Assembly: GCF_009708035.1 (NCBI RefSeq)
Contig: NZ_WMBQ01000001.1
Location: 806,001 to 870,000 of the forward strand
Direction of reading: 5' to 3'
From: Hyphomicrobium album
GTDB lineage: Bacteria; Pseudomonadota; Alphaproteobacteria; Rhizobiales; Hyphomicrobiaceae
DNA length: 64,000 nt
Made by a program: the position numbers and the translations under genes. The notes under the pieces are model-generated. The model did no database searches. It saw only the letters and a program-made list of their open reading frames with translations, and was not told the origin of the DNA. Below, one piece after another: positions 1 to 64,000 of this stretch. Each line of letters begins with the position of its first letter. Position 1 is the first letter of the stretch.

Positions 1-76
1 CGATCGACAGCTCGAAGTCGCGCCCACCCGGCACGAACGGGATGAGCGCCGTCGCCGTGGTCGGCGGCAACGTCAC
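1..76 (-). CDS. VOC (glyoxalase-like) family protein, N-terminal fragment cut by the window edge
   Basis: Only the first 25 residues are inside the window. They read like the start of a vicinal-oxygen-chelate protein, with the pattern IPFVPGGRDFELS that in this family precedes the first metal-binding strand. The frame opens with GTG at 74-76, which overlaps the TGA of the upstream cyclophilin gene by four bases (GTGA), so the two are probably translationally coupled. The function cannot be narrowed further from this fragment. The family call is inference from a short motif. Confidence 0.45.
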   Translation of the reverse strand, partial: MTLPPTTATALIPFVPGGRDFELSI

Positions 77-624
77 TTCTTGTCCGACTGCAGGTAAACC
101 TTTTCCATCACGTCGGGGATCGGCGGCGGCTCGCCCTTGGCGATTTTGTCGATCGCGTCCATGCCTTCGACCACCTGCCCCCACACCGTATATTGGCCGG
201 TGAGGCTCGAGCAGCCCGTGTCGTCGAAGCAGATGAAGAACTGGCTGTTGGCACTGTTGGGGTCAGCGGTGCGGGCCGCGCCGACGGTACCGCGCTTGTA
301 TGGCTCGGGGGAGAACTCGGCCGGCACGTCGGGATAGTTCGAGCCGCCGGCGCCCGTTCCCGCGGGATCACCCGTCTGCGCCATGAACCCGCCGATCACG
401 CGGTGAAACTTCAACCCGTCGTAGAAGCCTTCCTTGGCGAGCTGCTTGATCCGCTCCACGTGCTTGGGCGCGAGGTCGGGGCGCAGCTTCACCAGGGCCT
501 TTCCGTGCTTCGTCTCGATGACGAGGATGTCGCTATCGGCGGCGCCGGTCGTGCCGGGCTGCTCGGAGCAAGCCGCGCCGGCGAAGACGCAGAACGCCAG
601 GGCAAAGCAGGTCAAAAACCGCAT
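73..624 (-). CDS. Peptidyl-prolyl cis-trans isomerase, cyclophilin type, exported
   Basis: A 183-residue cyclophilin that catalyses cis-trans isomerisation of prolyl bonds. The catalytic-core patterns FHRVIGGFMAQTGDP and ANSQFFICF are both present. The N terminus (MRFLTCFALAFCVFAGAACS) is a signal peptide ending in a lipobox-like GAAC, so the protein is probably a periplasmic lipoprotein. The start was placed at the ATG of MRFL because GGAAGG lies 8 bases upstream; a longer frame exists but has no signal peptide at its start. It lies just downstream of coaD on the same strand, as is usual in Hyphomicrobiales, and its stop overlaps the next gene. Confidence 0.93.
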   Translation of the reverse strand: MRFLTCFALAFCVFAGAACSEQPGTTGAADSDILVIETKHGKALVKLRPDLAPKHVERIKQLAKEGFYDGLKFHRVIGGFMAQTGDPAGTGAGGSNYPDVPAEFSPEPYKRGTVGAARTADPNSANSQFFICFDDTGCSSLTGQYTVWGQVVEGMDAIDKIAKGEPPPIPDVMEKVYLQSDKK

Positions 625-802
625 GGGGCACACCTTCCGATTTCTGGGCTGAGAGACCTCGAAGCGGCCGATGGCCGGGCCGCTATGCACGGCATTCTTA
701 CCGCTCCAGGCGGCGGCCGCGCAACTGACCAGTCGCAGTCTCGGGGGGCATGCGGCAACAAATTTTGCCCGGCTGCGCCGACGGCAATCCGACGAATTGC
801 TT

Positions 803-1300
803 TTAGTTGCGAGCCTTTGTCTTGAGGCGCGCGGCGATGGCTGGCGAGACGAACGGCGAGACGTCGCCCCCCATCTGTGCGATCTGCCGGACGAGGTTGG
901 CGGCGATGTGCGCCACCGACGGCGTCGCTGCGAGAAACACCGTCTCGATGCCTGGCGCCATGGCGCCGTTCATGCCCGCCATGCCCACCTCGTAGTCGAA
1001 GTCCGTCGCATCGCGCAGGCCGCGTACGATCACGCTTGCGCCCGTCTCGCGTGCCGCGTCGACCGCGAGACCGCCGAACGTGACGATGTCGATCGCGGTG
1101 CCTGTCTTTTTGGCAATCGGCGCCGTCTCGCTCTCCAGCATGGCGACGCGCTCGGCGACAGTGAACATCGGCTGCTTGGCGTCGTGGGTGCCGACACCGA
1201 TGACCAGGCGATCGACCAGCCGGCAGGCGCGCGCGATCACGTCCGTGTGCCCGAGGGTCACGGGGTCGAACGAGCCGGGATAGAAGCCGATGCGTTTCAT
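803..1300 (-). CDS. coaD: Phosphopantetheine adenylyltransferase
   Basis: A 165-residue nucleotidyltransferase that transfers AMP from ATP to 4'-phosphopantetheine, the fourth step of coenzyme A synthesis. The family signature GSFDPVTLGHTDVI (T/HxGH) is at residues 9-22, RGLRDATDFDYE is in mid-protein, and GGDVSPFVS is near the C terminus. Length is normal (about 160 residues). The start is the ATG of MKRIGFYPG, the conserved N terminus. It is cytosolic and essential. It sits between the cyclophilin gene and ompW, on the gyrA strand. Confidence 0.97.
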   Translation of the reverse strand: MKRIGFYPGSFDPVTLGHTDVIARACRLVDRLVIGVGTHDAKQPMFTVAERVAMLESETAPIAKKTGTAIDIVTFGGLAVDAARETGASVIVRGLRDATDFDYEVGMAGMNGAMAPGIETVFLAATPSVAHIAANLVRQIAQMGGDVSPFVSPAIAARLKTKARN

Positions 1301-1435
1301 GGGCCGACGAGTTGCATGACACACGCAAGTTGTGTGCGTGCCGATGCTACAACGCCCTACCCCATCGCCGTAAACAAATGCGCGCAACCCTTTCGTCTGC
1401 CATCCTCGGCCCATGCCGGAGGCATGCCTTCCGCA

Positions 1436-1523
1436 TGACGCCGAGGACCCAGCTCTCGGTTTTCACATCGCCGGCGTGACCGCGCTGAGCCGTGGGTCCT
1501 CGGGACAAGCCGAAGGATGACAG
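1436..1523. repeat. Dispersed palindromic element (CCGAGGATGACAG family), copy 1
   Basis: In the gap between coaD and ompW, CCGAGGACCCA (1441-1451) is inverted as TGGGTCCTCGG (1493-1503). The right arm continues into GACAAGCC and GGATGACAG, ending at 1523. The right 31 bp (1493-1523) match, apart from one small indel, the reverse complement of 11994-12024. This marks a REP-like interspersed element. The rest of 1301-1541 shows nothing coding. Confidence 0.6.
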
Positions 1524-1541
1524 TTCGGAGTGCGGCGTGCC

Positions 1542-2252
1542 CTACTTCGGCGGGGCGGTGGTGCGGCTGGCGAACAGGTCTTCCAGGTTGAACCGGTAGC
1601 CGACGCCGGCGCTGATGATCCACGGGTCGATGTCGACGTCCGCCTTCACCGTGCCCAGCGCCGTGTTGTTCCAGGTGACGTCCGTGTTCAGCCACACCTT
1701 CTTCACGTCGGCGTTCAGGTACCAGCCCTGACCGAGCGAAATGTCGGTGCCCGCCTGCAGCGCGAAGCCGAACGCGTCGTCGATGTCGACGCTCGACGCG
1801 CCGAGCGCGTTGGCGCCCGTGCCCTCGTTGAAGAAGTGGATGTACTGCACGCCCGCGCCGACGTACGGCTTGATCGGGCCGAGACCGGCGAAGTGGTACT
1901 GCAGCGTGACGACGGGCGGGAAGATCCACGTATCGGCAATCTCGCCGAGGCCGGCGATGGCGCCTTTGCCGTCCACCGAATGCTTCGAGAAGCAGCAGAA
2001 CAACTCGACCGCCCAGTTGCTGTCGAAGAAGTAGCTGAGCGTCAGCGCCGGGATGACCTGCGTCGAGACCTCGGCATTGGCGCCGGCGATGCCGACGCCG
2101 TTGGCGCTCACCGCCGCGTCGGTATCGGGATCGACCACGGTGCCGAGCACGCGCACCATGAAATCTCCCTGCGTGTCGCCCGCCTGCGCGGGAGGCACCG
2201 TGGCGGTCCCGACAATCAACGCCAATGCACCCGCGCGTATCACTGCTCGCAT
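1542..2252 (-). CDS. OmpW-family outer membrane protein
   Basis: A 236-residue protein with a cleavable signal peptide (MRAVIRAGALALIVGTATVP, cleaved near AQA) and a beta-rich body. It has OmpW-family features: DFMVRVLGTVVDPD, the PALTLSYFFDSNWAVELF strand pair, and PPVVTLQYHF. OmpW proteins are small 8-stranded barrels that form narrow hydrophobic channels. The start is the ATG preceded by GGAGGAG. It is divergent from a Crp/Fnr regulator whose promoter region carries FNR-like boxes. In enterobacteria ompW responds to oxygen through FNR, so oxygen control is a reasonable guess here too. Confidence 0.88.
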   Translation of the reverse strand: MRAVIRAGALALIVGTATVPPAQAGDTQGDFMVRVLGTVVDPDTDAAVSANGVGIAGANAEVSTQVIPALTLSYFFDSNWAVELFCCFSKHSVDGKGAIAGLGEIADTWIFPPVVTLQYHFAGLGPIKPYVGAGVQYIHFFNEGTGANALGASSVDIDDAFGFALQAGTDISLGQGWYLNADVKKVWLNTDVTWNNTALGTVKADVDIDPWIISAGVGYRFNLEDLFASRTTAPPK

Positions 2253-2351
2253 GTCGCTCTCCTCCAGTGGGCGCCGTCCGGAGCGCCCAAATCAATGCGC
2301 GCAGCGTTGATGCAAACGATTGATTTGCCGAGCGATTAGCCAGCCGGCTGG

Positions 2352-2424
2352 CTGACCCCGGTCAGCGCCATGCGCGTCCACCGCGTCCTGTGTCCGCGTC
2401 GACACGCAGTGCTGACGGCGGTCA
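2352..2424. promoter_or_regulatory. Two TGAC-N4-GTCA palindromes, Crp/Fnr-type operators
   Basis: TGACCCCGGTCA lies at 2353-2364 and TGACGGCGGTCA at 2413-2424, centred 60 bp apart. Both have the half-site spacing of the FNR/FixK box but lack the outer T and A. With the better match at 2456-2469 they form a row of three sites between ompW and the regulator gene. Binding by the neighbouring regulator is inferred. Confidence 0.45.
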
Positions 2425-2455
2425 AGCGCCCTGCGGCGCACGCAACCTCGGCGCC

Positions 2456-2469
2456 TTGACCAGGATCAA
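2456..2469. promoter_or_regulatory. FNR/FixK-like anaerobox
   Basis: TTGACCAGGATCAA matches the FNR/FixK consensus TTGA-N6-TCAA exactly and TTGAT-N4-ATCAA with one mismatch. It is 35 bp before the ATG of the Crp/Fnr gene. That position would fit either autorepression or control of the divergent ompW gene. Confidence 0.6.
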
Positions 2470-2504
2470 GGCCGCGCGACGCGCCGCCCCCGAGAATTGA
2501 CGGC

Positions 2505-3251
2505 ATGAGTCTCCTCTCTCAGACCGCCGCATCCCCCGCCGTGAGCCCGCAACAGACCTCGCAACGATCTGTTCCGCCAGGCGCCGCTCCCGAGCAGCAG
2601 ATGCGCGAGCACGCGACCGCGGTCCGCACGCGGCGCCGCCAGCGACTCGCCCTCGACCACGCGCCGGCCGAGGTCGTCTACGTCGTCCGCTCCGGTCTTC
2701 TCGCCATCGAAACTGCGGCACCCGGCAAGCATCGACAGTTGCTCGAGCTGTTCTATCCGGGCGACATTGTCCGCCGCGCTCTGGTACCCGAGCTGCCGGG
2801 CGTCGCACTGACCGCGCTCGGCGTTTCCGAGGTGTGGCGGCTGCCGGCGCGCAGCTTCGATGCCCTGCTCGCCGCGAGCCCGGAGCAGTGCGTGCTTGCG
2901 CGCCGCCGGCTCGCCGAGCAGCACGCCCGCGCCACGCTGCACGCCTCCATCGTCGGTGCCCTCACCGGCGACGAGCGCTTCGCGTCGCTGTTGATCGAGA
3001 TTGGCCTGCGCCTGGGATCGAGCGCCCCCACGGGAATGGCGCTCGATGTGCCGCTGTCGCGCACCGACATCGCCGACTACCTGGCGCTCAATCCGGACAC
3101 GCTGAGCCGCATCACCTCGCGCTTTCGCGCCCGCGGATTGCTGCTCAGCGCGCGTTCAGGCCGCACCGTGCTGCCGGCCTGGGAGGCGCTGTGCGCCGCC
3201 ACGCCCGTCGCCGCGGCCCTCCTCGCCCTCCACACCCCCCGCGCCGCGTAG
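2505..3251 (+). CDS. Crp/Fnr-family transcriptional regulator
   Basis: A 248-residue regulator. After a disordered N terminus of about 45 residues it has a cyclic-nucleotide-binding fold (residues about 50-130, including ELFYPGDIVRR). A long helix follows, then a winged helix-turn-helix with LSRTDIADYLALNPDTLSRI at about residues 186-205, typical of Fnr proteins. No N-terminal cysteine cluster is visible, so it is unlikely to carry an FNR-type [4Fe-4S] cluster; it is closer to FixK/Dnr-type members. It is divergent from ompW and preceded by three FNR-like boxes, which suggests autoregulation. Signal and regulon are unknown. Confidence 0.88.
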   Translation: MSLLSQTAASPAVSPQQTSQRSVPPGAAPEQQMREHATAVRTRRRQRLALDHAPAEVVYVVRSGLLAIETAAPGKHRQLLELFYPGDIVRRALVPELPGVALTALGVSEVWRLPARSFDALLAASPEQCVLARRRLAEQHARATLHASIVGALTGDERFASLLIEIGLRLGSSAPTGMALDVPLSRTDIADYLALNPDTLSRITSRFRARGLLLSARSGRTVLPAWEALCAATPVAAALLALHTPRAA

Positions 3252-3256
3252 ACAGG

Positions 3257-3287
3257 TGTCATCCCGCCACTTGTTGCCGGGATGACA
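3257..3287. terminator. Bidirectional terminator or palindrome between convergent genes
   Basis: TGTCATCCCG (3257-3266) is inverted as CGGGATGACA (3278-3287) around an 11-base loop, between the Crp/Fnr gene and gyrA, which converge here. There is no long T-run. The arms resemble the ends of the dispersed GGATGACA elements elsewhere in the window. Confidence 0.55.
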
Positions 3288-3308
3288 ATTGTCGCATCGA
3301 TGCGTGCG

Positions 3309-6086
3309 TCAGTCGGCGGGAGGCGCGTCGCCGTTCTGGGCGTCGCCCGCTTCCTCGCCGCTGTCGCTGCCGTCGTCGGGGATGCGCTCGACCGAGACAA
3401 CCTTCTCCTCAGCGTCGGTCTTGAAGATGCGCACGCCCTGCGTATTGCGGCCGGCGATGCGCACGTCGTTGACCGGGCAGCGGATGAGCTGACCGCCGTC
3501 CGTCACCAGCATGATCTGGTCGGTATCGACGACCGGGAACGAGGCGACTAGTGGCCCGTTGCGGTCGTTGACCACCATGGCGACGATGCCCTTGCCGCCG
3601 CGCCCGGAGGTCCGGTACTCGTACGACGACGACCGCTTGCCAAAGCCGCGCTCTGACAGCGTGAGCACGAACTGCTCCTTGCCCGACAGCTCCGCGTAAC
3701 GCTCCGAGGTGAGCTCGGCGGTGCCCTCGACGACCTCCTCGTCGGCGTCGACCTCTCTCGTTTCCTCGGCGATCTCCTCGCCCTGCGCCCGGCGCAGCAT
3801 GTTCGCCTGTTTCAGGTAGGCGGCGCGCTCGGCAGGATCGGCGTCGACGTGCGTCAGCACCGTCATCGAGATGATGTTGTCGTCGTCGTCCAGCTTGATG
3901 CCGCGCACGCCGTCGCTGTCACGCCCCTTGAACAGGCGCACCTCGTCGGCGAGCAGGAAGCGGATGCAGCGGCCGCGCGCGGTGGTCAGCAGCACGTCGT
4001 TCTCCGGCGTGCAGATGTTCACCGAGACGATGGCGTCGCCATCGTCGAGCTTCATGGCGATCTTGCCGTTGCGGTTGATGTTCTCGAAGTCCGAGAGCGC
4101 GTTGCGCCGCACCCTGCCCGAGCGCGTGGCGAACGCCAGCTGCAGCGTGCCCCACGTCTCGGCATCCTCGGGCAGCGGCAGAATGGAGGTGATGACCTCA
4201 CCCTGCACCAGCGGCAGCAGGTTGACCAACGCCTTGCCGACGGCTTGCGGCGTCGACGCCGGCAGGCGCCATACCTTCATCCGGTAGCACATGCCGCGCG
4301 AGGAGAAGAACAGGACTGGCGTGTGCGTGGACGCCACGAACAGCGTGGTGATGACGTCCTCTTCGCGCGTGCCGGCACCCGAGCGGCCCTTGCCGCCGCG
4401 CCGCTGCGCCCGATACGTCCCCAGCGGCACGCGTTTGATGTAACCTTTGAGCGAGACGGTAACGACGCAGTCCTCGCGCTGGATGAGGTCCTCGTCCTCG
4501 ACATCGCCGTCGATCTCGAGGATCTCGGTTTTGCGCGGCGTGGCGAACTCTTCCCGGATCGCGGTGAGCTCGCCCCTGACGATCTCGACAATGCGCAAAC
4601 GCGAAGCGAGGATGGCCAGGTACTCTTTGATCTCCTCGCCGATCTTCTTCAACTCGTCGGCGATCTCGTCGCGGCCGAGAGCCGTCAGGCGGGCAAGGCG
4701 CAACTCGAGGATCGCCTTGGCCTGCTCTTCGGACAGCTTGTAGGTGCCGTCCTTCTGGACCTTGTGGCGCGGGTCGGCGATTAGCTCGACCAGCGGGGCG
4801 ATGTCGCGCGCCGGCCAGTCGCGCTCCATCAACTGCTCGCGCGCCACCGCCGGGCTCGGCGCATGGCGGATGAGCTTGATGACCTCGTCGAGGTTGGCAA
4901 CGGCGATGGCCAAGCCGACCAACACGTGGGCGCGGTCGCGCGCTTTGTTGAGCAGGAACTTGGTACGGCGGCTCACCACTTCCTCGCGGAAGTTGGTGAA
5001 GGCCTCGATCATGTCCTTGAGATTGAGGCTCTCCGGGCGGCCGCCGTTGATCGCCAGCATGTTGGCGCCGAACGTCGTCTGCAGGTCGGAGAAGCGATAG
5101 AGCTGGTTCAGCACCACGTCGGCGACCGCATCGCGCTTCAGCTCGATGACGATGCGCATGCCTTCACGGTTGGTCTCGTCCCAGATGTCCGCGATGCCTT
5201 CGACGCGCTTCTCGCGCACCAGGTCGGCGATCTTCTCGATCAGCGTCTTCTTGTTGATCTGATAGGGGATCGCCGTGACGATCAGCGCCTCGCGGTCCTT
5301 GCGGATCTCCTCCACCTCGACCCTGGCGCGCATCAGGATCGAGCCGCGGCCCTTGTGGTAGGCGGCGAGGATGCCGCTACGGCCGATGATCAGAGCGCCG
5401 GTCGGGAAGTCCGGGCCTTGGACGATCTGGCACAGCTCGTCGATGGATATCTCGGGATTTTCCAGGTGTGCGAGGCAGGCGTCGATCACCTCGCCCAAGT
5501 TGTGCGGGGGAATGTTCGTCGCCATGCCGACGGCGATGCCGCCGGCACCGTTGACCAGCAGGTTGGGGAACTTTGCCGGCATCACTGACGGCTCGAGCAG
5601 ACGGTCGTCGTAGTTGGGCTTGAAGTCGACGGTGTCCTTGTCGAGGTCATCGAGCAGGTACTGGGCGATCTTAGACAGCCGCGCCTCGGTGTAGCGTTCG
5701 GCCGCGGGCGGATCGCCGTCGACGGAGCCGAAGTTGCCCTGCCCGTCGATCAGCGGCACGCGCAAGGAGAACTCCTGCGCCATGCGCACCAGCGCGTCGT
5801 AGATCGCCAGGTTGCCGTGCGGATGGAAGTCGCCCATCGTGTCGCCCACGACCTTGGACGACTTCATGTGCTTCTTGTTCCAGTCGAGCCCCAGCCGCTG
5901 CATGGCGTAGAGGATGCGGCGGTGCACCGGCTTCAAGCCATCGCGCACGTCGGGCAGCGCCCGCGAGATGATGACGCTCATCGCGTACTCGAGGTACGAG
6001 CGCTTCATCTCGTCGGAGATCGAAACGGGTCGGATGTCGCTCGGCTCTTTGCCGCCGGGCGCCTTGTCGTCGGTGTGGTCGGCCAC
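3309..6086 (-). CDS. gyrA: DNA gyrase subunit A
   Basis: The catalytic subunit of DNA gyrase, which cleaves and religates DNA to introduce negative supercoils with GyrB. Visible features are the N-terminal DNA-binding core, the catalytic tyrosine in AERYTEARL (residue 132 in this numbering), the GyrA-box QRRGGKG that starts the C-terminal beta-pinwheel, and an acidic tail. The quinolone-resistance region reads [10 protein letters not shown], with Asn and Leu at the positions of E. coli 82 and 83 (Asp and Ser there). I took the GTG at 6084-6086 (VADHTDD) as start because it fits the usual MADxx beginning; an upstream GTG at 6117-6119 lies inside an 11-bp stem-loop. Confidence 0.97.
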
Positions 6087-6111
6087 GATTTTTTGCTGTC
6101 CGCTGATAGCG

Positions 6112-6137
6112 CGACGCACGCCCTGAGGCGTGCGTCG
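6112..6137. repeat. Perfect 11-bp inverted repeat at the gyrA 5' end
   Basis: CGACGCACGCC (6112-6122) is inverted as GGCGTGCGTCG (6127-6137) around the loop CTGA. In the gyrA transcript this gives a very stable hairpin just before the probable start codon. It could be a 5'-UTR control structure or an operator. Confidence 0.6.
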
Positions 6138-6407
6138 GGTGGGCTCTGAATCTACCTGTGATCATACGCCATCCGACCCCCGCGGCGCAATCTGCGGGCA
6201 GGTATTTCCAGGGCTTCATACCCCCATATTTTCGCCTTCCGAATCAGCGCATTAGCGCCCTATCGCAAATCCGCGCCAGCCGCTTGCGGCGTCTTGTGCC
6301 TGACACGCCGAGGGGCTACATGCCTCCAGCGCGGCGGCATGGTTAATGCTAGGTTGCGCGCCCGGATGCGCCGAGGCGGTCCGGTGAACAGAACGAAGGA
6401 GAGTTCG

Positions 6408-7136
6408 ATGCACAGAGGCGTGTTGGCCTTGGCGGCCGTGGCAGCGTTGTGGACGGCGCCGGCATTCGCCCAGACGGCCACCGTTCCCCAGGACGTATTT
6501 CTGACGAGCCAGGGCGACGGCCAGTACCTCGCCAAGGATCTCATACTCGGCGCCAAGGTGCACAATGCCGAAGGTGCCATCGTCGGCGACATCGAGGATC
6601 TGATCCTCAACGCCGACAACCAGATCCAGGGCGTCATCATGGGCGTTGGCGGTTTCGCCGGCTGGGGCGAGAAGCGCGTCGGCGTGGCGCTCTCCGCACT
6701 GCAGATCAAGAACGAGAACGGCGTCGTCACCGTGACGCTGCCGCAGGCGACGAAGGAAACACTCGAAGCACTCGCCACATTCGAGCGCAAGCAGCCGGCG
6801 AAGTCGCTGCTCGACCGCGCCATCGAGAAGGCGAAGGAATTGTCCGACAAGGGCTCGGTGACGGCGAAGGACGCCTACGACAAGGCGAAAGAGGAAGCGG
6901 GCCCGGCGCTCGAGAAGGCAAGCGAGGCTGCAAAGAAAACTTACGAGGAGAGCGTGAAGCCGGCGCTCGAGAAGGCGGGCGAGGCGACGAAGAACGCCTA
7001 CGACGCCGCCAAGGAGACGCTGCAGGCGCCGCCGGCGACCGACACCCCGGCCACCACCCCGCCGGCTACGGAGCCTGCCGCTCCAGCGACACCTCCGGCC
7101 GAGACGCCGAAAGAGACGCCTCCGGCCTCGCCGTAA
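6408..7136 (+). CDS. Secreted PRC-barrel domain protein with Ala/Lys helical and Pro-rich tail
   Basis: A 242-residue protein with a signal peptide (MHRGVLALAAVAALWTAPAFA). A PRC-barrel domain covers about residues 35-105 (DLILGAKVHNAEGAIVGDIE; VIMGVGGFAGWGEKRVGVAL). About 90 residues of repeated, charged amphipathic helix follow (KAKEEAGPALEKASEAAKK-type repeats), and the C terminus is a Pro/Thr-rich tail. Such envelope proteins are common in Hyphomicrobiales and often stress induced, but no biochemical role is known. The start is the ATG after AAGGAGAG. It is divergent from gyrA and ends just before a strong hairpin. Confidence 0.85.
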   Translation: MHRGVLALAAVAALWTAPAFAQTATVPQDVFLTSQGDGQYLAKDLILGAKVHNAEGAIVGDIEDLILNADNQIQGVIMGVGGFAGWGEKRVGVALSALQIKNENGVVTVTLPQATKETLEALATFERKQPAKSLLDRAIEKAKELSDKGSVTAKDAYDKAKEEAGPALEKASEAAKKTYEESVKPALEKAGEATKNAYDAAKETLQAPPATDTPATTPPATEPAAPATPPAETPKETPPASP

Positions 7137-7156
7137 ACGGCGGCCTGCACGGAATC

Positions 7157-7194
7157 AAAAAGAGCCCCGCGGCATCGCTGCGGGGCTCTTCGTT
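7157..7194 (+). terminator. Rho-independent-type terminator, copy 1
   Basis: AGAGCCCCGC (7161-7170) pairs with GCGGGGCTCT (7180-7189), followed by TCGTTT. It lies about 20 bp after the PRC-barrel stop codon. An exact copy occurs at 7392-7433. Confidence 0.8.
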
Positions 7195-7433
7195 TATGCG
7201 CGTCACGTCGCTGCGAGGTGCCATTGCCGACAATCAACGTCATCCCCACGGAGGTGGGGACCCAGCCACATGTCTACTAACCCACCGTCGTCGCGAGGTG
7301 TCGTGTCTAGGTTCCCGCCTGCGCGGGAATGACGATGTGGGTGGCGGTCTGCGCCGGCATCAGTAATCGCGTTGAGCGCTATTCTCTAAAGAAAAGAGCC
7401 CCGCGGCATCGCTGCGGGGCTCTTCGTTTATGC
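7158..7433. repeat. 42-bp exact terminator duplication enclosing palindromic elements
   Basis: The 42 bp at 7158-7199 and 7392-7433 are identical and in the same orientation; each is a complete terminator hairpin. The 192 bp between them carry two palindromes of the type often dispersed in alphaproteobacteria: CCCCAC and GTGGGG near 7246-7262, and CCCGCCTGCGCGGG near 7313-7328. The second copy serves the convergent gene at 7448-8293, where its A-run becomes a T-run. Confidence 0.7.
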
Positions 7434-7447
7434 CAGGCATGATCGCC

Positions 7448-8293
7448 TTAGCGGCCGAGCACGCAGACGGTCGCCGGGCCCTTGATCAGGTTCAATCCGA
7501 GCGTCTGCCGATACGTCAGGCCGACGCGATCGATGGCGCGACGCTCGCCGCGCAGATCGAGCGGAGGCGTCTCCTCGCCGTCGCCGATCTTCTTGCGCAC
7601 TTGCAGCTCGTCGGGCGGCCCGCGTTCGTAGACGACGGTCAAGTCAATGAGCTCGATCTTGCTGCCGCGCACGGCCAGCTTGATGGCGCTGAAGCGCCCC
7701 TCGCGGCGGCCGACGCGGATCGAATCCCGGTCAGGCTTGATGCCTACCTTGCCGCAGCCGAGCTCGACCCAGCTCAGCGGCGGCGGCGGAGGCGGCGGAG
7801 GCATGTCGCGCAGACCGAACACCGCCACCTTGGCGCGGCCGCGGACGTTCGGGTTCGAGCGATAGACGATCTCGATGCGGTCGATCAGACGATCACGGCC
7901 GATCAGGTCGATCGGCCGCGTGCGCTCGCCCCGGCGAATGACCTGGCGGACGCGCACGTCCTGCGGCGCGCCGCGGTTGAAGAACACCTTGAGGTCGAGG
8001 ATCTCGACATCGTTGTCGCGGACTTCCAGCGCGATCCTGGAGAAGAAACCTTCGCGGCGGCCGACGCGGATGACATCGCGATCGACGCCGAAGCCGACGG
8101 CCTGCTCGCCGAGCAGCTCCCACTGCTCACGTCCCGGAGGCCCGCGGTCGCGATCGAATCCCGGAGGGCCACGGTCACGATCGAATCCCGGCGGACCGCG
8201 ATCGCGATCACGACCCTGCGCCGACGCCACGTCGGCAGCCAGCGGAATGACGAGCAGTGCGAGTAGAGGCGCCACGATGGATCGCCCGAGCAT
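7448..8293 (-). CDS. Secreted protein with two tandem copies of one domain and RDRGPPG repeats
   Basis: 281 residues with a signal peptide (MLGRSIVAPLLALLVIPLAA). A low-complexity segment repeats RDRGPPG(FD) three times. Two homologous domains of about 100 residues follow, separated by a run of eight prolines. Both domains share IRVGRREGxFSxIxLxVR, the pattern IxLIDLxVxxxRGxP, and a terminal xVFGL/VCVLG strand. The duplicated domain is all-beta in character and resembles small periplasmic DUF2541-type proteins, though I am not sure of that assignment. The start is the ATG after GGGGAG. Function is unknown. Confidence 0.72.
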   Translation of the reverse strand: MLGRSIVAPLLALLVIPLAADVASAQGRDRDRGPPGFDRDRGPPGFDRDRGPPGREQWELLGEQAVGFGVDRDVIRVGRREGFFSRIALEVRDNDVEILDLKVFFNRGAPQDVRVRQVIRRGERTRPIDLIGRDRLIDRIEIVYRSNPNVRGRAKVAVFGLRDMPPPPPPPPLSWVELGCGKVGIKPDRDSIRVGRREGRFSAIKLAVRGSKIELIDLTVVYERGPPDELQVRKKIGDGEETPPLDLRGERRAIDRVGLTYRQTLGLNLIKGPATVCVLGR

Positions 8294-8591
8294 AGTGTTA
8301 CTCCCCAAATCGATCGGCCGGCCCGCGGCCGACCCAGTGACAGCCCGCTTGTGCGGGCCTTCGACGACCGAATTGTGATAGCGCGTTCAAAATGAACGCA
8401 GGCTGCATGCCAGCCCGCGCCGCTAACTGCCGGTAATAACGAGATATTACCAGAAGCCGCCAATGGCTGCGGAACGCCTGCGCGCCTGCAATCCGGCCAC
8501 CTTGAAGCTGGCGTGGATGGCCGCCGTCCATGCGGAGCATGGCTTCGCCACAACGCGGCCATGACGCTAGGTGGCGGGATAGAGCGGAGCC

Positions 8592-9113
8592 TTAGAACGG
8601 GATCTCGTCGTCGAGCTGCTTGTCGAAGCCGCCGCCGCCCTTCGAGCCGCCGCCGCCGCCACCGCCGCGCGAGGGAGAACGTGCCGGCGCTTCGTAGCCG
8701 CCGCTGCTGTCGCCGCCGTAGTCCGCCTGGCCGCCCTCGCTCATGCCGCTGCTGCCACCGGCGCGGCCGTCGAGCATCGTCAGGTTGCCGTTGAAGCCCT
8801 GCAGCACGACCTCGGTCGAGTAGCGGTCCTGGCCGTCCTGGCCCTGCCACTTGCGGGTCTGCAGCTGGCCCTCGATGAACACCTTGGCGCCCTTCTTTAG
8901 GTACTGCTCGGCGATCTTGCAGAGGTTCTCGTTGAAGATGACGACCGAGTGCCACTCGGTCTTCTCGCGCCGCTCGCCCGTCGACTTGTCGCGCCACGTC
9001 TCGGAGGTGGCGATGCGCAGGTTGGCGATCGGACGCCCGTCCTGGGTGCGACGGATCTCCGGGTCCTTGCCCAGGTTGCCCACCAGGATCACCTTGTTGA
9101 CCGAACCAGCCAT
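8592..9113 (-). CDS. ssb: Single-stranded DNA-binding protein
   Basis: A 173-residue SSB that coats single-stranded DNA in replication, recombination and repair. The OB fold starts at [20 protein letters not shown] and includes [16 protein letters not shown] and [12 protein letters not shown] Gly/Ser-rich linker and the canonical acidic C-terminal tip DDEIPF, which docks repair enzymes, complete it. The ATG follows GAGGAG. A LexA box lies about 170 bp upstream, so SOS induction is likely. In related genomes ssb is divergent from an adjacent uvrA; here uvrA is 11 kb away. The 298-base gap before it (8294-8591) holds only a short hairpin (GCCCGC-TTGT-GCGGGC at 8343-8358). Confidence 0.97.
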
Positions 9114-9282
9114 GCCATCACTCCTCGTCTTTGCAGCGCGCCACCTCGGCAGCTGCGATGAATCCATCTCTCACCCGGTCCGCCCATGAGGCCCGCCGAT
9201 GAGTCGCAGTCGCAACCTACCCCATCGTGGGGATCGGCCGGCGGGCGATGGCGGGTTGTCCACGCCAAATCGGGCCGCCAGT

Positions 9283-9297
9283 GTTCTCTATATGTTC
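9283..9297. promoter_or_regulatory. LexA (SOS) box upstream of ssb
   Basis: GTTCTCTATATGTTC is a perfect match to the alphaproteobacterial LexA operator GTTC-N7-GTTC. It overlaps an A/T-rich promoter-like stretch (TCTATAGATAG at 9295-9305) upstream of ssb. The remaining sequence between 9114 and 9355 shows no gene. Confidence 0.82.
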
Positions 9298-9355
9298 TAT
9301 AGATAGGACGCGTCGGCGGCGTTGGCAAGGCGCCACTTCATTTGACAGGGATGGA

Positions 9356-11395
9356 TCAGTTGCGGGCGGTTTCGGCGGCCGAGGAGAGGTCCCGCATGAC
9401 CTTCGCGGGCGCTTGAGACGAGGCCACACAGGACGGCGCCTTGAGCCCGTCGTAGACGGCGACCACGTCACCGCGGAACTGGGTGCCGGTGGCGCGCCGG
9501 GCGACGCCGGTGGCGATGCCGCCGTTGCTCCAGCGGGCGCTGCACATCAGCTTCGTCAGGTAGGCGGTGAGATCGGACTTGTAGGTCAGCGCCGGCGGCG
9601 GCGGCGAGGCCCCCACCCAGCTCTGCCAGCGCTGCTGGTCGAGCGTGCCCGACCAGGTCGCGTCCTTCTCGGCAAGCTGCGCGGTGAGCTCCTGGCCCTT
9701 GCGGCGCAGCTCATCGTCGCCGCCCATACGCTGCAGGCTCGCCTGCAGGCTGGCGCGTTCGGTATCGGCGGGGGCACGCACTGAAAGCTCGCTGAGATCG
9801 GTGAGCCCCGTCGAATCCCACACCGGCGCCTGCGCCATCCAGACCACGGCGCCGCGCAGGTCGCTGCCGGCCATCTTCATCCCGCTCATGTCGGTGCCGA
9901 TGAGCCGCGCCTGCTGCAGGCTCGCCGCCTCGAGATTGGCGTCGCGCAGCACGGCGCCTTCGAGCTGGGCGAAGTCGAGCAGCGCGCCCTGCATCGCGGC
10001 GCTGGAGAAATCGGCGAGTTGCAGCCGCGCGCCGGTCAGATCCGCGCCTTGCAGCGAAGCGTTGAGGAAGTTGGCGCCCTGCGCCTGCACGCCGCCGGTC
10101 AGGTCCGCCCGGTCGAGGTGCGCGCTCGACAGGCTGGCGCCCGTCAGCACGGCGTTGGCCAGATCGGCACCGTCGAGCTGCGCCTCGTCGAGCTTGGCGC
10201 CGCTGAAGTCGACGCCCCACAGGCGGGCGTTGCCAAGGCGGGCGCGCGTCAGGTCGACGCCGCGGGCGGTGGCGCAGCGTGCCGCCACCCGGTTGTCGCT
10301 CAGCATCACCGTGTCGGGCTCGGCGCAGGCGAGCGAGGCCTTCTCGAGGTTGGCGCCGACGAGGCTCGCCCCGTCGAGCGCCGCGCCGGTCAAGTCGGCG
10401 CCGGAGAAATCCGTGCGGTCGAGCTTGGCGTAGCGCAGGTCGCGGCCGCGCAAACGCAGCGTCTTCTCGCCGCTCGGCTCGCGTTCTCCCAGGAGGTCGG
10501 AGTCCGTCACCACGAGGTTGCGGCGGAAGATGCCGAACAGGGTGCCGTCCGTGCCGGCGCTGAGGAACGGCAGCGAAAAGCCGCTCTGCTGCACCTTGCC
10601 GCCGTCGGCCGGCTTCGACCACGCCATGAGCCGCTGCCCGACCTTGTCGAGCGGCTCGCCCGGCACGGTCGCGGCGAAATAGGAGAGGTAGGCGACGATG
10701 GCCAGCACCACGGCCGTAGATATCGCGCTCACCGGGTGCGCCACGGTCGAGCGCCAGAACGCCTGCAGGAACGACGTCTCCGCCCGCATCAGGAACACAC
10801 CGATCAGCAGTATCCCGGCGATGTCGAGCGTCAGGAAGATGCGGTTGATCCACGTCGTCGTCACGTCGTGATAGGGCAGGAACGCGACCTGCATGTAGAG
10901 CAGCAGAACCACCGGCAGGATGACGATCGTCAGCCACGACATCAGGTTCAGGAAGGCGCTCATTACCACGGAACGCTGCGGGCCGGCGATGCCCTGCACG
11001 AAGAAGAAGTTGTGCAGCTCGAGGCGCAAGGGATGGGTGCGCTTGTCGCTCGTCTCGAGGAAACGGATCGCGTGGTCGAACTCCAGCGTCTTGCGGGCGA
11101 GCAGCACGAGCTGCGCCAGGATGCCGAGGTGGAACAGCACCAGCACGACCGGCGCGAACTGGAAGAACTGCTTGAGCTGGATCTTGACCTGGAGGATCGG
11201 CAGCTCGACCGGCGTCTCGAGCAGCAGCGCCTCGTGGGTGACGCCCGCCACCGCGATCATCAGGTAGGTCATGATGGCGAGGAAGATCAGCCAGCCGGTA
11301 TGGGCGGTGTCGCTCGAGCTGTTGACGGCTTCGAGCAGGCTGTAGGGGTTGACCGGCGTCTCCGACTCCGGAGAAAGACGAGCCCTGTCCGCCAT
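9356..11395 (-). CDS. Membrane-anchored pentapeptide-repeat protein
   Basis: 679 residues. The N-terminal 250 residues hold about five membrane segments (for example HTGWLIFLAIMTYLMIAVAG and VVMSAFLNLMSWLTIVILPV). A long right-handed beta-helix follows at about residues 315-560, built from A(D/N)LxG pentapeptides (GADLTGAALDGASLVGANLE and many more). The C-terminal region is about 100 residues with no recognised domain. Membrane-linked pentapeptide proteins are widespread, but their roles are mostly unknown; soluble ones can mimic DNA. The start is the ATG at 11393-11395. It is the first gene of the 11-kb block between ssb and uvrA. Confidence 0.88.
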   Translation of the reverse strand: MADRARLSPESETPVNPYSLLEAVNSSSDTAHTGWLIFLAIMTYLMIAVAGVTHEALLLETPVELPILQVKIQLKQFFQFAPVVLVLFHLGILAQLVLLARKTLEFDHAIRFLETSDKRTHPLRLELHNFFFVQGIAGPQRSVVMSAFLNLMSWLTIVILPVVLLLYMQVAFLPYHDVTTTWINRIFLTLDIAGILLIGVFLMRAETSFLQAFWRSTVAHPVSAISTAVVLAIVAYLSYFAATVPGEPLDKVGQRLMAWSKPADGGKVQQSGFSLPFLSAGTDGTLFGIFRRNLVVTDSDLLGEREPSGEKTLRLRGRDLRYAKLDRTDFSGADLTGAALDGASLVGANLEKASLACAEPDTVMLSDNRVAARCATARGVDLTRARLGNARLWGVDFSGAKLDEAQLDGADLANAVLTGASLSSAHLDRADLTGGVQAQGANFLNASLQGADLTGARLQLADFSSAAMQGALLDFAQLEGAVLRDANLEAASLQQARLIGTDMSGMKMAGSDLRGAVVWMAQAPVWDSTGLTDLSELSVRAPADTERASLQASLQRMGGDDELRRKGQELTAQLAEKDATWSGTLDQQRWQSWVGASPPPPALTYKSDLTAYLTKLMCSARWSNGGIATGVARRATGTQFRGDVVAVYDGLKAPSCVASSQAPAKVMRDLSSAAETARN

Positions 11396-11609
11396 ACCGA
11401 TTTTACCCCAACACGCTGACGCGCGCGAACTACGCAGAGCTTATGGGAAAAAGTGTGACATGGCTCCGCGAACCGGATCCAAAACCATCATCCCCCTTGC
11501 TCTTTCCCCACGGAGCATTGCATGAGTCAAGGGCCGCTCCGCCATACTCGGGCCTGCGACCACGCTATCGACCCGAGGGTGGCCGAAACACCTCAGGAGA
11601 GCGCCGAGC

Positions 11610-11984
11610 TTGAGCGCCGCCCAATATAACTGCCGGAAATGCCCCGGTTACTGCTGTTCCTATCCGCTCATCCCCCTGGATAAGCGCGATGTCGAGCGGC
11701 TGGCCCGCCATCACAATCTCTCGTTCGACGAGGCCAAACGGGCGTTTACCAAGGAGGAGCATGGCCGCAAGTACGCCATGCGGCGCAAGAAGGACGAGCT
11801 GTACGGCAAGATCTGCCGCTTCTTCGACACCAAGAAGCGCTGCTGCACCATCTACACGGCGCGCCCCTCAGTGTGCCGCTCGTTCCCCGGCTCCGGCCGC
11901 TGCGGCTACTACGACTTCCTCGCCTTCGAGCGCCGCGCGCAAGAGGACGAAAAGTACGTGGCCCTCACCAACCACGCCGACTGA
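11610..11984 (+). CDS. YkgJ-family cysteine cluster protein
   Basis: A 124-residue protein starting at TTG (11610-11612), with AGGAGA 9 bases upstream. Cysteines are arranged as CRKCPGYCC at the N terminus, then C in KICRFF, CC in KRCCTIY, and C in SVCRSF and GRCGYY. This is the putative Fe/Zn-binding cluster of the YkgJ/UPF0153 family. The family's role is not established. A dispersed palindromic element follows the gene. The 214-base gap before it (11396-11609) shows nothing recognisable. Confidence 0.82.
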   Translation: MSAAQYNCRKCPGYCCSYPLIPLDKRDVERLARHHNLSFDEAKRAFTKEEHGRKYAMRRKKDELYGKICRFFDTKKRCCTIYTARPSVCRSFPGSGRCGYYDFLAFERRAQEDEKYVALTNHAD

Positions 11985-11993
11985 AGTCGCCCA

Positions 11994-12095
11994 CTGTCAT
12001 CCTCGGGCTTGTCCCGAGGACCCACCTCTCCAATTCTCCTTCGAGCAAATCGAATGCTGAGCGCTGGATCCTCGGCCCAAGGCCGAGGATGACAG
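11994..12095. repeat. Dispersed palindromic element (CCGAGGATGACAG family), two arms
   Basis: CTGTCATCCTCGG at 11994-12006 is inverted as CCGAGGATGACAG at 12083-12095. Each arm is itself a hairpin (CCTCGGGCTTGTCCCGAGG; CCTCGGCCCAAGGCCGAGG). The whole 102-bp element sits between two convergent genes. The left arm matches the copy at 1493-1523 in reverse orientation. It could act as a bidirectional terminator. Confidence 0.7.
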
Positions 12096-12116
12096 ATCTG
12101 GGTTGCGGCCGCGCGC

Positions 12117-13445
12117 CTAGCCCGTGGTGACGGCGGTCTCGACGTCGGAGGGATCGACGCGGCGCGCAAGTCCACGCGCCAGCTTCTCGCGGTCGAGCTC
12201 GCCCTCCCACGCCGAGACGACGATCGTCGCCACGCCGTTGCCGATGAAGTTGGTCAACGCCCGGCACTCGCTCATGAACTTGTCGATGCCGAGCACGATG
12301 GCCATGCCGGGCACGAGCGCCGGACTGACCACCGCCAGCGTCGCGGCGAGCGTCACGAAGCCGGCGCCGGTGACGCCGCTCGCCCCCTTCGACGTCAGCA
12401 TGGCGACGCCGAGTATGACCGCCTGCTCATAGAGCGTCAGCTCGACACCCAGCGCTTGGGCGATGAACAGCGTCGCCAGCGTCAGGTAGATATTGGTGCC
12501 GTCGAGGTTGAACGAATAGCCGGTGGGAACCACGAGGCCGACCACCGACTTGGAGCACCCGAGCCGCTCCAGCTTCTCCATCAACTGCGGCAGCGCGCTT
12601 TCCGAGGACGACGTGCCGAGCACCAAGAGCAACTCGTCCTTGATGTAGGAGAGGAAGCGCAGGATCGAGAAGCCGGCCACGCGCGCAATAACGCCGAGCA
12701 CGACGAAGATGAACAGCGCCGAGGTGAGATAGAACGTGGCGATCAGCCCGGCGAGGTTGCCGAGCGCCTCCGGACCGTACTTGCCGATGGTGTAGGCCAT
12801 GGCGCCGAACGCGCCGACCGGCGCCGCCTTCATGATCACGGCGATGATGCCGAAGAACGCGTGGCCGAGATCGTCGACCAGCGTCCGCACGGCGCGTCCG
12901 CGCTCGCCCAGCACCATCAGCGCGAAGCCGAACAGGATGGCGATCAGCAGCACCTGCAGGATGTTGCCGTCGGCGAACGCGCCGACGAGGCTGTCGGGGA
13001 TGATGTGTAGGATGAACTCGACCGTCGACTGGTGCGCGGCGCGATCGGCGTACTGCGCCACCGCCGCCGCATCGCCGGCGGCGCCCGAGAACCCCTCGCC
13101 CGGCCGCACCACGTTGCCGACGACCAGGCCGATTACCAGCGCCAGGGTCGACACGATTTCGAAATAGACGAGCGACTTGATACCGACGCGCCCGACCTTG
13201 CTCGCATCCTCGATGTGGGCGATGCCGGACACCACGGTGCAGAAGATGATGGGCGCGATGGCCATCTTGATGAGCTTGATGAAGCCGTCGCCCAGCGCCT
13301 TCATCCACGGACTCTCGGCGATGTCGGGGGCGAGCCAGCCGACCAAGAAGCCGAGCACGATGGCGAACAGCACCTGAACGTAGAGCACGCGGTAGAACGG
13401 CTTGCGGGGAGCCTTGCCGCCTGGCCTTGCAACCGCCTGTGCCAC
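12117..13445 (-). CDS. dctA: Dicarboxylate:cation symporter, DctA type
   Basis: A 442-residue secondary transporter of the DAACS (SLC1-like) family in the inner membrane, importing C4-dicarboxylates such as succinate, fumarate and malate. Family hallmarks are visible: the serine-rich [12 protein letters not shown] re-entrant hairpin, the [12 protein letters not shown] segment with the NLDGT sodium and substrate motif, [13 protein letters not shown], and the TM1 region. The start is GTG (MAQAV). No dctBD regulatory genes are nearby. Substrate range is inferred from the family. Confidence 0.92.
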
Positions 13446-13523
13446 GACGTTCCCCCGGGCTCGTACTCATTGCCGCGATCTAACCAATTCGGTGAGAACG
13501 CCGCAATCGGTTCCGCGGTTCAC

Positions 13524-14762
13524 TCAGGTCGGACGAGGCGCGGCGGGCGACTTCACATGCTCGGGGCGCACGCCCACGCCGACGATGCGCGCCGGGATAC
13601 GCTGCAGGAACGGCAGCCTGTTGAACAGGCTCACCGCCCGCGGGGCCTGCAGCGGCTGGTTGGAGCTGAGCACGGGCTGCACGATGCGGTTCTGCGCCAA
13701 AACCTGCAGCCGTTGCGTTACACGCGTCGGGAACGTGCGCCGGTGTTGCACCTTCGCCAGGTCGAACGTCGACAGCGTGCCGTCCTTCAGCGGCTTCCAG
13801 AGGATGTTGGCTGCGGCTACCGCGTCCTGGATGGCGAGATTGATGCCGACGCCGCCGATGGGCGACATGGCGTGCGCCGCATCGCCGATGCACAGAAGCC
13901 CGGGGCGATACCAGGTGCGCAGCCGGTCGATGGATACGGTCAGCAGCTTCACGTCGTCCCACGTCTTTAGCTCGTCCACCCGGTCGGCGAGGAACGGCAG
14001 CGCCTTGGCGATGATCTCGCGAAACGCCGGCAGCCCCTGCTCCCTCAGCTTCTCCGCCGTGTCCTTGGGGATCACGTAGGCGAGCTGGAAGTAGTCGCCA
14101 CGATCGAGCATCGCGAAAAAGCTGCCGGCATTAAGACGGCCGCCGGACGGCGGATCGTCGGGCCGCCGCGAGACGCGCATCCAGAACACGTCGATCGGCG
14201 CGCCGATGTCCTCCACCTCGAGTCCGGCCTTGGCGCGCACCGTCGACTTGCGGCCGTCGCAACCGACGGTGAGCTTGGCACGTACCTCGAGCGGGCCCTC
14301 GGGCGTCGTGGCGCGAACGCCGACGACGCGCCCGCGCTCCTCCACGAGGTCGGTAACGTTCGCCTGCATGATGAGCTTGAAGTTTGGATACTTGCGCGCC
14401 TCGTCGGCGAGGAAGTCGAGGAAGTCCCACTGCGGCATCAGCGCGATGAACGCATGGCGCGGCGGCAGCCAGGTGAAGTCGGCGAAGTTGATCGACGTGT
14501 CGCCGACCTGCACGCCGAGCCGCGACACCTTGTTGTGCGGCAGCTTCAACAGGTCGTCGAGCAGCCCCAGCTCGTCCATCACCTCGAGCGTCGAGGGATG
14601 GATGGTGTCGCCGCGGAAGTCGCGCAGGAAGTCGGCGTGCTTCTCCAGCACCACGACGTCGATGCCGGCGCGCGCCAGCAAGAGGCCGAGCACCATTCCA
14701 GCCGGACCGCCGCCGACGACGCAACAGGTGGTCGCCAACGTTCCCGATGAAGCCATCGTCAT
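13524..14762 (-). CDS. FAD-dependent monooxygenase (PHBH/UbiH-like)
   Basis: A 412-residue flavoprotein hydroxylase. It has the N-terminal dinucleotide fold VVGGGPAGMVLGLLLARAG, a mid-region DG motif (GCDGRKSTVRAKAG), and the GD motif in LLCIGDAAHAMSPIGGVGINLAIQDA that binds the FAD ribityl chain. Members use NAD(P)H and O2 to hydroxylate aromatic substrates; the substrate here is unknown. I chose the ATG at 14760-14762 because it forms an ATGA overlap with the upstream gene's stop, indicating a two-gene operon. Another ATG lies two codons in. Confidence 0.87.
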   Translation of the reverse strand: MTMASSGTLATTCCVVGGGPAGMVLGLLLARAGIDVVVLEKHADFLRDFRGDTIHPSTLEVMDELGLLDDLLKLPHNKVSRLGVQVGDTSINFADFTWLPPRHAFIALMPQWDFLDFLADEARKYPNFKLIMQANVTDLVEERGRVVGVRATTPEGPLEVRAKLTVGCDGRKSTVRAKAGLEVEDIGAPIDVFWMRVSRRPDDPPSGGRLNAGSFFAMLDRGDYFQLAYVIPKDTAEKLREQGLPAFREIIAKALPFLADRVDELKTWDDVKLLTVSIDRLRTWYRPGLLCIGDAAHAMSPIGGVGINLAIQDAVAAANILWKPLKDGTLSTFDLAKVQHRRTFPTRVTQRLQVLAQNRIVQPVLSSNQPLQAPRAVSLFNRLPFLQRIPARIVGVGVRPEHVKSPAAPRPT

Positions 14763-15184
14763 TGCTTGAGCCCGCAAGCCTGCAGCAGCGAGTCGAAGCG
14801 GCCTTCCGCCTCCTTCTCCATCGCCTGGGCCTTGTCCTCAGGAACGCCGCTGGCCATCAACCCCTTGGTGACGGCGACGATCTTGGTGGCGCTGCCCTCC
14901 AGGGTGGCGGTGAGAATCAGGCGCAGGAAGCGCGACAGCTCGGTGCCGGCCTTGTCGGCAATGCACGTGCAGCTATCGGCGCGCTTTTCGATGTTGCGGC
15001 CGTTGCAGGCGTCGAGCAGCGCCTGCTTTTCCTCCGGCGGATAGCTGCCGCCGATGGCGAGATCGGCCTCCGTCACCTGCACGGTCGGAACGTTGCTCGC
15101 CCAATAGAAGATACCGACCATAGCGGCGGCGGCGGCTAGGAACATCACGCCGAATATCACGAGCACCCACTTCAGCACCGTCAT
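14759..15184 (-). CDS. Small membrane-anchored protein of unknown function
   Basis: 141 residues. One N-terminal membrane helix (VLKWVLVIFGVMFLAAAAAM) precedes a soluble domain, presumably periplasmic. The domain has three cysteines (LDACNGR, ADSCTCIAD) and a fourth in the C-terminal LLQACGLKQ; the cysteine spacing suggests one or two disulfides. The start is an ATG with GGGAGG upstream. Its stop overlaps the start of the FAD monooxygenase by four bases, so the two are coupled. I do not recognise the family. Confidence 0.72.
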   Translation of the reverse strand: MTVLKWVLVIFGVMFLAAAAAMVGIFYWASNVPTVQVTEADLAIGGSYPPEEKQALLDACNGRNIEKRADSCTCIADKAGTELSRFLRLILTATLEGSATKIVAVTKGLMASGVPEDKAQAMEKEAEGRFDSLLQACGLKQ

Positions 15185-15216
15185 TGCAGCCTCCCAGCGG
15201 TGACGAGGAAATGACC

Positions 15217-15762
15217 TTAGCCGCGAACCGTTCCCGAGGCCATGCCTGACGCGGCGCAGCTTGTATCGACCGACCGCTTGAACCACAGCAACGCAAAACC
15301 GATCAGCGGTAGAAGGATGTCCGAGTAGAGCATGATGCCCGCGTTGCCCGGCGCCATGTTGCCCGTGGCGAGAATGCTCTTGATGTGCTCGGCCGCAGCG
15401 CCCCACTGGAACATCGCCGGCCCGAGGATCGACGCCAGCCGCACCATGCAGTTGCCCTTGAAGGCGAGCAGACCCACCGCCGCGAAGCCGAGACTTGCAT
15501 AGCCGACCTCCGCCTGGAACGGACTGTTCGCCCAGCCGATGAAGCTCGCCGCCAGATCGCCGAAGAAGACGTGGAACACGAAGTTGTAGAAGTAGGCGAT
15601 GGCGATCGTGAAGAGAATGAAATAGGCGAGCAGCCCTTCGGCGACGTTGGCGCGCGTGAGGCCGCCCGGCGCACGCGCCGCTGCGATTAACCCGGCGGCG
15701 ATCCCCAGCACCAGGAACGTCAGCGTGAAATTCCCCAAGACGAATGCGATCAGCGCGCCCAT
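15217..15762 (-). CDS. DUF6790-type four-helix membrane protein, paralogue of 41321-41824
   Basis: 181 residues with four or more membrane helices. The motifs FVFHVFFGDLAASFIGWANSPFQ and the later GNMAPGN...DILLPL recur in the protein at 41321-41824 (VPHVFFADQAAEMIGW; HGNYAPYN...TDTLIPI), so the two are paralogues. Conserved His, Trp and Asn residues lie near the membrane faces. Function is unknown. The start is the ATG after GGGAG. It is 32 bp upstream of the two-gene monooxygenase unit and probably cotranscribed with it. The 204 bases before it (15763-15966) form a divergent promoter region. Confidence 0.75.
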   Translation of the reverse strand: MGALIAFVLGNFTLTFLVLGIAAGLIAAARAPGGLTRANVAEGLLAYFILFTIAIAYFYNFVFHVFFGDLAASFIGWANSPFQAEVGYASLGFAAVGLLAFKGNCMVRLASILGPAMFQWGAAAEHIKSILATGNMAPGNAGIMLYSDILLPLIGFALLWFKRSVDTSCAASGMASGTVRG

Positions 15763-15966
15763 CGCTAGCTCCCTCCACTGAGCGGCCGACCCTAGACGCG
15801 AGCTCCTAAAAGCCAGTGTCGTGAGAACACGAAATTCCGCGCACGCAATTCCAAAGTTTGTAACGTTATACTCTTGCTGATTGCCGCTCCGGGCACCACC
15901 TTTTCCCGCAACCGCCGAGAGAAGCGGAGAAAACGCAAAACATCCACTCAACCGGAGGAAAACGAA

Positions 15967-16266
15967 ATGAAATTGGCTACGGCCGCCGCGGCGGCGGCTC
16001 TCACTCTCGCCATCGCCGGTCCGGCAGCGGCAGTGACCGTCAAGAACACCAGCGCGGGCGAGTTCACCGTGGGCATCGACTACGGCAACGAGGAGAAGGT
16101 CGAGACCATCGCCGCCGGCAAGGAAGTGAAGGTCGATTGCAAGGACGGCTGCGCTGTCACCGGCCCGTGGGGCTTCTCGTGGTTCGCCAAGGAAGGCGAC
16201 ACGATCTCGTCGAACGGTCAGGCGCTCGTGACCGTGCAGGAGCCGGGCGGCGCCAAGAAGAAGTAG
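15967..16266 (+). CDS. Small secreted protein of unknown function
   Basis: 99 residues with a clear signal peptide (MKLATAAAAAALTLAIAGPA, cleaved near AAA). A short mature part has two cysteines (VDCKDGCAVTG) that could form a disulfide, and a lysine-rich C terminus (GGAKKK). GGAGG lies 7 bases before the ATG. A terminator follows directly. No family recognised. Confidence 0.72.
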   Translation: MKLATAAAAAALTLAIAGPAAAVTVKNTSAGEFTVGIDYGNEEKVETIAAGKEVKVDCKDGCAVTGPWGFSWFAKEGDTISSNGQALVTVQEPGGAKKK

Positions 16267-16300
16267 CAGTCGCCTTCTTACGGGCGGCACTTGCGCCCGG

Positions 16301-16333
16301 AGGCCGAGGAGCTTGTCTCCCCGGCCTTTTTTT
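16301..16333 (+). terminator. Rho-independent terminator
   Basis: GGCCGAGGAG and CTCCCCGGCC form a stem with one mismatch around the loop CTTGT, followed by seven T residues (16327-16333). It lies about 35 bp after the small secreted protein gene. Confidence 0.85.
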
Positions 16334-16338
16334 GTGCG
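16322..16338. repeat. 17-bp direct repeat, left flank of the protease cassette
   Basis: CGGCCTTTTTTTGTGCG here recurs with one mismatch as CGGCCTTTTTTCGTGCG at 18145-18161. The two copies bracket the lower-GC segment that carries the subtilase and its partner gene. The left copy is part of an intact terminator; the right copy has lost most of the stem. Confidence 0.55.
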
Positions 16339-16356
16339 TCCCACTAGTCGATGTGA

Positions 16357-16385
16357 TTGCAACGCCAAAACGTGCCCGGTAAATT
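16357..16385 (+). promoter_or_regulatory. Sigma70-like promoter of the protease gene
   Basis: TTGCAA (16357-16362), a 17-base spacer, then TAAATT (16380-16385). This is a near-consensus housekeeping promoter, clearer than most in this GC-rich window, about 38 bp before the protease ATG. Confidence 0.4.
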
Positions 16386-16422
16386 GCGAGCATTCATTTC
16401 TCTATTTTGTTGGGAGAACTTC

Positions 16423-17751
16423 ATGTCAGAAGTGCGCGTTTTGCTCGTGATGCGAGCGCAGGCTGAATTGCGAGAATTTGCTGTCCTGGCGAATGCTCCC
16501 CAAAAAATCAAAATCCGTCATGCGCCCGAGACTCTGCCTGACTATGTGACCGTCGATAAGACTTTTGCGCCAGTGCCGTTGGGCCGCATCGGCCATACGC
16601 CACGTCTCGCACTCTCGACCACCGCAAGATCGCCGGAGTTTGTGATCCGCGCCACGGTTCCCCGGTCAGAGATCGCGTCGTTGACACGGCAAGAGGGCGT
16701 GGAAGTCTATTCGGACCCAAAAATTGCGCCTTTTTCAACGTGTCCCGGCGATCCCGCCGTCGGATCTGCGAAGGACGTCGCCAAGGCTATCGACGTTGCC
16801 AAACTGGCAGACATGGGATGTGAAGGAAGCAAGGTTGCGATCGCGATTATGGACACCGGCATAAACCTTGCGCATCTCAAGAAGGTGGGCGCGAAGGTGT
16901 CGTTCGACAGTAGCGTCTCCTGGTCGCCAAGCGGCGTATCTGGGAAGCCGGGCAAGCATCCCGTCCACCACGGAACGATGTGCGCCTACGACGCTCTCAT
17001 TGCTGCACCGAAAGCGACGCTGCTGGATTTTCCGATTCTTTTATCGACGACGAGTGGAGCCAGCGGGATGGACGGCTTCCTGAGCGACGCCCTTCAAGCC
17101 TACTCGTATCTGATGATGACCATGCGATCGTCTGACTGGAAATACAGTGCGCTCGTCGTGAATAATAGCTGGGGCATGTATCACGAGAGTTGGGATTTCC
17201 CGAAAGGTCATTCCGGCCGCTACGCCGACAACCCCAACCATCCGTTCAACATCATCGTGGGAACCCTGGCGCGCGCCGGCGCCGATATCCTTTTCGCGGC
17301 TGGGAATTGCGGATCACCGTGCCCGGACGCCCGGTGCGAAGGCGTCACAAAAAACACAATCATGGGGGCCAACGCTCACCCGGACGTCATTACCGTAGCT
17401 GGCGCCACCGTGAAGAAACGCAGAGTGGGATATTCGTCGCAGGGTCCAGCCATTCCGGGCATGAAGCACTCAAAACCCGATCTTACGGCCTATACACACT
17501 TTGCCGGGTCACAGGCCTTTGGTGCCGATGAGCCCGACAGCGGGACCTCTGCTGCCTGCCCAGTTGCTGCAGGCTGCGTGGCCGCCATTCGAAGTCGCGT
17601 AGCCCCTTCAAAGATCGGCGCCGGCGACCTATCTCGGGAGCTGAGATCTGACGCTACGCAGCCGACCGGACCGACCGGTTGGAACAAGAATTACGGCTAT
17701 GGTATTATCAACGCCGTCGGCACAGCTATGAGGCTCCTGCCGAGTGCCTGA
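16423..17751 (+). CDS. Subtilisin-like serine protease (S8 family), no signal peptide
   Basis: 442 residues. The catalytic triad is visible as Asp144 in IMDTGIN, His183 in HHGTMC and Ser376 in SGTSAACP, with the oxyanion Asn295 in FAAGNCG. Residues 1-105 look like an I9-type propeptide ending in VEVYSDPKI. No signal peptide is present, so the enzyme probably works in the cytosol. Start: ATG after GGGAG; an upstream in-frame start is less likely. Codon use and base composition are less GC-rich than the neighbours. The next gene starts 14 bp after the stop. The substrate is unknown; a regulated or suicide-type protease is one possibility. Confidence 0.88.
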   Translation: MSEVRVLLVMRAQAELREFAVLANAPQKIKIRHAPETLPDYVTVDKTFAPVPLGRIGHTPRLALSTTARSPEFVIRATVPRSEIASLTRQEGVEVYSDPKIAPFSTCPGDPAVGSAKDVAKAIDVAKLADMGCEGSKVAIAIMDTGINLAHLKKVGAKVSFDSSVSWSPSGVSGKPGKHPVHHGTMCAYDALIAAPKATLLDFPILLSTTSGASGMDGFLSDALQAYSYLMMTMRSSDWKYSALVVNNSWGMYHESWDFPKGHSGRYADNPNHPFNIIVGTLARAGADILFAAGNCGSPCPDARCEGVTKNTIMGANAHPDVITVAGATVKKRRVGYSSQGPAIPGMKHSKPDLTAYTHFAGSQAFGADEPDSGTSAACPVAAGCVAAIRSRVAPSKIGAGDLSRELRSDATQPTGPTGWNKNYGYGIINAVGTAMRLLPSA

Positions 17752-17764
17752 GAGGTCAAATGCC

Positions 17765-18043
17765 ATGGGAGGCCGCATCGTCGCTTCAGACAAGGTTCTG
17801 ATGACGGTTGAACTCGCTTCACCCACGCTCGCCAACGCGGCGAAGTCGCTTGGCGTGAAAATCGGAGCGATCGACAAGGACTTCGGCATTGTCCCCATCG
17901 ATCCTGATCGGCACCTCTACTCGATCAAGGTGTCTCCCGAGGCTGTACCCAGTATGGCGGCGGACGCGCAGTATAGAGGACCGTTCTCAAATCCACGGAT
18001 TGGCACCTACGGGCCGCCGAAGAGTGGCATCGTCCGGAAGTAG
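17765..18043 (+). CDS. Small partner of the subtilase, possible propeptide-like inhibitor
   Basis: 92 residues, no signal peptide. Start: ATG with GAGAGG 9 bases upstream and only 14 bp after the protease stop, so the two form an operon. Its C-terminal half, with LYSIKVSPEAVPSM leading to SNPRIGTYG, lines up by eye with the end of the protease pro-region (FVIRATVPRSEIASL leading to SDPKIAPF). I therefore infer an I9-like fold that could bind the active site as a separate inhibitor or chaperone. This is inference from a weak similarity; it may be an unrelated small protein. The following 313 bases (18044-18356) hold only the right-hand repeat flank. Confidence 0.7.
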   Translation: MGGRIVASDKVLMTVELASPTLANAAKSLGVKIGAIDKDFGIVPIDPDRHLYSIKVSPEAVPSMAADAQYRGPFSNPRIGTYGPPKSGIVRK

Positions 18044-18144
18044 CTGAGCGCCTGCGCAATCGCGGCCTCCTGTAACGGTTGAGCCATCACCGTGGGTGAA
18101 ACCCACAAGACAACCCACGTTCGCGGGTGGAGAACTGGTTTCCT

Positions 18145-18161
18145 CGGCCTTTTTTCGTGCG
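18145..18161. repeat. 17-bp direct repeat, right flank of the protease cassette
   Basis: CGGCCTTTTTTCGTGCG matches the left copy at 16322-16338 in 16 of 17 positions. The preceding bases no longer form a good stem, so this looks like a terminator remnant or an insertion-site duplication. Confidence 0.5.
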
Positions 18162-18356
18162 GTTCGCGCGCTCGCTGTTGGTAAACGAAGCCAGCGCGGT
18201 ACCACTATTTCCCAGCGTCGCCCGATCAAAAGGCTAACTGGCTCGGTTGCGACCTGATTGCCATTCATAAACGACCGAAGCCGACTCTTCGTACAGGGCC
18301 ATCAATCGGGTTTCCCGGCGTCGGCGCAGCATGCTCTTTCCATAAGGCGCGCGCCT

Positions 18357-18557
18357 ATGCCCCGCTACTTCTTCAACGTGCACTTTGATCATCACATTGC
18401 ACGCGACCCTGTAGGCGTTGAGGTCGCTGACTTGGCTGAAGCTGTCATCCAAGCACAGAAGGCGCGCACCGAGATCATGCATGAGGACGACCTCGTCCAA
18501 CTCTGGCTTGAAATCGTTGATGAGCGCGGGCTGGTCTTAGCAAGGGTCGGCCGCTGA
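18357..18557 (+). CDS. DUF6894-type small protein
   Basis: 66 residues, beginning MPRYFFNVHFDHHIARDPVG and ending in WLEIVDERGLVLARV. This matches the widespread DUF6894 group of Hyphomicrobiales, short proteins with a conserved PRYFF start and a beta-strand end. Their function is unknown. The start was chosen on that conserved N terminus; the ribosome-binding site is weak (AAGGC). Confidence 0.72.
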   Translation: MPRYFFNVHFDHHIARDPVGVEVADLAEAVIQAQKARTEIMHEDDLVQLWLEIVDERGLVLARVGR

Positions 18558-18744
18558 ACCTGCAAAACTTTCAGTCTACGGAATGATTAACTTTCGGGCT
18601 GATTGGACCGCGCGTCGTTAGCGGATGACACGCTCTCGATGCTGAGCTAGGTTGTGAGCTTCGACGCTTAACTTACTGTTTTGTAAGCTGCGAACCAATT
18701 CAGCGCAGACTAGATTTTTTTTGAACGTTGCGACACGGGTCAGC

Positions 18745-19071
18745 ATGTCTGGTGAAGACGCCATCAAGCTGGAAGGCGGTGACGTCCACCTCACTGGTGG
18801 CGGGGATTCTACTATTGTGGCCAATGAGCTCGTCGACGAGACGAACCGCGCCACGAGTGAGTTGGTGGACCTCGTGACCGAGGCGACCTGGAACGAAGCT
18901 CTGAGTCAGCTTGGCGGATTACCAAGCAACCCCTTACCCCTTTGGATGTTGCTCGCCACGCGCATACTGCGCGCGGTCGCCGATGGGGAGCGCGATCCGC
19001 AACGCCTCGAGCGCTTCGCTTTGGAGGGACTCAACGACTCCGAGGGCTTCGGCAAAGGGCGCCGTCCTTGA
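18745..19071 (+). CDS. Hypothetical protein with a VADGERDPQRL motif
   Basis: 108 residues, soluble, acidic N terminus. The C-terminal part, ATRILRAVADGERDPQRLERFAL, resembles the segment MEAVARGERDPAALRMVAL in the gene at 40583-40858, so the two share a short helical module. A TTG eight codons upstream is an alternative start. The gene follows a low-GC stretch. Function unknown. The 275 bases after it (19072-19346) show no convincing gene. Confidence 0.55.
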   Translation: MSGEDAIKLEGGDVHLTGGGDSTIVANELVDETNRATSELVDLVTEATWNEALSQLGGLPSNPLPLWMLLATRILRAVADGERDPQRLERFALEGLNDSEGFGKGRRP

Positions 19072-19346
19072 CGCCGTCTACGAGTGGCGACGCCTGCAGA
19101 TCGGTTTCGAAGACGTCTTCGGTGGCATTCGACGCGTGGTTGGTCGCAGCATCATTTTCTTGGGGTGCGCTTCGCTAACGGCAGGGCTCCCAAGTCTCAG
19201 CTGATCCGGTCAGATACCCGGTTGGTCATCCGCCCGACCGTGCCTCGCGTAGGGTTAAGCTCCGCGCCTTCCACGTCGTAATTCTTCTTGGTACGGGGTT
19301 TGCACATCAGAGCCCGACGGGGTGTCACTGAGTGCGAGGTCCCAAT

Positions 19347-20108
19347 ATGGATCTGCCGACCAAGCCCTGGTTGTGCGATGATCGCGTTGTCGTCATCGCC
19401 CGGCAAACGATGACACGCGAATTTTGGGCCCGCGTTTTCAAGGAAGAGCGAGGCATATCCCCGGAGTGCTTCGCCGCCCTGGATGAATGGGTGGACGGCG
19501 GATGCCTTCCCAACCCCAGCATCGTCGTTTTGTACCAAAGCGGGATAGTGAAGACGGACGCGTTGGCCGAAGTGGAACGACTCTCGGCTCAGGCTGCCGG
19601 CAGTCCCGTCGTGGTCGTTTCCGACAACGAAGATCCAGCTGTCATTGTCCAGATGCTCGCCCAGAAGGTTCGTGGCTACGTCCCGACAAGCTTCTCGCTG
19701 TCCACGGCCATGCAGGCCATGGATCTCGTTCGTGCAGGTGGCACCTTTGTTCCGGCGAGCAGTTTGATCGCCGCTCATCACGCACCGGAGGAGGCACAGA
19801 CTTGCGCGCCAAAATCCAACGGCCTGTTCACGACGCGCCAGGCCGCGGTGATCGATGCTCTGCGGCGAGGGAAACCGAATAAGATCATCGCCTACGAGCT
19901 CAAGATGCGCGAGAGCACCGTAAAGGTCCACGTCCGCAACATCATGAAGAAGCTCCACGCCACCAACCGCACGCAGGTGGCCTATCTGGCAACCCAGCTG
20001 CTCGAGGACAGTGGCGGCAAGGGACTTAATGGAGGCAACCGAGAGGTTTCGATGCCTGACACAGCGCGCGGCGGGCACCTCAAGCTCGTCTGCAACGAGG
20101 TCGAGTAG
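19347..20108 (+). CDS. LuxR-family (NarL-type) transcriptional regulator
   Basis: 253 residues. A receiver-like N-terminal domain (about residues 15-140, with VVVIARQ, IVVLYQSG and PVVVVSDNED strands) lacks an obvious phospho-acceptor arrangement. A NarL/LuxR helix-turn-helix follows (about residues 160-220) with LFTTRQAAVIDALRRGKPNK and STVKVHVRNIMKKLHATNRT. The start is an ATG with GAGGT 8 bases upstream. It is an orphan: no histidine kinase or autoinducer synthase is adjacent. It probably acts as an atypical, phosphorylation-independent regulator. Targets are unknown. Confidence 0.85.
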   Translation: MDLPTKPWLCDDRVVVIARQTMTREFWARVFKEERGISPECFAALDEWVDGGCLPNPSIVVLYQSGIVKTDALAEVERLSAQAAGSPVVVVSDNEDPAVIVQMLAQKVRGYVPTSFSLSTAMQAMDLVRAGGTFVPASSLIAAHHAPEEAQTCAPKSNGLFTTRQAAVIDALRRGKPNKIIAYELKMRESTVKVHVRNIMKKLHATNRTQVAYLATQLLEDSGGKGLNGGNREVSMPDTARGGHLKLVCNEVE

Positions 20109-20376
20109 CGGCGGGGCAAACCGGCACGCAACTCGGTCAGTGGTTCGACCGACGCGGTATCTTCGCTTAGGGACGAAAGCGGACGGCGTGGTCGACTGTG
20201 GGTGACGCCCTACGGGTCAGGACCGGACGATCTTCGCTAGCCGTCAACAGGCCATGAAGCGGCGCGACAGTTGCGGCGCTTCCGGACGGCCGCTTCTCTC
20301 ACTATCTATAGACGGCCCGGATCACCCCGTTCCCCCGTAGATTTGCCGCCCCAAACGGCGTCGGTTAGACACACCC

Positions 20377-23361
<2,985 letters not shown>

Positions 23362-23378
23362 ACAAACCGGAGGGACAC

Positions 23379-23759
23379 ATGACGGGGCTTGCAGCAAGGT
23401 TCTTCGGCAGCGCGGTCGTCTACGCCGTGCTCGGCATGACGCTGGGATTGGTCATGGGCATCACAAAGGACCATGCGCAGATGCCGACGCACGCGCATCT
23501 GCTGGTCATCGGCTGGGTCAGCTTCGCGCTGTTTGGATTGTTCTACCACCAGTTTCCGCTGGCGGCCGAAGGCTGGCTCGCTAGGGCGCATTTCTGGCTG
23601 GCGCAAGTGAGCTTCGCCGCGCTCATCGTCGGCCTGTTCCTGATTTTTGGCGGCCAATCCGGTGCCGACCCCATCGCAGCCGTCTCCTCCATCGGGCTGC
23701 TCGTGTCGATGATCCTGTTCGGCGCCATCGCCTGGCCGATTGTCATGGGCCAGCGATAG
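23379..23759 (+). CDS. Four-helix membrane protein, possible heme-copper-oxidase-like
   Basis: 126 residues with four membrane helices. Histidines occur in KDHAQMPTHAHLLVIGW and LFYHQFP, a layout reminiscent of the small cytochrome oxidase subunit I-like proteins that bind heme. It starts 17 bp after uvrA, with GGAGGG before the ATG. It is followed by a broken second copy of the uvrA 3' end, so it sits exactly between the two uvrA tails and may have arrived in the same rearrangement. Heme binding is a guess. Confidence 0.7.
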   Translation: MTGLAARFFGSAVVYAVLGMTLGLVMGITKDHAQMPTHAHLLVIGWVSFALFGLFYHQFPLAAEGWLARAHFWLAQVSFAALIVGLFLIFGGQSGADPIAAVSSIGLLVSMILFGAIAWPIVMGQR

Positions 23760-23783
23760 CGCCCGCGCTCCGGTCGTGCCGAA

Positions 23784-23891
23784 GGCACGCCCGAGGACGT
23801 CGCCGCGACGAAGGAGAGCTACACGGGGCAATACCTCCGCGATCTCCTCGGCCGCCGTGCCAAATCCGGCAAGCGCCAGGCGGCGGAGTAA
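23784..23891 (+). pseudogene. Displaced second copy of the uvrA 3' end
   Basis: The 108 bp encode [17 protein letters not shown]...GKRQAAE and the stop codon, in frame. This is the last 45 codons of uvrA minus the 9-10 codon insert [10 protein letters not shown]. Differences from the intact tail (23226-23361) are mostly synonymous (tat/tac, cag/caa, ttg/ctc, ctt/ctc), so the copy diverged while under protein-level selection. It has no start and is fused at its left end to a GTCGTGCCGAAGGC repeat unit. Confidence 0.85.
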
Positions 23892-23930
23892 CGCCGTTCC
23901 ACGCCTGATGGCATGTGCTATGGTCGCAGC

Positions 23931-24137
23931 ATGAACCTGACCCTTGAGACCGAGCAGGAAGTCGACGGCCGCTGGATCGCCGAGGTTCCCCAGCTCCCCG
24001 GCGTCCTCGCCTATGGCGCCACGCGCGATGAGGCCATGGCCAAGGCTGAAGTGCTCGCGCTGCGCGTCCTTGCCGAGCAGCTTGAGCATGGTGAGGCTCG
24101 CCCCGTGGGGCTTTCAATCTCGGTCGCGGCAGAGTGA
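23931..24137 (+). CDS. hicB: HicB-family antitoxin
   Basis: 68 residues with the HicB partial RNase H-like fold: LTLETEQEVDGRWIAEVPQLPG at the N terminus and YGATRDEAMAKAEVLALRVL after it. HicB neutralises the HicA toxin and usually represses the operon. This short form has no obvious C-terminal DNA-binding domain. The start is the ATG of MNLTL. Its stop overlaps the start of hicA by four bases (GTGA). The antitoxin-first order is common. Confidence 0.85.
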   Translation: MNLTLETEQEVDGRWIAEVPQLPGVLAYGATRDEAMAKAEVLALRVLAEQLEHGEARPVGLSISVAAE

Positions 24138-24346
24138 GCCGGTTTCCGGCCGCGAAAGCGCGCCGGGTGCTGGCGGCACTACTGCGAACCGGGTGGAATC
24201 TCAAGCGGCAGTCCGGATCGCACCGCACCCTTGGCAAGGACGGGCATCCCGATTTTGTCTTTGCCTTTCACGACGACGAAGAGCTCGGCCCTGTCATGCT
24301 GTCGCGGATTGCCAAGCGCACCGGTCTCAAGCCTGAAGATCTGTGA
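24134..24346 (+). CDS. hicA: HicA-family mRNA interferase toxin
   Basis: 70 residues with the double-stranded RNA-binding-like HicA fold. The catalytic histidine is in RQSGSHRTLGKDG, preceded by KARRVLAALLRTGWNLKRQ; the C terminus is MLSRIAKRTGLKPEDL. HicA cleaves mRNA when free of HicB. It starts at GTG, overlapping hicB. It lies just after the uvrA-tail duplication, a typical accessory location. All expected motif residues are present, so it may be active. Confidence 0.87.
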   Translation: MSRFPAAKARRVLAALLRTGWNLKRQSGSHRTLGKDGHPDFVFAFHDDEELGPVMLSRIAKRTGLKPEDL

Positions 24347-24392
24347 GGCCCCGCGGAAAGGCTTCGGGGGCAAGAGGTCGAGAGTAGCGACG

Positions 24393-24722
24393 ATGCCCAG
24401 CGCGACCTATACGCTCATCCGCAAAGCCATCCTCGCCGAGCGACAGGTCACCTGCCATTACAACGGCCACTACCGCGAGCTGTGCCCGCACATCCTCGGC
24501 CATACGAACGGTGAGGAAAAGCTGCTCGCTTTCCAGTTCGGTGGTGAGAGCAGCAAGCCGTTGCCGCGGGGCGGAGAGTGGCGCTGCCTTCTTGTTGCCG
24601 GCATGCGCGATGTCGAGACGCGCGGAGGGCCGTGGCATGCGGGCAGCTCGCATCGCACGACGCAACGCTGCGTGGCGGACATCGATCTCGACATAAATAT
24701 CCATGTCCGCCGCCTCAGGTGA
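24393..24722 (+). CDS. WYL-like stand-alone domain protein (hypothetical)
   Basis: 109 residues, no signal peptide. The pattern ILAERQVTCHYNGHYRELCPHILG, then KLLAFQFGG and WRCLLVAGM, recalls the beta-barrel core of WYL domains (R-x-V-x-x-x-Y, then a strand with P-H/Y), but no DNA-binding domain is attached. It follows hicA by 46 bp on the same strand. The start is the ATG after a weak GAG-rich site. WYL-like assignment is an inference from the motif only. Confidence 0.6.
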   Translation: MPSATYTLIRKAILAERQVTCHYNGHYRELCPHILGHTNGEEKLLAFQFGGESSKPLPRGGEWRCLLVAGMRDVETRGGPWHAGSSHRTTQRCVADIDLDINIHVRRLR

Positions 24723-24798
24723 CGACCGTCCGAACACGTCGATCAAGACGATCACGCCCATCCTCCCCACGGCTCGCCGTGCAGGATTTCGCGCCCCA

Positions 24799-25812
24799 TC
24801 AAGGAGTCGGCGGTGGCGGGGAAGGCGGCGCCTGCTCCGCTGCGTCACGGGCCTTTCTCTCTCGCTCGATGTCTTCGGCCGCCTTCGCGGCAGCCGCATC
24901 GGAGTCCTCTTTGGCGGATTTGAGCCGCGCCAGTTGGTCGTTCGCCGCCTTGAGGCTCCGTTCGGCGTCGTCTTTCGCAGTTGTGAGAGCGGCCAACGCG
25001 TCGCCGAGCGCCTTCAACCGATCCTCCGCGGACTTTCTGGCACTCTCCGAGGAGGCAAGCTGCTCCTTCATCTTCTCCACGGACAGCTCCGCCGCGACCT
25101 TCGCCTTCTGGGTTAGGGCCAATTGGGCGTTGATTTCGGCGAGCGAGCGAGCGCTTGCCGCTTGGCCATTACGGGCCTCCACCAATTGGGCGCGCACTTC
25201 GGCAATCGACTGCTCGACGGCGAGCTTCGCTTTCTCGGCTTGCGCCGCGCGGTCACGCGTTGTCCTGGTGTCGTCCTCGATTGCAGCCCGGACGGCGTGC
25301 GCCGACTGCAAAGCGTGTTGCAGGTTCCGGTTCGCCGTGTACGTCCAAACTGCGACGGCGAGCCCGGCCAGCGCCACGACGACAAGCAGGGGGTCGAGAC
25401 GCGAGCGCTTCATTCGTGCATCCGCGCCGGCGTTCTGAATTTTCAGGGCGCGCACGACTTGCGCGCGCCAGCGCAGACGCTCGATGCCGTAGACCGGAAG
25501 GGCGTTGGAAAAGCCGATCAACCCGCTGGATGCCGAGGACGGATCGAACCCCATGCCGCGAATGGAGAGCTTGGCGATTCCGCTACGGGCGAAACCCGAC
25601 ATGCGCGTCCCGAGCTCGTGGAAGACGTGCTTCGCCTCCTCCAGCACGGCCGCGGTCTCGGCCTGCGCCGGGGCGACCACGGTCGCGAGATCCTGGAGCC
25701 GCGTCCGCACCTCCTCGCGCAGTTTGAGAAACCGGCGCAGGCGGCCGGCGCTCGCCAAAACCGCGATCAGCGCCAACGCGGCGATCGCAAGTCCGGTCCA
25801 AACCAAAATCAC
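24799..25812 (-). CDS. Two-helix membrane protein with a long coiled coil
   Basis: 337 residues. The first membrane helix is at residues 1-22 and a second near residue 150 (LDPLLVVVALAGLAVAVWTY). An uninterrupted, Ala/Glu/Lys-rich coiled coil of about 150 residues follows, with a proline-rich end (PPSPPPPTP). The N-terminal cytosolic stretch has VFHELGTRMSGFARSG. It may be an envelope-spanning scaffold. It starts at GTG with GGGGGA upstream. It has no recognised family and no operon partner. The 236 bases after its start (25813-26048) show no gene. Confidence 0.72.
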   Translation of the reverse strand: MILVWTGLAIAALALIAVLASAGRLRRFLKLREEVRTRLQDLATVVAPAQAETAAVLEEAKHVFHELGTRMSGFARSGIAKLSIRGMGFDPSSASSGLIGFSNALPVYGIERLRWRAQVVRALKIQNAGADARMKRSRLDPLLVVVALAGLAVAVWTYTANRNLQHALQSAHAVRAAIEDDTRTTRDRAAQAEKAKLAVEQSIAEVRAQLVEARNGQAASARSLAEINAQLALTQKAKVAAELSVEKMKEQLASSESARKSAEDRLKALGDALAALTTAKDDAERSLKAANDQLARLKSAKEDSDAAAAKAAEDIERERKARDAAEQAPPSPPPPTP

Positions 25813-26048
25813 AACTATGTCCCCCTGTCCTCGCGTTCCAGTTGCTCAGCGCTTGCCGCGGCCCGGACCCCGTCCCGGGAGCCACTGCCAATGCCTCACG
25901 TTTGCGCCAAACGCGTGGCTGGCCACCCGCCCCGCCGCCGCAGAACGCCGGTCCCCGGAAACCCCGCGGTAAGAGAAGTAAAGGCGACCGTCCAAAATTC
26001 CGGATCGGCTTACGCCTGGAATTAAGCTCCGCCGGCTAGCCTGGGGGC

Positions 26049-26450
26049 ATGGAGCACCTGGCAAACATCGATCCCTGGATCGCCCTCGGCGTCGTCGCCG
26101 CGACGGCGCTCACCGACGCCGTGTGCGTGCTGTTCACGGCTTCGATCATCCACCGCAAGGATCTCGCCGCCGCGAACTGGAGCGCCATGTCGTACATGCT
26201 CTCCGCGTTCGCGGTCATCAGCTTCACCAACAACTGGATCTACGTGGTGTTTGCCGCGCTCGGCTCATGGATCGGCGCATATGCCACGATGAAGTACCTG
26301 CACAGGCCGGTCGAACGTGCCGACCAGGGCCATGCAGCGGGAGCGATGGGCGACGCCGGCGTCGAACCGCCGAGCGATCTCGTCGCGGCGCGCAGCTGCC
26401 AGCCCTTGCCTCTCTCGACCGTCCCGTCCGGCCAGCGCCTCGCCGCGTAG
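26049..26450 (+). CDS. Small three-helix membrane protein
   Basis: 133 residues with membrane segments at about 10-30 (IALGVVAATALTDAVCVLFT), 45-60 and 65-80 (WIYVVFAALGSWIGAYATM). A hydrophilic C-terminal tail of about 45 residues follows. An aspartate (LTDAV) and an Asn-Asn-Trp motif lie within or near the membrane. The family is common in Hyphomicrobiales but uncharacterised as far as I know. It converges with the next gene, with one base between the stop codons. Confidence 0.68.
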   Translation: MEHLANIDPWIALGVVAATALTDAVCVLFTASIIHRKDLAAANWSAMSYMLSAFAVISFTNNWIYVVFAALGSWIGAYATMKYLHRPVERADQGHAAGAMGDAGVEPPSDLVAARSCQPLPLSTVPSGQRLAA

Positions 26451-26451
26451 A

Positions 26452-26808
26452 TCAATCGCGGGCGGGCGCGGGTGCCAGTCCCTCCGTCAGGCGCGACAGC
26501 GCATAGATGATGGCGCCGAAGGCGATTAAAAACGCGATCAGGGCGTAGGCGATGAACCAGCCGAGCGGGATCGTCATACCCATCCACGCCTCCAAGGTTC
26601 GCGGCAGAACCACCGCGAGCACGATGGCGCCCACCAGCGCGATGAGAGCGAGGCGCCGCACGCCGGACCGCACGCTCGCCTCGCGCGCGGCCGGCACGAG
26701 ATAGCCGCGGGCCCCCGCGCCATTGGGATAGAAGACCGTCTCGCCGCGCGCGTTGGTGCGGAACAGCTGGTTCACGAACAACGCGTCGAAAATGCTCGTC
26801 ACGCTCAT
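26452..26808 (-). CDS. Small membrane protein, two helices
   Basis: 118 residues. The N-terminal part (MSVTSIFDALFVNQLFRTNA, then GETVFYPNG) is cytosolic. Two membrane helices follow at about residues 55-75 (LALIALVGAIVLAVVLP) and 85-105. The start is the ATG after GGGAG. The pattern FRTNARGETVFYPNGxxxRGYLVP is seen in many small alphaproteobacterial membrane proteins of unknown role. It is convergent with 26049-26450. Confidence 0.7.
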   Translation of the reverse strand: MSVTSIFDALFVNQLFRTNARGETVFYPNGAGARGYLVPAAREASVRSGVRRLALIALVGAIVLAVVLPRTLEAWMGMTIPLGWFIAYALIAFLIAFGAIIYALSRLTEGLAPAPARD

Positions 26809-26969
26809 GGCTGGTCTCCCGACCTCCGTCGCCCGCCCGGCACGATAGCGGTTGCGGAGCACGCTGTCCTTTCACCCTTGCCGGAGGCGAGCCAAAAGAC
26901 GACGACGCGGTGCGATCCTGTAACCTCCGAGACTGACTCGGCGCCGTTTTCGGCGGGACCGTTTCAGGC

Positions 26970-27521
26970 ATGACGGGAGATATCGAAACCTGGCGCCGCC
27001 GCGGGGAAGCGGCCCGGCTCGCGCACGAGACGGTCAACCGCGCCTTCCGCGAGCACGTGCGCGAACGCGACCCCGATCGCTACACCGCGCTGCTGCAAGA
27101 CTTCTGGACCAAGACCGCCGCTGCCCTGCCCAGCACCGACGCGGCCTTCATGCCGGGTCTTGCCAACGGCCACGTCCGCTTCGTCGAGACGGGCATCGCC
27201 TTTCTCGAAGCCGACCCCTGGTTCTTCCGCTCGGGCTACGAGAAGCAGAAGATCATCCGCCACCTCAAGCGGGCGCCGCTTACCCAGGCGCAGCGCCAGC
27301 GGCTCGCGCGCGTCGTGCTGGCGGCCATCGACGGCCATGCCGCAGGCGTGCCAGAGAACCGCGACCGCGTGGAGTTCCGCCACTTCGGCCGCCTCGCCTG
27401 CGCGATCTGGTCGGACTTCCTGGACGAGGAGGTCGCCCGGCGCATGCAAAGCCCCGATCCCGGCATCCGCCGCCGCGCCACCTGGGTCGCCGAAGCGGCA
27501 ATATCGGCGGGGAAGGCTTAG
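26970..27521 (+). CDS. Hypothetical alpha-helical protein
   Basis: 183 residues, soluble, rich in Arg and Ala, no signal peptide. It has recognisable stretches such as WRRRGEAARLAHETVNRAF, then FVETGIAFLEADPWFFRSGYEKQ, and a long helix EFRHFGRLACAIWSDFLDEE. Predicted entirely helical. No family recognised. It is divergent from the small membrane protein at 26452-26808, and the gap of about 160 bp contains one copy of the TGCCGGAGGC repeat (26880-26889). Confidence 0.65.
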   Translation: MTGDIETWRRRGEAARLAHETVNRAFREHVRERDPDRYTALLQDFWTKTAAALPSTDAAFMPGLANGHVRFVETGIAFLEADPWFFRSGYEKQKIIRHLKRAPLTQAQRQRLARVVLAAIDGHAAGVPENRDRVEFRHFGRLACAIWSDFLDEEVARRMQSPDPGIRRRATWVAEAAISAGKA

Positions 27522-27565
27522 CGGCGCCGCGGCCCATCCGTTCGTCGTGGCTCCGACCGACAGTG

Positions 27566-28390
27566 CTATTGCCTGCGGAAAGCGAAGCCGCGAATTGTCG
27601 GACCTTCCCCCAGCCCCGCGATCGGCGAAAAGTCGTCTTGGAAGTGGAATTCATCGGTGAGCGACAAGCCGCACCGACACGCCTCGTTCACCAGCTCGTC
27701 GCGGTTCCACACCCACCCGACATTGGCGCCGCCTGGCATCATCTGTTGAACGATAACTGTGCGGCCCTTCAGTACCGGCGCGCGCGAAATGAATAGGGTG
27801 TGTTCGGTGCGCTCGGCCAATAGCCGAAGCCGGCCGCGCCAATCTTCAAGGTATTGCAGCGCGCCGGAGGCGAGCACCACACCGTACGTGGGCGCCAACG
27901 CGCTGTCGCGCGACACGTACCGCACCCACGGGCGCAGCGGGCGCATCGCCTCGCATATCGCGCCGAGCTCCTGAACCGTGTAATCGACGGGGATGCTGGC
28001 GACGCCGCACGCGACGTGACGGTACGCGCCCGTGGCGCCGCCAAAGTCGAGCACGGATAGCCGGTCCCGATCGGCGGATGCGCGCTGGAATACGAGGGCC
28101 GCCGCGAGCAAGTAGGCGCGGTCCACCTCGCGTGAGTACATGGCGGTGAAGTGGGGCGCGGCTTGCCGGTCTTCGAGAGCAACGCGGGAAGCCAGTCCGT
28201 TGAGTGTGTAGGCGCCCCAGGCCTGTGGGCTCTGCGGCCATGCCTCAAGCACGCGCCACGCAGGCGACCTCAGCGCCTGCAACCGGTTCATCGCGTCCCG
28301 CATGGCTTGCCATAGCGGCCTTGCCGACGGCAGGCCCAAGGCCGCGCGTCCACCGGCTCCGACAATTAGTGCGGTCTCGCTTTCGAGCAT
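27566..28390 (-). CDS. Methyltransferase, TIGR04325 family
   Basis: 274 residues. A class I SAM-binding motif, LSVLDFGGATGAYRHVA, lies in the middle, followed by VVLASGALQYLEDW and a C-terminal SPIAGLGEGPTIRGFAFRR. This fits the TIGR04325 group, usually found in surface-polysaccharide gene regions. Here no glycosyltransferases are near. Start: the ATG of MLESET with GAGG 7 bases upstream. The substrate is unknown, perhaps a sugar or lipid intermediate. Confidence 0.78.
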   Translation of the reverse strand: MLESETALIVGAGGRAALGLPSARPLWQAMRDAMNRLQALRSPAWRVLEAWPQSPQAWGAYTLNGLASRVALEDRQAAPHFTAMYSREVDRAYLLAAALVFQRASADRDRLSVLDFGGATGAYRHVACGVASIPVDYTVQELGAICEAMRPLRPWVRYVSRDSALAPTYGVVLASGALQYLEDWRGRLRLLAERTEHTLFISRAPVLKGRTVIVQQMMPGGANVGWVWNRDELVNEACRCGLSLTDEFHFQDDFSPIAGLGEGPTIRGFAFRRQ

Positions 28391-28541
28391 TTGGATCCTC
28401 GGGATGCAACGAGTCGAAGCGAGTGTGGATGCCACCGCGGACAACCTGTCGGGTCAAGACCTGCCCGCGAAATAGGTGTGGAATGTCAACTGTAGCGGCC
28501 CCGCTTCCGGTCGGCCCGCACAGCGGATATAGACTGGCACC

Positions 28542-29510
28542 ATGCAAGGTGACGGACCCATTTGCGTTGCGGCGCTCTACAAGTTCAGCGCGCTTCCCGA
28601 CTGCGGAAACGCCCGCGCGCCGCTCGCGCGTCTGTGCTGCGCTGAGGGCGTGAAAGGCACGCTGCTCCTCGCGCCGGAGGGGATCAACGGCACCATCGCC
28701 GGATCGGATGCCGCGATCGGGCGCGTGCTGGATCATATCCGGCACCTGGTCGGCGCCGCCGGTCTGGAGGTGAAGTTCTCCCGCGCCGCGGCCCATCCGT
28801 TCCATCGCATGAAGGTGCGGCTCAAGCGCGAGATCGTGACGCTGGGCGAGCCGCATATCGATCCCCGCCACGGCGCCGGCCGGTATGTTGCGCCCACGGA
28901 TTGGAACGCGCTGATCCGCGAGCCCGGCACCCTCGTCATCGATGCGCGTAACGACTACGAGGTGGCCGTCGGCACCTTTGCCGGCGCGATCAATCCGCAA
29001 ACCCGGACATTCCGCGAGTTCCCCGCCTGGTTCCGCGCCGAGCGCCAACGCCTGCTGGCTGGCGACGCCACGCCGAAGATCGCGATGTTCTGCACGGGCG
29101 GCATCCGCTGCGAAAAGTCGACCGCGTTTTTAAGGGCCGAGGGCCTCGACGACGTCTATCACCTGCAGGGCGGCATCCTGAGATACCTGGAGGAGGTTCC
29201 GCCCGAGCAGAGCCTATGGCAGGGCGAGTGCTTCGTTTTCGACGAGCGCGTGAGCGTCGGCCATGGCCTCGAGCCGGGCAGCCACGCGCTATGCCGGGCG
29301 TGCCGCCGGCCCGTGAGCGTTGAGGATCGGGCGTCTGAACTTTACGAGGCCGGCGTCAGTTGCCCTGGCTGTCATGCGGAGCGCAGCGACGAGCAGCGCG
29401 CCGGTTATCGGGAACGGCACCGCCAGGAGAGCCTGGCCGCGGCGCGGGGCGAGAGCCACGTCGGCGTCCCTATGACCCTGAACGCGGCCCTGATCCGTTC
29501 GGATCTATGA
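28542..29510 (+). CDS. trhO: tRNA uridine(34) hydroxylase, rhodanese-type
   Basis: 322 residues. An N-terminal acylphosphatase-like domain ([19 protein letters not shown]) precedes a rhodanese domain with the active cysteine in [12 protein letters not shown] and the strand [15 protein letters not shown]-terminal cysteine-rich tail (CRAC...CPGCH) is present, as in most TrhO/YceA proteins. TrhO hydroxylates U34 in several tRNAs, the first step to 5-methoxyuridine derivatives. The start is the ATG of MQGDGP. Its 3' end overlaps the convergent small gene by 41 bp. Confidence 0.92.
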
Positions 29511-29766
29511 CGTCTCGACCCAGCGGAGCCAACGCGCCACGCGCCGGCTCTGCGGGAACGCGGTCGAATTCGCGATCGTGGCAAGCCAATCTTTCGTCGC
29601 TGCGTCGCAGATCCGTGCACGCTTGCGGCTGGGGGCCGATCATCAACGCCGGGGTTGGCCAGAGTTCAGACCCGACGCCCATCAGCAAGGCGATCAAAAG
29701 CAAGAGCAGGATTGCGTAGGCGGGCACTGACGTCGACAACCAGTCAGGCCGTGGCGAAGCATGCAT
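29470..29766 (-). CDS. Small membrane protein with RLACHD motif
   Basis: 98 residues. One N-terminal membrane helix ([20 protein letters not shown]) precedes a short exported domain containing [19 protein letters not shown]. The two cysteines in this CxxL...RLACxD arrangement probably form a disulfide; similar motifs occur in small periplasmic proteins. The ATG is preceded by GGAGGT at ideal distance, which supports a real gene even though its 3' end overlaps trhO on the other strand. Confidence 0.7.
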
Positions 29767-29871
29767 GGTGCACCTCCGATGCCGCTGATCGGCACTTAGG
29801 CTTCCTCACGTATAAAATCCATGTCGCTTGCCGGGTCGAAATATAAAGATCGGATAGAAATTCGGCTGGAG

Positions 29872-29923
29872 GTCGTGCCGGAGGCGCGCGAGCGAAGCGT
29901 GCCGGAGGCGCGCAAAATATGAG
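29872..29923. repeat. Tandem GTGCCGGAGGCGCGC units, left array
   Basis: Two head-to-tail units of about 25 bp (29872-29896, 29897-29923) sharing GTGCCGGAGGCGCGC. They lie in the 340-base gap 29767-30106, which shows no gene apart from these units and an A/T-rich stretch near 29845. Related units occur at 30619-30713, 26880 and 23774. Confidence 0.6.
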
Positions 29924-30106
29924 TGGAGGGCAGGCGAGCGTCGGCTCGCCAGCATTCTTCCTTGCGCGCCTCCCGGCGCGACACGAAGCTTGGCCAGGAC
30001 TCGAGGGGAACTCGTGGACATCGCTTGGTGCACATCTCACGTTGATCGGGCGCAGTGATGTGCGCTCTATGCGGCTTCAGGTCATTGCTAATTGGAGCCG
30101 TCGTTC

Positions 30107-30616
30107 ATGCAAACGCGCCCATCCGGCCGGTCCGTGAAGCTGATGTTGGCCGGTATCGCAGCCGTTGTCCTGGCGGGCTTCGTTGCGGTGCATTTGGCTG
30201 GACAGCCTTCCGCGCCGCCGCAAGAGGCAGCGGAGGCGGCGCAAGCGCCGTCTGAAGAAAGCTTGCCCCCCTCGCTCGATTGCGCGTTCCACAACTTCAC
30301 GCGCACGAGCGCCGTCGTATCCTTCTATTTCGACGTCGCTCTTCCAAAGGGTGAGACGCCCCGTTTTTATGAACGGGCCATTCTCTTGGCAGACGGCACG
30401 CGGTCGAACTTCGCTGGCGATGATCGCCCGGCTTGGACCTACGGTCTCGATGCCGACGGGAAACCGACGATCACATCGCCGGACGGCGCCGTGCGCATCG
30501 TGCTGTACGGGTTGAAGCTCGGCGTTGCCGGCATCTTGCCGCTTGAGGCCGGGATCAGAAGCAATGTGTACCGAAATCTGGGTGGCGAATGTCGCCAGAC
30601 CAATCTCGGCGGCTAG
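30107..30616 (+). CDS. Membrane-anchored exported protein, unknown function
   Basis: 169 residues. Residues 1-35 form a signal anchor (SVKLMLAGIAAVVLAGFVAVH). An Ala/Glu/Pro-rich linker follows, then a beta-rich domain with SLDCAFHNFTRTSAVVSFYF and ERAILLADGTRSNFAGDDRP. One cysteine near each end could pair. The start is the ATG with GGAG 9 bases upstream. The gene is bracketed on both sides by tandem TGCCGGAGGC repeats, so it may sit in a recombination-prone spot. Family unknown. Confidence 0.68.
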   Translation: MQTRPSGRSVKLMLAGIAAVVLAGFVAVHLAGQPSAPPQEAAEAAQAPSEESLPPSLDCAFHNFTRTSAVVSFYFDVALPKGETPRFYERAILLADGTRSNFAGDDRPAWTYGLDADGKPTITSPDGAVRIVLYGLKLGVAGILPLEAGIRSNVYRNLGGECRQTNLGG

Positions 30617-30618
30617 CG

Positions 30619-30713
30619 GTCCTGCCGAAGGCCGGCAAGAGAGTCGTGCCGGAGGCGCGCAAGCGAAAAAGTCCTGCCGGAGGCGGGCACGAGATGAGTG
30701 CCGGAGGCGATCG
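30619..30713. repeat. Tandem TGCCGGAGGC units, right array
   Basis: Four degenerate head-to-tail units of 18-28 bp: 30619-30642 (GTCCTGCCGAAGGCCGGC), 30643-30670, 30671-30695 and 30696-30713. They share (G)T(C)(C/G)TGCCGGAGGC. The spacing is too short and too irregular for a CRISPR array. Confidence 0.65.
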
Positions 30714-30794
30714 ACGGCCGTGCCCGTGACTAATCCGTCCGGCCCATAAGGCAATGCGCGGGCCTGCCACCGCTTCCAGCCGATACCCCCCGCA

Positions 30795-31616
30795 TCATTT
30801 CTGCGCCGAGTGAACCGCTTGCCGTCGCGGGCTTCGCGCCAGGGCCCGATCGCTTTGCGCCGAGCGGAGTGCGACCCAGCGGCGGCAGGCCGGCAGCTTC
30901 TGATTGCACTTGATCTCAAACTTCGGAGGATCCGGGCGAGCGGCGCGCACGCTGTTCGCGGCAATGCCGGCCATGTTGCGGGGATCGACCTCGATATCTC
31001 GCGCGCACTTGGCGATGAGCGCTTCGGCGGTCATGTGCGCCATGAACGGATTGGCGGAAATGGCGGCCGAGCTGAGCAGCCTTGCAACCTTCGTTTGGGG
31101 CGGCGCACGCAACAGGCGTACGGCGCCGCTGGGGCCGGTGAGGTAGGCGAGGCGCAGGTTGGTGAAGCTCGTCGGCAGGCCTTCGCCCGCAAGGTGTGCG
31201 GCATTGTCCTTCGCGTACGCCTCTGCGGCCCGGCGGGAGAAGGCGCGGTCGGTGCGCAGTCCCAGCACCGCCACGGACGAGAGCGACGCCGTCTCTTCGG
31301 CGAAGTGGCGGCGGACGACATAGAGAAACGTATCGCGGATGAACTGGAAGGGGCCGACGGCCGTGGAACGCGAATTGCGCGCCCCGTCTCGGCCACCCGA
31401 CTCCGCCATCATGAGGCGGTCGAGAAACGTTTCGAGCGTGAGCCCCGGTTGGGCGATAGCAGGATCGACGGCGACCGGCTGCGCCGAGGTTTGCGCTTGG
31501 CCGGGTTCCTCGGCGGAGGCCGAGGCTATCCCGACCGCGAGAGCGGCAATCCCGGCGCATGCCAGGGTGGTCCACCGCTGCGGCTTCGTGCGCGGATGCC
31601 GGGTGCCTTCGCGCAT
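30795..31616 (-). CDS. Exported lytic transglycosylase-like protein
   Basis: 273 residues with a signal peptide (TTLACAGIAALAVGIASASA). A transglycosylase SLT-like core has the catalytic glutamate in FLDRLMMAESGGRDG, followed by STAVGPFQFIRDTFLYVV, and AYAKDNAAHLAGEGLPTSF further on. It would cleave peptidoglycan glycan strands to 1,6-anhydro products. Two cysteines near the C terminus (IKCNQKLPACRRW) may pair. The start is an ATG with only a weak upstream site. The gene stands alone. Confidence 0.82.
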   Translation of the reverse strand: MREGTRHPRTKPQRWTTLACAGIAALAVGIASASAEEPGQAQTSAQPVAVDPAIAQPGLTLETFLDRLMMAESGGRDGARNSRSTAVGPFQFIRDTFLYVVRRHFAEETASLSSVAVLGLRTDRAFSRRAAEAYAKDNAAHLAGEGLPTSFTNLRLAYLTGPSGAVRLLRAPPQTKVARLLSSAAISANPFMAHMTAEALIAKCARDIEVDPRNMAGIAANSVRAARPDPPKFEIKCNQKLPACRRWVALRSAQSDRALARSPRRQAVHSAQK

Positions 31617-31728
31617 CCCAAGGCTCCGATCCAGTGACTAGTCGCAAGACTAGACAGGCTGTTCCAGGCTCATCCAATTCTACTACGTAATTCTATGCGC
31701 GCCATCCTGGCTACACGACCACCCGCCT

Positions 31729-32145
31729 TCACTTATCCGGGATGACGATCTTCTTGTCGGCCGTGTCGACCACGAAGATGGCGAGCAGCTTCGCCGGCTC
31801 CGTGTCGGACGCATTGTGGCTCACCTGATGATGATCCCCCGGCTTCTCCGTCCAGCTCTCGCCGGCCTTGTACGTCTTCTCGGGCTCGTCGTTGACCTTG
31901 CTGCGGATCGCGCCTTCCAGCACCCGCGCATAGATGAAGGCGGACTGCGGGTGACGGTGCGAAGGCGATCCGGCGCCGGGCTCGTACTCGACGAGCACGG
32001 TGCGCATGCTCTTGCCCGGGACGTTCGGCAGCTCCTGGTCAAACACGACGGTGACCTTCGCGCCCGGGGCGATCTCCTCGTGCGCGGCGGCGCTCGTCGC
32101 AAACAGAGCGGCAGCGATCGTCAGCAGCAGTGCAGCTTTGTTCAT
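31729..32145 (-). CDS. Exported cupin-domain protein
   Basis: 138 residues with a signal peptide (MNKAALLLTIAAALFATSAA). The single cupin barrel has motif 1 as SPSHRHPQSAFIYARVLEG and motif 2 as GDHHQVSHN, which provide a metal site of two histidines in HRH plus a later histidine. Small periplasmic cupins of this type are uncharacterised. The start is an ATG after GAGGAG. It stands alone between the transglycosylase and an FkbM methyltransferase. Confidence 0.8.
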   Translation of the reverse strand: MNKAALLLTIAAALFATSAAAHEEIAPGAKVTVVFDQELPNVPGKSMRTVLVEYEPGAGSPSHRHPQSAFIYARVLEGAIRSKVNDEPEKTYKAGESWTEKPGDHHQVSHNASDTEPAKLLAIFVVDTADKKIVIPDK

Positions 32146-32286
32146 GGTGTTTCTCCTCTCTCTGCGTTCGCCCCCGCTAGGCTCGTGCCCAGGCGCAATC
32201 CTGGGGGGCCGGAGCGGCGCAATCACGCGAGCTTGGCACGCCAGGATGACTATCCGCTAACGGCCCTTGCTGCCATCGGTGTCCGA

Positions 32287-33129
32287 TTATTCAGCTGCAG
32301 CTGCCGAACTCAAGGTAGGGACTAATACCGTGTTCTGTTTGTGCAGATGACCGTCGATCCGATAGCCAAGCGGAAAGAGGAACTCTGCGAGCCATTCCTT
32401 GGGCGGCAACGTTTCCACAATTATGAGCGGGCGATTCCGGCGAATAGTCGCCAACGCTCCTGCAAGAGCATTCGTTTCGTATCCCTCGATATCGAGGTGC
32501 AGGACACTGATCACGCTGTCTTGCGGAACAACTTCGTCGATCGAGACAACCTGTGCGGTGACTGTGTCGCCTCGATCCGGACCGGAACCCTGATCGGCCG
32601 CTACGTAACTGAGTTCTCCGAGCGCCCTGCCATCCGCGTCGCTCGTCACGAGACTGCAGGTGCCGCCTTTTTCCCCGAGGGCAGCGTTGATGAGCCTAAC
32701 GTTCCGCAAATCATTGATGAGAATCGTAATGAGCGCGCAGCGATAGTTTTCGGGGTCCGGCTCGAACGCCCATATCTTGCAGGAAGGCGCACACGCGCGG
32801 GAAATCCCAGGCAGGAAGTCGCCGAAAAACGCGCCTGCGTGGATGACATCTCCATGCTTTGCATATTTCGCAATGTACTCGATCGTGTCCGGCTCATACA
32901 CATACCCCCGGAGCAGCAGCTGCGAAGCCACACGATCCGCGGAAGAGTGGGGCATGCAATAGCCCCCCAGCTTGTTGTAGACGATCTGACACTGCAGCAC
33001 CGGCCACTTGCCATAGCGCCATGCGCGATAGCGTGGCGTCGTTCGATGCACGGCTAGACGGATCCGCTGTGCCAAAGGATGCAAGCGGGCCGGGACAATT
33101 TTTTTGGCAAATGCGACGGCATCGGTCAT
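32287..33129 (-). CDS. FkbM-family methyltransferase
   Basis: 280 residues, cytosolic. The SAM-binding region begins at GDVIHAGAFFGDFLPGI and continues with KIWAFEPDPENYRCA; LHLDIEGYETNALAGA is the conserved FkbM segment. The family O-methylates sugars and polyketides. No biosynthetic partners are adjacent. Start: ATG at 33127-33129; the upstream site is not strong. The substrate is unknown, plausibly a surface sugar. Confidence 0.85.
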   Translation of the reverse strand: MTDAVAFAKKIVPARLHPLAQRIRLAVHRTTPRYRAWRYGKWPVLQCQIVYNKLGGYCMPHSSADRVASQLLLRGYVYEPDTIEYIAKYAKHGDVIHAGAFFGDFLPGISRACAPSCKIWAFEPDPENYRCALITILINDLRNVRLINAALGEKGGTCSLVTSDADGRALGELSYVAADQGSGPDRGDTVTAQVVSIDEVVPQDSVISVLHLDIEGYETNALAGALATIRRNRPLIIVETLPPKEWLAEFLFPLGYRIDGHLHKQNTVLVPTLSSAAAAE

Positions 33130-33488
33130 GGCTTCGGCTCGCAGTCCGATGAGAAGCGGAATGAAGCTCGAGCACCGTGAGGCAGGAGCCTATCGACGGA
33201 GCGGCTGCGGGACAATTAGGAGGGCGCTTCCTCCGATAACACTTTTGGACGAAGTCGCGGCAGCACGACTACCTCATAAGGGCAATCCGGGCCGGTCAGC
33301 ACGTCTCCTGCGCCCGGTCGTCAGTACACATTACATCAGCTAGCCGACACTTTGCAGAGCTAAGGAGAAAATCTTCGTTGCGCCACACCACCGTCAGTTT
33401 GCTAGCCTAGGTTTGCAACGCTCCGGGGGGAGCCGCACGCGTGGTCGCCCGACCGGGTCGAGGAGTATCTATTCAGGGGAAGTCTTAC
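33130..33488. other. Intergenic region, 359 bases, no gene seen
   Basis: Divergent spacer between the FkbM gene and the small secreted protein gene. A 79-codon open frame (33104-33343) is present but has no ribosome-binding site and overlaps the FkbM start, so I do not call it. No repeats or hairpins stand out. Confidence 0.5.
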
Positions 33489-33680
33489 ATGAAGTTCGCA
33501 GCACAGACCCTTTCCGTATTGGCGGCCGCGGGCCTGCTGATGGGTGCCATGGGCGCAGCTCCGGCGATTGCCGCCGGCAAGAAAGCCGCGACGCCCAAGG
33601 ACCCCAACATCTTCCAGCTTATCGATGCGGACCTGAAGGCCATCGACAAGGCGATCTTCGGCACGCCTAAGAAGAAGTAA
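33489..33680 (+). CDS. Small secreted lysine-rich protein
   Basis: 63 residues with a signal peptide (MKFAAQTLSVLAAAGLLMGA) cleaved near AIA-AGKK. A short mature peptide of about 36 residues has lysines at both ends and an amphipathic helix IFQLIDADLKAIDKAIFG. GGGGA lies before the ATG. A strong hairpin follows the stop. Function unknown. Confidence 0.65.
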   Translation: MKFAAQTLSVLAAAGLLMGAMGAAPAIAAGKKAATPKDPNIFQLIDADLKAIDKAIFGTPKKK

Positions 33681-33700
33681 GCACGCAACAGCGCAATTGA

Positions 33701-33732
33701 GCGACCCGCCGACCTCACGGTCGGCAGGTCGC
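33701..33732. terminator. Terminator hairpin between convergent genes
   Basis: GCGACCCGCCGACC (33701-33714) pairs with GGTCGGCAGGTCGC (33719-33732), 13 of 14 positions, loop TCAC. There is no T-run. It serves the small secreted gene and probably the beta-barrel gene coming from the other side. Confidence 0.7.
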
Positions 33733-33786
33733 TCGCTCGAGTGCGCCTTACCGTGCTGCCGCCGCCCGTGGCCGAACCGAACTAGT

Positions 33787-34518
33787 TCAATGGCAACAGT
33801 TGAACTTGTAGACGACCTCGGTGGTCGCCGTCCCGACGACGGGATCGAAGTTCAGGAAGAAGGGCGGCGCGATTCCCGATTCCAAGCGCGCCTCTCGACC
33901 GTAGTCCGCATAGCGCGCCTCGCTGCGCCAAAACCATCCGCTGTGCAGGGCCACTTCAAGGCCGCCGCCGACGAACCAGCCGCTGGCTTCGTAGTCCGCC
34001 AATTGGGCATTCGGCAGCAGCGCGCCGGTGAAGCTGTTGTGCAGAGCCCCGCCCGAGAAGTGCGTCTGCGTGTAGCCGACGCTCCAATAGTTGAGGATGT
34101 CCGGCGTCATCAGCCAGCCGGCGCGGGCGCCAATGAACCAAGCCCTGTCATTGCTGGTTTCGGTGGTCGTGAAGACCGCGTCGCTGGTTCGTCCACGCAT
34201 GTCGGCGAAGTCGTAGTTGAACAAAACGCCGACCACGATGCGTTCGGTGAACTGATGGTCGTACCCGAAGCCGACCTCGCCCAGCCAGCCTCTGCCGGCG
34301 TGATCCGTCGTGGCGCAGGAGACGCAGCGCCCGGGCGCATCGGTCGTCGTCTCCGCATCCCAAATGCCGTAGCCGACGCCGGCGTTGGCGTAAAAGCCCG
34401 TCCAGATGGGCGCTAGCGCGACGGGTGTTCGGGCCGGCTCCCAGCCGTCAGCGCCGGCAGTTCCAGCTGCAAAGATCAGAGACGACGCAATGACGATTGC
34501 AGAAAGTTGCCGGCGCAT
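33787..34518 (-). CDS. Outer membrane beta-barrel protein, Omp25/Omp31-like
   Basis: 243 residues with a signal peptide (MRRQLSAIVIASSLIFAAGT). An eight-strand-type barrel begins WTGFYANAGVGYGIWD, a signature of the rhizobial Omp25/31 and porin-like group, and ends in TEVVYKFNCCH. The terminal Cys-Cys-His is unusual; most barrels of this group end in an aromatic residue. The start is the ATG after GGAGGT. A pair of cysteines (RCVSCATTD) lies in the first loop. Confidence 0.85.
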   Translation of the reverse strand: MRRQLSAIVIASSLIFAAGTAGADGWEPARTPVALAPIWTGFYANAGVGYGIWDAETTTDAPGRCVSCATTDHAGRGWLGEVGFGYDHQFTERIVVGVLFNYDFADMRGRTSDAVFTTTETSNDRAWFIGARAGWLMTPDILNYWSVGYTQTHFSGGALHNSFTGALLPNAQLADYEASGWFVGGGLEVALHSGWFWRSEARYADYGREARLESGIAPPFFLNFDPVVGTATTEVVYKFNCCH

Positions 34519-34696
34519 GAATACCTCCAAAATAAGGTTTCAAAGCGCTGGAGGGATTCGAATAGCGTGTCGAGAAATGGCGGCAGCCAAAACGCAATGG
34601 CGCACAGATCATTGATGGCGCGTTCGCGCCGGCCCACCCGAAGAGGTTAGGCGACTTCGGATGCGCGCGGCGGCGAGACGCCCGTGCAGCGCCAGA

Positions 34697-35179
34697 TCAG
34701 GCCACCAGCGACCCCAGCGTCCCGTCGGCCACCATCTTGTCCTTCACCTTCTGCGGGATGGGATAGAGCACGCCCTCGCCCTCGAGCATGTGCTTGCCCT
34801 CCTTGTCCTCCACCCAGCAGCTGAAGACGACGTTCTTCTCGCCCTTCTCCTTCACCTGCGCGACGGCCGTGTAGGGCTGATCCAAGAACACCGGCGCCAG
34901 AAAGGTCAGCTTCTGCCCGCCCCAGATGGCGCCGAGGCCGGGCATGTCCATGCCGAAGATGCCGGAGAACTTGGCGACCGAGATCATTCCGTGGGCGATG
35001 CGCGTCTTGAAGACCGTGCCCTTCGCATAGTCCTCGTTGAAGTGCGCGGGATTGAAGTCGCCGGACAGCTCCGCGAACTTCTGCACGTCGCCGTCGCTGA
35101 TGGAATACGGCAGCCGCAACGTGTCGCCGACGTTCAGGTCATTGAGGCTCTTGCAGGCGCGGGGCAGCGGATTGGCCAT
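34697..35179 (-). CDS. MaoC-like (R)-specific enoyl-CoA hydratase
   Basis: 160 residues in a single hot-dog fold. The hydratase-2 motif is intact: GDFNPAHFNEDYA followed by KTRIAHGMI, supplying the catalytic Asp and His. Members hydrate trans-2-enoyl-CoA to (R)-3-hydroxyacyl-CoA, feeding PHA synthesis or other lipid routes. Start: ATG of MANPLPR with GGAG upstream. It stands alone, with no phaC nearby. Confidence 0.87.
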   Translation of the reverse strand: MANPLPRACKSLNDLNVGDTLRLPYSISDGDVQKFAELSGDFNPAHFNEDYAKGTVFKTRIAHGMISVAKFSGIFGMDMPGLGAIWGGQKLTFLAPVFLDQPYTAVAQVKEKGEKNVVFSCWVEDKEGKHMLEGEGVLYPIPQKVKDKMVADGTLGSLVA

Positions 35180-35348
35180 CGGGAGAGCTCCTTTCGAACT
35201 TGCGCCGTACACTTTTCATGGATTTGCGCGCGCGATCAACCGCGCGACGCGTGGCCGTGGTTTATCATCCCAATGCGACGCGCTTGACGTCCGCACTGAA
35301 GCCCGCCAATGCTCGCGCCGTTGTCAGAACGCAAAGCTTTCTTTCCGC

Positions 35349-35891
35349 ATGCGCATGCGCACTCTCGTCCCATCATTCCTGATTGCTGCTCTCTTGCTGG
35401 CGTTCCTCGCCGCGGGAGACGCCGCCGTCGCCGTCTCCGAGGACGTCTGCGAGCAGCAGCGCGCCCTCTATCCAAAAGACTGGAACGACGTGCTCAAGGC
35501 CAAGCCGCTGTACCGCTGCCAGTCGCACTACGACGGCACGCTGCTGGTCTCTATCGGTCCGCCCGATGAGAAGGGCAGCAGCATCCTGAACCTCGTCCCC
35601 ATCGAGCCGGAGGGCGAGATCAAGCTCAGGCTCGACGACGACCGCCAAGTGTACCGCATGTGGCTCGATGCCGACCAGGCGCGCCGCCTCGAGGAGGGCC
35701 GCTACTTCGCCACCGTCGTGCGCACGCAGGAGTCCTGCTGGATCCGCGGCGACCTGAGCGGCGATCCGGTCTTCTTCATGGACATCGCCGACCCGCCGTC
35801 GGACAGCGAGGGCGCCGGCGCGTTCTATAACAAGGCGCCGCGCATCAGCGCCTTCAAAGGGTCGAGCTATACCTGCGAGCCGGTCAAATAG
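35349..35891 (+). CDS. Exported hypothetical protein
   Basis: 180 residues with a signal peptide (TLVPSFLIAALLLAFLAAGD). The mature domain is beta-rich with four cysteines (EDVCEQQ, YRCQSHYDG, ESCWIRG, YTCEPVK), likely two disulfides. The start may be either of two ATGs (35349 or 35355). No family recognised. It is divergent from the MaoC gene. Confidence 0.68.
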   Translation: MRMRTLVPSFLIAALLLAFLAAGDAAVAVSEDVCEQQRALYPKDWNDVLKAKPLYRCQSHYDGTLLVSIGPPDEKGSSILNLVPIEPEGEIKLRLDDDRQVYRMWLDADQARRLEEGRYFATVVRTQESCWIRGDLSGDPVFFMDIADPPSDSEGAGAFYNKAPRISAFKGSSYTCEPVK

Positions 35892-36071
35892 CGGCGGGGA
35901 AATGGGCGGCGGAGCGCGCCACAGCGCCCCTGCGGCAACGTCGGACCTGGCACCGGAGCAGGGATTGGGCGAAGCACCGTCGTCATCCTTCCCCCAAATG
36001 GGGGGCTGCACGTTCACCATGGCGCAGAGTAGGATGTGGAACTCGCCCTCCCCCCGGAGGCTTACTTACCC

Positions 36072-36530
36072 ATGCCAAGAGTACCCGTCAGTCTGGGTGG
36101 GGCAGTCGTCGTATATTTGCTTGCGATGGCTGGCCTTAGTCTGTTCGCCCTCAAGCTCTCGTCGGTTGTCGCCGGTAAGGCGATCGCTCTCGGTGTGCCC
36201 TATCTATTGGACAAGGACCCGCGCCGGCCCTCGCGTGTCGAGCAACGGCATATCGAGGTGGCGCTGGCAGTCCCGCCGATGCCCGTCGCCAAAGTCGCTG
36301 CCTTGCAGGAGCCGGGGGTAGCTTCCGGTGTCCTTGCCGCCCAGCTCGATTCTGCCGAAGCCGAAGGATCGCGCGTCGAGATCGCAGCTCTTGGCGAAGC
36401 GACAACCCTTCGCAGGGAAGGATCGAGAAAGCTTCGCCTCAGGCGCTTGGCGTATCGCGCTGCAACACGCCCGGCCGCGGCGGACGCATTCAATCGCAGT
36501 TTCGGGGTGCTCCCCATCGCTTCGAACTAG
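36072..36530 (+). CDS. Hypothetical protein with one membrane helix
   Basis: 152 residues. An N-terminal membrane helix (GGAVVVYLLAMAGLSLFAL) precedes a long soluble part rich in Ala, Arg and Glu without recognised motifs. The start was placed at the ATG with GGAGG 11 bases upstream; a GTG at 36036 would add 12 residues. Function unknown. The 180-base gap before it holds nothing notable. Confidence 0.5.
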   Translation: MPRVPVSLGGAVVVYLLAMAGLSLFALKLSSVVAGKAIALGVPYLLDKDPRRPSRVEQRHIEVALAVPPMPVAKVAALQEPGVASGVLAAQLDSAEAEGSRVEIAALGEATTLRREGSRKLRLRRLAYRAATRPAAADAFNRSFGVLPIASN

Positions 36531-36681
36531 TTCGGCGATTTAGCTTGCCGTCCCCAGTTGCCCTCGGCCCTTTATCGGGCCGGACCACCCCGCCTTGATC
36601 GGCGACATTACGAAATCGAAACGGGATTCCGCGAGGCGCGGCTGCTAGGCAGAAAGCAGTCGCGCTTGGAGTTTGCATGAC

Positions 36682-36855
36682 ATGATATCTGGTCCCCCGC
36701 CCGGTCGCATCGCAATGCTCTTCACCGCCTGGGCCGATTGGCTGTTTGAAAAACTTTCCCCGCCGCAGCCGGCGCCGACGCAGCGGACACTGCCGCCGAA
36801 GCTCGTGAAGTCTGATCGAGACGCCGGCACCCCCAAGACTGCGGCACGGCGCTAG
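36682..36855 (+). CDS. Possible small membrane-associated peptide
   Basis: 57 codons. An amphipathic or membrane-touching segment (RIAMLFTAWADWLFEKL) is followed by a Pro/Lys/Arg-rich tail. GGAG lies 10 bases before the ATG. Support is weak: no homologue recognised and no neighbour in an operon. The 285 bases that follow (36856-37140) show nothing else. Confidence 0.3.
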   Translation: MISGPPPGRIAMLFTAWADWLFEKLSPPQPAPTQRTLPPKLVKSDRDAGTPKTAARR

Positions 36856-37140
36856 GAACTGCGATCCCGACGCCGGCGCAGCGGCGAGCGGCCACGCGGG
36901 CAGTCGCCGCGCGCGTATTGCCAGCGCGTGACGGCCACCTATCCCCCGACGTCGTGTCAGTGGCCGTCGTTCAGTCCTATCGGCGCGCGCGCCACCGGGG
37001 TATCGTGACTCGTTGCGTGTCGTCGTTGTAGCGCGCGCCCCAGCGCGGTCGCGCACCTAATTTGCTTCCGTAAATGGATACTCATGCCGGGCTTGCCGGC
37101 GCTGCCGTGGCTCGGCCAATTCCGCTCAGGGAGAAATGCC

Positions 37141-37719
37141 ATGGCACAACCGACCCCCGATTCACGTCCCGGCCAGATGATCTTCGCCGCCCTCGCCAAG
37201 AAGAACGACCGTCTCTACTGGGGCGGCGTCGCCATGGCCATCGTCGGCGCGCTGGCGCTGCTGTTCCCGTTCGGCGCAACGCTGGCGATTGCCATCATGG
37301 CCGGATGGCTCCTCATCCTCGCCGGCGCCGTCACCATCGCCGACGCGTTCACGGTCGAGGGCACGGGACCGTTCTTCGGCCAGCTGCTCATCGGCCTGTT
37401 GAAGCTGGTGCTGGGCATCTACCTCGTGCGCCATCCCGATGTCAGCATGGTGTTGCTGACGCTGCTGCTGGCTGCCGTGTTCGTCATCGACGGTGCAGCG
37501 CAACTCGCCATGGCCTTCGAGTTGCGGCCGGTGGACGGATGGGGTTGGCTGCTGCTGGCGGGCATCGTCGCCATCGCCGTCGGCATCCTGCTGGCAGCCG
37601 AGCTCGATGCGATGTCGCAAATCACGCTCGGCATTCTGCTCGGCGTCAGCTTCCTGACCAGCGGCCTGGCGCGGATCGCCGTTTCGCACCGGCTGACGGC
37701 CATGGCCAAGGGCCGCTAG
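37141..37719 (+). CDS. HdeD-family acid-resistance membrane protein
   Basis: 192 residues with six membrane helices arranged as three repeated hairpins, the HdeD/DUF308 pattern. Each pair has the small-residue signature seen in WGGVAMAIVGALALLFPFGA and LLLAGIVAIAVGILLAAELD. In E. coli HdeD supports acid resistance at high cell density; elsewhere the role is open. Start: the ATG of MAQPT after GGGAGA. A GC-rich terminator follows. Confidence 0.85.
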   Translation: MAQPTPDSRPGQMIFAALAKKNDRLYWGGVAMAIVGALALLFPFGATLAIAIMAGWLLILAGAVTIADAFTVEGTGPFFGQLLIGLLKLVLGIYLVRHPDVSMVLLTLLLAAVFVIDGAAQLAMAFELRPVDGWGWLLLAGIVAIAVGILLAAELDAMSQITLGILLGVSFLTSGLARIAVSHRLTAMAKGR

Positions 37720-37748
37720 CCGCGCGGAATTGCCAGTTACGCAAGCAG

Positions 37749-37774
37749 CGCCGGCCGCCTCGTCGCGGCCGGCG
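37749..37774 (+). terminator. Terminator hairpin after the HdeD gene
   Basis: CGCCGGCCGC (37749-37758) pairs perfectly with GCGGCCGGCG (37765-37774), followed by TTTGCG. It also stands downstream of the convergent DUF1272 gene. Confidence 0.7.
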
Positions 37775-37797
37775 TTTGCGTTCCGCGCTCCAGCGCG

Positions 37798-38106
37798 TCA
37801 ACGCCGCTCCGGCGGAATGACGCGGATGTTCGCGGCGAACGTCGCATGTGCGGCAGCATCGACCGGCCGGTGCCTGACGTTGGTGCTGGCCGGGTCCTTG
37901 CCGAGATAATTGTCGCCTCGCCAGTTCGTCACCGGCCGGACCGGCCGCGGTGCAAAGCCGCCGCCGCAGTTGGAGCAAACGTTCTTCAGCACACCCTCGA
38001 CGCACGCGGCGCAGAAGGTGCACTCGTAGGAGCAGATGCGCGCGTCTACAGCGTCGGGCGGCAGCGGCTTGTTGCAATGTTCGCACGTCGGTCTCAGCTC
38101 GAGCAT
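37798..38106 (-). CDS. DUF1272 cysteine-rich protein
   Basis: 102 residues. The N terminus [19 protein letters not shown] starts a zinc-ribbon-like domain with CxxC pairs (CEHC, then CSYEC, CTFC, CVEG, CSNC), the DUF1272 family. The C-terminal 40 residues are Pro/Arg-rich. The protein is cytosolic, metal binding is likely, and the role is unknown. The start at MLELRP follows family convention; an ATG three codons upstream is possible. Confidence 0.85.
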
Positions 38107-38163
38107 CGAGGCCATCCAACGTTGAGGTTACGAGCTTGTCGACGGCGGCGGATCGCGCCCAGG

Positions 38164-38544
38164 TCAGGAGCGCGTCGCGGTCCAGGTGCCGGAGCACAGC
38201 CCCGACGGCCCCTTGCCGTGCCACCGGCCGCTGCCGCGCACGTGCGTGAACCTGCCCGTGCCGAGCGCAACGCGCGGGCCGGCCACCGCCTTCAGCGACA
38301 CGCCGCCCGAATTGGACACGCGCCCGCCGAGGCTGATCGAGTAGAATGCGAACGACCCGCCGGTCGAATAGATGCGGCCGTTCGAAATGCCCATGCCGAT
38401 CGGGATGACGCCGCAATGGCCGCGCGTCGTTACCGCGGTCATGCTCCAAATCCCGTCGTACTTGCCGGCGCTTGCAGGCGCGGCGAAAAAGGTGGTGGCA
38501 GCAGCGGCAGACAGTGCAAAAGCGCACATACGATTGGCAATCAT
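38164..38544 (-). CDS. Small exported protein of unknown function
   Basis: 126 residues with a signal peptide ([20 protein letters not shown]). The beta-rich mature domain starts [19 protein letters not shown] and ends GTWTATRS, the usual shape of a small extracellular barrel in which first and last strands carry GxW. Two cysteines could pair. Start: ATG 38544 with GGGGA just upstream; another ATG lies four codons earlier. Confidence 0.65.
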
Positions 38545-38658
38545 GCGAGTCCCCATGTGTGGTGTTGTCCTGCCCGTCAATTCGAGCATCCCCGCGTCTC
38601 GCCAAGGTGCACCAAATGCGATAGCGGAGCAATCGGCCGCTTACAGAGGAACGATCAC

Positions 38659-39054
38659 ATGGACATCAAACGCGCGGGCACGCGGCAGACCGATCCGGGC
38701 TCGGCCGACTACTTCACCGGCGCGGTGCGCATCGAGCGGCTGTTGCAGGCCCCGCCCCCAGCCCGCGTCGCCGCGGCGAGCGTCACGTTTCAGCCCGGCG
38801 CCCGCACGGCGTGGCACACGCATCCGCTCGGCCAGACGCTGATCGTCACCTACGGAAAGGGATGGGCGCAGCGCGAGGGCGGCCCGAAAGAGGAGATCCG
38901 CCCCGGCGACGTCGTCTGGTTTCCTCCGGGCGAGAAGCACTGGCACGGCGCCACAACGGATAGCGCCATGACGCACCTCGCCGTGCAGGAGACGCTCGAC
39001 GGCAAGGCGGTCGACTGGCTGGAGCAGGTCAGCGACGCCGACTACGGCGGCTGA
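38659..39054 (+). CDS. Cupin-fold protein of the manganese hydroxynitrile lyase-like group
   Basis: 131 residues, one cupin barrel. The metal ligands are His53, His55, Gln59 and His94, in [12 protein letters not shown] and PPGEKHWHG. This H-x-H-x3-Q...H set is that of the Granulicella-type (R)-selective hydroxynitrile lyase group (GtHNL), as I recall it. Natural substrates of most members are unknown; many sit beside carboxymuconolactone decarboxylase-like proteins, but none is here. Start: the ATG of MDIKRA after AGAGGA. Confidence 0.82.
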
Positions 39055-39176
39055 CGCTCGGCAAGAGAATGGCAACGACGATCGGCGCGAAATCCGACTG
39101 TCCGCAAGCGAAATTCACACGCCGCTAATATTTTCGGCGCTTCCTGCTGCGGCATATTCCGTCGCAGAGCGAGTCC

Positions 39177-39896
39177 ATGACCCACAAACCTGCTCCATGT
39201 TGCATCGACCGCCGCGGGCTCCTTGCCGCCGGCGCCGGCTCCATTCTCGCCGCTATGACCGCCACAGGCGCCCGTGCCGTAGGTCCCGCCCCCGGCGAAG
39301 CCGCTCGCTCCCCAGAACACGCGCTCGAGGGGCTCGTCGAGGGCAACAAGCGGTTCGTCACAGAGCCGGAAGTCTGCGAGCTCGACCTCGCCGCCCAGCG
39401 CGCCCGCGTCGCGCACGGACAGGCGCCCTGGGCGACGATCCTCAGCTGCGCCGATAGCCGCGTGCCGCCGGAAATCGTCTTCGGCGGCCGCGGGCTGGGC
39501 GAGCTGTTCGTCGCCCGCAACGCCGGCAACCTCGCCGACACGGCTACCATCGGCACGCTCGAATACGGCGCCGCGGTGCTCGGCTCGCCGCTGATCGTCG
39601 TGCTCGGCCACCGGAGCTGCGGGGCGGTGAAAGGCGCGTGCGAGGTCGTCACCAGCAACGCGACGTTCCCCGGCTCTATCGGTCCGATGATCTATCCGAT
39701 CATTCCCGCCGCACTCGCCGTGCGCGATAAGGCGGGCGATTTCGTCGACAACGCCACGCGCGAGAGCGCCCGGCGCACGGCCGCGCGGCTCGCCGACTCG
39801 AGCGCCACGCTCGCCGACCTCATCGAGGCGGGCAAGCTCAAGATCCTCTCGGCGATCTACGACCTCGAGACCGGCAAGGTAGAATTCCTGACGTAG
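39177..39896 (+). CDS. Beta-class carbonic anhydrase, exported
   Basis: 239 residues. It interconverts CO2 and bicarbonate with a zinc held by Cys and His residues in SCADSRVPPE and GHRSCGAVKGA; the catalytic Asp-Arg pair is in ADSR. The N terminus (CCIDRRGLLAAGAGSILAAM) has a twin-arginine-like signal with only one clear RR, so the enzyme is probably periplasmic. The start is ATG 39177; the upstream site is weak. Confidence 0.92.
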   Translation: MTHKPAPCCIDRRGLLAAGAGSILAAMTATGARAVGPAPGEAARSPEHALEGLVEGNKRFVTEPEVCELDLAAQRARVAHGQAPWATILSCADSRVPPEIVFGGRGLGELFVARNAGNLADTATIGTLEYGAAVLGSPLIVVLGHRSCGAVKGACEVVTSNATFPGSIGPMIYPIIPAALAVRDKAGDFVDNATRESARRTAARLADSSATLADLIEAGKLKILSAIYDLETGKVEFLT

Positions 39897-39907
39897 TTCT
39901 CGCGGCG

Positions 39908-40186
39908 TCAGTACGGGCCGACGTAGATGCGTACACCCGGCCCGTAGCTGTAGCCGCCGTAATAGCCATCGTAATGCCCATCGTCGTAGGCGCGATAGGC
40001 ATAGCGGCCGTAGTCGCTATTGCCGCCCCAGCGCCGCAGCTGCTCGCGATCGCGGTCGTTGAGGTATAGGCCCGACCGCTCCTTGGCTCGGGCGTTCTCG
40101 ATCTCACTGACGGAATCCGCCGACGCTGCCGTCGGGGCCAGGGCGATGGCCATCGCCACGCCGGCCAGCGCGCATTTCCAATCCAT
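39908..40186 (-). CDS. Small secreted Tyr/Gly-rich protein
   Basis: 92 residues with a signal peptide (MDWKCALAGVAMAIALAPTA). A short charged helix (VSEIENARAKERSGLYLNDR) precedes a Tyr/Gly/Asp-rich tail (YGRYAYRAYDDGHYDGYYGG). The ATG follows AGGAGA. Such tails are common in Hyphomicrobiales envelope proteins, with no known function. It is convergent with the carbonic anhydrase gene. Confidence 0.68.
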   Translation of the reverse strand: MDWKCALAGVAMAIALAPTAASADSVSEIENARAKERSGLYLNDRDREQLRRWGGNSDYGRYAYRAYDDGHYDGYYGGYSYGPGVRIYVGPY

Positions 40187-40582
40187 GTCTGTTCTCCTTT
40201 TGCGCACGCACCTGCCGCCGCCCTGCGCGCCAGGTCTCCGTAAACGCCTCCCCCAAAGCCGCCGTTCCGGCCGCGCGGATTTGCGCGGGTGGGCCGCGGC
40301 GCCGCTTCCAATCACCGACCCTTGCGCTAGGGTCGCTGGCACCTGAGGCCTCGTCACGCCGTCCGCCACACGGCCTGCAAGCTCAAGCGCACCTGCTGGT
40401 CGGGTTCGAAACCGTACGAGCGGGGCTGGCGCAAGCCGGCCCTTTCTCCGTTGCCCGAACGGGATTTGCTATGGGGCCCCAGTGTGACTATGTTCAGCGC
40501 ATCATCGGGCACGCGATTCCGCAGGCGCCTGTGACAGAGAGATGCGTGTGCTCCCGCCTGTAAGGCCCTGGGAGAGCACACA
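40187..40582. other. Intergenic region, 396 bases
   Basis: Divergent spacer. The one feature I see is a perfect hairpin, CGACCCT-TGCGCT-AGGGTCG at 40316-40335. Open frames on both strands lack ribosome-binding sites and protein-like composition. Promoters for both flanking genes must be here but are not obvious. Confidence 0.5.
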
Positions 40583-40858
40583 ATGCAGCTACCGAGAACC
40601 TTTGATGCGGAGACCGTCGCGATGATGGGCCGCGTCTGTTACGACGCTTGGTGGGAGCTCAGATCCCTCAACTCCTATCCATCGAGCGCCGCGGCCGAGA
40701 ATGTCCGCGGCCTGTTGGCACTTAGCGTAATGGAGGCTGTCGCTCGGGGCGAGCGCGATCCCGCCGCCCTTCGCATGGTCGCCCTCGCCGGCGCTGCCTC
40801 GCGGCCCGATACCGCCCGCCAGACGCCCGCCAAGACCGGCGCGATGGTGCTGTCATGA
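40583..40858 (+). CDS. Small hypothetical protein with a GERDPAAL module
   Basis: 91 residues, helical and soluble. The segment LSVMEAVARGERDPAALRMVAL resembles the C-terminal part of 18745-19071. GGGAGAG lies before the ATG. Its stop overlaps the start of the next small gene (ATGA), so this is the first gene of a three-gene micro-operon (40583-41213). Function unknown. Confidence 0.7.
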   Translation: MQLPRTFDAETVAMMGRVCYDAWWELRSLNSYPSSAAAENVRGLLALSVMEAVARGERDPAALRMVALAGAASRPDTARQTPAKTGAMVLS

Positions 40859-40983
40859 GCAACGATAACGTAGGCCGCATAGCCCCCGTCAAGCCGCGCC
40901 CGGTTTGGGTTCTGCCGCTGGTCACCGCCCTGGTCCTTGTGGCTGTGATCCTTTCGCTCCTGCCGACGACGACGCCCGGTTAG
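40855..40983 (+). CDS. 42-residue single-pass membrane protein
   Basis: A very short gene: MSNDNVGRIAPVKPRPVW, then a hydrophobic helix (VLPLVTALVLVAVILSLLP), then TTTPG. Its ATG overlaps the preceding TGA (ATGA), and the next gene follows 11 bp after its stop with its own GAGGAGG site. The tight spacing supports a real gene. A cytoplasmic N terminus is likely from the Lys/Arg residues. Confidence 0.6.
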   Translation: MSNDNVGRIAPVKPRPVWVLPLVTALVLVAVILSLLPTTTPG

Positions 40984-40994
40984 AGGAGGCTTCA

Positions 40995-41213
40995 ATGACG
41001 GCGGTCAATATCACCGTTGTCGACGCCGGAACGCCGGAGGGTTGGCGCTGGTCCGTCACCCGCGATGGGCACGAGGTCGAGTCCGGGATGGCACCCGACG
41101 AAGACGCCGCCTACACAGCAGCCAAGCCGCATTTCGATCGGCTGCGGCTGGAAATGATTCACGGCGGCCCGAGTGCCGCTGCTAGCGAGCCGCGAGTCAC
41201 CATCGGAAGCTGA
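40995..41213 (+). CDS. Small hypothetical protein
   Basis: 72 residues, soluble. The pattern GWRWSVTRDGHEVESGMAPDEDAAYTAA looks like a small beta-meander followed by a helix, a type seen in many uncharacterised alphaproteobacterial proteins. GAGGAGG precedes the ATG. Third gene of the micro-operon starting at 40583. Confidence 0.68.
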   Translation: MTAVNITVVDAGTPEGWRWSVTRDGHEVESGMAPDEDAAYTAAKPHFDRLRLEMIHGGPSAAASEPRVTIGS

Positions 41214-41320
41214 CGCACCGCCGCCGCACCTCGGCAAGGTTGCGGCGCCGACTTTGTTGATTTCTCAAATCTGCATGTGTTCCCTGCTCCCGGCAGACGT
41301 CGCCGCAGGAGGGAAATCGC

Positions 41321-41824
41321 ATGGTCAACGTCGTCATGCTGCTCTTGAGCCTCACGGTTCCGCCCGTCCACCTTGCCGTCACGCACGGGCCGTGGACGCG
41401 CCGCAACGTGCTCCGCATCTTTCTCGTCTACGCGTTCGTCTTCGACGTCGGCGCCGTCGGCTTCCTGTTCGGCTTCGTCCCCCACGTCTTCTTCGCCGAC
41501 CAGGCCGCCGAGATGATCGGCTGGCCGAAGGGCAGCATGTTCCAGTTCGAGGTCGGCCTGCACGACGGCGGCTGGGGGATCCTCGGCTTCCTTTGCGTGT
41601 TCTTCGGCGGCGGCTTCTGGCTGGCGACGGCCATCGGCTGGTCGTTCTTCATGTTCGGCGCCGCCTGGGGCCACGTGCAGGAGATCGTCACGCACGGCAA
41701 CTACGCGCCGTACAACTTCTTCCCGGCGATCACCGACACGCTGATTCCGATTTACCTGCTAGGTCTGCTCTACGCCTACTGGCGCGCCGGCGGCCTCGAC
41801 GGCAAGCTCGCCCCGGAAACTTGA
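41321..41824 (+). CDS. DUF6790-type membrane protein, paralogue of 15217-15762
   Basis: 167 residues, four membrane helices. It shares VPHVFFADQAAEMIGW and HVQEIVTHGNYAPYN...DTLIPI with the protein at 15217-15762. Conserved His and Asn residues lie at helix ends. GGAGGG precedes the ATG. Role unknown. Confidence 0.75.
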   Translation: MVNVVMLLLSLTVPPVHLAVTHGPWTRRNVLRIFLVYAFVFDVGAVGFLFGFVPHVFFADQAAEMIGWPKGSMFQFEVGLHDGGWGILGFLCVFFGGGFWLATAIGWSFFMFGAAWGHVQEIVTHGNYAPYNFFPAITDTLIPIYLLGLLYAYWRAGGLDGKLAPET

Positions 41825-41851
41825 AGCGCCGCGAAGCGCGAGGTTAGCGGC

Positions 41852-42481
41852 CTAACGCTCGCACGGCGCCTGCACGGTGCGGCCGACGCTCGGAAGGTAC
41901 TTCGGGCACATTTCGCCCGTCGCTTCGGGCTCTGGCTTCGGCGCCAGGGGCTTGCTTGCCTCGGATTGCGGTTGAGGGGGCTTTGCGGCGGCCGACTTCT
42001 TCACCTCGTCCAAGCGGGCGCGGGCGAGATCACCGAAGGGCGTGTCGCCGAACCGCGAGACGAAGGCTTCGAGCACGGCGGCGCTGTTGGTGTCCTTGGT
42101 GGCACCCCAGACCGAGGCCGCCTCGTTCAAGCGAGGGTCGGGAGCGCCCCCGCCTTGCTGCGTGTCCGGCGGCTGTGGCGGTAACGGCACCTGGGCATCC
42201 TGCCCCGACGATCCGCTGTCGCAGCCGAGCTGCCGCTCCTGGGCCGTGATGGAGTTGACGCGGGCTTGCTGGGCTCCCGTTAATTGACCATACGGCGGGT
42301 GGCAGCGCGTGCCGAACACCGCGACCGCGCGCGGCGTCTTGAAGCAGTGCCCTGCCGCCGCGAAGATGCTGTTGCGCGCATGCCAGAGTTGGTCGCAGCT
42401 TTGGGCCCAGGCTGGTGCGGGCACATGCATAGCCGCGGCAGCGATCGCCGCGAGGACGTTTCGTCTCCAGCATGACGGCAT
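41852..42481 (-). CDS. Exported YARHG-domain protein
   Basis: 209 residues with a signal peptide (VLAAIAAAAMHVPAPAWAQ). A YARHG-like domain, SCDQLWHARNSIFAAAGHCFKT then a later cysteine, has the C-x3-W-x2-RN-x-I pattern. A Pro/Gln-rich linker and a caspase/TPR-like short helix region (VLEAFVSRFGDTPFGDLARA) follow. The same N-terminal domain occurs in extracellular proteins of unknown function. Start: the ATG of MPSCW. Confidence 0.75.
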   Translation of the reverse strand: MPSCWRRNVLAAIAAAAMHVPAPAWAQSCDQLWHARNSIFAAAGHCFKTPRAVAVFGTRCHPPYGQLTGAQQARVNSITAQERQLGCDSGSSGQDAQVPLPPQPPDTQQGGGAPDPRLNEAASVWGATKDTNSAAVLEAFVSRFGDTPFGDLARARLDEVKKSAAAKPPQPQSEASKPLAPKPEPEATGEMCPKYLPSVGRTVQAPCER

Positions 42482-42615
42482 GGGCACGGGTCCTTGGATA
42501 ACGGCGGTTGGCCCCTTAGCGTCTCCCGGCCGTGGCGCACTCTATCAGGCGCCCCGTCGGCGGTCACGCGACCGCGCCCGCCGCAGGCGTGTCGAGCGTG
42601 CGCCAGCCGCCTAAG

Positions 42616-43020
42616 TCACTTGCATTGCTTGAAGACCAGCGGCTCGGGGCCGTAGACGTCCTCGCTCACGACGGCGAGGGCCCCGTCCGCCGCGGAGGTC
42701 ACGGCCAGCTCGTAGGCTTCGGCCGCGCCCATCTCCTCGCAGTCCGCCTTCACCGTCCAGCCATTATCCGCCGCCGAGGAGGAGCGGAACTTGCAATGCA
42801 CCTCCCGCGGGCTCGTGATCCCCTCCGGTGTCAGCACCTCTTGCGAGATTGCCCCCACCAGCTCCTTGGAAAAGGGCTTCCCCTTCCCGAGCAGCTTACA
42901 ATCCTCCGGATCCAAGGCGTATTTGCCGGCGATGAAGCTGAAGTCTTCGGCCGCCACCGGCATCGATGCTGCTAAGGCAGCCGCAAGGCCCAGGGCCACA
43001 CTCGATAGATAGCCACGCAT
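42616..43020 (-). CDS. Small exported hypothetical protein
   Basis: 134 residues with a signal peptide (MRGYLSSVALGLAAALAASM). The mature domain has four cysteines (DCKLLG, HCKFRS, DCEEMG, KQCK), probably two disulfides, and alternating strands. GAGG lies 5 bases before the ATG. No family recognised. It is divergent from the cytochrome P460 gene; the 190 bp between hold both promoters. Confidence 0.68.
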   Translation of the reverse strand: MRGYLSSVALGLAAALAASMPVAAEDFSFIAGKYALDPEDCKLLGKGKPFSKELVGAISQEVLTPEGITSPREVHCKFRSSSAADNGWTVKADCEEMGAAEAYELAVTSAADGALAVVSEDVYGPEPLVFKQCK

Positions 43021-43210
43021 GAGATCCTCCACTCGGGCAGCACCAAGCTCGAACCCCCGCGCAATTCTATCGATTTGCGGCGCACGGAACCGGGAAACCG
43101 CGCCGGATGCTTACCGGCGTGACGCTGCAGACCTGAACGTCGGGCGCGATCGTCTGGCAACCGATCTTCCGCCATGCCACTATCGCGCGTCCATCGTGCA
43201 GGAGTACGCC

Positions 43211-43744
43211 ATGTCACGCATGCCGTCCGTGCTGATGTTGATCATCCCGGGATTGCTCGCCGCCTTCGCCGGCTCGGCCATCTCCGCGCCCGACAAGTAC
43301 ACCCTGCAGGTCCCTGGCGGGCTCGCCTTCGCCGAGTTCAAGGGCTACGAGGACTGGCAGACCGTCTCCGTCAGCCTGAGCGAGGAGGCGTTCGCCCTGA
43401 TCCTCGCCAACCCCATCATGATCGAGGCCTACCGCGCCGGCGCGCCCGGCAACGGCAAGCCGTTCCCCGACGGCTCGAAGATGGCGAAGATCCATTGGAA
43501 GCCGGAGACGAGCGCCGAGGCACCGGCGCCGACGAAGGTGGCAGGCGCGCTGCACGACGTCGACTTCATGGTGCGCGATTCAAAGCGCTTCGCCGACAGC
43601 GGCAATTGGGGCTACGCCCAGTTCAACTTCGACGACGCCACCGACACGTTCACGCCTTTGGGCGAGGGCGCCGCCTGCGGGTTCGCCTGCCACACGATCG
43701 TGGCGGGCAAGGACTACGTGTTCACCGCCTACCCCAAGCGCTGA
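43211..43744 (+). CDS. Cytochrome P460-family protein
   Basis: 177 residues with a signal peptide (VLMLIIPGLLAAFAGSAIS), so periplasmic. The fold is that of P460: YTLQVPGGLAFAEFKGYEDWQTV at the start, MAKIHWKPE in mid-protein, GNWGYAQFNFDD later, and a C-terminal heme site. The heme motif is Cys156-Gly-Phe-Ala-Cys160-His161, a C-x3-CH instead of the usual C-x2-CH. P460 proteins oxidise hydroxylamine; many homologues have unknown roles. Start: the ATG after AGGAG. No c-type cytochrome partner is adjacent. Confidence 0.85.
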   Translation: MSRMPSVLMLIIPGLLAAFAGSAISAPDKYTLQVPGGLAFAEFKGYEDWQTVSVSLSEEAFALILANPIMIEAYRAGAPGNGKPFPDGSKMAKIHWKPETSAEAPAPTKVAGALHDVDFMVRDSKRFADSGNWGYAQFNFDDATDTFTPLGEGAACGFACHTIVAGKDYVFTAYPKR

Positions 43745-43899
43745 GGTTCAGCCGCTGCGCCGGCCAATGCGCCGGTGACCGCAAAGGCGCACGCTCCCGC
43801 GAAATATTGACCGGGCGACGTTCAGCGTTGGCGCCGGCGCGGGCGCCCGCTATCACGGACTCAACTTGAGGCTGCATCCGTCAGGGAGCCGCAGACCCC

Positions 43900-44346
43900 G
43901 TGTCGCTGGAAGAGCAACGCGCCGTGTTCGCCCGCGCCCATCGCGCCTGGGAGGCGGGCGACTTCGACGCCTTCCTCGCCTGCCTCACCGACGACATCAC
44001 CTACATCGTCAACGTCGACGGCATCAGCGTGCCCTACGCGATGAGCGCCGTCGGCAAGACCGACGTCCAGGACCGCCTGCAGCTTCTGCTCGACACCTTC
44101 GACGTCACCACCTTCGCACTCGAGCGCATGGTGCACGGCGAGGACCACAGCCGCAGCCTCGTGCACGGCGTCTACCGCCACAAGCAGACGGGCGAGGTGC
44201 TCGACATCAAGGTGCGCTTCCACGGCTGGGTCGAGAACGGATTATTGAAGCGCATCGAGGAGATCCACGACGCGCGCTTCATCGAGGCCTACGAGCGCTT
44301 CGTCTTCCACATGATGCAGGCGGCGCAGGCGCACGGCGGCGGGTGA
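43900..44346 (+). CDS. SnoaL-like (NTF2-fold) protein
   Basis: 148 residues, cytosolic. A cone-shaped alpha+beta barrel with FARAHRAWEAGDFDAFLACL, then TYIVNVDGISVPYAMSAVGK and VRFHGWVENGLLKRIEEIHD. Such proteins are isomerases or hydrolases, or simply bind small molecules; the substrate cannot be read from the sequence. It starts at GTG (43900) with GGGAG 11 bases upstream. Confidence 0.78.
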   Translation: MSLEEQRAVFARAHRAWEAGDFDAFLACLTDDITYIVNVDGISVPYAMSAVGKTDVQDRLQLLLDTFDVTTFALERMVHGEDHSRSLVHGVYRHKQTGEVLDIKVRFHGWVENGLLKRIEEIHDARFIEAYERFVFHMMQAAQAHGGG

Positions 44347-44391
44347 CGGCCCCGCTCCTCCTTGCGCGTAACTTCCGTCGCGTCCTCCGGT

Positions 44392-45324
44392 TCAACTTGC
44401 GGTCCGAGCCTCGCGCCCAATCTGGAGATCTTGGCGGTCGAGCGCGAGAGCCAAAATACTCCCAATGATGTCGACTAACGTACTTGGCGCCGAAGGACGT
44501 TCGTCGGGGTCAAATGCGAGTCCGATGATGGCACCTGTGCCCGCCGCCGTTTCCACAGGCCAGAAGTCAAAGCGTGAGGAGAAATCCGGGTAGCTTCCGG
44601 CGCGCGCGACAGTTCTCGTTGCCAACGACGATCGGGCAGCCTCGAGTTCGGCCTCCTGCGGCTCTACGCCTCCGACTCGCTCGAGGGAAACTACTTTGCC
44701 CTCTTTAACGAGCATCACAACGACAGGAACATGGAAGAGCGTTGCAAGAGCTTGGGAAGTGATTGAGACGACCGCCTTCGTATTGTCGGCCGCGATGATG
44801 TCGCGGCTGTAGTCTTGCAACACAGTCACCTGCCTCCGTAAGACCGCCGCCTCTGCCGCCCTCCGATGGGAGGTGAAGGCAACGCCGCTCACGATAAGCC
44901 CGATGACAAAGAGCAGTCCAATCGCCCAAATGTTTGCCGCGTCGTTGACGACCAGTGTGTAGCGAGGCTCAGTCAGGAAGAAGTTAAAGGCGAGCGCACC
45001 AAGTATCCCTGAACAGAGGGACGGGCCCAAGCCGAAGTTAGTGGCGGCGATGACCACCGGTACTACAAATACGAGGGAGAGGTTCGGGATCGTTACTTGG
45101 CTGTCGACACCGACAGCCACAACCGTCGCGACGGCGGTCATTGCAAACGAAGCAAGGTAGCGCACCACGGCAGGCGCCGCCAAAAGGGCGTCGGCATCGG
45201 GCGGCGGCGCGCCGACCCGCCGCGGTTTCGGTGTAATTCCCGCCACTTGTCCAACTCCTGCCTTATGCAGTACTCGGCGACAAACTCCTTTGGCTTGAGC
45301 CAAAGGAACAGGCGAATGACCCAT
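44392..45324 (-). CDS. DUF4118 sensor-like membrane protein lacking a kinase domain
   Basis: 310 residues. Four membrane helices form a DUF4118 unit as in the KdpD sensor (SLVFVVPVVIAATNFGLGPS; ALAFNFFLTEPRYTL). A short coiled segment and a GAF-like domain (about residues 180-300, with FWPVETAAGTGAIIGLAFDP) follow. The protein stops where the histidine kinase domain of KdpD would begin, so it can sense but not phosphorylate alone. It is divergent from an ABC-2 exporter operon with only 91 bp between them. Confidence 0.8.
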   Translation of the reverse strand: MGHSPVPLAQAKGVCRRVLHKAGVGQVAGITPKPRRVGAPPPDADALLAAPAVVRYLASFAMTAVATVVAVGVDSQVTIPNLSLVFVVPVVIAATNFGLGPSLCSGILGALAFNFFLTEPRYTLVVNDAANIWAIGLLFVIGLIVSGVAFTSHRRAAEAAVLRRQVTVLQDYSRDIIAADNTKAVVSITSQALATLFHVPVVVMLVKEGKVVSLERVGGVEPQEAELEAARSSLATRTVARAGSYPDFSSRFDFWPVETAAGTGAIIGLAFDPDERPSAPSTLVDIIGSILALALDRQDLQIGREARTAS

Positions 45325-45415
45325 GGCCTAACATCACTATGGGCGCATAAAAAATCTAGATGAGGCAAGGGGCGATTGTATAAGCGAGGACTAGCGATCA
45401 CTGGGGCTGGTGCGC

Positions 45416-46156
45416 ATGTCGGACAACAGCGCGATTGAGGTTCTTCATCTATCCAAGTCCTACGGGGAAAAGCTCGCGGTTGATGATGTGACGTTCGCCG
45501 TGCGGCGGGGCGAGCTTTTCGGCTTCATGGGCCACAACGGTGCCGGCAAGACGACGACGATCCGCACGCTGCTGGGGCTGTTGCGCCCTACCGGTGGCGG
45601 CGCCCGCGTGCTCGGGCACGATGTCGTGACCGAGAGCCTCGCCATTCGCCGCGTTGCCGGATATTTGCCCGGAGAGTATGCGCTGCCCAAGGACATGTCG
45701 GCGCGCGACTTCCTGCGCTACATCGGCGCCATGTTTGGCCACAGTGGATCAGCGCTTGAAAAGCGGATCACGGCCCTTCTCGAGCAGTTCGATCTCGGGG
45801 ACGTCGCGGATAGTCGGCTTGGAACGTTCTCATCCGGCATGACGCAGAAGGTTGGGCTCGCGCAGGCGCTCATAAACGAGCCGCGCGTGCTTCTGCTCGA
45901 TGAACCGACGGCGGGTCTCGATCCGATCGGGCGGCATGATACGCTCGCTCTAATCCGGCGGCTGGCCATCGAGAGCGGTGTCACCGTGTTGTTCTCAACG
46001 CATATCCTGAGCGACATCGAGCGCGTGTGCGAGCGCGTCGCCATCCTGCATCATGGGCGCCTGCTCGCCTACGGCGATCTGGCCGATCTCAAGCGTGCCA
46101 ACGGCGCACACCAGATGGACGATCTCTACCTCGCGCTCGTGACGGCCGCCACGTGA
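45416..46156 (+). CDS. ABC transporter ATP-binding protein
   Basis: 246 residues. Walker A GHNGAGKTTT, signature FSSGMTQKV, Walker B VLLLDEPTAGLD and switch His in LFSTHILSD are all intact. It is of the ABC-2 exporter type, driving the two permeases that follow. The stop overlaps the next start (GTGA). Start: the ATG of MSDNS; a GTG two codons upstream is possible. The transported substrate is unknown. Confidence 0.92.
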   Translation: MSDNSAIEVLHLSKSYGEKLAVDDVTFAVRRGELFGFMGHNGAGKTTTIRTLLGLLRPTGGGARVLGHDVVTESLAIRRVAGYLPGEYALPKDMSARDFLRYIGAMFGHSGSALEKRITALLEQFDLGDVADSRLGTFSSGMTQKVGLAQALINEPRVLLLDEPTAGLDPIGRHDTLALIRRLAIESGVTVLFSTHILSDIERVCERVAILHHGRLLAYGDLADLKRANGAHQMDDLYLALVTAAT

Positions 46157-46983
46157 GCATTGCAACGCCAATATCTGAGCTTGCTCAGCGCGCTGCGCCT
46201 GGCCGACTTTGGCCGTTCCTCGTTGAGGAGTATCGCCGCATCATGCACACGCGGCTGGCGGTGCTCATTTGGGCGGCATTGCTCTACACCGTCGCCGTCG
46301 TCCCCTTCCTGATGGCGAAGCCGCCGCCGGAAGTACTGCATTCGATCGAGAGCTGGCTCGGGCCGGGGTCCGTGCACGCCAAGCTGATCATGTTCGTGTG
46401 GGTCGACGCGGCTATGAACAAGCTGGCGGTGATCCTCGGGCCGTTGCTCGCGGGTGGCATCATCGCCGAGGAGCGGGCACGCGGCACGCTCGACTTGCTT
46501 GCGGCAAAGCCCATCCGCGCCGCTGACTATTTCACGGTCAAGGTTGCGGCCGCCGCCGCCGCGCTCACGACGTTCTATGTGGTCGTCAGCGCCGGTGCGC
46601 TCCTGACGTTCCCTTGGCGCGTTACGGGGTTCGATGTCGGCGACTTCCTGGCGCTGAGTAGCGTGCATCTGTTCGCCGCGCTGTTCGGGGTTGCGTTCTC
46701 TGCGGTCATGGCGGTCAGTTTCAAGCGCAGGCTCACGGCCATGCTGGTGAGCCTCGCGGTACTCGGGAGTCTGGTCGGCCTTTCCTTCCTCGGCTTCATT
46801 GATCCTACCTATCGGACCGCAAGCCTTCTCAACCCATTCTTTCTCGGCATCCTGCCTATTGGCAGCATCGGCGACTACCATGTTGGCGACATCGCGTTTC
46901 CTGTTCTGGCGCTGCTCGGGTTCAGCCTGATCGCCGTCCTGATCGGTCGCCGGATCGCCACGCGCGCCCTCGAAGAGGGCTGA
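46153..46983 (+). CDS. ABC-2 type permease, first subunit
   Basis: 276 residues with six membrane helices and the typical exporter segment GGIIAEERARGTLDLLAAKPIRAADY between helices 2 and 3. It starts at GTG overlapping the ATPase stop, so translation is coupled. The protein forms the membrane channel together with the next gene product. Confidence 0.87.
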   Translation: MSIATPISELAQRAAPGRLWPFLVEEYRRIMHTRLAVLIWAALLYTVAVVPFLMAKPPPEVLHSIESWLGPGSVHAKLIMFVWVDAAMNKLAVILGPLLAGGIIAEERARGTLDLLAAKPIRAADYFTVKVAAAAAALTTFYVVVSAGALLTFPWRVTGFDVGDFLALSSVHLFAALFGVAFSAVMAVSFKRRLTAMLVSLAVLGSLVGLSFLGFIDPTYRTASLLNPFFLGILPIGSIGDYHVGDIAFPVLALLGFSLIAVLIGRRIATRALEEG

Positions 46984-46985
46984 GG

Positions 46986-47810
46986 ATGGTCGTCTCGGAG
47001 CAACCGGTAGAGGTGGGAGTTCGCCCAGCTTCGCACGCGATGTTCGCTTCAATGCTGCGCGCCGAGCTTGCGCGCGCTTTCGCTTGGCGTCACGTGGTCG
47101 TCATCGTCTGCATGGCGTTGATGGGCGTTGTGCTCGCGGTCTGGCTGCCGACGCTTCCAGAGAGCGTCTTCCGCTTCTTTCAACGTGTCTTCCTGCTTCC
47201 CGCCTGGCCGGAGATCGCCGTGGCCAATGACATGGCCGGGCTGTTCTTCTTCGTCTATTGGATCGGGGTGTTCGACATGCTGAACATCTACGTGCAGCCG
47301 TTGGAGGAGCGACGCCTCGACCTTGTCTTGTCGAAGCCGCTGACGCGCGGGGAATATCTCTGGGCTAAGCTGGTTCCCATTCTCCTAGTAGTGGTTGCTC
47401 TGTTCGTGATCGGTGCCCTTGCGCATTGGCTTGCATTGCAAGCGGCCAGTCTTGCCTACCCACTGGCTGCCTTGGCCGGCGCCAATTTTGCCTTGCTCGG
47501 CTGGACCATCCTGCTCATTTGTTTGGTCAATCTGATTGTCTTATGGACAAGCGATACGTACACAGCGCTGCTCATCGCCTTCGTGCCGATGCTCGTGACG
47601 ATCCTCCCAGGCACGATCTACATGTATCGGCCGGACATCTTCGAGGCTTCATCGCACGTGCGCGACCTCGTCGTATTTCCCCTGAACCTCGTCTGGTATC
47701 CTGACTTCAGCGCAAGTTGGGGCTTCGCTCTCGGTGGATTGTTCCTCGCTCTCGCCGCGGGTCTCGTGGTGGCAGCAGGATGGATGTTCGAGATGAAAGA
47801 CGTACCGTGA
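46986..47810 (+). CDS. ABC-2 type permease, second subunit
   Basis: 274 residues, about six membrane helices. The loop VQPLEERRLDLVLSKPLTRGEYLW is the counterpart of the segment in the first permease, so the two are paralogues. It starts 2 bp after the previous stop. It is the last gene of the exporter operon. The layout of one ATPase plus two different permeases resembles antibiotic or copper-processing (NosFY-like) exporters. Confidence 0.85.
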   Translation: MVVSEQPVEVGVRPASHAMFASMLRAELARAFAWRHVVVIVCMALMGVVLAVWLPTLPESVFRFFQRVFLLPAWPEIAVANDMAGLFFFVYWIGVFDMLNIYVQPLEERRLDLVLSKPLTRGEYLWAKLVPILLVVVALFVIGALAHWLALQAASLAYPLAALAGANFALLGWTILLICLVNLIVLWTSDTYTALLIAFVPMLVTILPGTIYMYRPDIFEASSHVRDLVVFPLNLVWYPDFSASWGFALGGLFLALAAGLVVAAGWMFEMKDVP

Positions 47811-47868
47811 TAATCCCCACAAATTCCGGCCTACTCTTCTTCCGTCGCTTGCCCACAGGGAGGCCGCC

Positions 47869-48378
47869 ATGACCGTTTCACGCCGCACAGCGCTCCACCT
47901 CATCACCGCTGCCGCGAGCATCAGCTTCGCCCCACTGAGCCGTGCCGACGACTCTGACTCCGCGCGCTCCGCCACGACGCACTCCGCCGACGCGCTCCCC
48001 ATGGTCACCGTCAACAAGGACCCCACCTGCAGCTGCTGCACCGGCTGGGCCGATCACCTGCGCGCTGAAGGCTTTCCGGTGACGGAGGTGGCGACGAGCG
48101 ACCTTAAGGCGGTCAAGACGCGCCTCGGCGTGCCGACGGAACTCGCCGGCTGCCACACCGCCGAGGTCGGCGGCTACGTCATCGAAGGCCACGTTCCCGC
48201 CGTTGCCATCAAGCGGCTGCTCGCCGAGCGACCGGCGGCGACCGGCCTCGCGGTGCCCGGCATGCCCGCGGGATCGCCCGGCATGGGCGGCGAACCGGAG
48301 ATCTACGAGGTGACGCTGTTCCACCCCGGCGGACGGACAAGCTTCGGCCGCTACCAGGGCGCCAACCAGCTTCCCTGA
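47869..48378 (+). CDS. DUF411 metal-binding protein, exported
   Basis: 169 residues with a signal peptide that includes an Arg-Arg pair (TVSRRTALHLITAAASISFA), possibly Tat. The DUF411 domain carries NKDPTCSCCTGWADHLRAEG and ELAGCHTAEVGGYVIEGHVPA. DUF411 proteins bind copper and are often linked to copper resistance. The methionine-rich segment VPGMPAGSPGMGG supports copper binding. It stands 58 bp after the ABC-2 operon. Confidence 0.87.
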   Translation: MTVSRRTALHLITAAASISFAPLSRADDSDSARSATTHSADALPMVTVNKDPTCSCCTGWADHLRAEGFPVTEVATSDLKAVKTRLGVPTELAGCHTAEVGGYVIEGHVPAVAIKRLLAERPAATGLAVPGMPAGSPGMGGEPEIYEVTLFHPGGRTSFGRYQGANQLP

Positions 48379-48758
48379 GCGCGCCATCGCGACAAACTAA
48401 TCCCCGGGCTCTTGTCCGCGCGTACGTTCCCCCCATCCCGCCCCGCGCAAGGGGTCGGTCTCGAGGCGTTCCTGTATCGAGGGCGGGCTGCAGTGTCGGG
48501 TACACGTGGCGTCACGCGCGCCCCGACTACCTGAGGCTCGCCGCGCCCACCGGGTGAGAGTCCCGGAGGGGGAAACCCCTGAAATGCCGCGGGTATGCCC
48601 CAAATCCTGCGCGGGGCGGCGAGGTGCCGCTCAAAAAAACAAATCAGCTCGCGGCGTTTCCCCGCCCCGCGCCCCTTGCTCGCAACGAACCCCGGCGGCG
48701 CGATCCGCCCGGGGCACGCGGCGTCGGCTAAACACATCGAGGAGCAGCGAGACAACGC
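48379..48758. other. Structured GC-rich intergenic region, 380 bases
   Basis: Unusually rich in GC hairpins: for example CCGGG-TGAGAGT-CCCGG near 48549 and GGGG-GAAA-CCCC near 48568, followed by an A-run (CAAAAAAAC) near 48632. No open frame looks protein-like. It could contain a structured RNA, but it matches no RNA class that I can recall (riboswitch, 6S, SRP, RNase P, tmRNA). Confidence 0.4.
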
Positions 48759-48989
48759 ATGGGCGTCATGACCGACGAGCAGCACGCCAAGGCGCGGCGC
48801 AAGATGGCCAGCATCTACGCGCGCCTCATACTGCGCAACCTGCGCGACCTGCACGCGCGTTCTCCAAAGCCACGCCACTCGCGCCTGCCGAAGGAGGCGC
48901 GGGCGCTGAAATCGATCGTTGCCGAGGCGCGCGCCATGGGGCTCGTGCCGCCGGAGCCGCCCGCATCGCCACGCCGCCGCCACCGCTAG
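48759..48989 (+). CDS. Small basic hypothetical protein
   Basis: 76 residues, very basic (many Arg and Lys), predicted helical, no signal peptide. The pattern ARRKMASIYARLILRNLRDL, then LPKEARALKSIVAEARAMGL. The basic charge suggests a nucleic-acid contact, but nothing more can be said. AGGAG lies 14 bases before the ATG, somewhat far. Confidence 0.5.
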   Translation: MGVMTDEQHAKARRKMASIYARLILRNLRDLHARSPKPRHSRLPKEARALKSIVAEARAMGLVPPEPPASPRRRHR

Positions 48990-49120
48990 CGGCACCCGCT
49001 CTCTTCCGCCGCGCGCCCGTGAGGTTTACACAATTCTCCGTGCTTGCCCGGAACCGCACACCGCCGGAATGGCTTTCGGCGGTGCCGTAATCTCTCACCA
49101 GAGCAACGGAAGGACACGCA

Positions 49121-49594
49121 ATGGCGAAGAACACGATCTGCCTTTGGTACGACAAGGACGCCGAGGCCGCTGCCCACTTCTACGCCGAGACCTTTCCGGA
49201 CAGCGCGGTGCGTGCCGTCCACCGTGCGCCCAGCGACTATCCATCCGGCAAGGAAGGCGACGTGCTGACGGTCGACTTCACCGTCGCCGGCGTTCCCTGT
49301 CTCGGCCTCAACGGCGGTCCCGCGTTCAAGCACAGCGAAGCGTTCTCGTTCCAGATCGCCACCGACGATCAAGCCGACACCGACCGCTATTGGAACGCCA
49401 TCGTCAATAATGGCGGCCAGGAAAGCGCGTGCGGCTGGTGCAAGGACAAGTGGGGCATCTCGTGGCAGATCACGCCGCGCGTGCTGACCGAAGCGATGGC
49501 TGCCGGTGGCGCGGAGGCCAAGCGCGCGTTCGAGGCGATGATGAAGATGAAGAAAATTGACGTGGCGGCGATCGAGGCGGCGCGGCGCGGCTGA
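49121..49594 (+). CDS. PhnB/VOC-family protein (3-demethylubiquinone methyltransferase-like fold)
   Basis: 157 residues. Starts NTICLWYDKDAEAAAHFYAE and contains VLTVDFTVAGVPCLGLNGGP and GWCKDKWGISWQITPRVL, all typical of the PhnB/DUF1338-like VOC group. No SAM motif: the methyltransferase name attached to this family in databases is misleading. The metal and substrate are unknown. Start: ATG after GGAAGG. Confidence 0.87.
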   Translation: MAKNTICLWYDKDAEAAAHFYAETFPDSAVRAVHRAPSDYPSGKEGDVLTVDFTVAGVPCLGLNGGPAFKHSEAFSFQIATDDQADTDRYWNAIVNNGGQESACGWCKDKWGISWQITPRVLTEAMAAGGAEAKRAFEAMMKMKKIDVAAIEAARRG

Positions 49595-49652
49595 CGCGCC
49601 GCCGCTCAACCATTTAGTGGAAAGCAAAGCTCTGCCGGCGCGCAAAAGAAAA

Positions 49653-49674
49653 GGTCCCGGCCGAAGCCGGGACC
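49653..49674 (-). terminator. Terminator between convergent genes
   Basis: GGTCCCGGC (49653-49661) pairs perfectly with GCCGGGACC (49666-49674), loop CGAA. On the minus strand it is followed by TTTTCTTTT, so it ends the gene at 49696-49929, and it also lies after the VOC gene on the plus strand. Confidence 0.88.
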
Positions 49675-49695
49675 AGTTCAAACGTGACGCGAACC

Positions 49696-49929
49696 TTAGC
49701 GGACGTGGATGTGGATGCCCTTCCGCTTGCGATAGTAGCGGTTGCGGTTGTGGTGGTGGTGACCGCGCTTCCAATGCCGGTGCTTGTAGTGGCGATGCTT
49801 GTAGCCGGCCTGCACGACGTCCGACGAAGCCTTCACGTCGGTTCCCTGACCGGGAAGGGCACTGGCGCCCTGCGGGACGGCGAACAGCAGCGCCGCGGCA
49901 ATGCCTGCGGCAGCGAGCGTCTTATACAT
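49696..49929 (-). CDS. Small secreted His/Arg-rich protein
   Basis: 77 residues with a signal peptide (LAAAGIAAALLFAVPQGASA). The tail is dominated by His, Lys, Arg and Tyr (YKHRHYKHRHWKRGHHHHNR), which suggests metal binding or interaction with anionic surfaces. A strong terminator follows. No known function. The ATG follows AAAGGAGC. Confidence 0.68.
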   Translation of the reverse strand: MYKTLAAAGIAAALLFAVPQGASALPGQGTDVKASSDVVQAGYKHRHYKHRHWKRGHHHHNRNRYYRKRKGIHIHVR

Positions 49930-50053
49930 CTAAAGCTCCTTTTGCGTTTCTTGCAGGATCGCAACACATGGGGTCGACCATTCGTTCCCTCGCGGCGGTG
50001 GGGCGCGGCGCCGCGCTCTTGGCCGCACTCTTGGCAACGCGCTCACAAATCGA

Positions 50054-50083
50054 GAGGCCGTCCGCGGTGCCGCGGACGGCCTC
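50054..50083 (-). terminator. Strong hairpin after the PRC-barrel gene
   Basis: GAGGCCGTCCGCGG (50054-50067) pairs perfectly with CCGCGGACGGCCTC (50070-50083). It lies 40 bp beyond the stop of the minus-strand gene at 50123, with TCGATTTG after it in that direction. Confidence 0.75.
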
Positions 50084-50122
50084 GGCAGGCCCCATGCGAG
50101 GCCTAGGTTGCGCCGACACTCG

Positions 50123-50518
50123 TTACTTCGGCGCGATTTCCTTCTCGTCGACCGGCGGCAGCGACTTGGCCTCCGCCTCCGTCAGCTTGAGCTGGATACG
50201 GTCGTTCTTCACGCTGGCGACGGAGTCGTCGTCGAGCATGACGCGCGTTTCACCGATGCCGAGGAATCCGCCCATGTCGAAGTAGATCTTGTCGCCGGCG
50301 GTGCCCGACACCTCGCCCAGGTGCTTGTTGTCGGCGCTGTAGACGGCACGGCCGATCCACGCGTCGCTGGGGGGCGTCTTGCCGATATCGATATCGAGCT
50401 CGACGCCACCGGCCGGTGCTTTGACGTCGACGCCCGGCGTCTTGACCTGCACCTCGGCCAGCGCGGCACCCGCCGTACCGGCGGCGACAATAGCTGCGAG
50501 AATTGTGCGACTGATCAT
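50123..50518 (-). CDS. Exported PRC-barrel domain protein
   Basis: 131 residues with a signal peptide (MISRTILAAIVAAGTAGAAL). One PRC-barrel-like domain: AWIGRAVYSADNKHLGEVSG, then IYFDMGGFLGIGETRVMLDD. It is shorter than the paralogue-like protein at 6408-7136 and has no coiled tail. GGAGG precedes the ATG. Envelope proteins of this type are stress-linked in Hyphomicrobiales. Confidence 0.8.
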   Translation of the reverse strand: MISRTILAAIVAAGTAGAALAEVQVKTPGVDVKAPAGGVELDIDIGKTPPSDAWIGRAVYSADNKHLGEVSGTAGDKIYFDMGGFLGIGETRVMLDDDSVASVKNDRIQLKLTEAEAKSLPPVDEKEIAPK

Positions 50519-50781
50519 TCTGTCCTCCAGTTGATTTCTGCGGGGACAACGTCGATCGGCGGTGGCCGTTCCGCGGCCACGGACAGGCGCGCCTTTGCGT
50601 GCTCTCGCAGGCAAGCAGCGCAAGTCAGCCGGCCTGCACGCGAATGGCGCGTTCGACCGCGGCGCAGCATGCTCTTTCAACGGATTCCGAGATAACAAAG
50701 TGCCTTGTGAAGAACACCGCCGCGCCACTCTGCGGCTCACGGATTGCGCTACGCTCACAGCGTTTCAGCATCCGGGGTGGG

Positions 50782-50970
50782 ATGATGATGGGAGTGTGCC
50801 TGGGCCTGATTTCGCCGGACCGACTCGAGCGACGCCTAGCCGACGTCCGCGCGCAGATCAGCGCCATGGAAGCCGCAAAGAGCCGCGACGGCGTCACCAT
50901 CGTCGTCGACATCGCCGGCCTGCGCGATTTGAAGGAAGAAGAGGCGTTTCTCGAGATCCTCGTTTCCTGA
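50782..50970 (+). CDS. Possible small hypothetical protein
   Basis: 62 codons from a triple ATG preceded by GGGGTGGG. The body, LISPDRLERRLADVRAQISA then VVDIAGLRDLKEEEAFLEIL, looks like a soluble helix-strand-helix protein. The composition is protein-like, but no family is recognised and the start is uncertain (50782, 50785 or 50788). Confidence 0.4.
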   Translation: MMMGVCLGLISPDRLERRLADVRAQISAMEAAKSRDGVTIVVDIAGLRDLKEEEAFLEILVS

Positions 50971-50995
50971 ACGCGCCGCGCTTTTTGATGGACTC

Positions 50996-51235
50996 TCAGC
51001 GGACCAGCAGCGCGAAGACGAAGCCGACTCCGGCGGCGATCAGCATCGACCTCGTGGGGTCGCGGCGGATGGCGCGGTTGATCGGGTCGTGGTCGTCGAA
51101 ATAAGTCCGTGCCCGGGTCACGCGCTCCAGCTCATAATCATAGCTCGTGCCCGTGCGCCGCGGCGACTCCGGTTCGTTCGCAGCATGATCGAGCACCCGG
51201 CGTTCGGCCGACGGCGCGGAAAGGTGTTCCTCCAC
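50996..51235 (-). CDS. Small protein with a C-terminal membrane anchor
   Basis: 79 residues. The soluble N terminus is acidic; the C terminus (DPTRSMLIAAGVGFVFALLVR) is a membrane anchor of the type found in ElaB/YqjD-like ribosome- or stress-associated proteins (RP-x-AxGIAAGVGFLxGLLL). It starts at GTG with GGGAG upstream and lies 12 bp after the next gene's stop on the same strand, so the two form an operon. Confidence 0.65.
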   Translation of the reverse strand: MEEHLSAPSAERRVLDHAANEPESPRRTGTSYDYELERVTRARTYFDDHDPINRAIRRDPTRSMLIAAGVGFVFALLVR

Positions 51236-51247
51236 GAGGCTCTCCCT

Positions 51248-51484
51248 CTATTTGTCTTGTTTCTTCTCGTGCGTTTTGTCGACGTGGCGGGCGAGCTCGT
51301 TCACCAGCTCGAGATCGAGTTCCGCCGGCCGGCGGTTCAGCGGTCGATCGGGCTGCGTCGACGTCGTCTCGCCCACGGCCACCGGATCGCTCGCCGGAAA
51401 CGTTGCCTTCAGAGCCTCGTTCAGCTCCTTGTCGACCTCGGGCGACTGCTTCTTCGCTTCGTCGGCTATCGATTCTTGCGACAT
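51248..51484 (-). CDS. Small stress-type protein with a TFPASDPV motif
   Basis: 78 residues, hydrophilic. The motif LNEALKATFPASDPVAV is found in many small uncharacterised alphaproteobacterial proteins. A Lys-rich end (DKTHEKKQDK) follows. GGAGGT before the ATG of MSQES. First gene of a two-gene unit with 50996-51235. Confidence 0.72.
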   Translation of the reverse strand: MSQESIADEAKKQSPEVDKELNEALKATFPASDPVAVGETTSTQPDRPLNRRPAELDLELVNELARHVDKTHEKKQDK

Positions 51485-51655
51485 GGGACACCTCCATTGC
51501 TCAGAACTTGAGATAAGGCGCCTTGGTTCCCCGACAAGCACGCGCGACGAGGGCCGCACATAAGATGTGATCAATCTTAAATTCTGCTCATGCGGCAACC
51601 CGCGATACCGGCCGCGACTTTGCTCCTGCAGTCTCGACCATGGATGGAGGAGCAG

Positions 51656-51820
51656 ATGCCGACCGGATTGCTGCTGATGCTGGACGCGCCCCAGCGCTTC
51701 AAGGCCACGTACTGCAACGGCGAGATCTACGTGGCGGAAGTCGAGCCGAATGCGGTGAGCGAGACCGCGCGAGCGGAGCCGGCGCCCAAACCATTCAGCC
51801 GTCACCCTGCAGCTTCTTGA
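51656..51820 (+). CDS. Possible small hypothetical protein
   Basis: 54 codons from the ATG of MPTGLLLML, with GGAGGAG immediately upstream. The sequence DAPQRFKATYCNGEIYVAEVEP looks like a short beta-hairpin. It overlaps nothing else, but support is thin; a longer in-frame start exists at 51590. Confidence 0.35.
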   Translation: MPTGLLLMLDAPQRFKATYCNGEIYVAEVEPNAVSETARAEPAPKPFSRHPAAS

Positions 51821-51869
51821 TGTAGCCCTTGGGGCATGGGCTTTGGCGACGCCAATCGCTCAGGTCGGC

Positions 51870-52070
51870 TTACTGCGCGTAGCAGGCCTCAGCGGGGGCC
51901 GAACCCTGCGGCATCGTGCTGTCGAGGATCTGCTTGATGGTGGCGAAGCAGCCGCCGCAGCGCGGCCGGCAGCCCAAGCAGGCATGCACCTGGGTGACAC
52001 GAAGCGGTTGCGAGGCCGCCGCCTGGGCGACATCAGAATCACGCAGCATATTGCAGGAACAAACGATCAT
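51870..52070 (-). CDS. Bfd-like [2Fe-2S] protein
   Basis: 66 residues. The Cys4/Cys6 pair (VCSCNM) and the later Cys31-x2-Cys34-x3-Cys38-x2-Cys41 cluster fit the bacterioferritin-associated ferredoxin family, with two extra cysteines. It starts at ATG with GGACGGAG upstream. It is 111 bp after the P450 stop on the same strand, and no bacterioferritin gene is present in the window, so it could be the electron donor of the P450. That link is inferred. Confidence 0.78.
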   Translation of the reverse strand: MIVCSCNMLRDSDVAQAAASQPLRVTQVHACLGCRPRCGGCFATIKQILDSTMPQGSAPAEACYAQ

Positions 52071-52181
52071 AGCGCTCCGTCCTTTCTCTTGCCTCCAAGG
52101 AGAGGATGCAGCGGCCTCAGGCGCGACGCTGTTTCGCCGGGCACAGGGCTGGAGCTTTCGCGGAGCGGCCGGAGGCAGGGT

Positions 52182-53564
52182 TTACGTGCGCAACGTCACC
52201 TCGAGCGGCATGCCGCCCTTCGGCTGCAGGGCGATGCGCGACAGGGGCACGGGCACGTGGCCGTCCGGCACCTTGAAGCGGGCGGCACGCACGAACGAGG
52301 CAAGCAAGATCGTCGCCTCGAGCATGGCGAACGAGGCGCCGATGCACACCCGCGGGCCGGCCCCGAACGGCAGGTACTGATAGCGCACCTGCTGCGCCTC
52401 GCGCTCCGGCGAGAAACGCTCGGGGTCGAAGCGCGCGGGGTCCTCCCACAGCTTGCGATGCCGATGGATGGCGAAAATCGGCATGACGATGATGCCGTCC
52501 TTCTTCACGGGCGTGCCGTCGAGGTCGACGTCGCGGGTGGCGACACGCGCCAGCGACGAGATCGGCGGGTAGAGCCGCATCCCTTCCTTGATGAACATGG
52601 CGACGTCGGTGAGCCGGCCGGCGTGCTCGGCGCCTATGGGCTCGTCGCCGGCAACCCGGCGCACCTCGGCCAGCAGGCGCTCCTCCCACTCGGGCGACAG
52701 CGCCACGAGATAGAGCATCCAGGCGAGGGACTTGGCCGACGTCTCGTGCCCGGCGAGCAGGAAGGTGAGCAGGTTGTCGACCATCTGCTCGTCGCCCATG
52801 CTCTGGCCGCTCTCGGGATCTTTCGCGTTCAGCAAACGCGACATCAGGTCGTCGCGATCGTCCGCGCCGGCACGCCGGCGCCGCACCAGATTGCCAACCG
52901 ACTGCCGCATGTCGATCTCGGCCCGCCGCCGCGCCGCCTTGCGCGGAAACGGCAACCAGCCGGGCAGCCCCAGCGCCCCGTAGACGCCCGGCCAGGAGAG
53001 CGGCAGAAGATAGTCGCGGTGGGCGCGCTCCAGCGCCTCCGTCACCGCCGGGTCGCGGCTGTGCAGCATCGTATCGGCGATGACGCCGAACGTGGCGCGC
53101 GTCGTATCCCGATCGACGTAGCGCACCGCGCCGGGCGCCAATTGGCGCCAGTCTTCGATCGCGGCCTCGGCCGCCGCCGTCATGACCGGCGCGTAGCGCT
53201 GAATTTCCGCCGGGCGGAACAGCGGCGCCGCTGCCTGCCGCTGCCACCGCCACTCGGGCCCGTGCGCCGTCAGGATGCCCCTGCCGAGCAGCTTGGAAAA
53301 AACGTAGCGCTCGATGATCGTTTTGGGGAACTCGGTGAAGTCGTCGAGCAGGATGCGCTTGATGCGCGCCGGATCGGCGACGTAGGTGATGCGATCGCGA
53401 TAGGTATACGTCCACTCGCGATAGATGATCGCCGGCGTAGCGCCGAGTGGGTTGCGGACGAAGGCGAGAAAGTATCCGGGCAGGCTGAGCGGCTCGGCGG
53501 GCGGGGTGAGAAACGGCGGGTAGATCCGTTCCCCCGCGCGCGCACTCTCCTCCGCCTGCGGCAT
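52182..53564 (-). CDS. Cytochrome P450, fatty-acid hydroxylase-like
   Basis: 460 residues. I-helix AGHETS (271-276), the E327-x2-R330 pair in EGMRLYPP, and the heme loop FGAGPRVCIG with ligand Cys407 are all intact. The order and spacing resemble the CYP4/CYP102 type that hydroxylates fatty acyl chains. No N-terminal membrane anchor and no fused reductase; a separate ferredoxin is needed, and a Bfd-like protein follows. It is the fifth gene of the cluster, 52 bp after the acyltransferase. Confidence 0.9.
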   Translation of the reverse strand: MPQAEESARAGERIYPPFLTPPAEPLSLPGYFLAFVRNPLGATPAIIYREWTYTYRDRITYVADPARIKRILLDDFTEFPKTIIERYVFSKLLGRGILTAHGPEWRWQRQAAAPLFRPAEIQRYAPVMTAAAEAAIEDWRQLAPGAVRYVDRDTTRATFGVIADTMLHSRDPAVTEALERAHRDYLLPLSWPGVYGALGLPGWLPFPRKAARRRAEIDMRQSVGNLVRRRRAGADDRDDLMSRLLNAKDPESGQSMGDEQMVDNLLTFLLAGHETSAKSLAWMLYLVALSPEWEERLLAEVRRVAGDEPIGAEHAGRLTDVAMFIKEGMRLYPPISSLARVATRDVDLDGTPVKKDGIIVMPIFAIHRHRKLWEDPARFDPERFSPEREAQQVRYQYLPFGAGPRVCIGASFAMLEATILLASFVRAARFKVPDGHVPVPLSRIALQPKGGMPLEVTLRT

Positions 53565-53616
53565 GCCAGCTCGCTCCCGCTTCAAGGCTCGCCTCTTGTG
53601 AGTGCGGGCGAACCGG

Positions 53617-54630
53617 TCAGTCTTTAGATTGCAGCAACGCCGCCCAGCGGTCCATGACCGTCTGTGTCCAGCCGGCCTCGCGCTTGATGGAGGCGTGCGC
53701 CTCGACGATGAGCGCCAGGCGCCCGTCACAAACGATCGCGCCGACGCCGACCGGCGAGGTCTTGGTCACCAGCGGGCACACGCACCACTGGCCGACGCCC
53801 TTCCAGGCGCCGAGATTGGAGAACGAGCCGACGAACGGGCGATTTTGAAAGCGCGCCATCTGCAGCTTGAAAACCTGACCGATACCTGAGAGCCCGATGA
53901 TCTGGCTGAGATTGAGAAAGGTCCAGCTCGCCCAATGATCGCGACGGCGGAGCGCAAGCTTGATCTGCTCCTGCACGCACCCCGGCGTAGCGTCGGCGGA
54001 AATCTCGAGCTGCAGGTAGCCGCTCTGGTTCGCCGTATCACGATCGAGCTGCACGGGGCCGCGCAGGTTGACCGGCATCATCCAAATCCGCGGCCCGGCC
54101 TCGAGCTCGGGCTCGGTGGCGACAGCCAGCGTGTGCATCAACAGGCCGTTGAGCGAGACGCCCTGGGCACGCGCCTTCGCCTCCATGCGCCGCGTGGTCG
54201 CCGCACCGAAGAATTGCGTCGCGAACTCGTTGCCGGCCTTGGTGCGATAGCCGGTCCAGTTCGCGTCATAGCCACGCCACGCCGCAGCCGGCGTCGGCGT
54301 GCGCAGGCACATCTGTATCACCGCGCCCAAACGCTTGCCGAGCGACGGCATGCGGCTCTGGCGCGCCGGAACCTTGAACTCCCGCCCGACGTGCGCCTTG
54401 CGCAGCACATGTACGAAACCGCCGAGACCGTCGTATTCGGCGTGCGAAGGAAACACCCAGTCGATGCGCCCGTCCTCGGCTCGCTGGCCGCCGCGCATGC
54501 CGATGAACTCGCCTTCGCTCTCGACGATGCGAAACCACAATCCGGTCCAGTCGATGCGCCGCGTGAGTGCGCGCGGCGGCTCGGCGATGGAGGCTTCGAA
54601 CTCTGGAGTGCGGGCGGCGATGGCGGTCAT
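53617..54630 (-). CDS. Condensation-fold acyltransferase (PapA/NRPS C-domain-like)
   Basis: 337 residues. The catalytic motif HxxxDG is present as His63-AEY-Asp67-Gly68 (SHAEYDGLGG). Later blocks, VSLNGLLMHTLAVA and IWMMPVNLRGPVQLDRDTAN, fit the chloramphenicol-acetyltransferase-like fold shared by Pap acyltransferases and NRPS condensation domains. It would join an acyl group to an amine or alcohol. No NRPS is present, so it may act alone. 22 bp after the methyltransferase; GGAGC precedes the ATG. Confidence 0.78.
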   Translation of the reverse strand: MTAIAARTPEFEASIAEPPRALTRRIDWTGLWFRIVESEGEFIGMRGGQRAEDGRIDWVFPSHAEYDGLGGFVHVLRKAHVGREFKVPARQSRMPSLGKRLGAVIQMCLRTPTPAAAWRGYDANWTGYRTKAGNEFATQFFGAATTRRMEAKARAQGVSLNGLLMHTLAVATEPELEAGPRIWMMPVNLRGPVQLDRDTANQSGYLQLEISADATPGCVQEQIKLALRRRDHWASWTFLNLSQIIGLSGIGQVFKLQMARFQNRPFVGSFSNLGAWKGVGQWCVCPLVTKTSPVGVGAIVCDGRLALIVEAHASIKREAGWTQTVMDRWAALLQSKD

Positions 54631-54652
54631 GGTGGGTGCTCCGTCTTTGGTG

Positions 54653-55525
54653 TCAGGCTTGGCCCGCGATGATGCGGACATGCCCCAGGGTGCGCCCGAG
54701 GGGAGAATTATTCTGTGTCGTAAGGTACAGGCGCTCGAGGTCCGCCGGCCCGACGTGCGATGTCGTCCGCAAGCCGCGCTGCGCCAGGAAGCGCGACGCG
54801 TTGCCCGGCACCAGTCCGAAGAGGAACGGCTCGCCGATCTTCTGCAGCCAGCGCGCCACCGCATCGCCGCCGTAGGTCGACGTATCGCCGTCGACAAAGC
54901 TCTGCAGCGCGTAGTCGAACACGATGCTGCTGCCCTTGCCGCAACCGGCAACGAAGCCGAGCACATCATTCACCGCCTGAACCGGCAGGTAGTAGGAAAC
55001 GCCTTCCCACAGGAACAAGGTCTTGCCATCACGGCGGAAGCCGTGCTGCGGCAGCAGCTGGCGAAACGACTGCTTGGCGAAGTCGATGCCGATGAGGGTG
55101 ACGTTCGAGGGCAGCGCCGTGTTGCTGGTCGCCAGCAGCTCGATCTTCCGCGCCTGCGTGCCGGGATGGTCCAGCTCGAACACGCGAACACCGCGCAGCT
55201 CGTCCTTGAAGCGGAAGGCGCGCGAGTCGTAGCCGGCGCCGAGGATGACCACCTGCTCGACGCCGTCGCGCAGGGCAGCAAGCAGCGCATCGTCGAAGTG
55301 GCGGGTGCGGGCGATGGCGAAGCAATAGCTGCCGGGGGCGGCGCGCTCGATCAGCTTGCTCAGGATGCGTTGCGGCGTCAGGGCCAACAGCAGCCGGCTC
55401 TTCAGGCTGAGGAACTGGCGGGCGAACCGGTCGATGCACGGGGTGGCGAGCTCCCGCTCGCCGACGGCCAGCGCGCGCAGCGCCGCGAGCGTCTCGGCCG
55501 ATTGGATGGCGGTGAGCTGGGACAT
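54653..55525 (-). CDS. Class I SAM-dependent methyltransferase, TIGR00027/LCMT-like
   Basis: 290 residues. The SAM motif VVILGAGYDSRAFRF, then VFELDHPGTQARK and FLWEGVSYYLP, are those of the leucine carboxyl methyltransferase-like family (TIGR00027, Pfam LCM), best known from mycobacteria. The usual reaction is carboxylate O-methylation, for example of a fatty-acid end. It starts 3 bp after the FcoT stop, so coexpression is certain. Gene order suggests that its substrate is the product of the previous two enzymes. Confidence 0.87.
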   Translation of the reverse strand: MSQLTAIQSAETLAALRALAVGERELATPCIDRFARQFLSLKSRLLLALTPQRILSKLIERAAPGSYCFAIARTRHFDDALLAALRDGVEQVVILGAGYDSRAFRFKDELRGVRVFELDHPGTQARKIELLATSNTALPSNVTLIGIDFAKQSFRQLLPQHGFRRDGKTLFLWEGVSYYLPVQAVNDVLGFVAGCGKGSSIVFDYALQSFVDGDTSTYGGDAVARWLQKIGEPFLFGLVPGNASRFLAQRGLRTTSHVGPADLERLYLTTQNNSPLGRTLGHVRIIAGQA

Positions 55526-55528
55526 GGC

Positions 55529-56098
55529 TCAGTGCACCGTGTTCGGGTTGTAGGAGGGGCTGAAGGCCAGCGTCACGGAGCCCTTCGCCTTCACGCCTTC
55601 GCGGTCGGAGAAGGTGATGGTCGTGAAGAAGAACCAGGCGTTGCCAACCGCCGAGATCTTGTTGATCGACAGCTCGGCGGTGAAGTCGTTGCTGTCGAGC
55701 GGCTTGAAGTAGCGGCTCTCCAGGGCGACGATCATCATCGCCGGCAGCTGGTGATGCTTGAACTCGGTCATCGTCGGGATCTGGACGTCGCCGGCGCGCA
55801 CCTTGTGCATGACGCCCGCGTCGATGCAGCCGGCGAAGAGCACATAAGCGAGCTGGTTGTAGCAGATGTTGAACTCGACCGCGTTGAAGTGGCCGGTGGA
55901 GTCGATGTAGCAGCTCTCGGGGATCGAGAAGCGGCCCTTGCCGACGATTAGCTTCTGTTCGGTGCCGGCGATCGCCGTCTTGTCGTTGACCTCGACGATC
56001 TCCGCCGCCTTCAGGTAGGTGGCGTTGTCGCGGTAGGGCTTCAGGATCTCGGCAGTGAACTCGTCGGCAATCGCGATCGGGAACTGCGGTTCCGTCAT
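55529..56098 (-). CDS. FcoT/ScoD-type hot-dog thioesterase
   Basis: 189 residues. The signature STGHFNAVEFNICYNQLAY (67-85) is that of M. tuberculosis FcoT (Rv0098), and it is followed by FKHHQLPAMMIV, as in that family. In isonitrile lipopeptide clusters the homologue ScoD/MmaD adds glycine to an enoyl-ACP to give a beta-glycyl acyl chain. Start: the ATG of MTEPQF, which gives the family's usual length; upstream ATGs at 56239 and 56251 would add a cysteine-rich stretch. It follows the ScoE-like gene and precedes the methyltransferase by 3 bp. Confidence 0.85.
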   Translation of the reverse strand: MTEPQFPIAIADEFTAEILKPYRDNATYLKAAEIVEVNDKTAIAGTEQKLIVGKGRFSIPESCYIDSTGHFNAVEFNICYNQLAYVLFAGCIDAGVMHKVRAGDVQIPTMTEFKHHQLPAMMIVALESRYFKPLDSNDFTAELSINKISAVGNAWFFFTTITFSDREGVKAKGSVTLAFSPSYNPNTVH

Positions 56099-56280
56099 GG
56101 CGGGGGCCTCGATCTCGAGCATCGCCTGGGCTGCGGCAAGGCGCTTGCACGCGCCGCTGCAGGGTCCGAGGGCGCAAGCTTTCGTAGGGTTAGAAACTAC
56201 CGTCGCAGTGGAACCATCGATTTGAGCGATTGAACACATGGCCGTCCCCATGGGTTTGAGCTGCAATTTTGCATTGAGCG

Positions 56281-57159
56281 TTAGGCAGCAACCTTCGAAT
56301 TGATCTGGCTGGCGCAGAGCGGCATGCCGTCCTGCAAGGTGATGCGGTACATCATCGTCTCTTCCTCGAGGCCTTCGTTGCGGCCCGAGGTGTGTCCGAG
56401 GAAGCGATTGTCCCAGATGATGACGTCGCCCATCGACCACTGCACTTCCTTCACGAAGCGCGGCGTCTCGGCGAAGTCGAAGATCTCTTTCAGGAGGCTC
56501 GCCGATTCATCGAGCGAGGCGTCGGCGATCGACAGCGTGAAGCCGCGGTTGCCGTAGAGCACCTTCTCCTTGGTGTAGGGGTGCTCGATCACCGCCGGAT
56601 GGCGCACGGCCGGGCAGAGCTTGTCGATGGTGGCGAGGATTTCGAAGATGTCGTAGCCGGCGTCCTGGGTGCGCACCTTGTAGCGCATCTTGCCGGTGTG
56701 CATGAACTCGCGGCCGGCGAGCTTCTTCTTGGTGGCGGCCGGCAGCGCCTTGTAAACGGCGGCCATGTCGATGAAGCGGGTGGAGCGCGCGAAGTTCTTC
56801 GGCAGAACCTTCGGCATCAGCATGGTGATGAACTTGGGGTCCTTCTCGAAGGACGTGTCGGAGTGCCAGTAGCCGCCGGTGCGGGCGACGCCGATCTGCT
56901 TGCCGTCCTTCTTGACGTTCGAGGAGACGAAGATCAGCGGGAATTCGGGGTGGTGGTAGTTGTCCTGCAGGTAGGGAACCGGGTTACCGACGCGTTTGGC
57001 GAAATCGCAGTACTGGGCTTCAGTGAGGTTCTGGTCCTTGAGGACGATGAGGCGGTTCTTGTAGAGGAGGTCGCGCAGCTTCTTGATTTCGGTCTTCGTG
57101 GCCTTGGCAGCGTTTACTCCCGTAACGCTGCATCCGAGATCGAGGGGTGCGGTTTTCAT
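56281..57159 (-). CDS. ScoE/Rv0097-type non-heme iron oxygenase, isonitrile-forming
   Basis: 292 residues of the TauD-like Fe(II)/2-oxoglutarate family. Iron ligands: His99-x-Asp101 in YWHSDTSF and His256 in WDNRFLGHTS. The 2-oxoglutarate arginine is Arg272 (MMYRITLQD). Stretches such as IFVSSNVKKDGKQIGVARTG and TRFIDMAAVYKALP closely follow ScoE of Streptomyces and Rv0097, which oxidise and decarboxylate a glycyl acyl chain to an isonitrile. Start: the ATG with GGAGC upstream. It is the first gene of the cluster. Confidence 0.85.
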   Translation of the reverse strand: MKTAPLDLGCSVTGVNAAKATKTEIKKLRDLLYKNRLIVLKDQNLTEAQYCDFAKRVGNPVPYLQDNYHHPEFPLIFVSSNVKKDGKQIGVARTGGYWHSDTSFEKDPKFITMLMPKVLPKNFARSTRFIDMAAVYKALPAATKKKLAGREFMHTGKMRYKVRTQDAGYDIFEILATIDKLCPAVRHPAVIEHPYTKEKVLYGNRGFTLSIADASLDESASLLKEIFDFAETPRFVKEVQWSMGDVIIWDNRFLGHTSGRNEGLEEETMMYRITLQDGMPLCASQINSKVAA

Positions 57160-57738
57160 CAGCTTGCTCCGTCTGAAGTGTCCGCACCACCACGATGCGT
57201 CCATGTGACGGAGATTGCCGAAGCCTTAAGCGGGTCGCTGTTCCGGGGGGAACACGCCGCTCGTTTTGTGAAACTTGCGCGGAATCGCTCGATTTTTTCG
57301 GCTTGCGCGGTACTGGATCGTGTTCCAGTTCAGGCCAGACGGGCAACGCACCGTTGACCGGCCGGCGCACTTTTCCTTGACGAGATAGGCCGCGTACGGC
57401 GATTATCTGCGCGTGACGGCCGTCGCTGCCAGGCGCGCGCTACCTAGGTCCTGAGCAGTACCCCCAGCACCCCCCGGTTTCGAGGATGGTCGTCACGTCT
57501 TTCCTTCCCTCTTCGCCATTCTGCTGACAGCGGCGTCGCGCGATGCGTCCATCGGCTGACCACCCGCGTGACGCGACGCTCTGTCCTGGGGTGCGTTGAA
57601 CATGCCACGCATCACTCGCCAGCTTGCAGATCGGCCGCGGCGGGACATCCCCTCAATGGCCTGTCAGAGATGCGCTTTTCGGTCACCGGGGCGTTGCTTG
57701 CGCGGGGCGGCAAACGCCCCTATAGGGATGGCCCTGCC
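57160..57738. other. Promoter region of the isonitrile-type cluster, 579 bases, no gene
   Basis: No protein-like frame. It contains an 18-bp palindrome at 57312-57329 and must hold the promoter of the minus-strand cluster. A 78-codon plus-strand frame (57568-57804) overlaps the tRNA and is rejected. Confidence 0.5.
57312..57329. promoter_or_regulatory. Lux-box-like palindrome upstream of the cluster
   Basis: ACTGGATCGTGTTCCAGT: the arms ACTGGA and TCCAGT are exact inverses around six bases, giving the CT-N12-AG layout of las/lux boxes. It is 153 bp before the first gene of the cluster. Quorum-sensing control is only a suggestion; other regulators bind similar palindromes. Confidence 0.4.
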
Positions 57739-57813
57739 GGTCCCTTCGTCTATCGGTTAGGACGCGAGATTTTCAATCTTGAAAGACGGGTTCGACTCCC
57801 GTAGGGACCGCCA
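57739..57813 (+). tRNA. tRNA-Glu (anticodon TTC)
   Basis: The acceptor stem GGTCCCT pairs with AGGGACC, followed by the discriminator G and an encoded CCA. The anticodon stem-loop GATTTTCAATC has TTC at its centre. The T loop is GGTTCGACTCC, and the D loop contains GGTTAGGA. All four arms fold. Confidence 0.96.
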
Positions 57814-57950
57814 TTGCTCGCCAAACGAGCGGATTACGCGCCAGCGACTGACTTCCTTATGTCGAAAAAGCGGAGCGGACGCCGATGCCGAACGGCGTCG
57901 AGGTCAGCTAGTGACCGCGGCCGACGACCGGGATGGCCGCTGAGCGCTGC

Positions 57951-58532
57951 TCAGGCGAAGCGGAAGACCGCTGCAGCCACCGCGCAGGTCCAGCGACTGC
58001 TCTCATCTCCCTCGGCGTACGCCGTCACCGATGTACTGCCGATAATGAGGCTGCTCGTTTCGTAAACCCGTTTGCGCTCATTCCACGCAGCGTCAGGGTC
58101 GAACTCGATACCGAGCGTGGAAGCCAGCATGGAGGCAGCGAGATCCTCGGCATACTCGCCGCTTTGTTCTCGCGTCATACCGTACCCATGGTGCTCCGAA
58201 ATGTAGCCATACATTGACGGCTCCGATGGGCGCGCCAGCCCGATGCTCGAATTAACACGGCGCCCCGGCTCGTTTGTCTCGGCGCGCGCCAGGACGGTGA
58301 AGGTGATTTCGCCCGGCAGCAGTGTGGCTGCACCTTCTTGCCGCTCCAGCTCGATGCAATTGGGCGGTAGGATCGAGGAGATGCTCACAAGATTCTGCTG
58401 TTCTATGTCCGCGTCCCGAAGCGCCAGCTCGAATGCAGTAAGTCGTTCGCGATGAACGCCGATGCCCTGTGTCAGAAAGAAGCTTTTCGGGACTAGCTGC
58501 ATGACCGTTGCATCCTCGCTGGGCTCATTCAT
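57951..58532 (-). CDS. Pyruvoyl-dependent arginine decarboxylase
   Basis: 193 residues. VPKSFFLTQGIGVHRERLTA opens the fold, and the self-cleavage site is LVSISSILPP, between Ser52 and Ser53; cleavage converts the second serine into the pyruvoyl cofactor. The C-terminal part has NSSIGLARPSEPSMYGYISEH. The enzyme makes agmatine, the first step to putrescine. Start uncertain between ATG 58532 and ATG 58502. No agmatinase gene is near. The pyruvoyl type is less common in Proteobacteria than the PLP type. Confidence 0.87.
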   Translation of the reverse strand: MNEPSEDATVMQLVPKSFFLTQGIGVHRERLTAFELALRDADIEQQNLVSISSILPPNCIELERQEGAATLLPGEITFTVLARAETNEPGRRVNSSIGLARPSEPSMYGYISEHHGYGMTREQSGEYAEDLAASMLASTLGIEFDPDAAWNERKRVYETSSLIIGSTSVTAYAEGDESSRWTCAVAAAVFRFA

Positions 58533-58610
58533 TCTATCTGATAGCGTGGGGAGATGACCCAATGCTGACGAGGTGAGCGTTCAGCGCGGACGGGCGGCGG
58601 ACGAGAAGTG

Positions 58611-59603
58611 TCATTTTGCGCAGCGGACCGACACCGTGACGCCGGCGCCCGGCACATAGATGCGGCACTCAAGCTCCGGCGCTGCCTCCTCGGCCTTCTT
58701 CGCCGGCGGCGCCCCTTTGGCGGCTCGCTTGGCGGGCGGCGCATCCCCTGCGGGGTCTATCACTTTCGGCGCCGGCCCAGCCGGAGCGCCACCCTTCATT
58801 TCAAGCAGAGCGGCGCGGCGTTCGCGGTAAAATTTGTGCTCGGGATCGAGCGCCAGCAAGGTATCATAGTCGGCAATGGCGAGAGCGGGCTTGCCGAGCT
58901 TCTCGTACAGGAACGCGCGCAACAATATCCCGTACTGTTCTTTTGGCTTGAGCGCGATCAGGCGCGTCAGAGCCTCCTCCTCGCCCTTGGCGTCACCCAG
59001 CTTGCGGTATACCTCGGCTCTGTCTTGGAAGAACTGGGCGTGGTCGGGCTTTACGGCGATGCCCTGAGCGAGCATGGCGAGCGCCTCGGCGGTCTTGTCC
59101 TGCCGCAAGTAGATTTGCGCTTTGACCGAATAATAGGTCGGCTCTTTCGGTGCGAGCGCGATGGCCCGGTCGAGATCGGCGAGTGCACGTGCATCCTCGC
59201 CCATTCCCTTGAACGTCAAGGCGCGCACGAACAGGATGCGGTGGCTATCCGGCGCGAGCGCCAAGCCCTTCTCGAAGTCGGCCAGCGCACGGTCGTTGTC
59301 GTTCAAGAGGCTGAACTGGAAGCCGCGCTGCTGGTAGTAGTCTGCGGTATCGGGTTCGAGCGCGATCGCTTGGTCCAAGTTAGTAATGGCACCGGCCGGA
59401 TTGTCAGAGAAGCGCGCGAGCATCGAGTAGGCTGCGGCGATGTACTTCTTGCCGAGCACTTCCTTGGAAACGACCCGGTGGCAGGCGGCGATGGATTCCT
59501 CGGGGGTGCCTTTCGTCATGCCCCTGCAGAGGTCAAAGTCTTGCTGGCCGCCTGGATGAGGAGGGCCGAAAACTTGCGCGATGACGATCAGGGCTGCCCA
59601 CAT
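58611..59603 (-). CDS. Exported TPR-repeat protein
   Basis: 330 residues with a short signal peptide (MWAALIVIAQVFG). About six tetratricopeptide repeats cover residues 35-260 (for example AITNLDQAIALEPDTADYYQ and ALADLDRAIALAPKEPTYYS). A Pro/Ala/Lys-rich linker and a short cysteine-containing end (LECRIYVPGAG...VRCAK) follow. TPRs bind protein partners; the partner is unknown. Start: the ATG after GGAGG. Confidence 0.82.
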   Translation of the reverse strand: MWAALIVIAQVFGPPHPGGQQDFDLCRGMTKGTPEESIAACHRVVSKEVLGKKYIAAAYSMLARFSDNPAGAITNLDQAIALEPDTADYYQQRGFQFSLLNDNDRALADFEKGLALAPDSHRILFVRALTFKGMGEDARALADLDRAIALAPKEPTYYSVKAQIYLRQDKTAEALAMLAQGIAVKPDHAQFFQDRAEVYRKLGDAKGEEEALTRLIALKPKEQYGILLRAFLYEKLGKPALAIADYDTLLALDPEHKFYRERRAALLEMKGGAPAGPAPKVIDPAGDAPPAKRAAKGAPPAKKAEEAAPELECRIYVPGAGVTVSVRCAK

Positions 59604-59707
59604 GCGAGCCTCCAGAGAGCGGCTTGGACAGCATCCTACGGTGCCCAGTGACAATCCGGTAGCGGCGGCTCGCACGTGACCCGAAGTCGTCTCCGGTGCG
59701 AGAGCAT

Positions 59708-62179
59708 TCAGGTGCCGCGCGGCTTGGCGCGCGCGGTTGGCAGCGCCGAGGCCGGATCGTCCGGCCAAGGGTGACGCGGATAACGCCCCTTCATCTCGGC
59801 TTTGACGGCCGCCCAGGAGCCCTTCCAGAAACCCGGCAGGTCACGCGTGATCTGGATGGGCCGGTGCGCCGGCGACAGCAGATGCAGGGTGAGCGGCAGC
59901 TTGCCGTTGGCGATGGCCGGATGCTGCGTCAGCCCAAACAGCTCCTGCACGCGGATGTGCAGAGCCGGTGCGCCCGTCGTCTCGTAGTCGATGGCGTGGC
60001 GATTGCCGGTCGGTGCCTCGAAATATGTCGGAGCCTCCTCCTCCAGCCGACGCTTCAGGTTCCATGGCAGCAGCGCATCGAGGGCAGACCCGAGATCGTC
60101 GGCGCCGATGTCCGACACCTTCGTTTTGCCGGCGAGGAACGGCGCGAGCCATGTCGTGGCGCCCTCGGCAAGCACCGCATCGCCGAGGTCCGGCCAGTCC
60201 GCCTCGCCGGCCGCGCGCAAGAAGCCAACCCGGTCGCGCAGCTGCATTTGCGCCTTGCTCCACGGCAGACGCGCGACCCCGCGCTTGGCGATGCCATCCG
60301 CTAGCAGGTGCGCGGTTTCCTCGTTAGGGACAACACCGCGCGGCTCGCTCGCGAGGACGATGGCGTCGAGCCGGCGGACGTAACGCGCCCGCAGCGCGCC
60401 GGCTGCCTGGTCAAACTCGATCTCGTCGCGCGCCTCGATGCGCTGCCCAGCCGCCGCGAGGACATCGGCCTCGTCGGCCGCGGCCGCGAGCAGGATGCGC
60501 GTTGACGACGCCGATCCGGAGAGCTCCGCCGCAATGACAAACGGCGAGCGCGCCAGCGGATGCGCCGGATCGAGGTTCGCGCCGCGTCCATTGGCGAGGA
60601 GGAATTGGCCGGGTGCGCCGCGCGCCTTGCCGATGCGGCCTGGAAACGCCAGCGCCAGAAGCCGCGCGGTCGACATCTCCGCCGACGGCTCTTTCCGTGA
60701 ACCGCTGGCCGCCGTCCGCGCCCAACCGGCGGCAAGCTTGCGCATGTCGGCGGCGCGGCGCCCCCGGTCGCGGCGGAACCCTTCCAGCCGATGCGCCAGA
60801 TCGACGTCGTTGCCGCCGAGGCCGCGCTCGACAATCACCGCCGCGATGTCCGCCGCATCCGCCGCGCAGCCTAGCCCCGCCGCCGCGAGCACCATGCGCG
60901 CGAGCCGTGGCGGCAATGGCAGCGAGCGCAGCCGTCGCCCGACCGCGGTGATGCGGCCGTCGGCGTCGAGCGCTTCCAGCTCGACGAGCTCCTCGCGCGC
61001 CGCGTCGATGGCCGCGGCCGACGGCGGATCGATCCACTCCAGCGCGCGCGGATCGGACGCTCCCCATTCCGCGCAGTCGAGCAGCAGCGGCGCCAGATCG
61101 GCCGAGCGGATCTCGGGCTCGGCGAACGCCGGCAGGCTTTGTGTCTGCGGCTCGTCCCATAGGCGATAGCAGACGCCGGGCTCTGTCCGTCCGGCACGGC
61201 CGCGGCGCTGATCGGCGGCGGCCCGCGACACGCGCACCGTCTCCAGCCGCGTGACGCCGACGTCCGGCTCGAAGCGCGGCACCCGCGCGAGGCCGCAATC
61301 GATGACGACGCGCACGCCCTCGATGGTGATCGACGTCTCGGCGATGGACGTCGCGAGCACGACTTTGCGCACGCCGGAAGGTGCCGGCTCGAGCGCCAAA
61401 TCCTGCGCCTTCATATCCATTGCCCCGTAGAGCGGCGCCACGACGATGCTCGGATCGCCGATGCGTTCCTTCAGTCGCTCCTCGACCCGGCGGATCTCGC
61501 CCTGCCCCGGCAGAAACGCGAGGACAGACCCACGCTCCTCGCGCAAGGCCCGCATCACCGCGGCGGCCATTTGATCCTCGATGCGCGCAGCGGCGTCACG
61601 GCCGAGATAGCGCGTGTCGACCGGGAAGGCGCGCCCCTCGCTGGCGATGACCGGCGCGTCGCCCAACAGCCGCGCGACGCGCGCGCCGTCGAGCGTCGCC
61701 GACATCGGCAGGATGCGCAGGTCGTCGCGCAGGCCGCGCTGGCAATCGAGCGCCAACGCCAGCCCGAGGTCGGCATCGAGCGAGCGCTCGTGGAATTCGT
61801 CGAACAGCACCGCGCCGACGCCGGACAGCTCCGGGTCGTCGAGGATCATGCGCGTGAACACGCCTTCGGTGACGACCTCGATGCGCGTCTTCGGCCCCGA
61901 TTTCGAGACCATGCGGGCGCGCAGCCCGACGCGCTCGCCTACCGCCTCCGCCAAGGTGTGCGCCATGCGCTCGGCGGCGGCCCGAGCCGCGATCCGGCGC
62001 GGCTCCAGCACCAGGATCTTGCGACCGTCGAGCCAGCCTTCGTCCATCAGCGCCAGCGGAACGCGGGTCGTCTTGCCGGCGCCGGGCGGCGCGACGAGCA
62101 CGGCAGACGAGCGCGCGGCTAAGGCAGTGCGCACCTCGTCGAGGATCGCGTCGATGGGAAGCGGTTCGGCGAACTTCAT
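59708..62179 (-). CDS. hrpB: ATP-dependent helicase HrpB
   Basis: 823 residues. DEAH-type helicase core: Walker A APPGAGKTTR, DEFH box in LFDEFHERSLD, SAT in MSATLDG, and motif VI QRRGRAGR. The HrpB-specific C-terminal domain follows (HPAIANGKLPLTLHLLSPAH). HrpB is a putative RNA helicase conserved in Proteobacteria; its exact role is not settled. Start: the ATG of MKFAEPLP. A 49-bp gap separates it from recJ upstream. Confidence 0.95.
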   Translation of the reverse strand: MKFAEPLPIDAILDEVRTALAARSSAVLVAPPGAGKTTRVPLALMDEGWLDGRKILVLEPRRIAARAAAERMAHTLAEAVGERVGLRARMVSKSGPKTRIEVVTEGVFTRMILDDPELSGVGAVLFDEFHERSLDADLGLALALDCQRGLRDDLRILPMSATLDGARVARLLGDAPVIASEGRAFPVDTRYLGRDAAARIEDQMAAAVMRALREERGSVLAFLPGQGEIRRVEERLKERIGDPSIVVAPLYGAMDMKAQDLALEPAPSGVRKVVLATSIAETSITIEGVRVVIDCGLARVPRFEPDVGVTRLETVRVSRAAADQRRGRAGRTEPGVCYRLWDEPQTQSLPAFAEPEIRSADLAPLLLDCAEWGASDPRALEWIDPPSAAAIDAAREELVELEALDADGRITAVGRRLRSLPLPPRLARMVLAAAGLGCAADAADIAAVIVERGLGGNDVDLAHRLEGFRRDRGRRAADMRKLAAGWARTAASGSRKEPSAEMSTARLLALAFPGRIGKARGAPGQFLLANGRGANLDPAHPLARSPFVIAAELSGSASSTRILLAAAADEADVLAAAGQRIEARDEIEFDQAAGALRARYVRRLDAIVLASEPRGVVPNEETAHLLADGIAKRGVARLPWSKAQMQLRDRVGFLRAAGEADWPDLGDAVLAEGATTWLAPFLAGKTKVSDIGADDLGSALDALLPWNLKRRLEEEAPTYFEAPTGNRHAIDYETTGAPALHIRVQELFGLTQHPAIANGKLPLTLHLLSPAHRPIQITRDLPGFWKGSWAAVKAEMKGRYPRHPWPDDPASALPTARAKPRGT

Positions 62180-62228
62180 GCCCGGTGTATCGAGGAACCG
62201 GCACCGTTTCGCAACCGTCGCTCGGCGA

Positions 62229-64000
62229 TCAGCCCTGGCGGCGCGGGTCGGCCGCATCCTCGATGTGGAGCTCCAGCCGCTCGCGGCCGTTGAAGGACGA
62301 GCGCTTGATGGTGCCGGCCACGTGCAGCGGCAGCCCCCCGGCGTTCATCAGCATTTCGCCCAGCGGCTCGCCCGCGGCGCGGAAGGCGATGCCCTCGAGC
62401 TTGGTGCCGTCGGCCGATTGCAGCACGCACCGCACGTGGTTCTCGCCGACGATCTTGGCGAACTTCACGTTGGTCGCCGGAAAGGCGAAGCGCGGCGCCG
62501 GATTGCCCTGCCCGTAAGGCCCGACGCGGGCGATGAGGTCGATCAGCTCGTCGGTCACGCCCGCGGGCGTCAGGGCACCGTCGATGTCGAGCGCGTCGCG
62601 CTCGCGTGCCTGGCCGACGCCGTCCGCGAGCCTGGCGTGCAGGAACTGCTCCAGCACCGCGAGGTTCTCGCGCGCTACCGTCAGTCCGGCCGCCATCGCG
62701 TGACCGCCGCCCTTGACCAGGTGCCCCGCCGCGACCGCCGCACGTACCGCGCCGCCGATGTCGGCGCCCGCCACCGAGCGCAGTGAACCGGTGCCTTCGC
62801 CCCCGGTCTCGGCATTCCAGGCGATGACACACGACGGCAGGCGGAACCGCTCGGTCAAGCGGCTCGCGACGAGCCCGACGACGCCCTTATGCCAGGTGTG
62901 CGAGCCGAGCATCAGCAACGCCGCGTCGGGGCGCTCGGCGAGGCGCACCTCGGCCTCGGCCAGCGCCTCTTCCAGCATCTGCTTCTCGAGCGCGCGCCGC
63001 TCCTTGTTCAAGCGGTCGAGCAGCACGGCGATGCGCGCCGCCTCCACCTCGTCCTCGCCGGCGAGAAGCTTCGAGCCCAGCGCCGCGTCGCCGATGCGGC
63101 CGCCGGCGTTGATGCGCGGGCCGAGGATGAACCCGAGGTGATAGGGCGAGGGCGGCTCGTTCAGACCCGCCGCGTCGTTCAGCGCCTTAAGCCCCTTGTT
63201 GCGACGCCAGCGCATGACCTGCAGACCCTGCATGACGTAGGCGCGGTTGAGGCCGACGAGCGGCACCACGTCGGCGACGGTCGCCAGGGCCACCAAGTCG
63301 AGCTCGGCGATCAGATCGGGCTCGGCGGTCCCGTTCGCGTAGAAGCCGCGGCGGCGCAATTCCCGCGTTGTCGCCACCAGCACCAGGAAGGCGACGCCGG
63401 CGGCGCACAAGTGTCCGAGGCCGGACACGTCGTCCTGCCGGTTGGGATTGACCACGGCGACGGCGGTGGGCAGCACCTCGTCCGCCTGATGGTGATCGAT
63501 GACGACGACATCGCAGCCGAGCTCGCCGGCGCGCGCCAATGGCTCGCGGCTCGTCGTGCCGCAGTCGACGGTGACGATGAGCTGCGCGCCGTCGTTGACC
63601 AGCCCTTCGATGGCGGCCGGGTTCGGCCCGTAGCCCTCGAACAGCCGGTCGGGAATGTAGATGCGCGCCTGCAGACCATGATGGGCGACGAAGCGGGCCA
63701 CCAGTGCCGCCGACGACGCGCCGTCGACGTCATAGTCGCCGAAGATGGCTATCGACTGCCGCTTGACGATGGCGTCGGCGATCCGCGCCGCCGCGGCGTC
63801 CATGTCGCGGACGCTGCTCGGGTCGGGCATCAACGCCTTGAGAGTGGGATTGAGCACCACGGGCACATCGTCGATCGCGATGCCGCGCGCCGCCAGCACG
63901 CGCCCCAAAAGCTCCGGCAGTCCGTGCCGCTGGCTGATCGCACCGGCGCGCAATTGCGCCTCGCCCGTCAGTCGCTCGCGCCACGCGTAACCGTTCGCCG
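62229..64000 (-). CDS. recJ: Single-stranded-DNA-specific exonuclease RecJ, 5' end outside the window
   Basis: About 590 residues are visible; the N terminus lies beyond the window edge (the frame stays open, reading WRERLTGEAQLRAGAI at the edge). DHH-family motifs: FGDYDVDGASSAA, DCGTT, VVIDHHQAD, and the DHHA1 segment VKGGGHAMAAGLTVA. RecJ degrades single-stranded DNA 5' to 3' in recombination and mismatch repair. It requires Mn2+ or Mg2+. The C-terminal OB-like domain (ERLELHIEDAAD) is intact. Confidence 0.95.
   Translation of the reverse strand, partial: ANGYAWRERLTGEAQLRAGAISQRHGLPELLGRVLAARGIAIDDVPVVLNPTLKALMPDPSSVRDMDAAAARIADAIVKRQSIAIFGDYDVDGASSAALVARFVAHHGLQARIYIPDRLFEGYGPNPAAIEGLVNDGAQLIVTVDCGTTSREPLARAGELGCDVVVIDHHQADEVLPTAVAVVNPNRQDDVSGLGHLCAAGVAFLVLVATTRELRRRGFYANGTAEPDLIAELDLVALATVADVVPLVGLNRAYVMQGLQVMRWRRNKGLKALNDAAGLNEPPSPYHLGFILGPRINAGGRIGDAALGSKLLAGEDEVEAARIAVLLDRLNKERRALEKQMLEEALAEAEVRLAERPDAALLMLGSHTWHKGVVGLVASRLTERFRLPSCVIAWNAETGGEGTGSLRSVAGADIGGAVRAAVAAGHLVKGGGHAMAAGLTVARENLAVLEQFLHARLADGVGQARERDALDIDGALTPAGVTDELIDLIARVGPYGQGNPAPRFAFPATNVKFAKIVGENHVRCVLQSADGTKLEGIAFRAAGEPLGEMLMNAGGLPLHVAGTIKRSSFNGRERLELHIEDAADPRRQG

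Follow-up and report, generated by a model that had tools for sequence, protein, structure and literature searches.

Six genes with intact reading frames lie on the minus strand between positions 51870 and 57159 of the Hyphomicrobium album DNA analysed here (a stretch of 64,000 nucleotides, hereafter the window), and their grouping in a preliminary description of this DNA was confirmed. The leading gene encodes a ScoE-like Fe(II)/α-ketoglutarate (α-KG) oxygenase of the TauD fold (292 aa, 56281-57159; PF02668, E 1.9e-38), and is followed by genes for an FcoT/ScoD-type hot-dog thioesterase (189 aa, 55529-56098, or 236 aa from an alternative start at 56239; PF10862, E 2.7e-42 for the long form), an LCM-family SAM-dependent methyltransferase (LCMT; 290 aa, 54653-55525), an orphan protein of 337 aa that is possibly a PapA/condensation-fold acyltransferase (53617-54630), a cytochrome P450 (460 aa, 52182-53564; PF00067, E 2.2e-70), and a BFD-like [2Fe-2S] protein (66 aa, 51870-52070; PF04324, E 3.4e-07). 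The intergenic gaps are 182, 3, 22, 52, and 111 bp, the first shrinking to 41 bp with the alternative thioesterase start; the earlier range of 3-111 bp holds with that upstream start and fails with the 55529-56098 frame. No gene for an acyl carrier protein (ACP) is present in the cluster, and none of the six genes encodes a transporter or regulator. A consensus scan gave no promoter- or terminator-like sites on the operon strand, and two promoter-like (0.7 expected) and six terminator-like sites (4.9 expected) on the plus strand.

An ABC transporter is encoded at 45410-47810, on the opposite strand to the operon and 4 kb distant. A link to copper through the left-flank DUF411 gene (47869-48378) was set aside, as that gene is also on the opposite strand, 3.5 kb away. 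Just upstream of the operon is a tRNA-Glu gene (57739-57813, plus strand; ARAGORN), a conserved anchor in the genus that stands outside the pathway. In five same-genus genomes, the 14-19 kb around this tRNA gene lacked the operon at the DNA level, and none of the six operon proteins was matched there. Since the neighbours of the operon in the window also differ in those five stretches, they gave no clean empty site from which the insertion ends could be read. A neighbouring RecJ-like gene has its closest counterparts among plasmid records in Shinella and Sinorhizobium (54-55%), in keeping with an alphaproteobacterial host; a 16S search of the genome gave no match (positive in 9 of 14 controls).

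Recurrence of a three-gene core

A survey gave 177 relatives, of which 80 named loci were examined; counts below refer to 84 loci, window included. Eighteen of these 80 fall below 20.4 kb in length, and the 84 are not fully independent: L029 and L037 cover overlapping parts of a single contig. A ScoE-type gene is present at 82 of the 84 FcoT loci, so the pairing of oxygenase and thioesterase is not due to chance, and the side-by-side arrangement previously likened to actinobacterial isonitrile loci was found in the same gene order at Streptomyces loci L004 and L005. Beyond the window's own genome, PF10862 was detected in 0/59 relatives, 0/384 genomes of the class, and 0/397 of the phylum (the samples overlap).

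The six-gene order put forward in the preliminary description was seen at none of the other 83 loci in the neighbourhood survey. Only the ScoE-FcoT-LCMT core recurs, in the window and in four of the 80 named loci (L006-L009): two from Sporocytophaga, one on a probably mis-binned Bacteroidota contig, and one in a gammaproteobacterial MAG. Relatives of the putative acyltransferase, the P450, and the BFD-like protein are absent beside the core at these four kin loci, and the six-gene order as a unit was ruled out. Other oxygenase-type genes are found there: a Rieske protein, alone or together with an AlkB-like protein, at the Bacteroidota loci, and a second TauD in the gammaproteobacterium. Across two phyla, the ScoE, FcoT, and LCMT proteins of the five loci group into one supported clade per protein; we call this combination an LCMT-linked module. 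In searches of open-access PMC papers, no description of an LCMT-linked ScoE module was found among the titles and abstract openings listed.

The orphan protein was formerly labelled a condensation-fold acyltransferase. This label could not be sustained, as its basis is a PapA_C match below the cut-off (E 0.0024) and a single motif, SHAEYD. Relatives of the protein were found in 0/189 other genomes of the class, on no plasmid, and at none of the other 83 loci; a PDB search returned a single chance match (E 0.71). A single-sequence structure model of it was set aside (mean pLDDT 39). The P450 carries the motifs FGAGPRVCIG and AGHETS, and its best PDB matches are an unnamed P450 (7wzl), CYP4B1, CYP3A4, and CYP102-type enzymes; the top match in each of seven same-genus genomes is 27-37% identical, and a 35% relative is encoded elsewhere in the same genome. 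A second copy of the BFD-like protein (57%) occurs elsewhere in the genome, with no match in the seven same-genus genomes, and this gene is a putative member of the cluster.

LCMT was found in 5/84 loci, the window and L006-L009, and none of the five shows a ligase or NRPS part; among all 84 loci a ligase is present in 66 and an NRPS part in 62. As the five belong to one clade, this lack counts as a single evolutionary event. Neither ligase nor NRPS was found in the DNA examined around the actinobacterial loci L069, L070, and L077. At the window locus, no acyl-ACP ligase and NRPS stand beside the oxygenase-thioesterase pair, as they would in an isonitrile lipopeptide cluster. Nor was any NRPS condensation domain (PF00668) found in the window's genome, which has a completeness figure of 100%; the same search gave a hit in 4 of the 14 controls. 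What was noted previously about missing ligase and NRPS genes thus holds for the cluster, and for NRPS condensation domains it holds genome-wide. We consider it highly improbable that the operon is part of a conventional isonitrile lipopeptide pathway, with ligase and NRPS encoded elsewhere in the genome. Six relatives of the ScoC-type ligase, 30-35% identical, do occur elsewhere in the window's genome, and three of the four kin genomes contain condensation domains somewhere. However, no such domain turned up in either the window's genome or that of L009, and none lies in the DNA examined around the core in the other three kin genomes. For the window, a remote NRPS is contradicted unless it is encoded in sequence absent from the assembly or is of a kind that PF00668 misses.

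The oxygenase, thioesterase and methyltransferase

The oxygenase scored 248.1 bits against the ScoE equivalog model NF049937, below the cut-off of 400, as did the kin proteins of L006, L008, and L009 (241-245 bits). Among comparison loci, the cut-off was exceeded by Streptomyces L024 (506) and Nostoc L013 (430) but not by Symploca L010 (265) or Methylobacter L014 (239). The best PDB matches by sequence are 6l86/6dch. By fold, the oxygenase model matched ScoE/SfaA best (TM 0.87-0.91, ScoE highest at 0.91), and among solved structures ScoE, SfaA, Rv0097, and MmaE all ranked closer to it than TauD. In a careful tree of 41 rows the oxygenase grouped with the ScoE-type proteins and apart from four TauD-type outgroups (support 100/97), contrary to the outcome that would have refuted the preliminary description; together with the fold match this bears out its designation as ScoE-like. 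The second TauD of L009 was left out of that tree; in a quick tree of 91 rows it had joined the ScoE rows by a branch of length 10. When the tree is rooted, the five LCMT-linked oxygenases branch off before the rest of the ScoE-type rows, as their sister group (a less well supported split, 91/77), so that verified isonitrile formers do not bracket them.

In ScoE, H132, D134, and H295 bind iron, R310 and K193 bind the two substrate carboxylates, substitutions at Y96, Y101, or R195 each reduce product to zero, and the H299Q variant is inactive (PMC7949033). All eight residues other than H299 are kept in the window oxygenase and its four kin, the iron triad of the former being H99, D101, and H256. 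R157 and K193 are found in 86/86 ScoE-type rows, and R157 in 0/5 outgroup rows. The α-KG pair R157 and H299 is incomplete in the window oxygenase: R157 is kept, and H299 aligns with Arg260. In all five LCMT-linked oxygenases the H299 position is Arg and the Y97 position is Leu. The placing of this Arg depends on the alignment, because the five carry an insertion in the same loop; histidine occupies the H299 position in 44 of the 86 ScoE-type rows and another residue in the remaining 42.

These differences at H299 and Y97, and the position of the LCMT-linked oxygenases as sister to, and outside, the other ScoE-type rows, would fit a β-amino acid pathway, in which FcoT supplies the free glycine adduct and the oxygenase, in a CmiS2-like part, only N-dealkylates its substrate by one hydroxylation to leave a 3-amino acid that LCMT then esterifies. 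FcoT relatives CmiS1 and SAV606 also supply β-amino acids, according to a review (PMC11284099). Against this, the isonitrile-tied residues other than H299 and Y97, including Y96, Y101, R195, R157, and K193, are kept, and the closest structures are those of ScoE, SfaA, Rv0097, and MmaE, before TauD. We regard such a pathway as doubtful.

The position of Rv0097 G204 is Phe207 in the window oxygenase, and Phe in ScoE too; PDB titles pair Rv0097 G204F with the short substrate CABA. Phe207 may therefore hint, as a single residue, at a short chain, against the lipid product suggested in the preliminary description.

The thioesterase exceeded the gathering cut-off of PF10862 (144.4 bits against 27) and missed that of the ScoD equivalog NF049938 (112.2 bits against 250); the kin proteins of L006, L008, and L009 score 116-123 bits with the latter model. 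Its PDB matches by sequence are 5wsx, the best, 5wsy, and 2pfc (Rv0098); we take 5wsx to be SAV606. The protein forms one clade with its counterparts at L006-L009 (SH-aLRT 99), and these family searches, which bear on the second refuting condition of the preliminary description, agree with its description as an FcoT/ScoD relative.

The methyltransferase was likewise correctly recognised as LCMT-like: it matched PF04072 (E 1.1e-41), scored 201.8 bits against TIGR00027 (cut-off 93.55), and carries a GAGYDSR motif. With the L006-L009 proteins it forms one clade relative to six outgroups (100/99). Carboxyl methylation has precedents within the LCM family in TcmP and LCMT1, and by analogy with these a carboxylate is proposed as the substrate of the window enzyme.

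A predicted route to isonitrile methyl esters

We propose that the operon encodes a variant of the ScoD/ScoE isonitrile pathway that is free of ligase and NRPS and in which the methyltransferase caps the carboxylate, a reading to which we assign a probability of roughly 45%. Against it count the sister position of the five oxygenases, which lowered our confidence, the wide margins by which the ScoE and ScoD cut-offs are missed, the changes at H299 and Y97, and the lack of an ACP gene in the cluster. In a first step, FcoT would add glycine to the β-carbon of a (2E)-enoyl thioester from fatty-acid synthesis and then hydrolyse the thioester, releasing a free 3-[(carboxymethyl)amino] acid. Glycine addition of this type toward β-isonitrile acids is covered in PMC11284099. 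At L008 the core is immediately preceded by genes for a FabA-like dehydratase, a ketosynthase, and an ACP, the set that enoyl-ACP supply would call for. Using Fe(II), oxygen, and two α-KG, the ScoE-like enzyme would oxidise and decarboxylate the glycyl part to give a β-isonitrile acid, and LCMT would convert the freed carboxylate into a methyl ester, replacing re-activation by an acyl ligase and condensation by an NRPS. The chain may finally be oxidised by locus-specific enzymes, the P450 in the window, the Rieske protein with or without the AlkB-like protein in Bacteroidota, and the second TauD in the gammaproteobacterium, and the putative acyltransferase may esterify the resulting hydroxyl. 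All of these reactions, like the methyl ester and the product, are predictions from the sequences. The preliminary description is thus partly supported: the identity of the oxygenase and thioesterase and the absence of ligase and NRPS stand, the six-gene order and the condensation-fold label do not, and the isonitrile chemistry and lipid product that it put forward are likewise putative.

An NRPS-free isonitrile cluster is not unprecedented: to our knowledge, amycomicin and aerocyanidin are fatty-acid-like and made without an NRPS, and no ligase or NRPS was found in the DNA examined at L069, L070, and L077. In PMC13273461, both compounds are epoxy isonitrile antibiotics with P450 tailoring, and the same paper counts the amycomicin cluster among type I PKS clusters; compared by description, three P450s are reported for amycomicin and one is present in the window. 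A product of this type, with the acid left free, P450 oxidation, and LCMT acting on a hydroxyl, would accord with the P450 of the window, but all five loci have LCMT in their core even though their oxygenases differ, so the methyltransferase is more likely to act on a common group, e.g., the carboxylate. We judge this alternative unlikely.

The operon shares with ScoA-E of Streptomyces coeruleorubidus and relatives a ScoE-type oxygenase gene next to one for a ScoD/FcoT thioesterase, arranged as in Streptomyces L004 and L005, and the catalytic residues of ScoE save Y97 and H299, but differs in lacking acyl ligase, ACP, and NRPS, in having LCMT in the core, and in that both proteins fall under the NCBIfam equivalog cut-offs. 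Mycobacterial Rv0097/Rv0098 offer a related oxygenase (~32% identity, fold alignment) and thioesterase (2pfc), whereas the operon lacks the FadD10-type ligase, ACP, and NRPS of that chalkophore locus and its oxygenase has Phe in place of Rv0097 G204. The CmiS1/SAV606-type thioesterase of the cremimycin CmiS1/CmiS2 and SAV606 route to 3-aminononanoate is related to the window FcoT, but there a flavoenzyme follows (PMC11284099), in contrast to the Fe/α-KG oxygenase of the window, whose cluster has no PKS.

Isonitriles are uncommon and reactive ligands for metals. Mycobacterial diisonitrile lipopeptides serve as chalkophores (PMC9600254). More tentatively, the five loci may represent a separate ScoE/ScoD branch across Alphaproteobacteria, Gammaproteobacteria, and Bacteroidota that makes methyl-ester-capped β-isonitrile fatty acids without ligase or NRPS, from a minimal three-gene cassette plus an oxygenase particular to each lineage, with Arg replacing His299 as the α-KG anchor. 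The Arg at this position offers a natural test of the need for His299 in ScoE-type enzymes. If the proposal is true, the predicted product class would be methyl esters, which searches aimed at peptides could miss, and an isonitrile acid derivative could be encoded in very little DNA, by a three-gene NRPS-free cassette easily moved into laboratory hosts.

Gene layout and family assignment

All six genes claimed in the preliminary description are intact frames on the minus strand (51870-57159), and the ScoE-like oxygenase and FcoT thioesterase are the first two of a tightly packed run. These two are separated by 182 bp, or by 41 bp with an alternative FcoT start at 56239, and the gaps downstream of FcoT are 3, 22, 52, and 111 bp. 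Only the start at 56239 would add a 47-residue upstream extension (56099-56239; putative translation) with several cysteines (CALGPCSGAC). A consensus scan of the operon strand found no promoter-like or terminator-like sites, and the acyltransferase and the BFD-like [2Fe-2S] protein gene are weakly assigned to the cluster. Upstream of the operon is a tRNA-Glu gene, adjoined by a pyruvoyl-dependent arginine decarboxylase gene (57951-58562; PF01862, E 4e-54); a cytochrome P460 domain protein is encoded elsewhere in the window (43019-43741; PF16694, E 3e-31).

The best model for the oxygenase was the ScoE equivalog NF049937, with 248 bits, below the cut-off of 400 bits, against 112 bits for the taurine dioxygenase model. 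SfaA and ScoE were the top matches in a PDB sequence search, and the fold predicted by AlphaFold (22 alignment rows, pLDDT 92.7) gave TM scores of 0.87-0.91 with ScoE/SfaA and 0.80-0.82 with TauD entries from E. coli and P. putida. In a careful tree of 41 rows, the ScoE side, which includes the oxygenase, was split from four TauD-type outgroups (100/97). The thioesterase belongs to the FcoT family (PF10862) but scores below the ScoD equivalog cut-off (112 vs 250 bits), and its closest PDB entries are 5wsx/5wsy and Rv0098.

Distribution of FcoT-bearing loci

PF10862 was found in the window's own genome but in no other genome of three overlapping samples (59 relatives, 384 genomes from the class, 397 from the phylum). 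Among 72,556 plasmid records, 3 contain relatives of the window FcoT. When named genomes were scanned with an alignment of four FcoT rows, 177 relatives emerged; the best 80 of them were examined and, with the three plasmid loci and the window, form a set of 84 loci. A ScoE-type gene is present at 82 of these 84 loci, a ligase at 66, an NRPS part at 62, and an LCM-family methyltransferase (LCMT) at five: the window, two Sporocytophaga MAGs (L006, L007), a contig labelled Williamsia (L008), and a gammaproteobacterial MAG (L009). The 49% GC content of L008 and genes that look Bacteroidota by eye suggest that this contig is probably mis-binned. Among the loci examined, L006-L009 are closest to the window by both ScoE (52-60%) and FcoT (45-49%).

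Within the sequence examined, neither ligase nor NRPS is seen at six further loci without LCMT (L029, L037, L045, L069, L070, L077), of which L045 ends at a contig edge and L029 and L037 overlap. At L069, L070, and L077 (Saccharopolyspora, Streptomyces catenulae), KASIII, ACP, ScoE, and FcoT genes are accompanied by ketosynthase matches on the opposite strand; these loci are candidates for further isonitrile or beta-amino acid products made without an NRPS. Pairing of ScoE and FcoT alongside ligase genes and/or NRPS parts extends beyond Actinobacteria to Cyanobacteriota, Methylococcaceae, Planctomycetota, and Bacteroidota; non-actinobacterial pairs include L010, L012, L014, L017, L018, L043, L055, L081, and others. 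Methylomonas koyamae L054 (8123-8968, 9099-9950) and L065 have two tandem ScoE-type genes ahead of FcoT. The NRPS-bearing Halotia plasmid cluster (L003, 4421-6928) is adjoined by a TonB-dependent receptor gene and MFS transporter genes. Next to the cluster on the Streptomyces clavifer plasmid (L004, 1-2327) are genes for a heavy-metal P-type ATPase and for a copper chaperone of the PCu(A)C type. These neighbors fit metal uptake.

The ScoE-FcoT-LCMT core

The window and L006-L009 form one clade for each of ScoE (100/98, careful tree), FcoT (SH-aLRT 99, 84 rows), and LCMT (100/99, with six relatives from plasmids, each sharing 29-37% identity with the window LCMT, as outgroups). They grouped again (98) in a quick 91-row ScoE tree, which also put the outgroup row L009_TauD2, with its very long branch, among the ScoE rows. 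The sister group of the five in the careful tree is the remaining 32 ScoE-type rows (91/77, not starred), so the five are not bracketed by the verified enzymes ScoE and SfaA. Genes adjoining the core are an acyltransferase, a P450, and BFD in the window, a Rieske protein at L006 and L007, and a second TauD at L009; L008 has dehydratase, ketosynthase, and ACP genes upstream, and Rieske and AlkB-like genes (the latter label read from the sequence by eye) downstream. Because the core genes co-occur within one clade, their co-occurrence counts as one evolutionary event. The distant hosts together with the rarity of the family around the window make transfer between lineages likely. In five genomes of the same genus, the 14-19 kb stretches flanking tRNA-Glu contain no match to any of the six operon proteins.

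Catalytic residues and proposed chemistry

In ScoE numbering, the five proteins have Y96, L97, Y101, H132, D134, R157, K193, R195, H295, R299, T306, and R310, the position 299 assignment being alignment-dependent because of a loop insertion there. Of the ScoE variants described, Y96F, Y101F, and R195Q gave no product, Y97F gave reduced product, H299Q gave no succinate, and R157 variants had lowered activity, while R310 and K193 bind two substrate carboxylates (PMC7949033). The functional sites reported there are thus retained in the five, except Y97 and H299. Across 86 ScoE-type rows, R195 is retained in 57. His occupies position 299 in 44 of the rows; the other 42 have Tyr, Lys, Arg, Ser, Ile, Thr, or another residue, with Arg exclusive to the window and L006-L009. 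In the quick tree, the ScoE proteins of the non-actinobacterial pairs that come with ligase and/or NRPS parts fall in a 29-row group that has Q or T at R195 and lacks His299.

In lipopeptide clusters, a ligase (ScoC) re-activates the free acid for the NRPS. Neither ligase nor NRPS machinery was found at the LCMT-linked loci, and a leucine carboxyl methyltransferase family protein (PF04072) is present at every one. Six ligase relatives are encoded in the window's genome, all outside the cluster; no condensation domain was found in that genome by a search that was positive in 4 of 14 controls. Condensation domains occur somewhere in three of the four kin genomes, and none was found in that of L009. 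The ScoE substrate is described as an untethered acid and the product as likewise untethered (PMC7949033), so the oxygenase product should be a free acid. On the simplest reading, LCMT would cap this acid as a methyl ester.

The biosynthesis of amycomicin and aerocyanidin is not known to involve an NRPS. Novelty therefore rests in the link of the ScoE-FcoT pair to an LCMT and in the hosts that carry this core; NRPS absence per se is not new. Both compounds are described as isonitrile antibiotics (PMC13273461).
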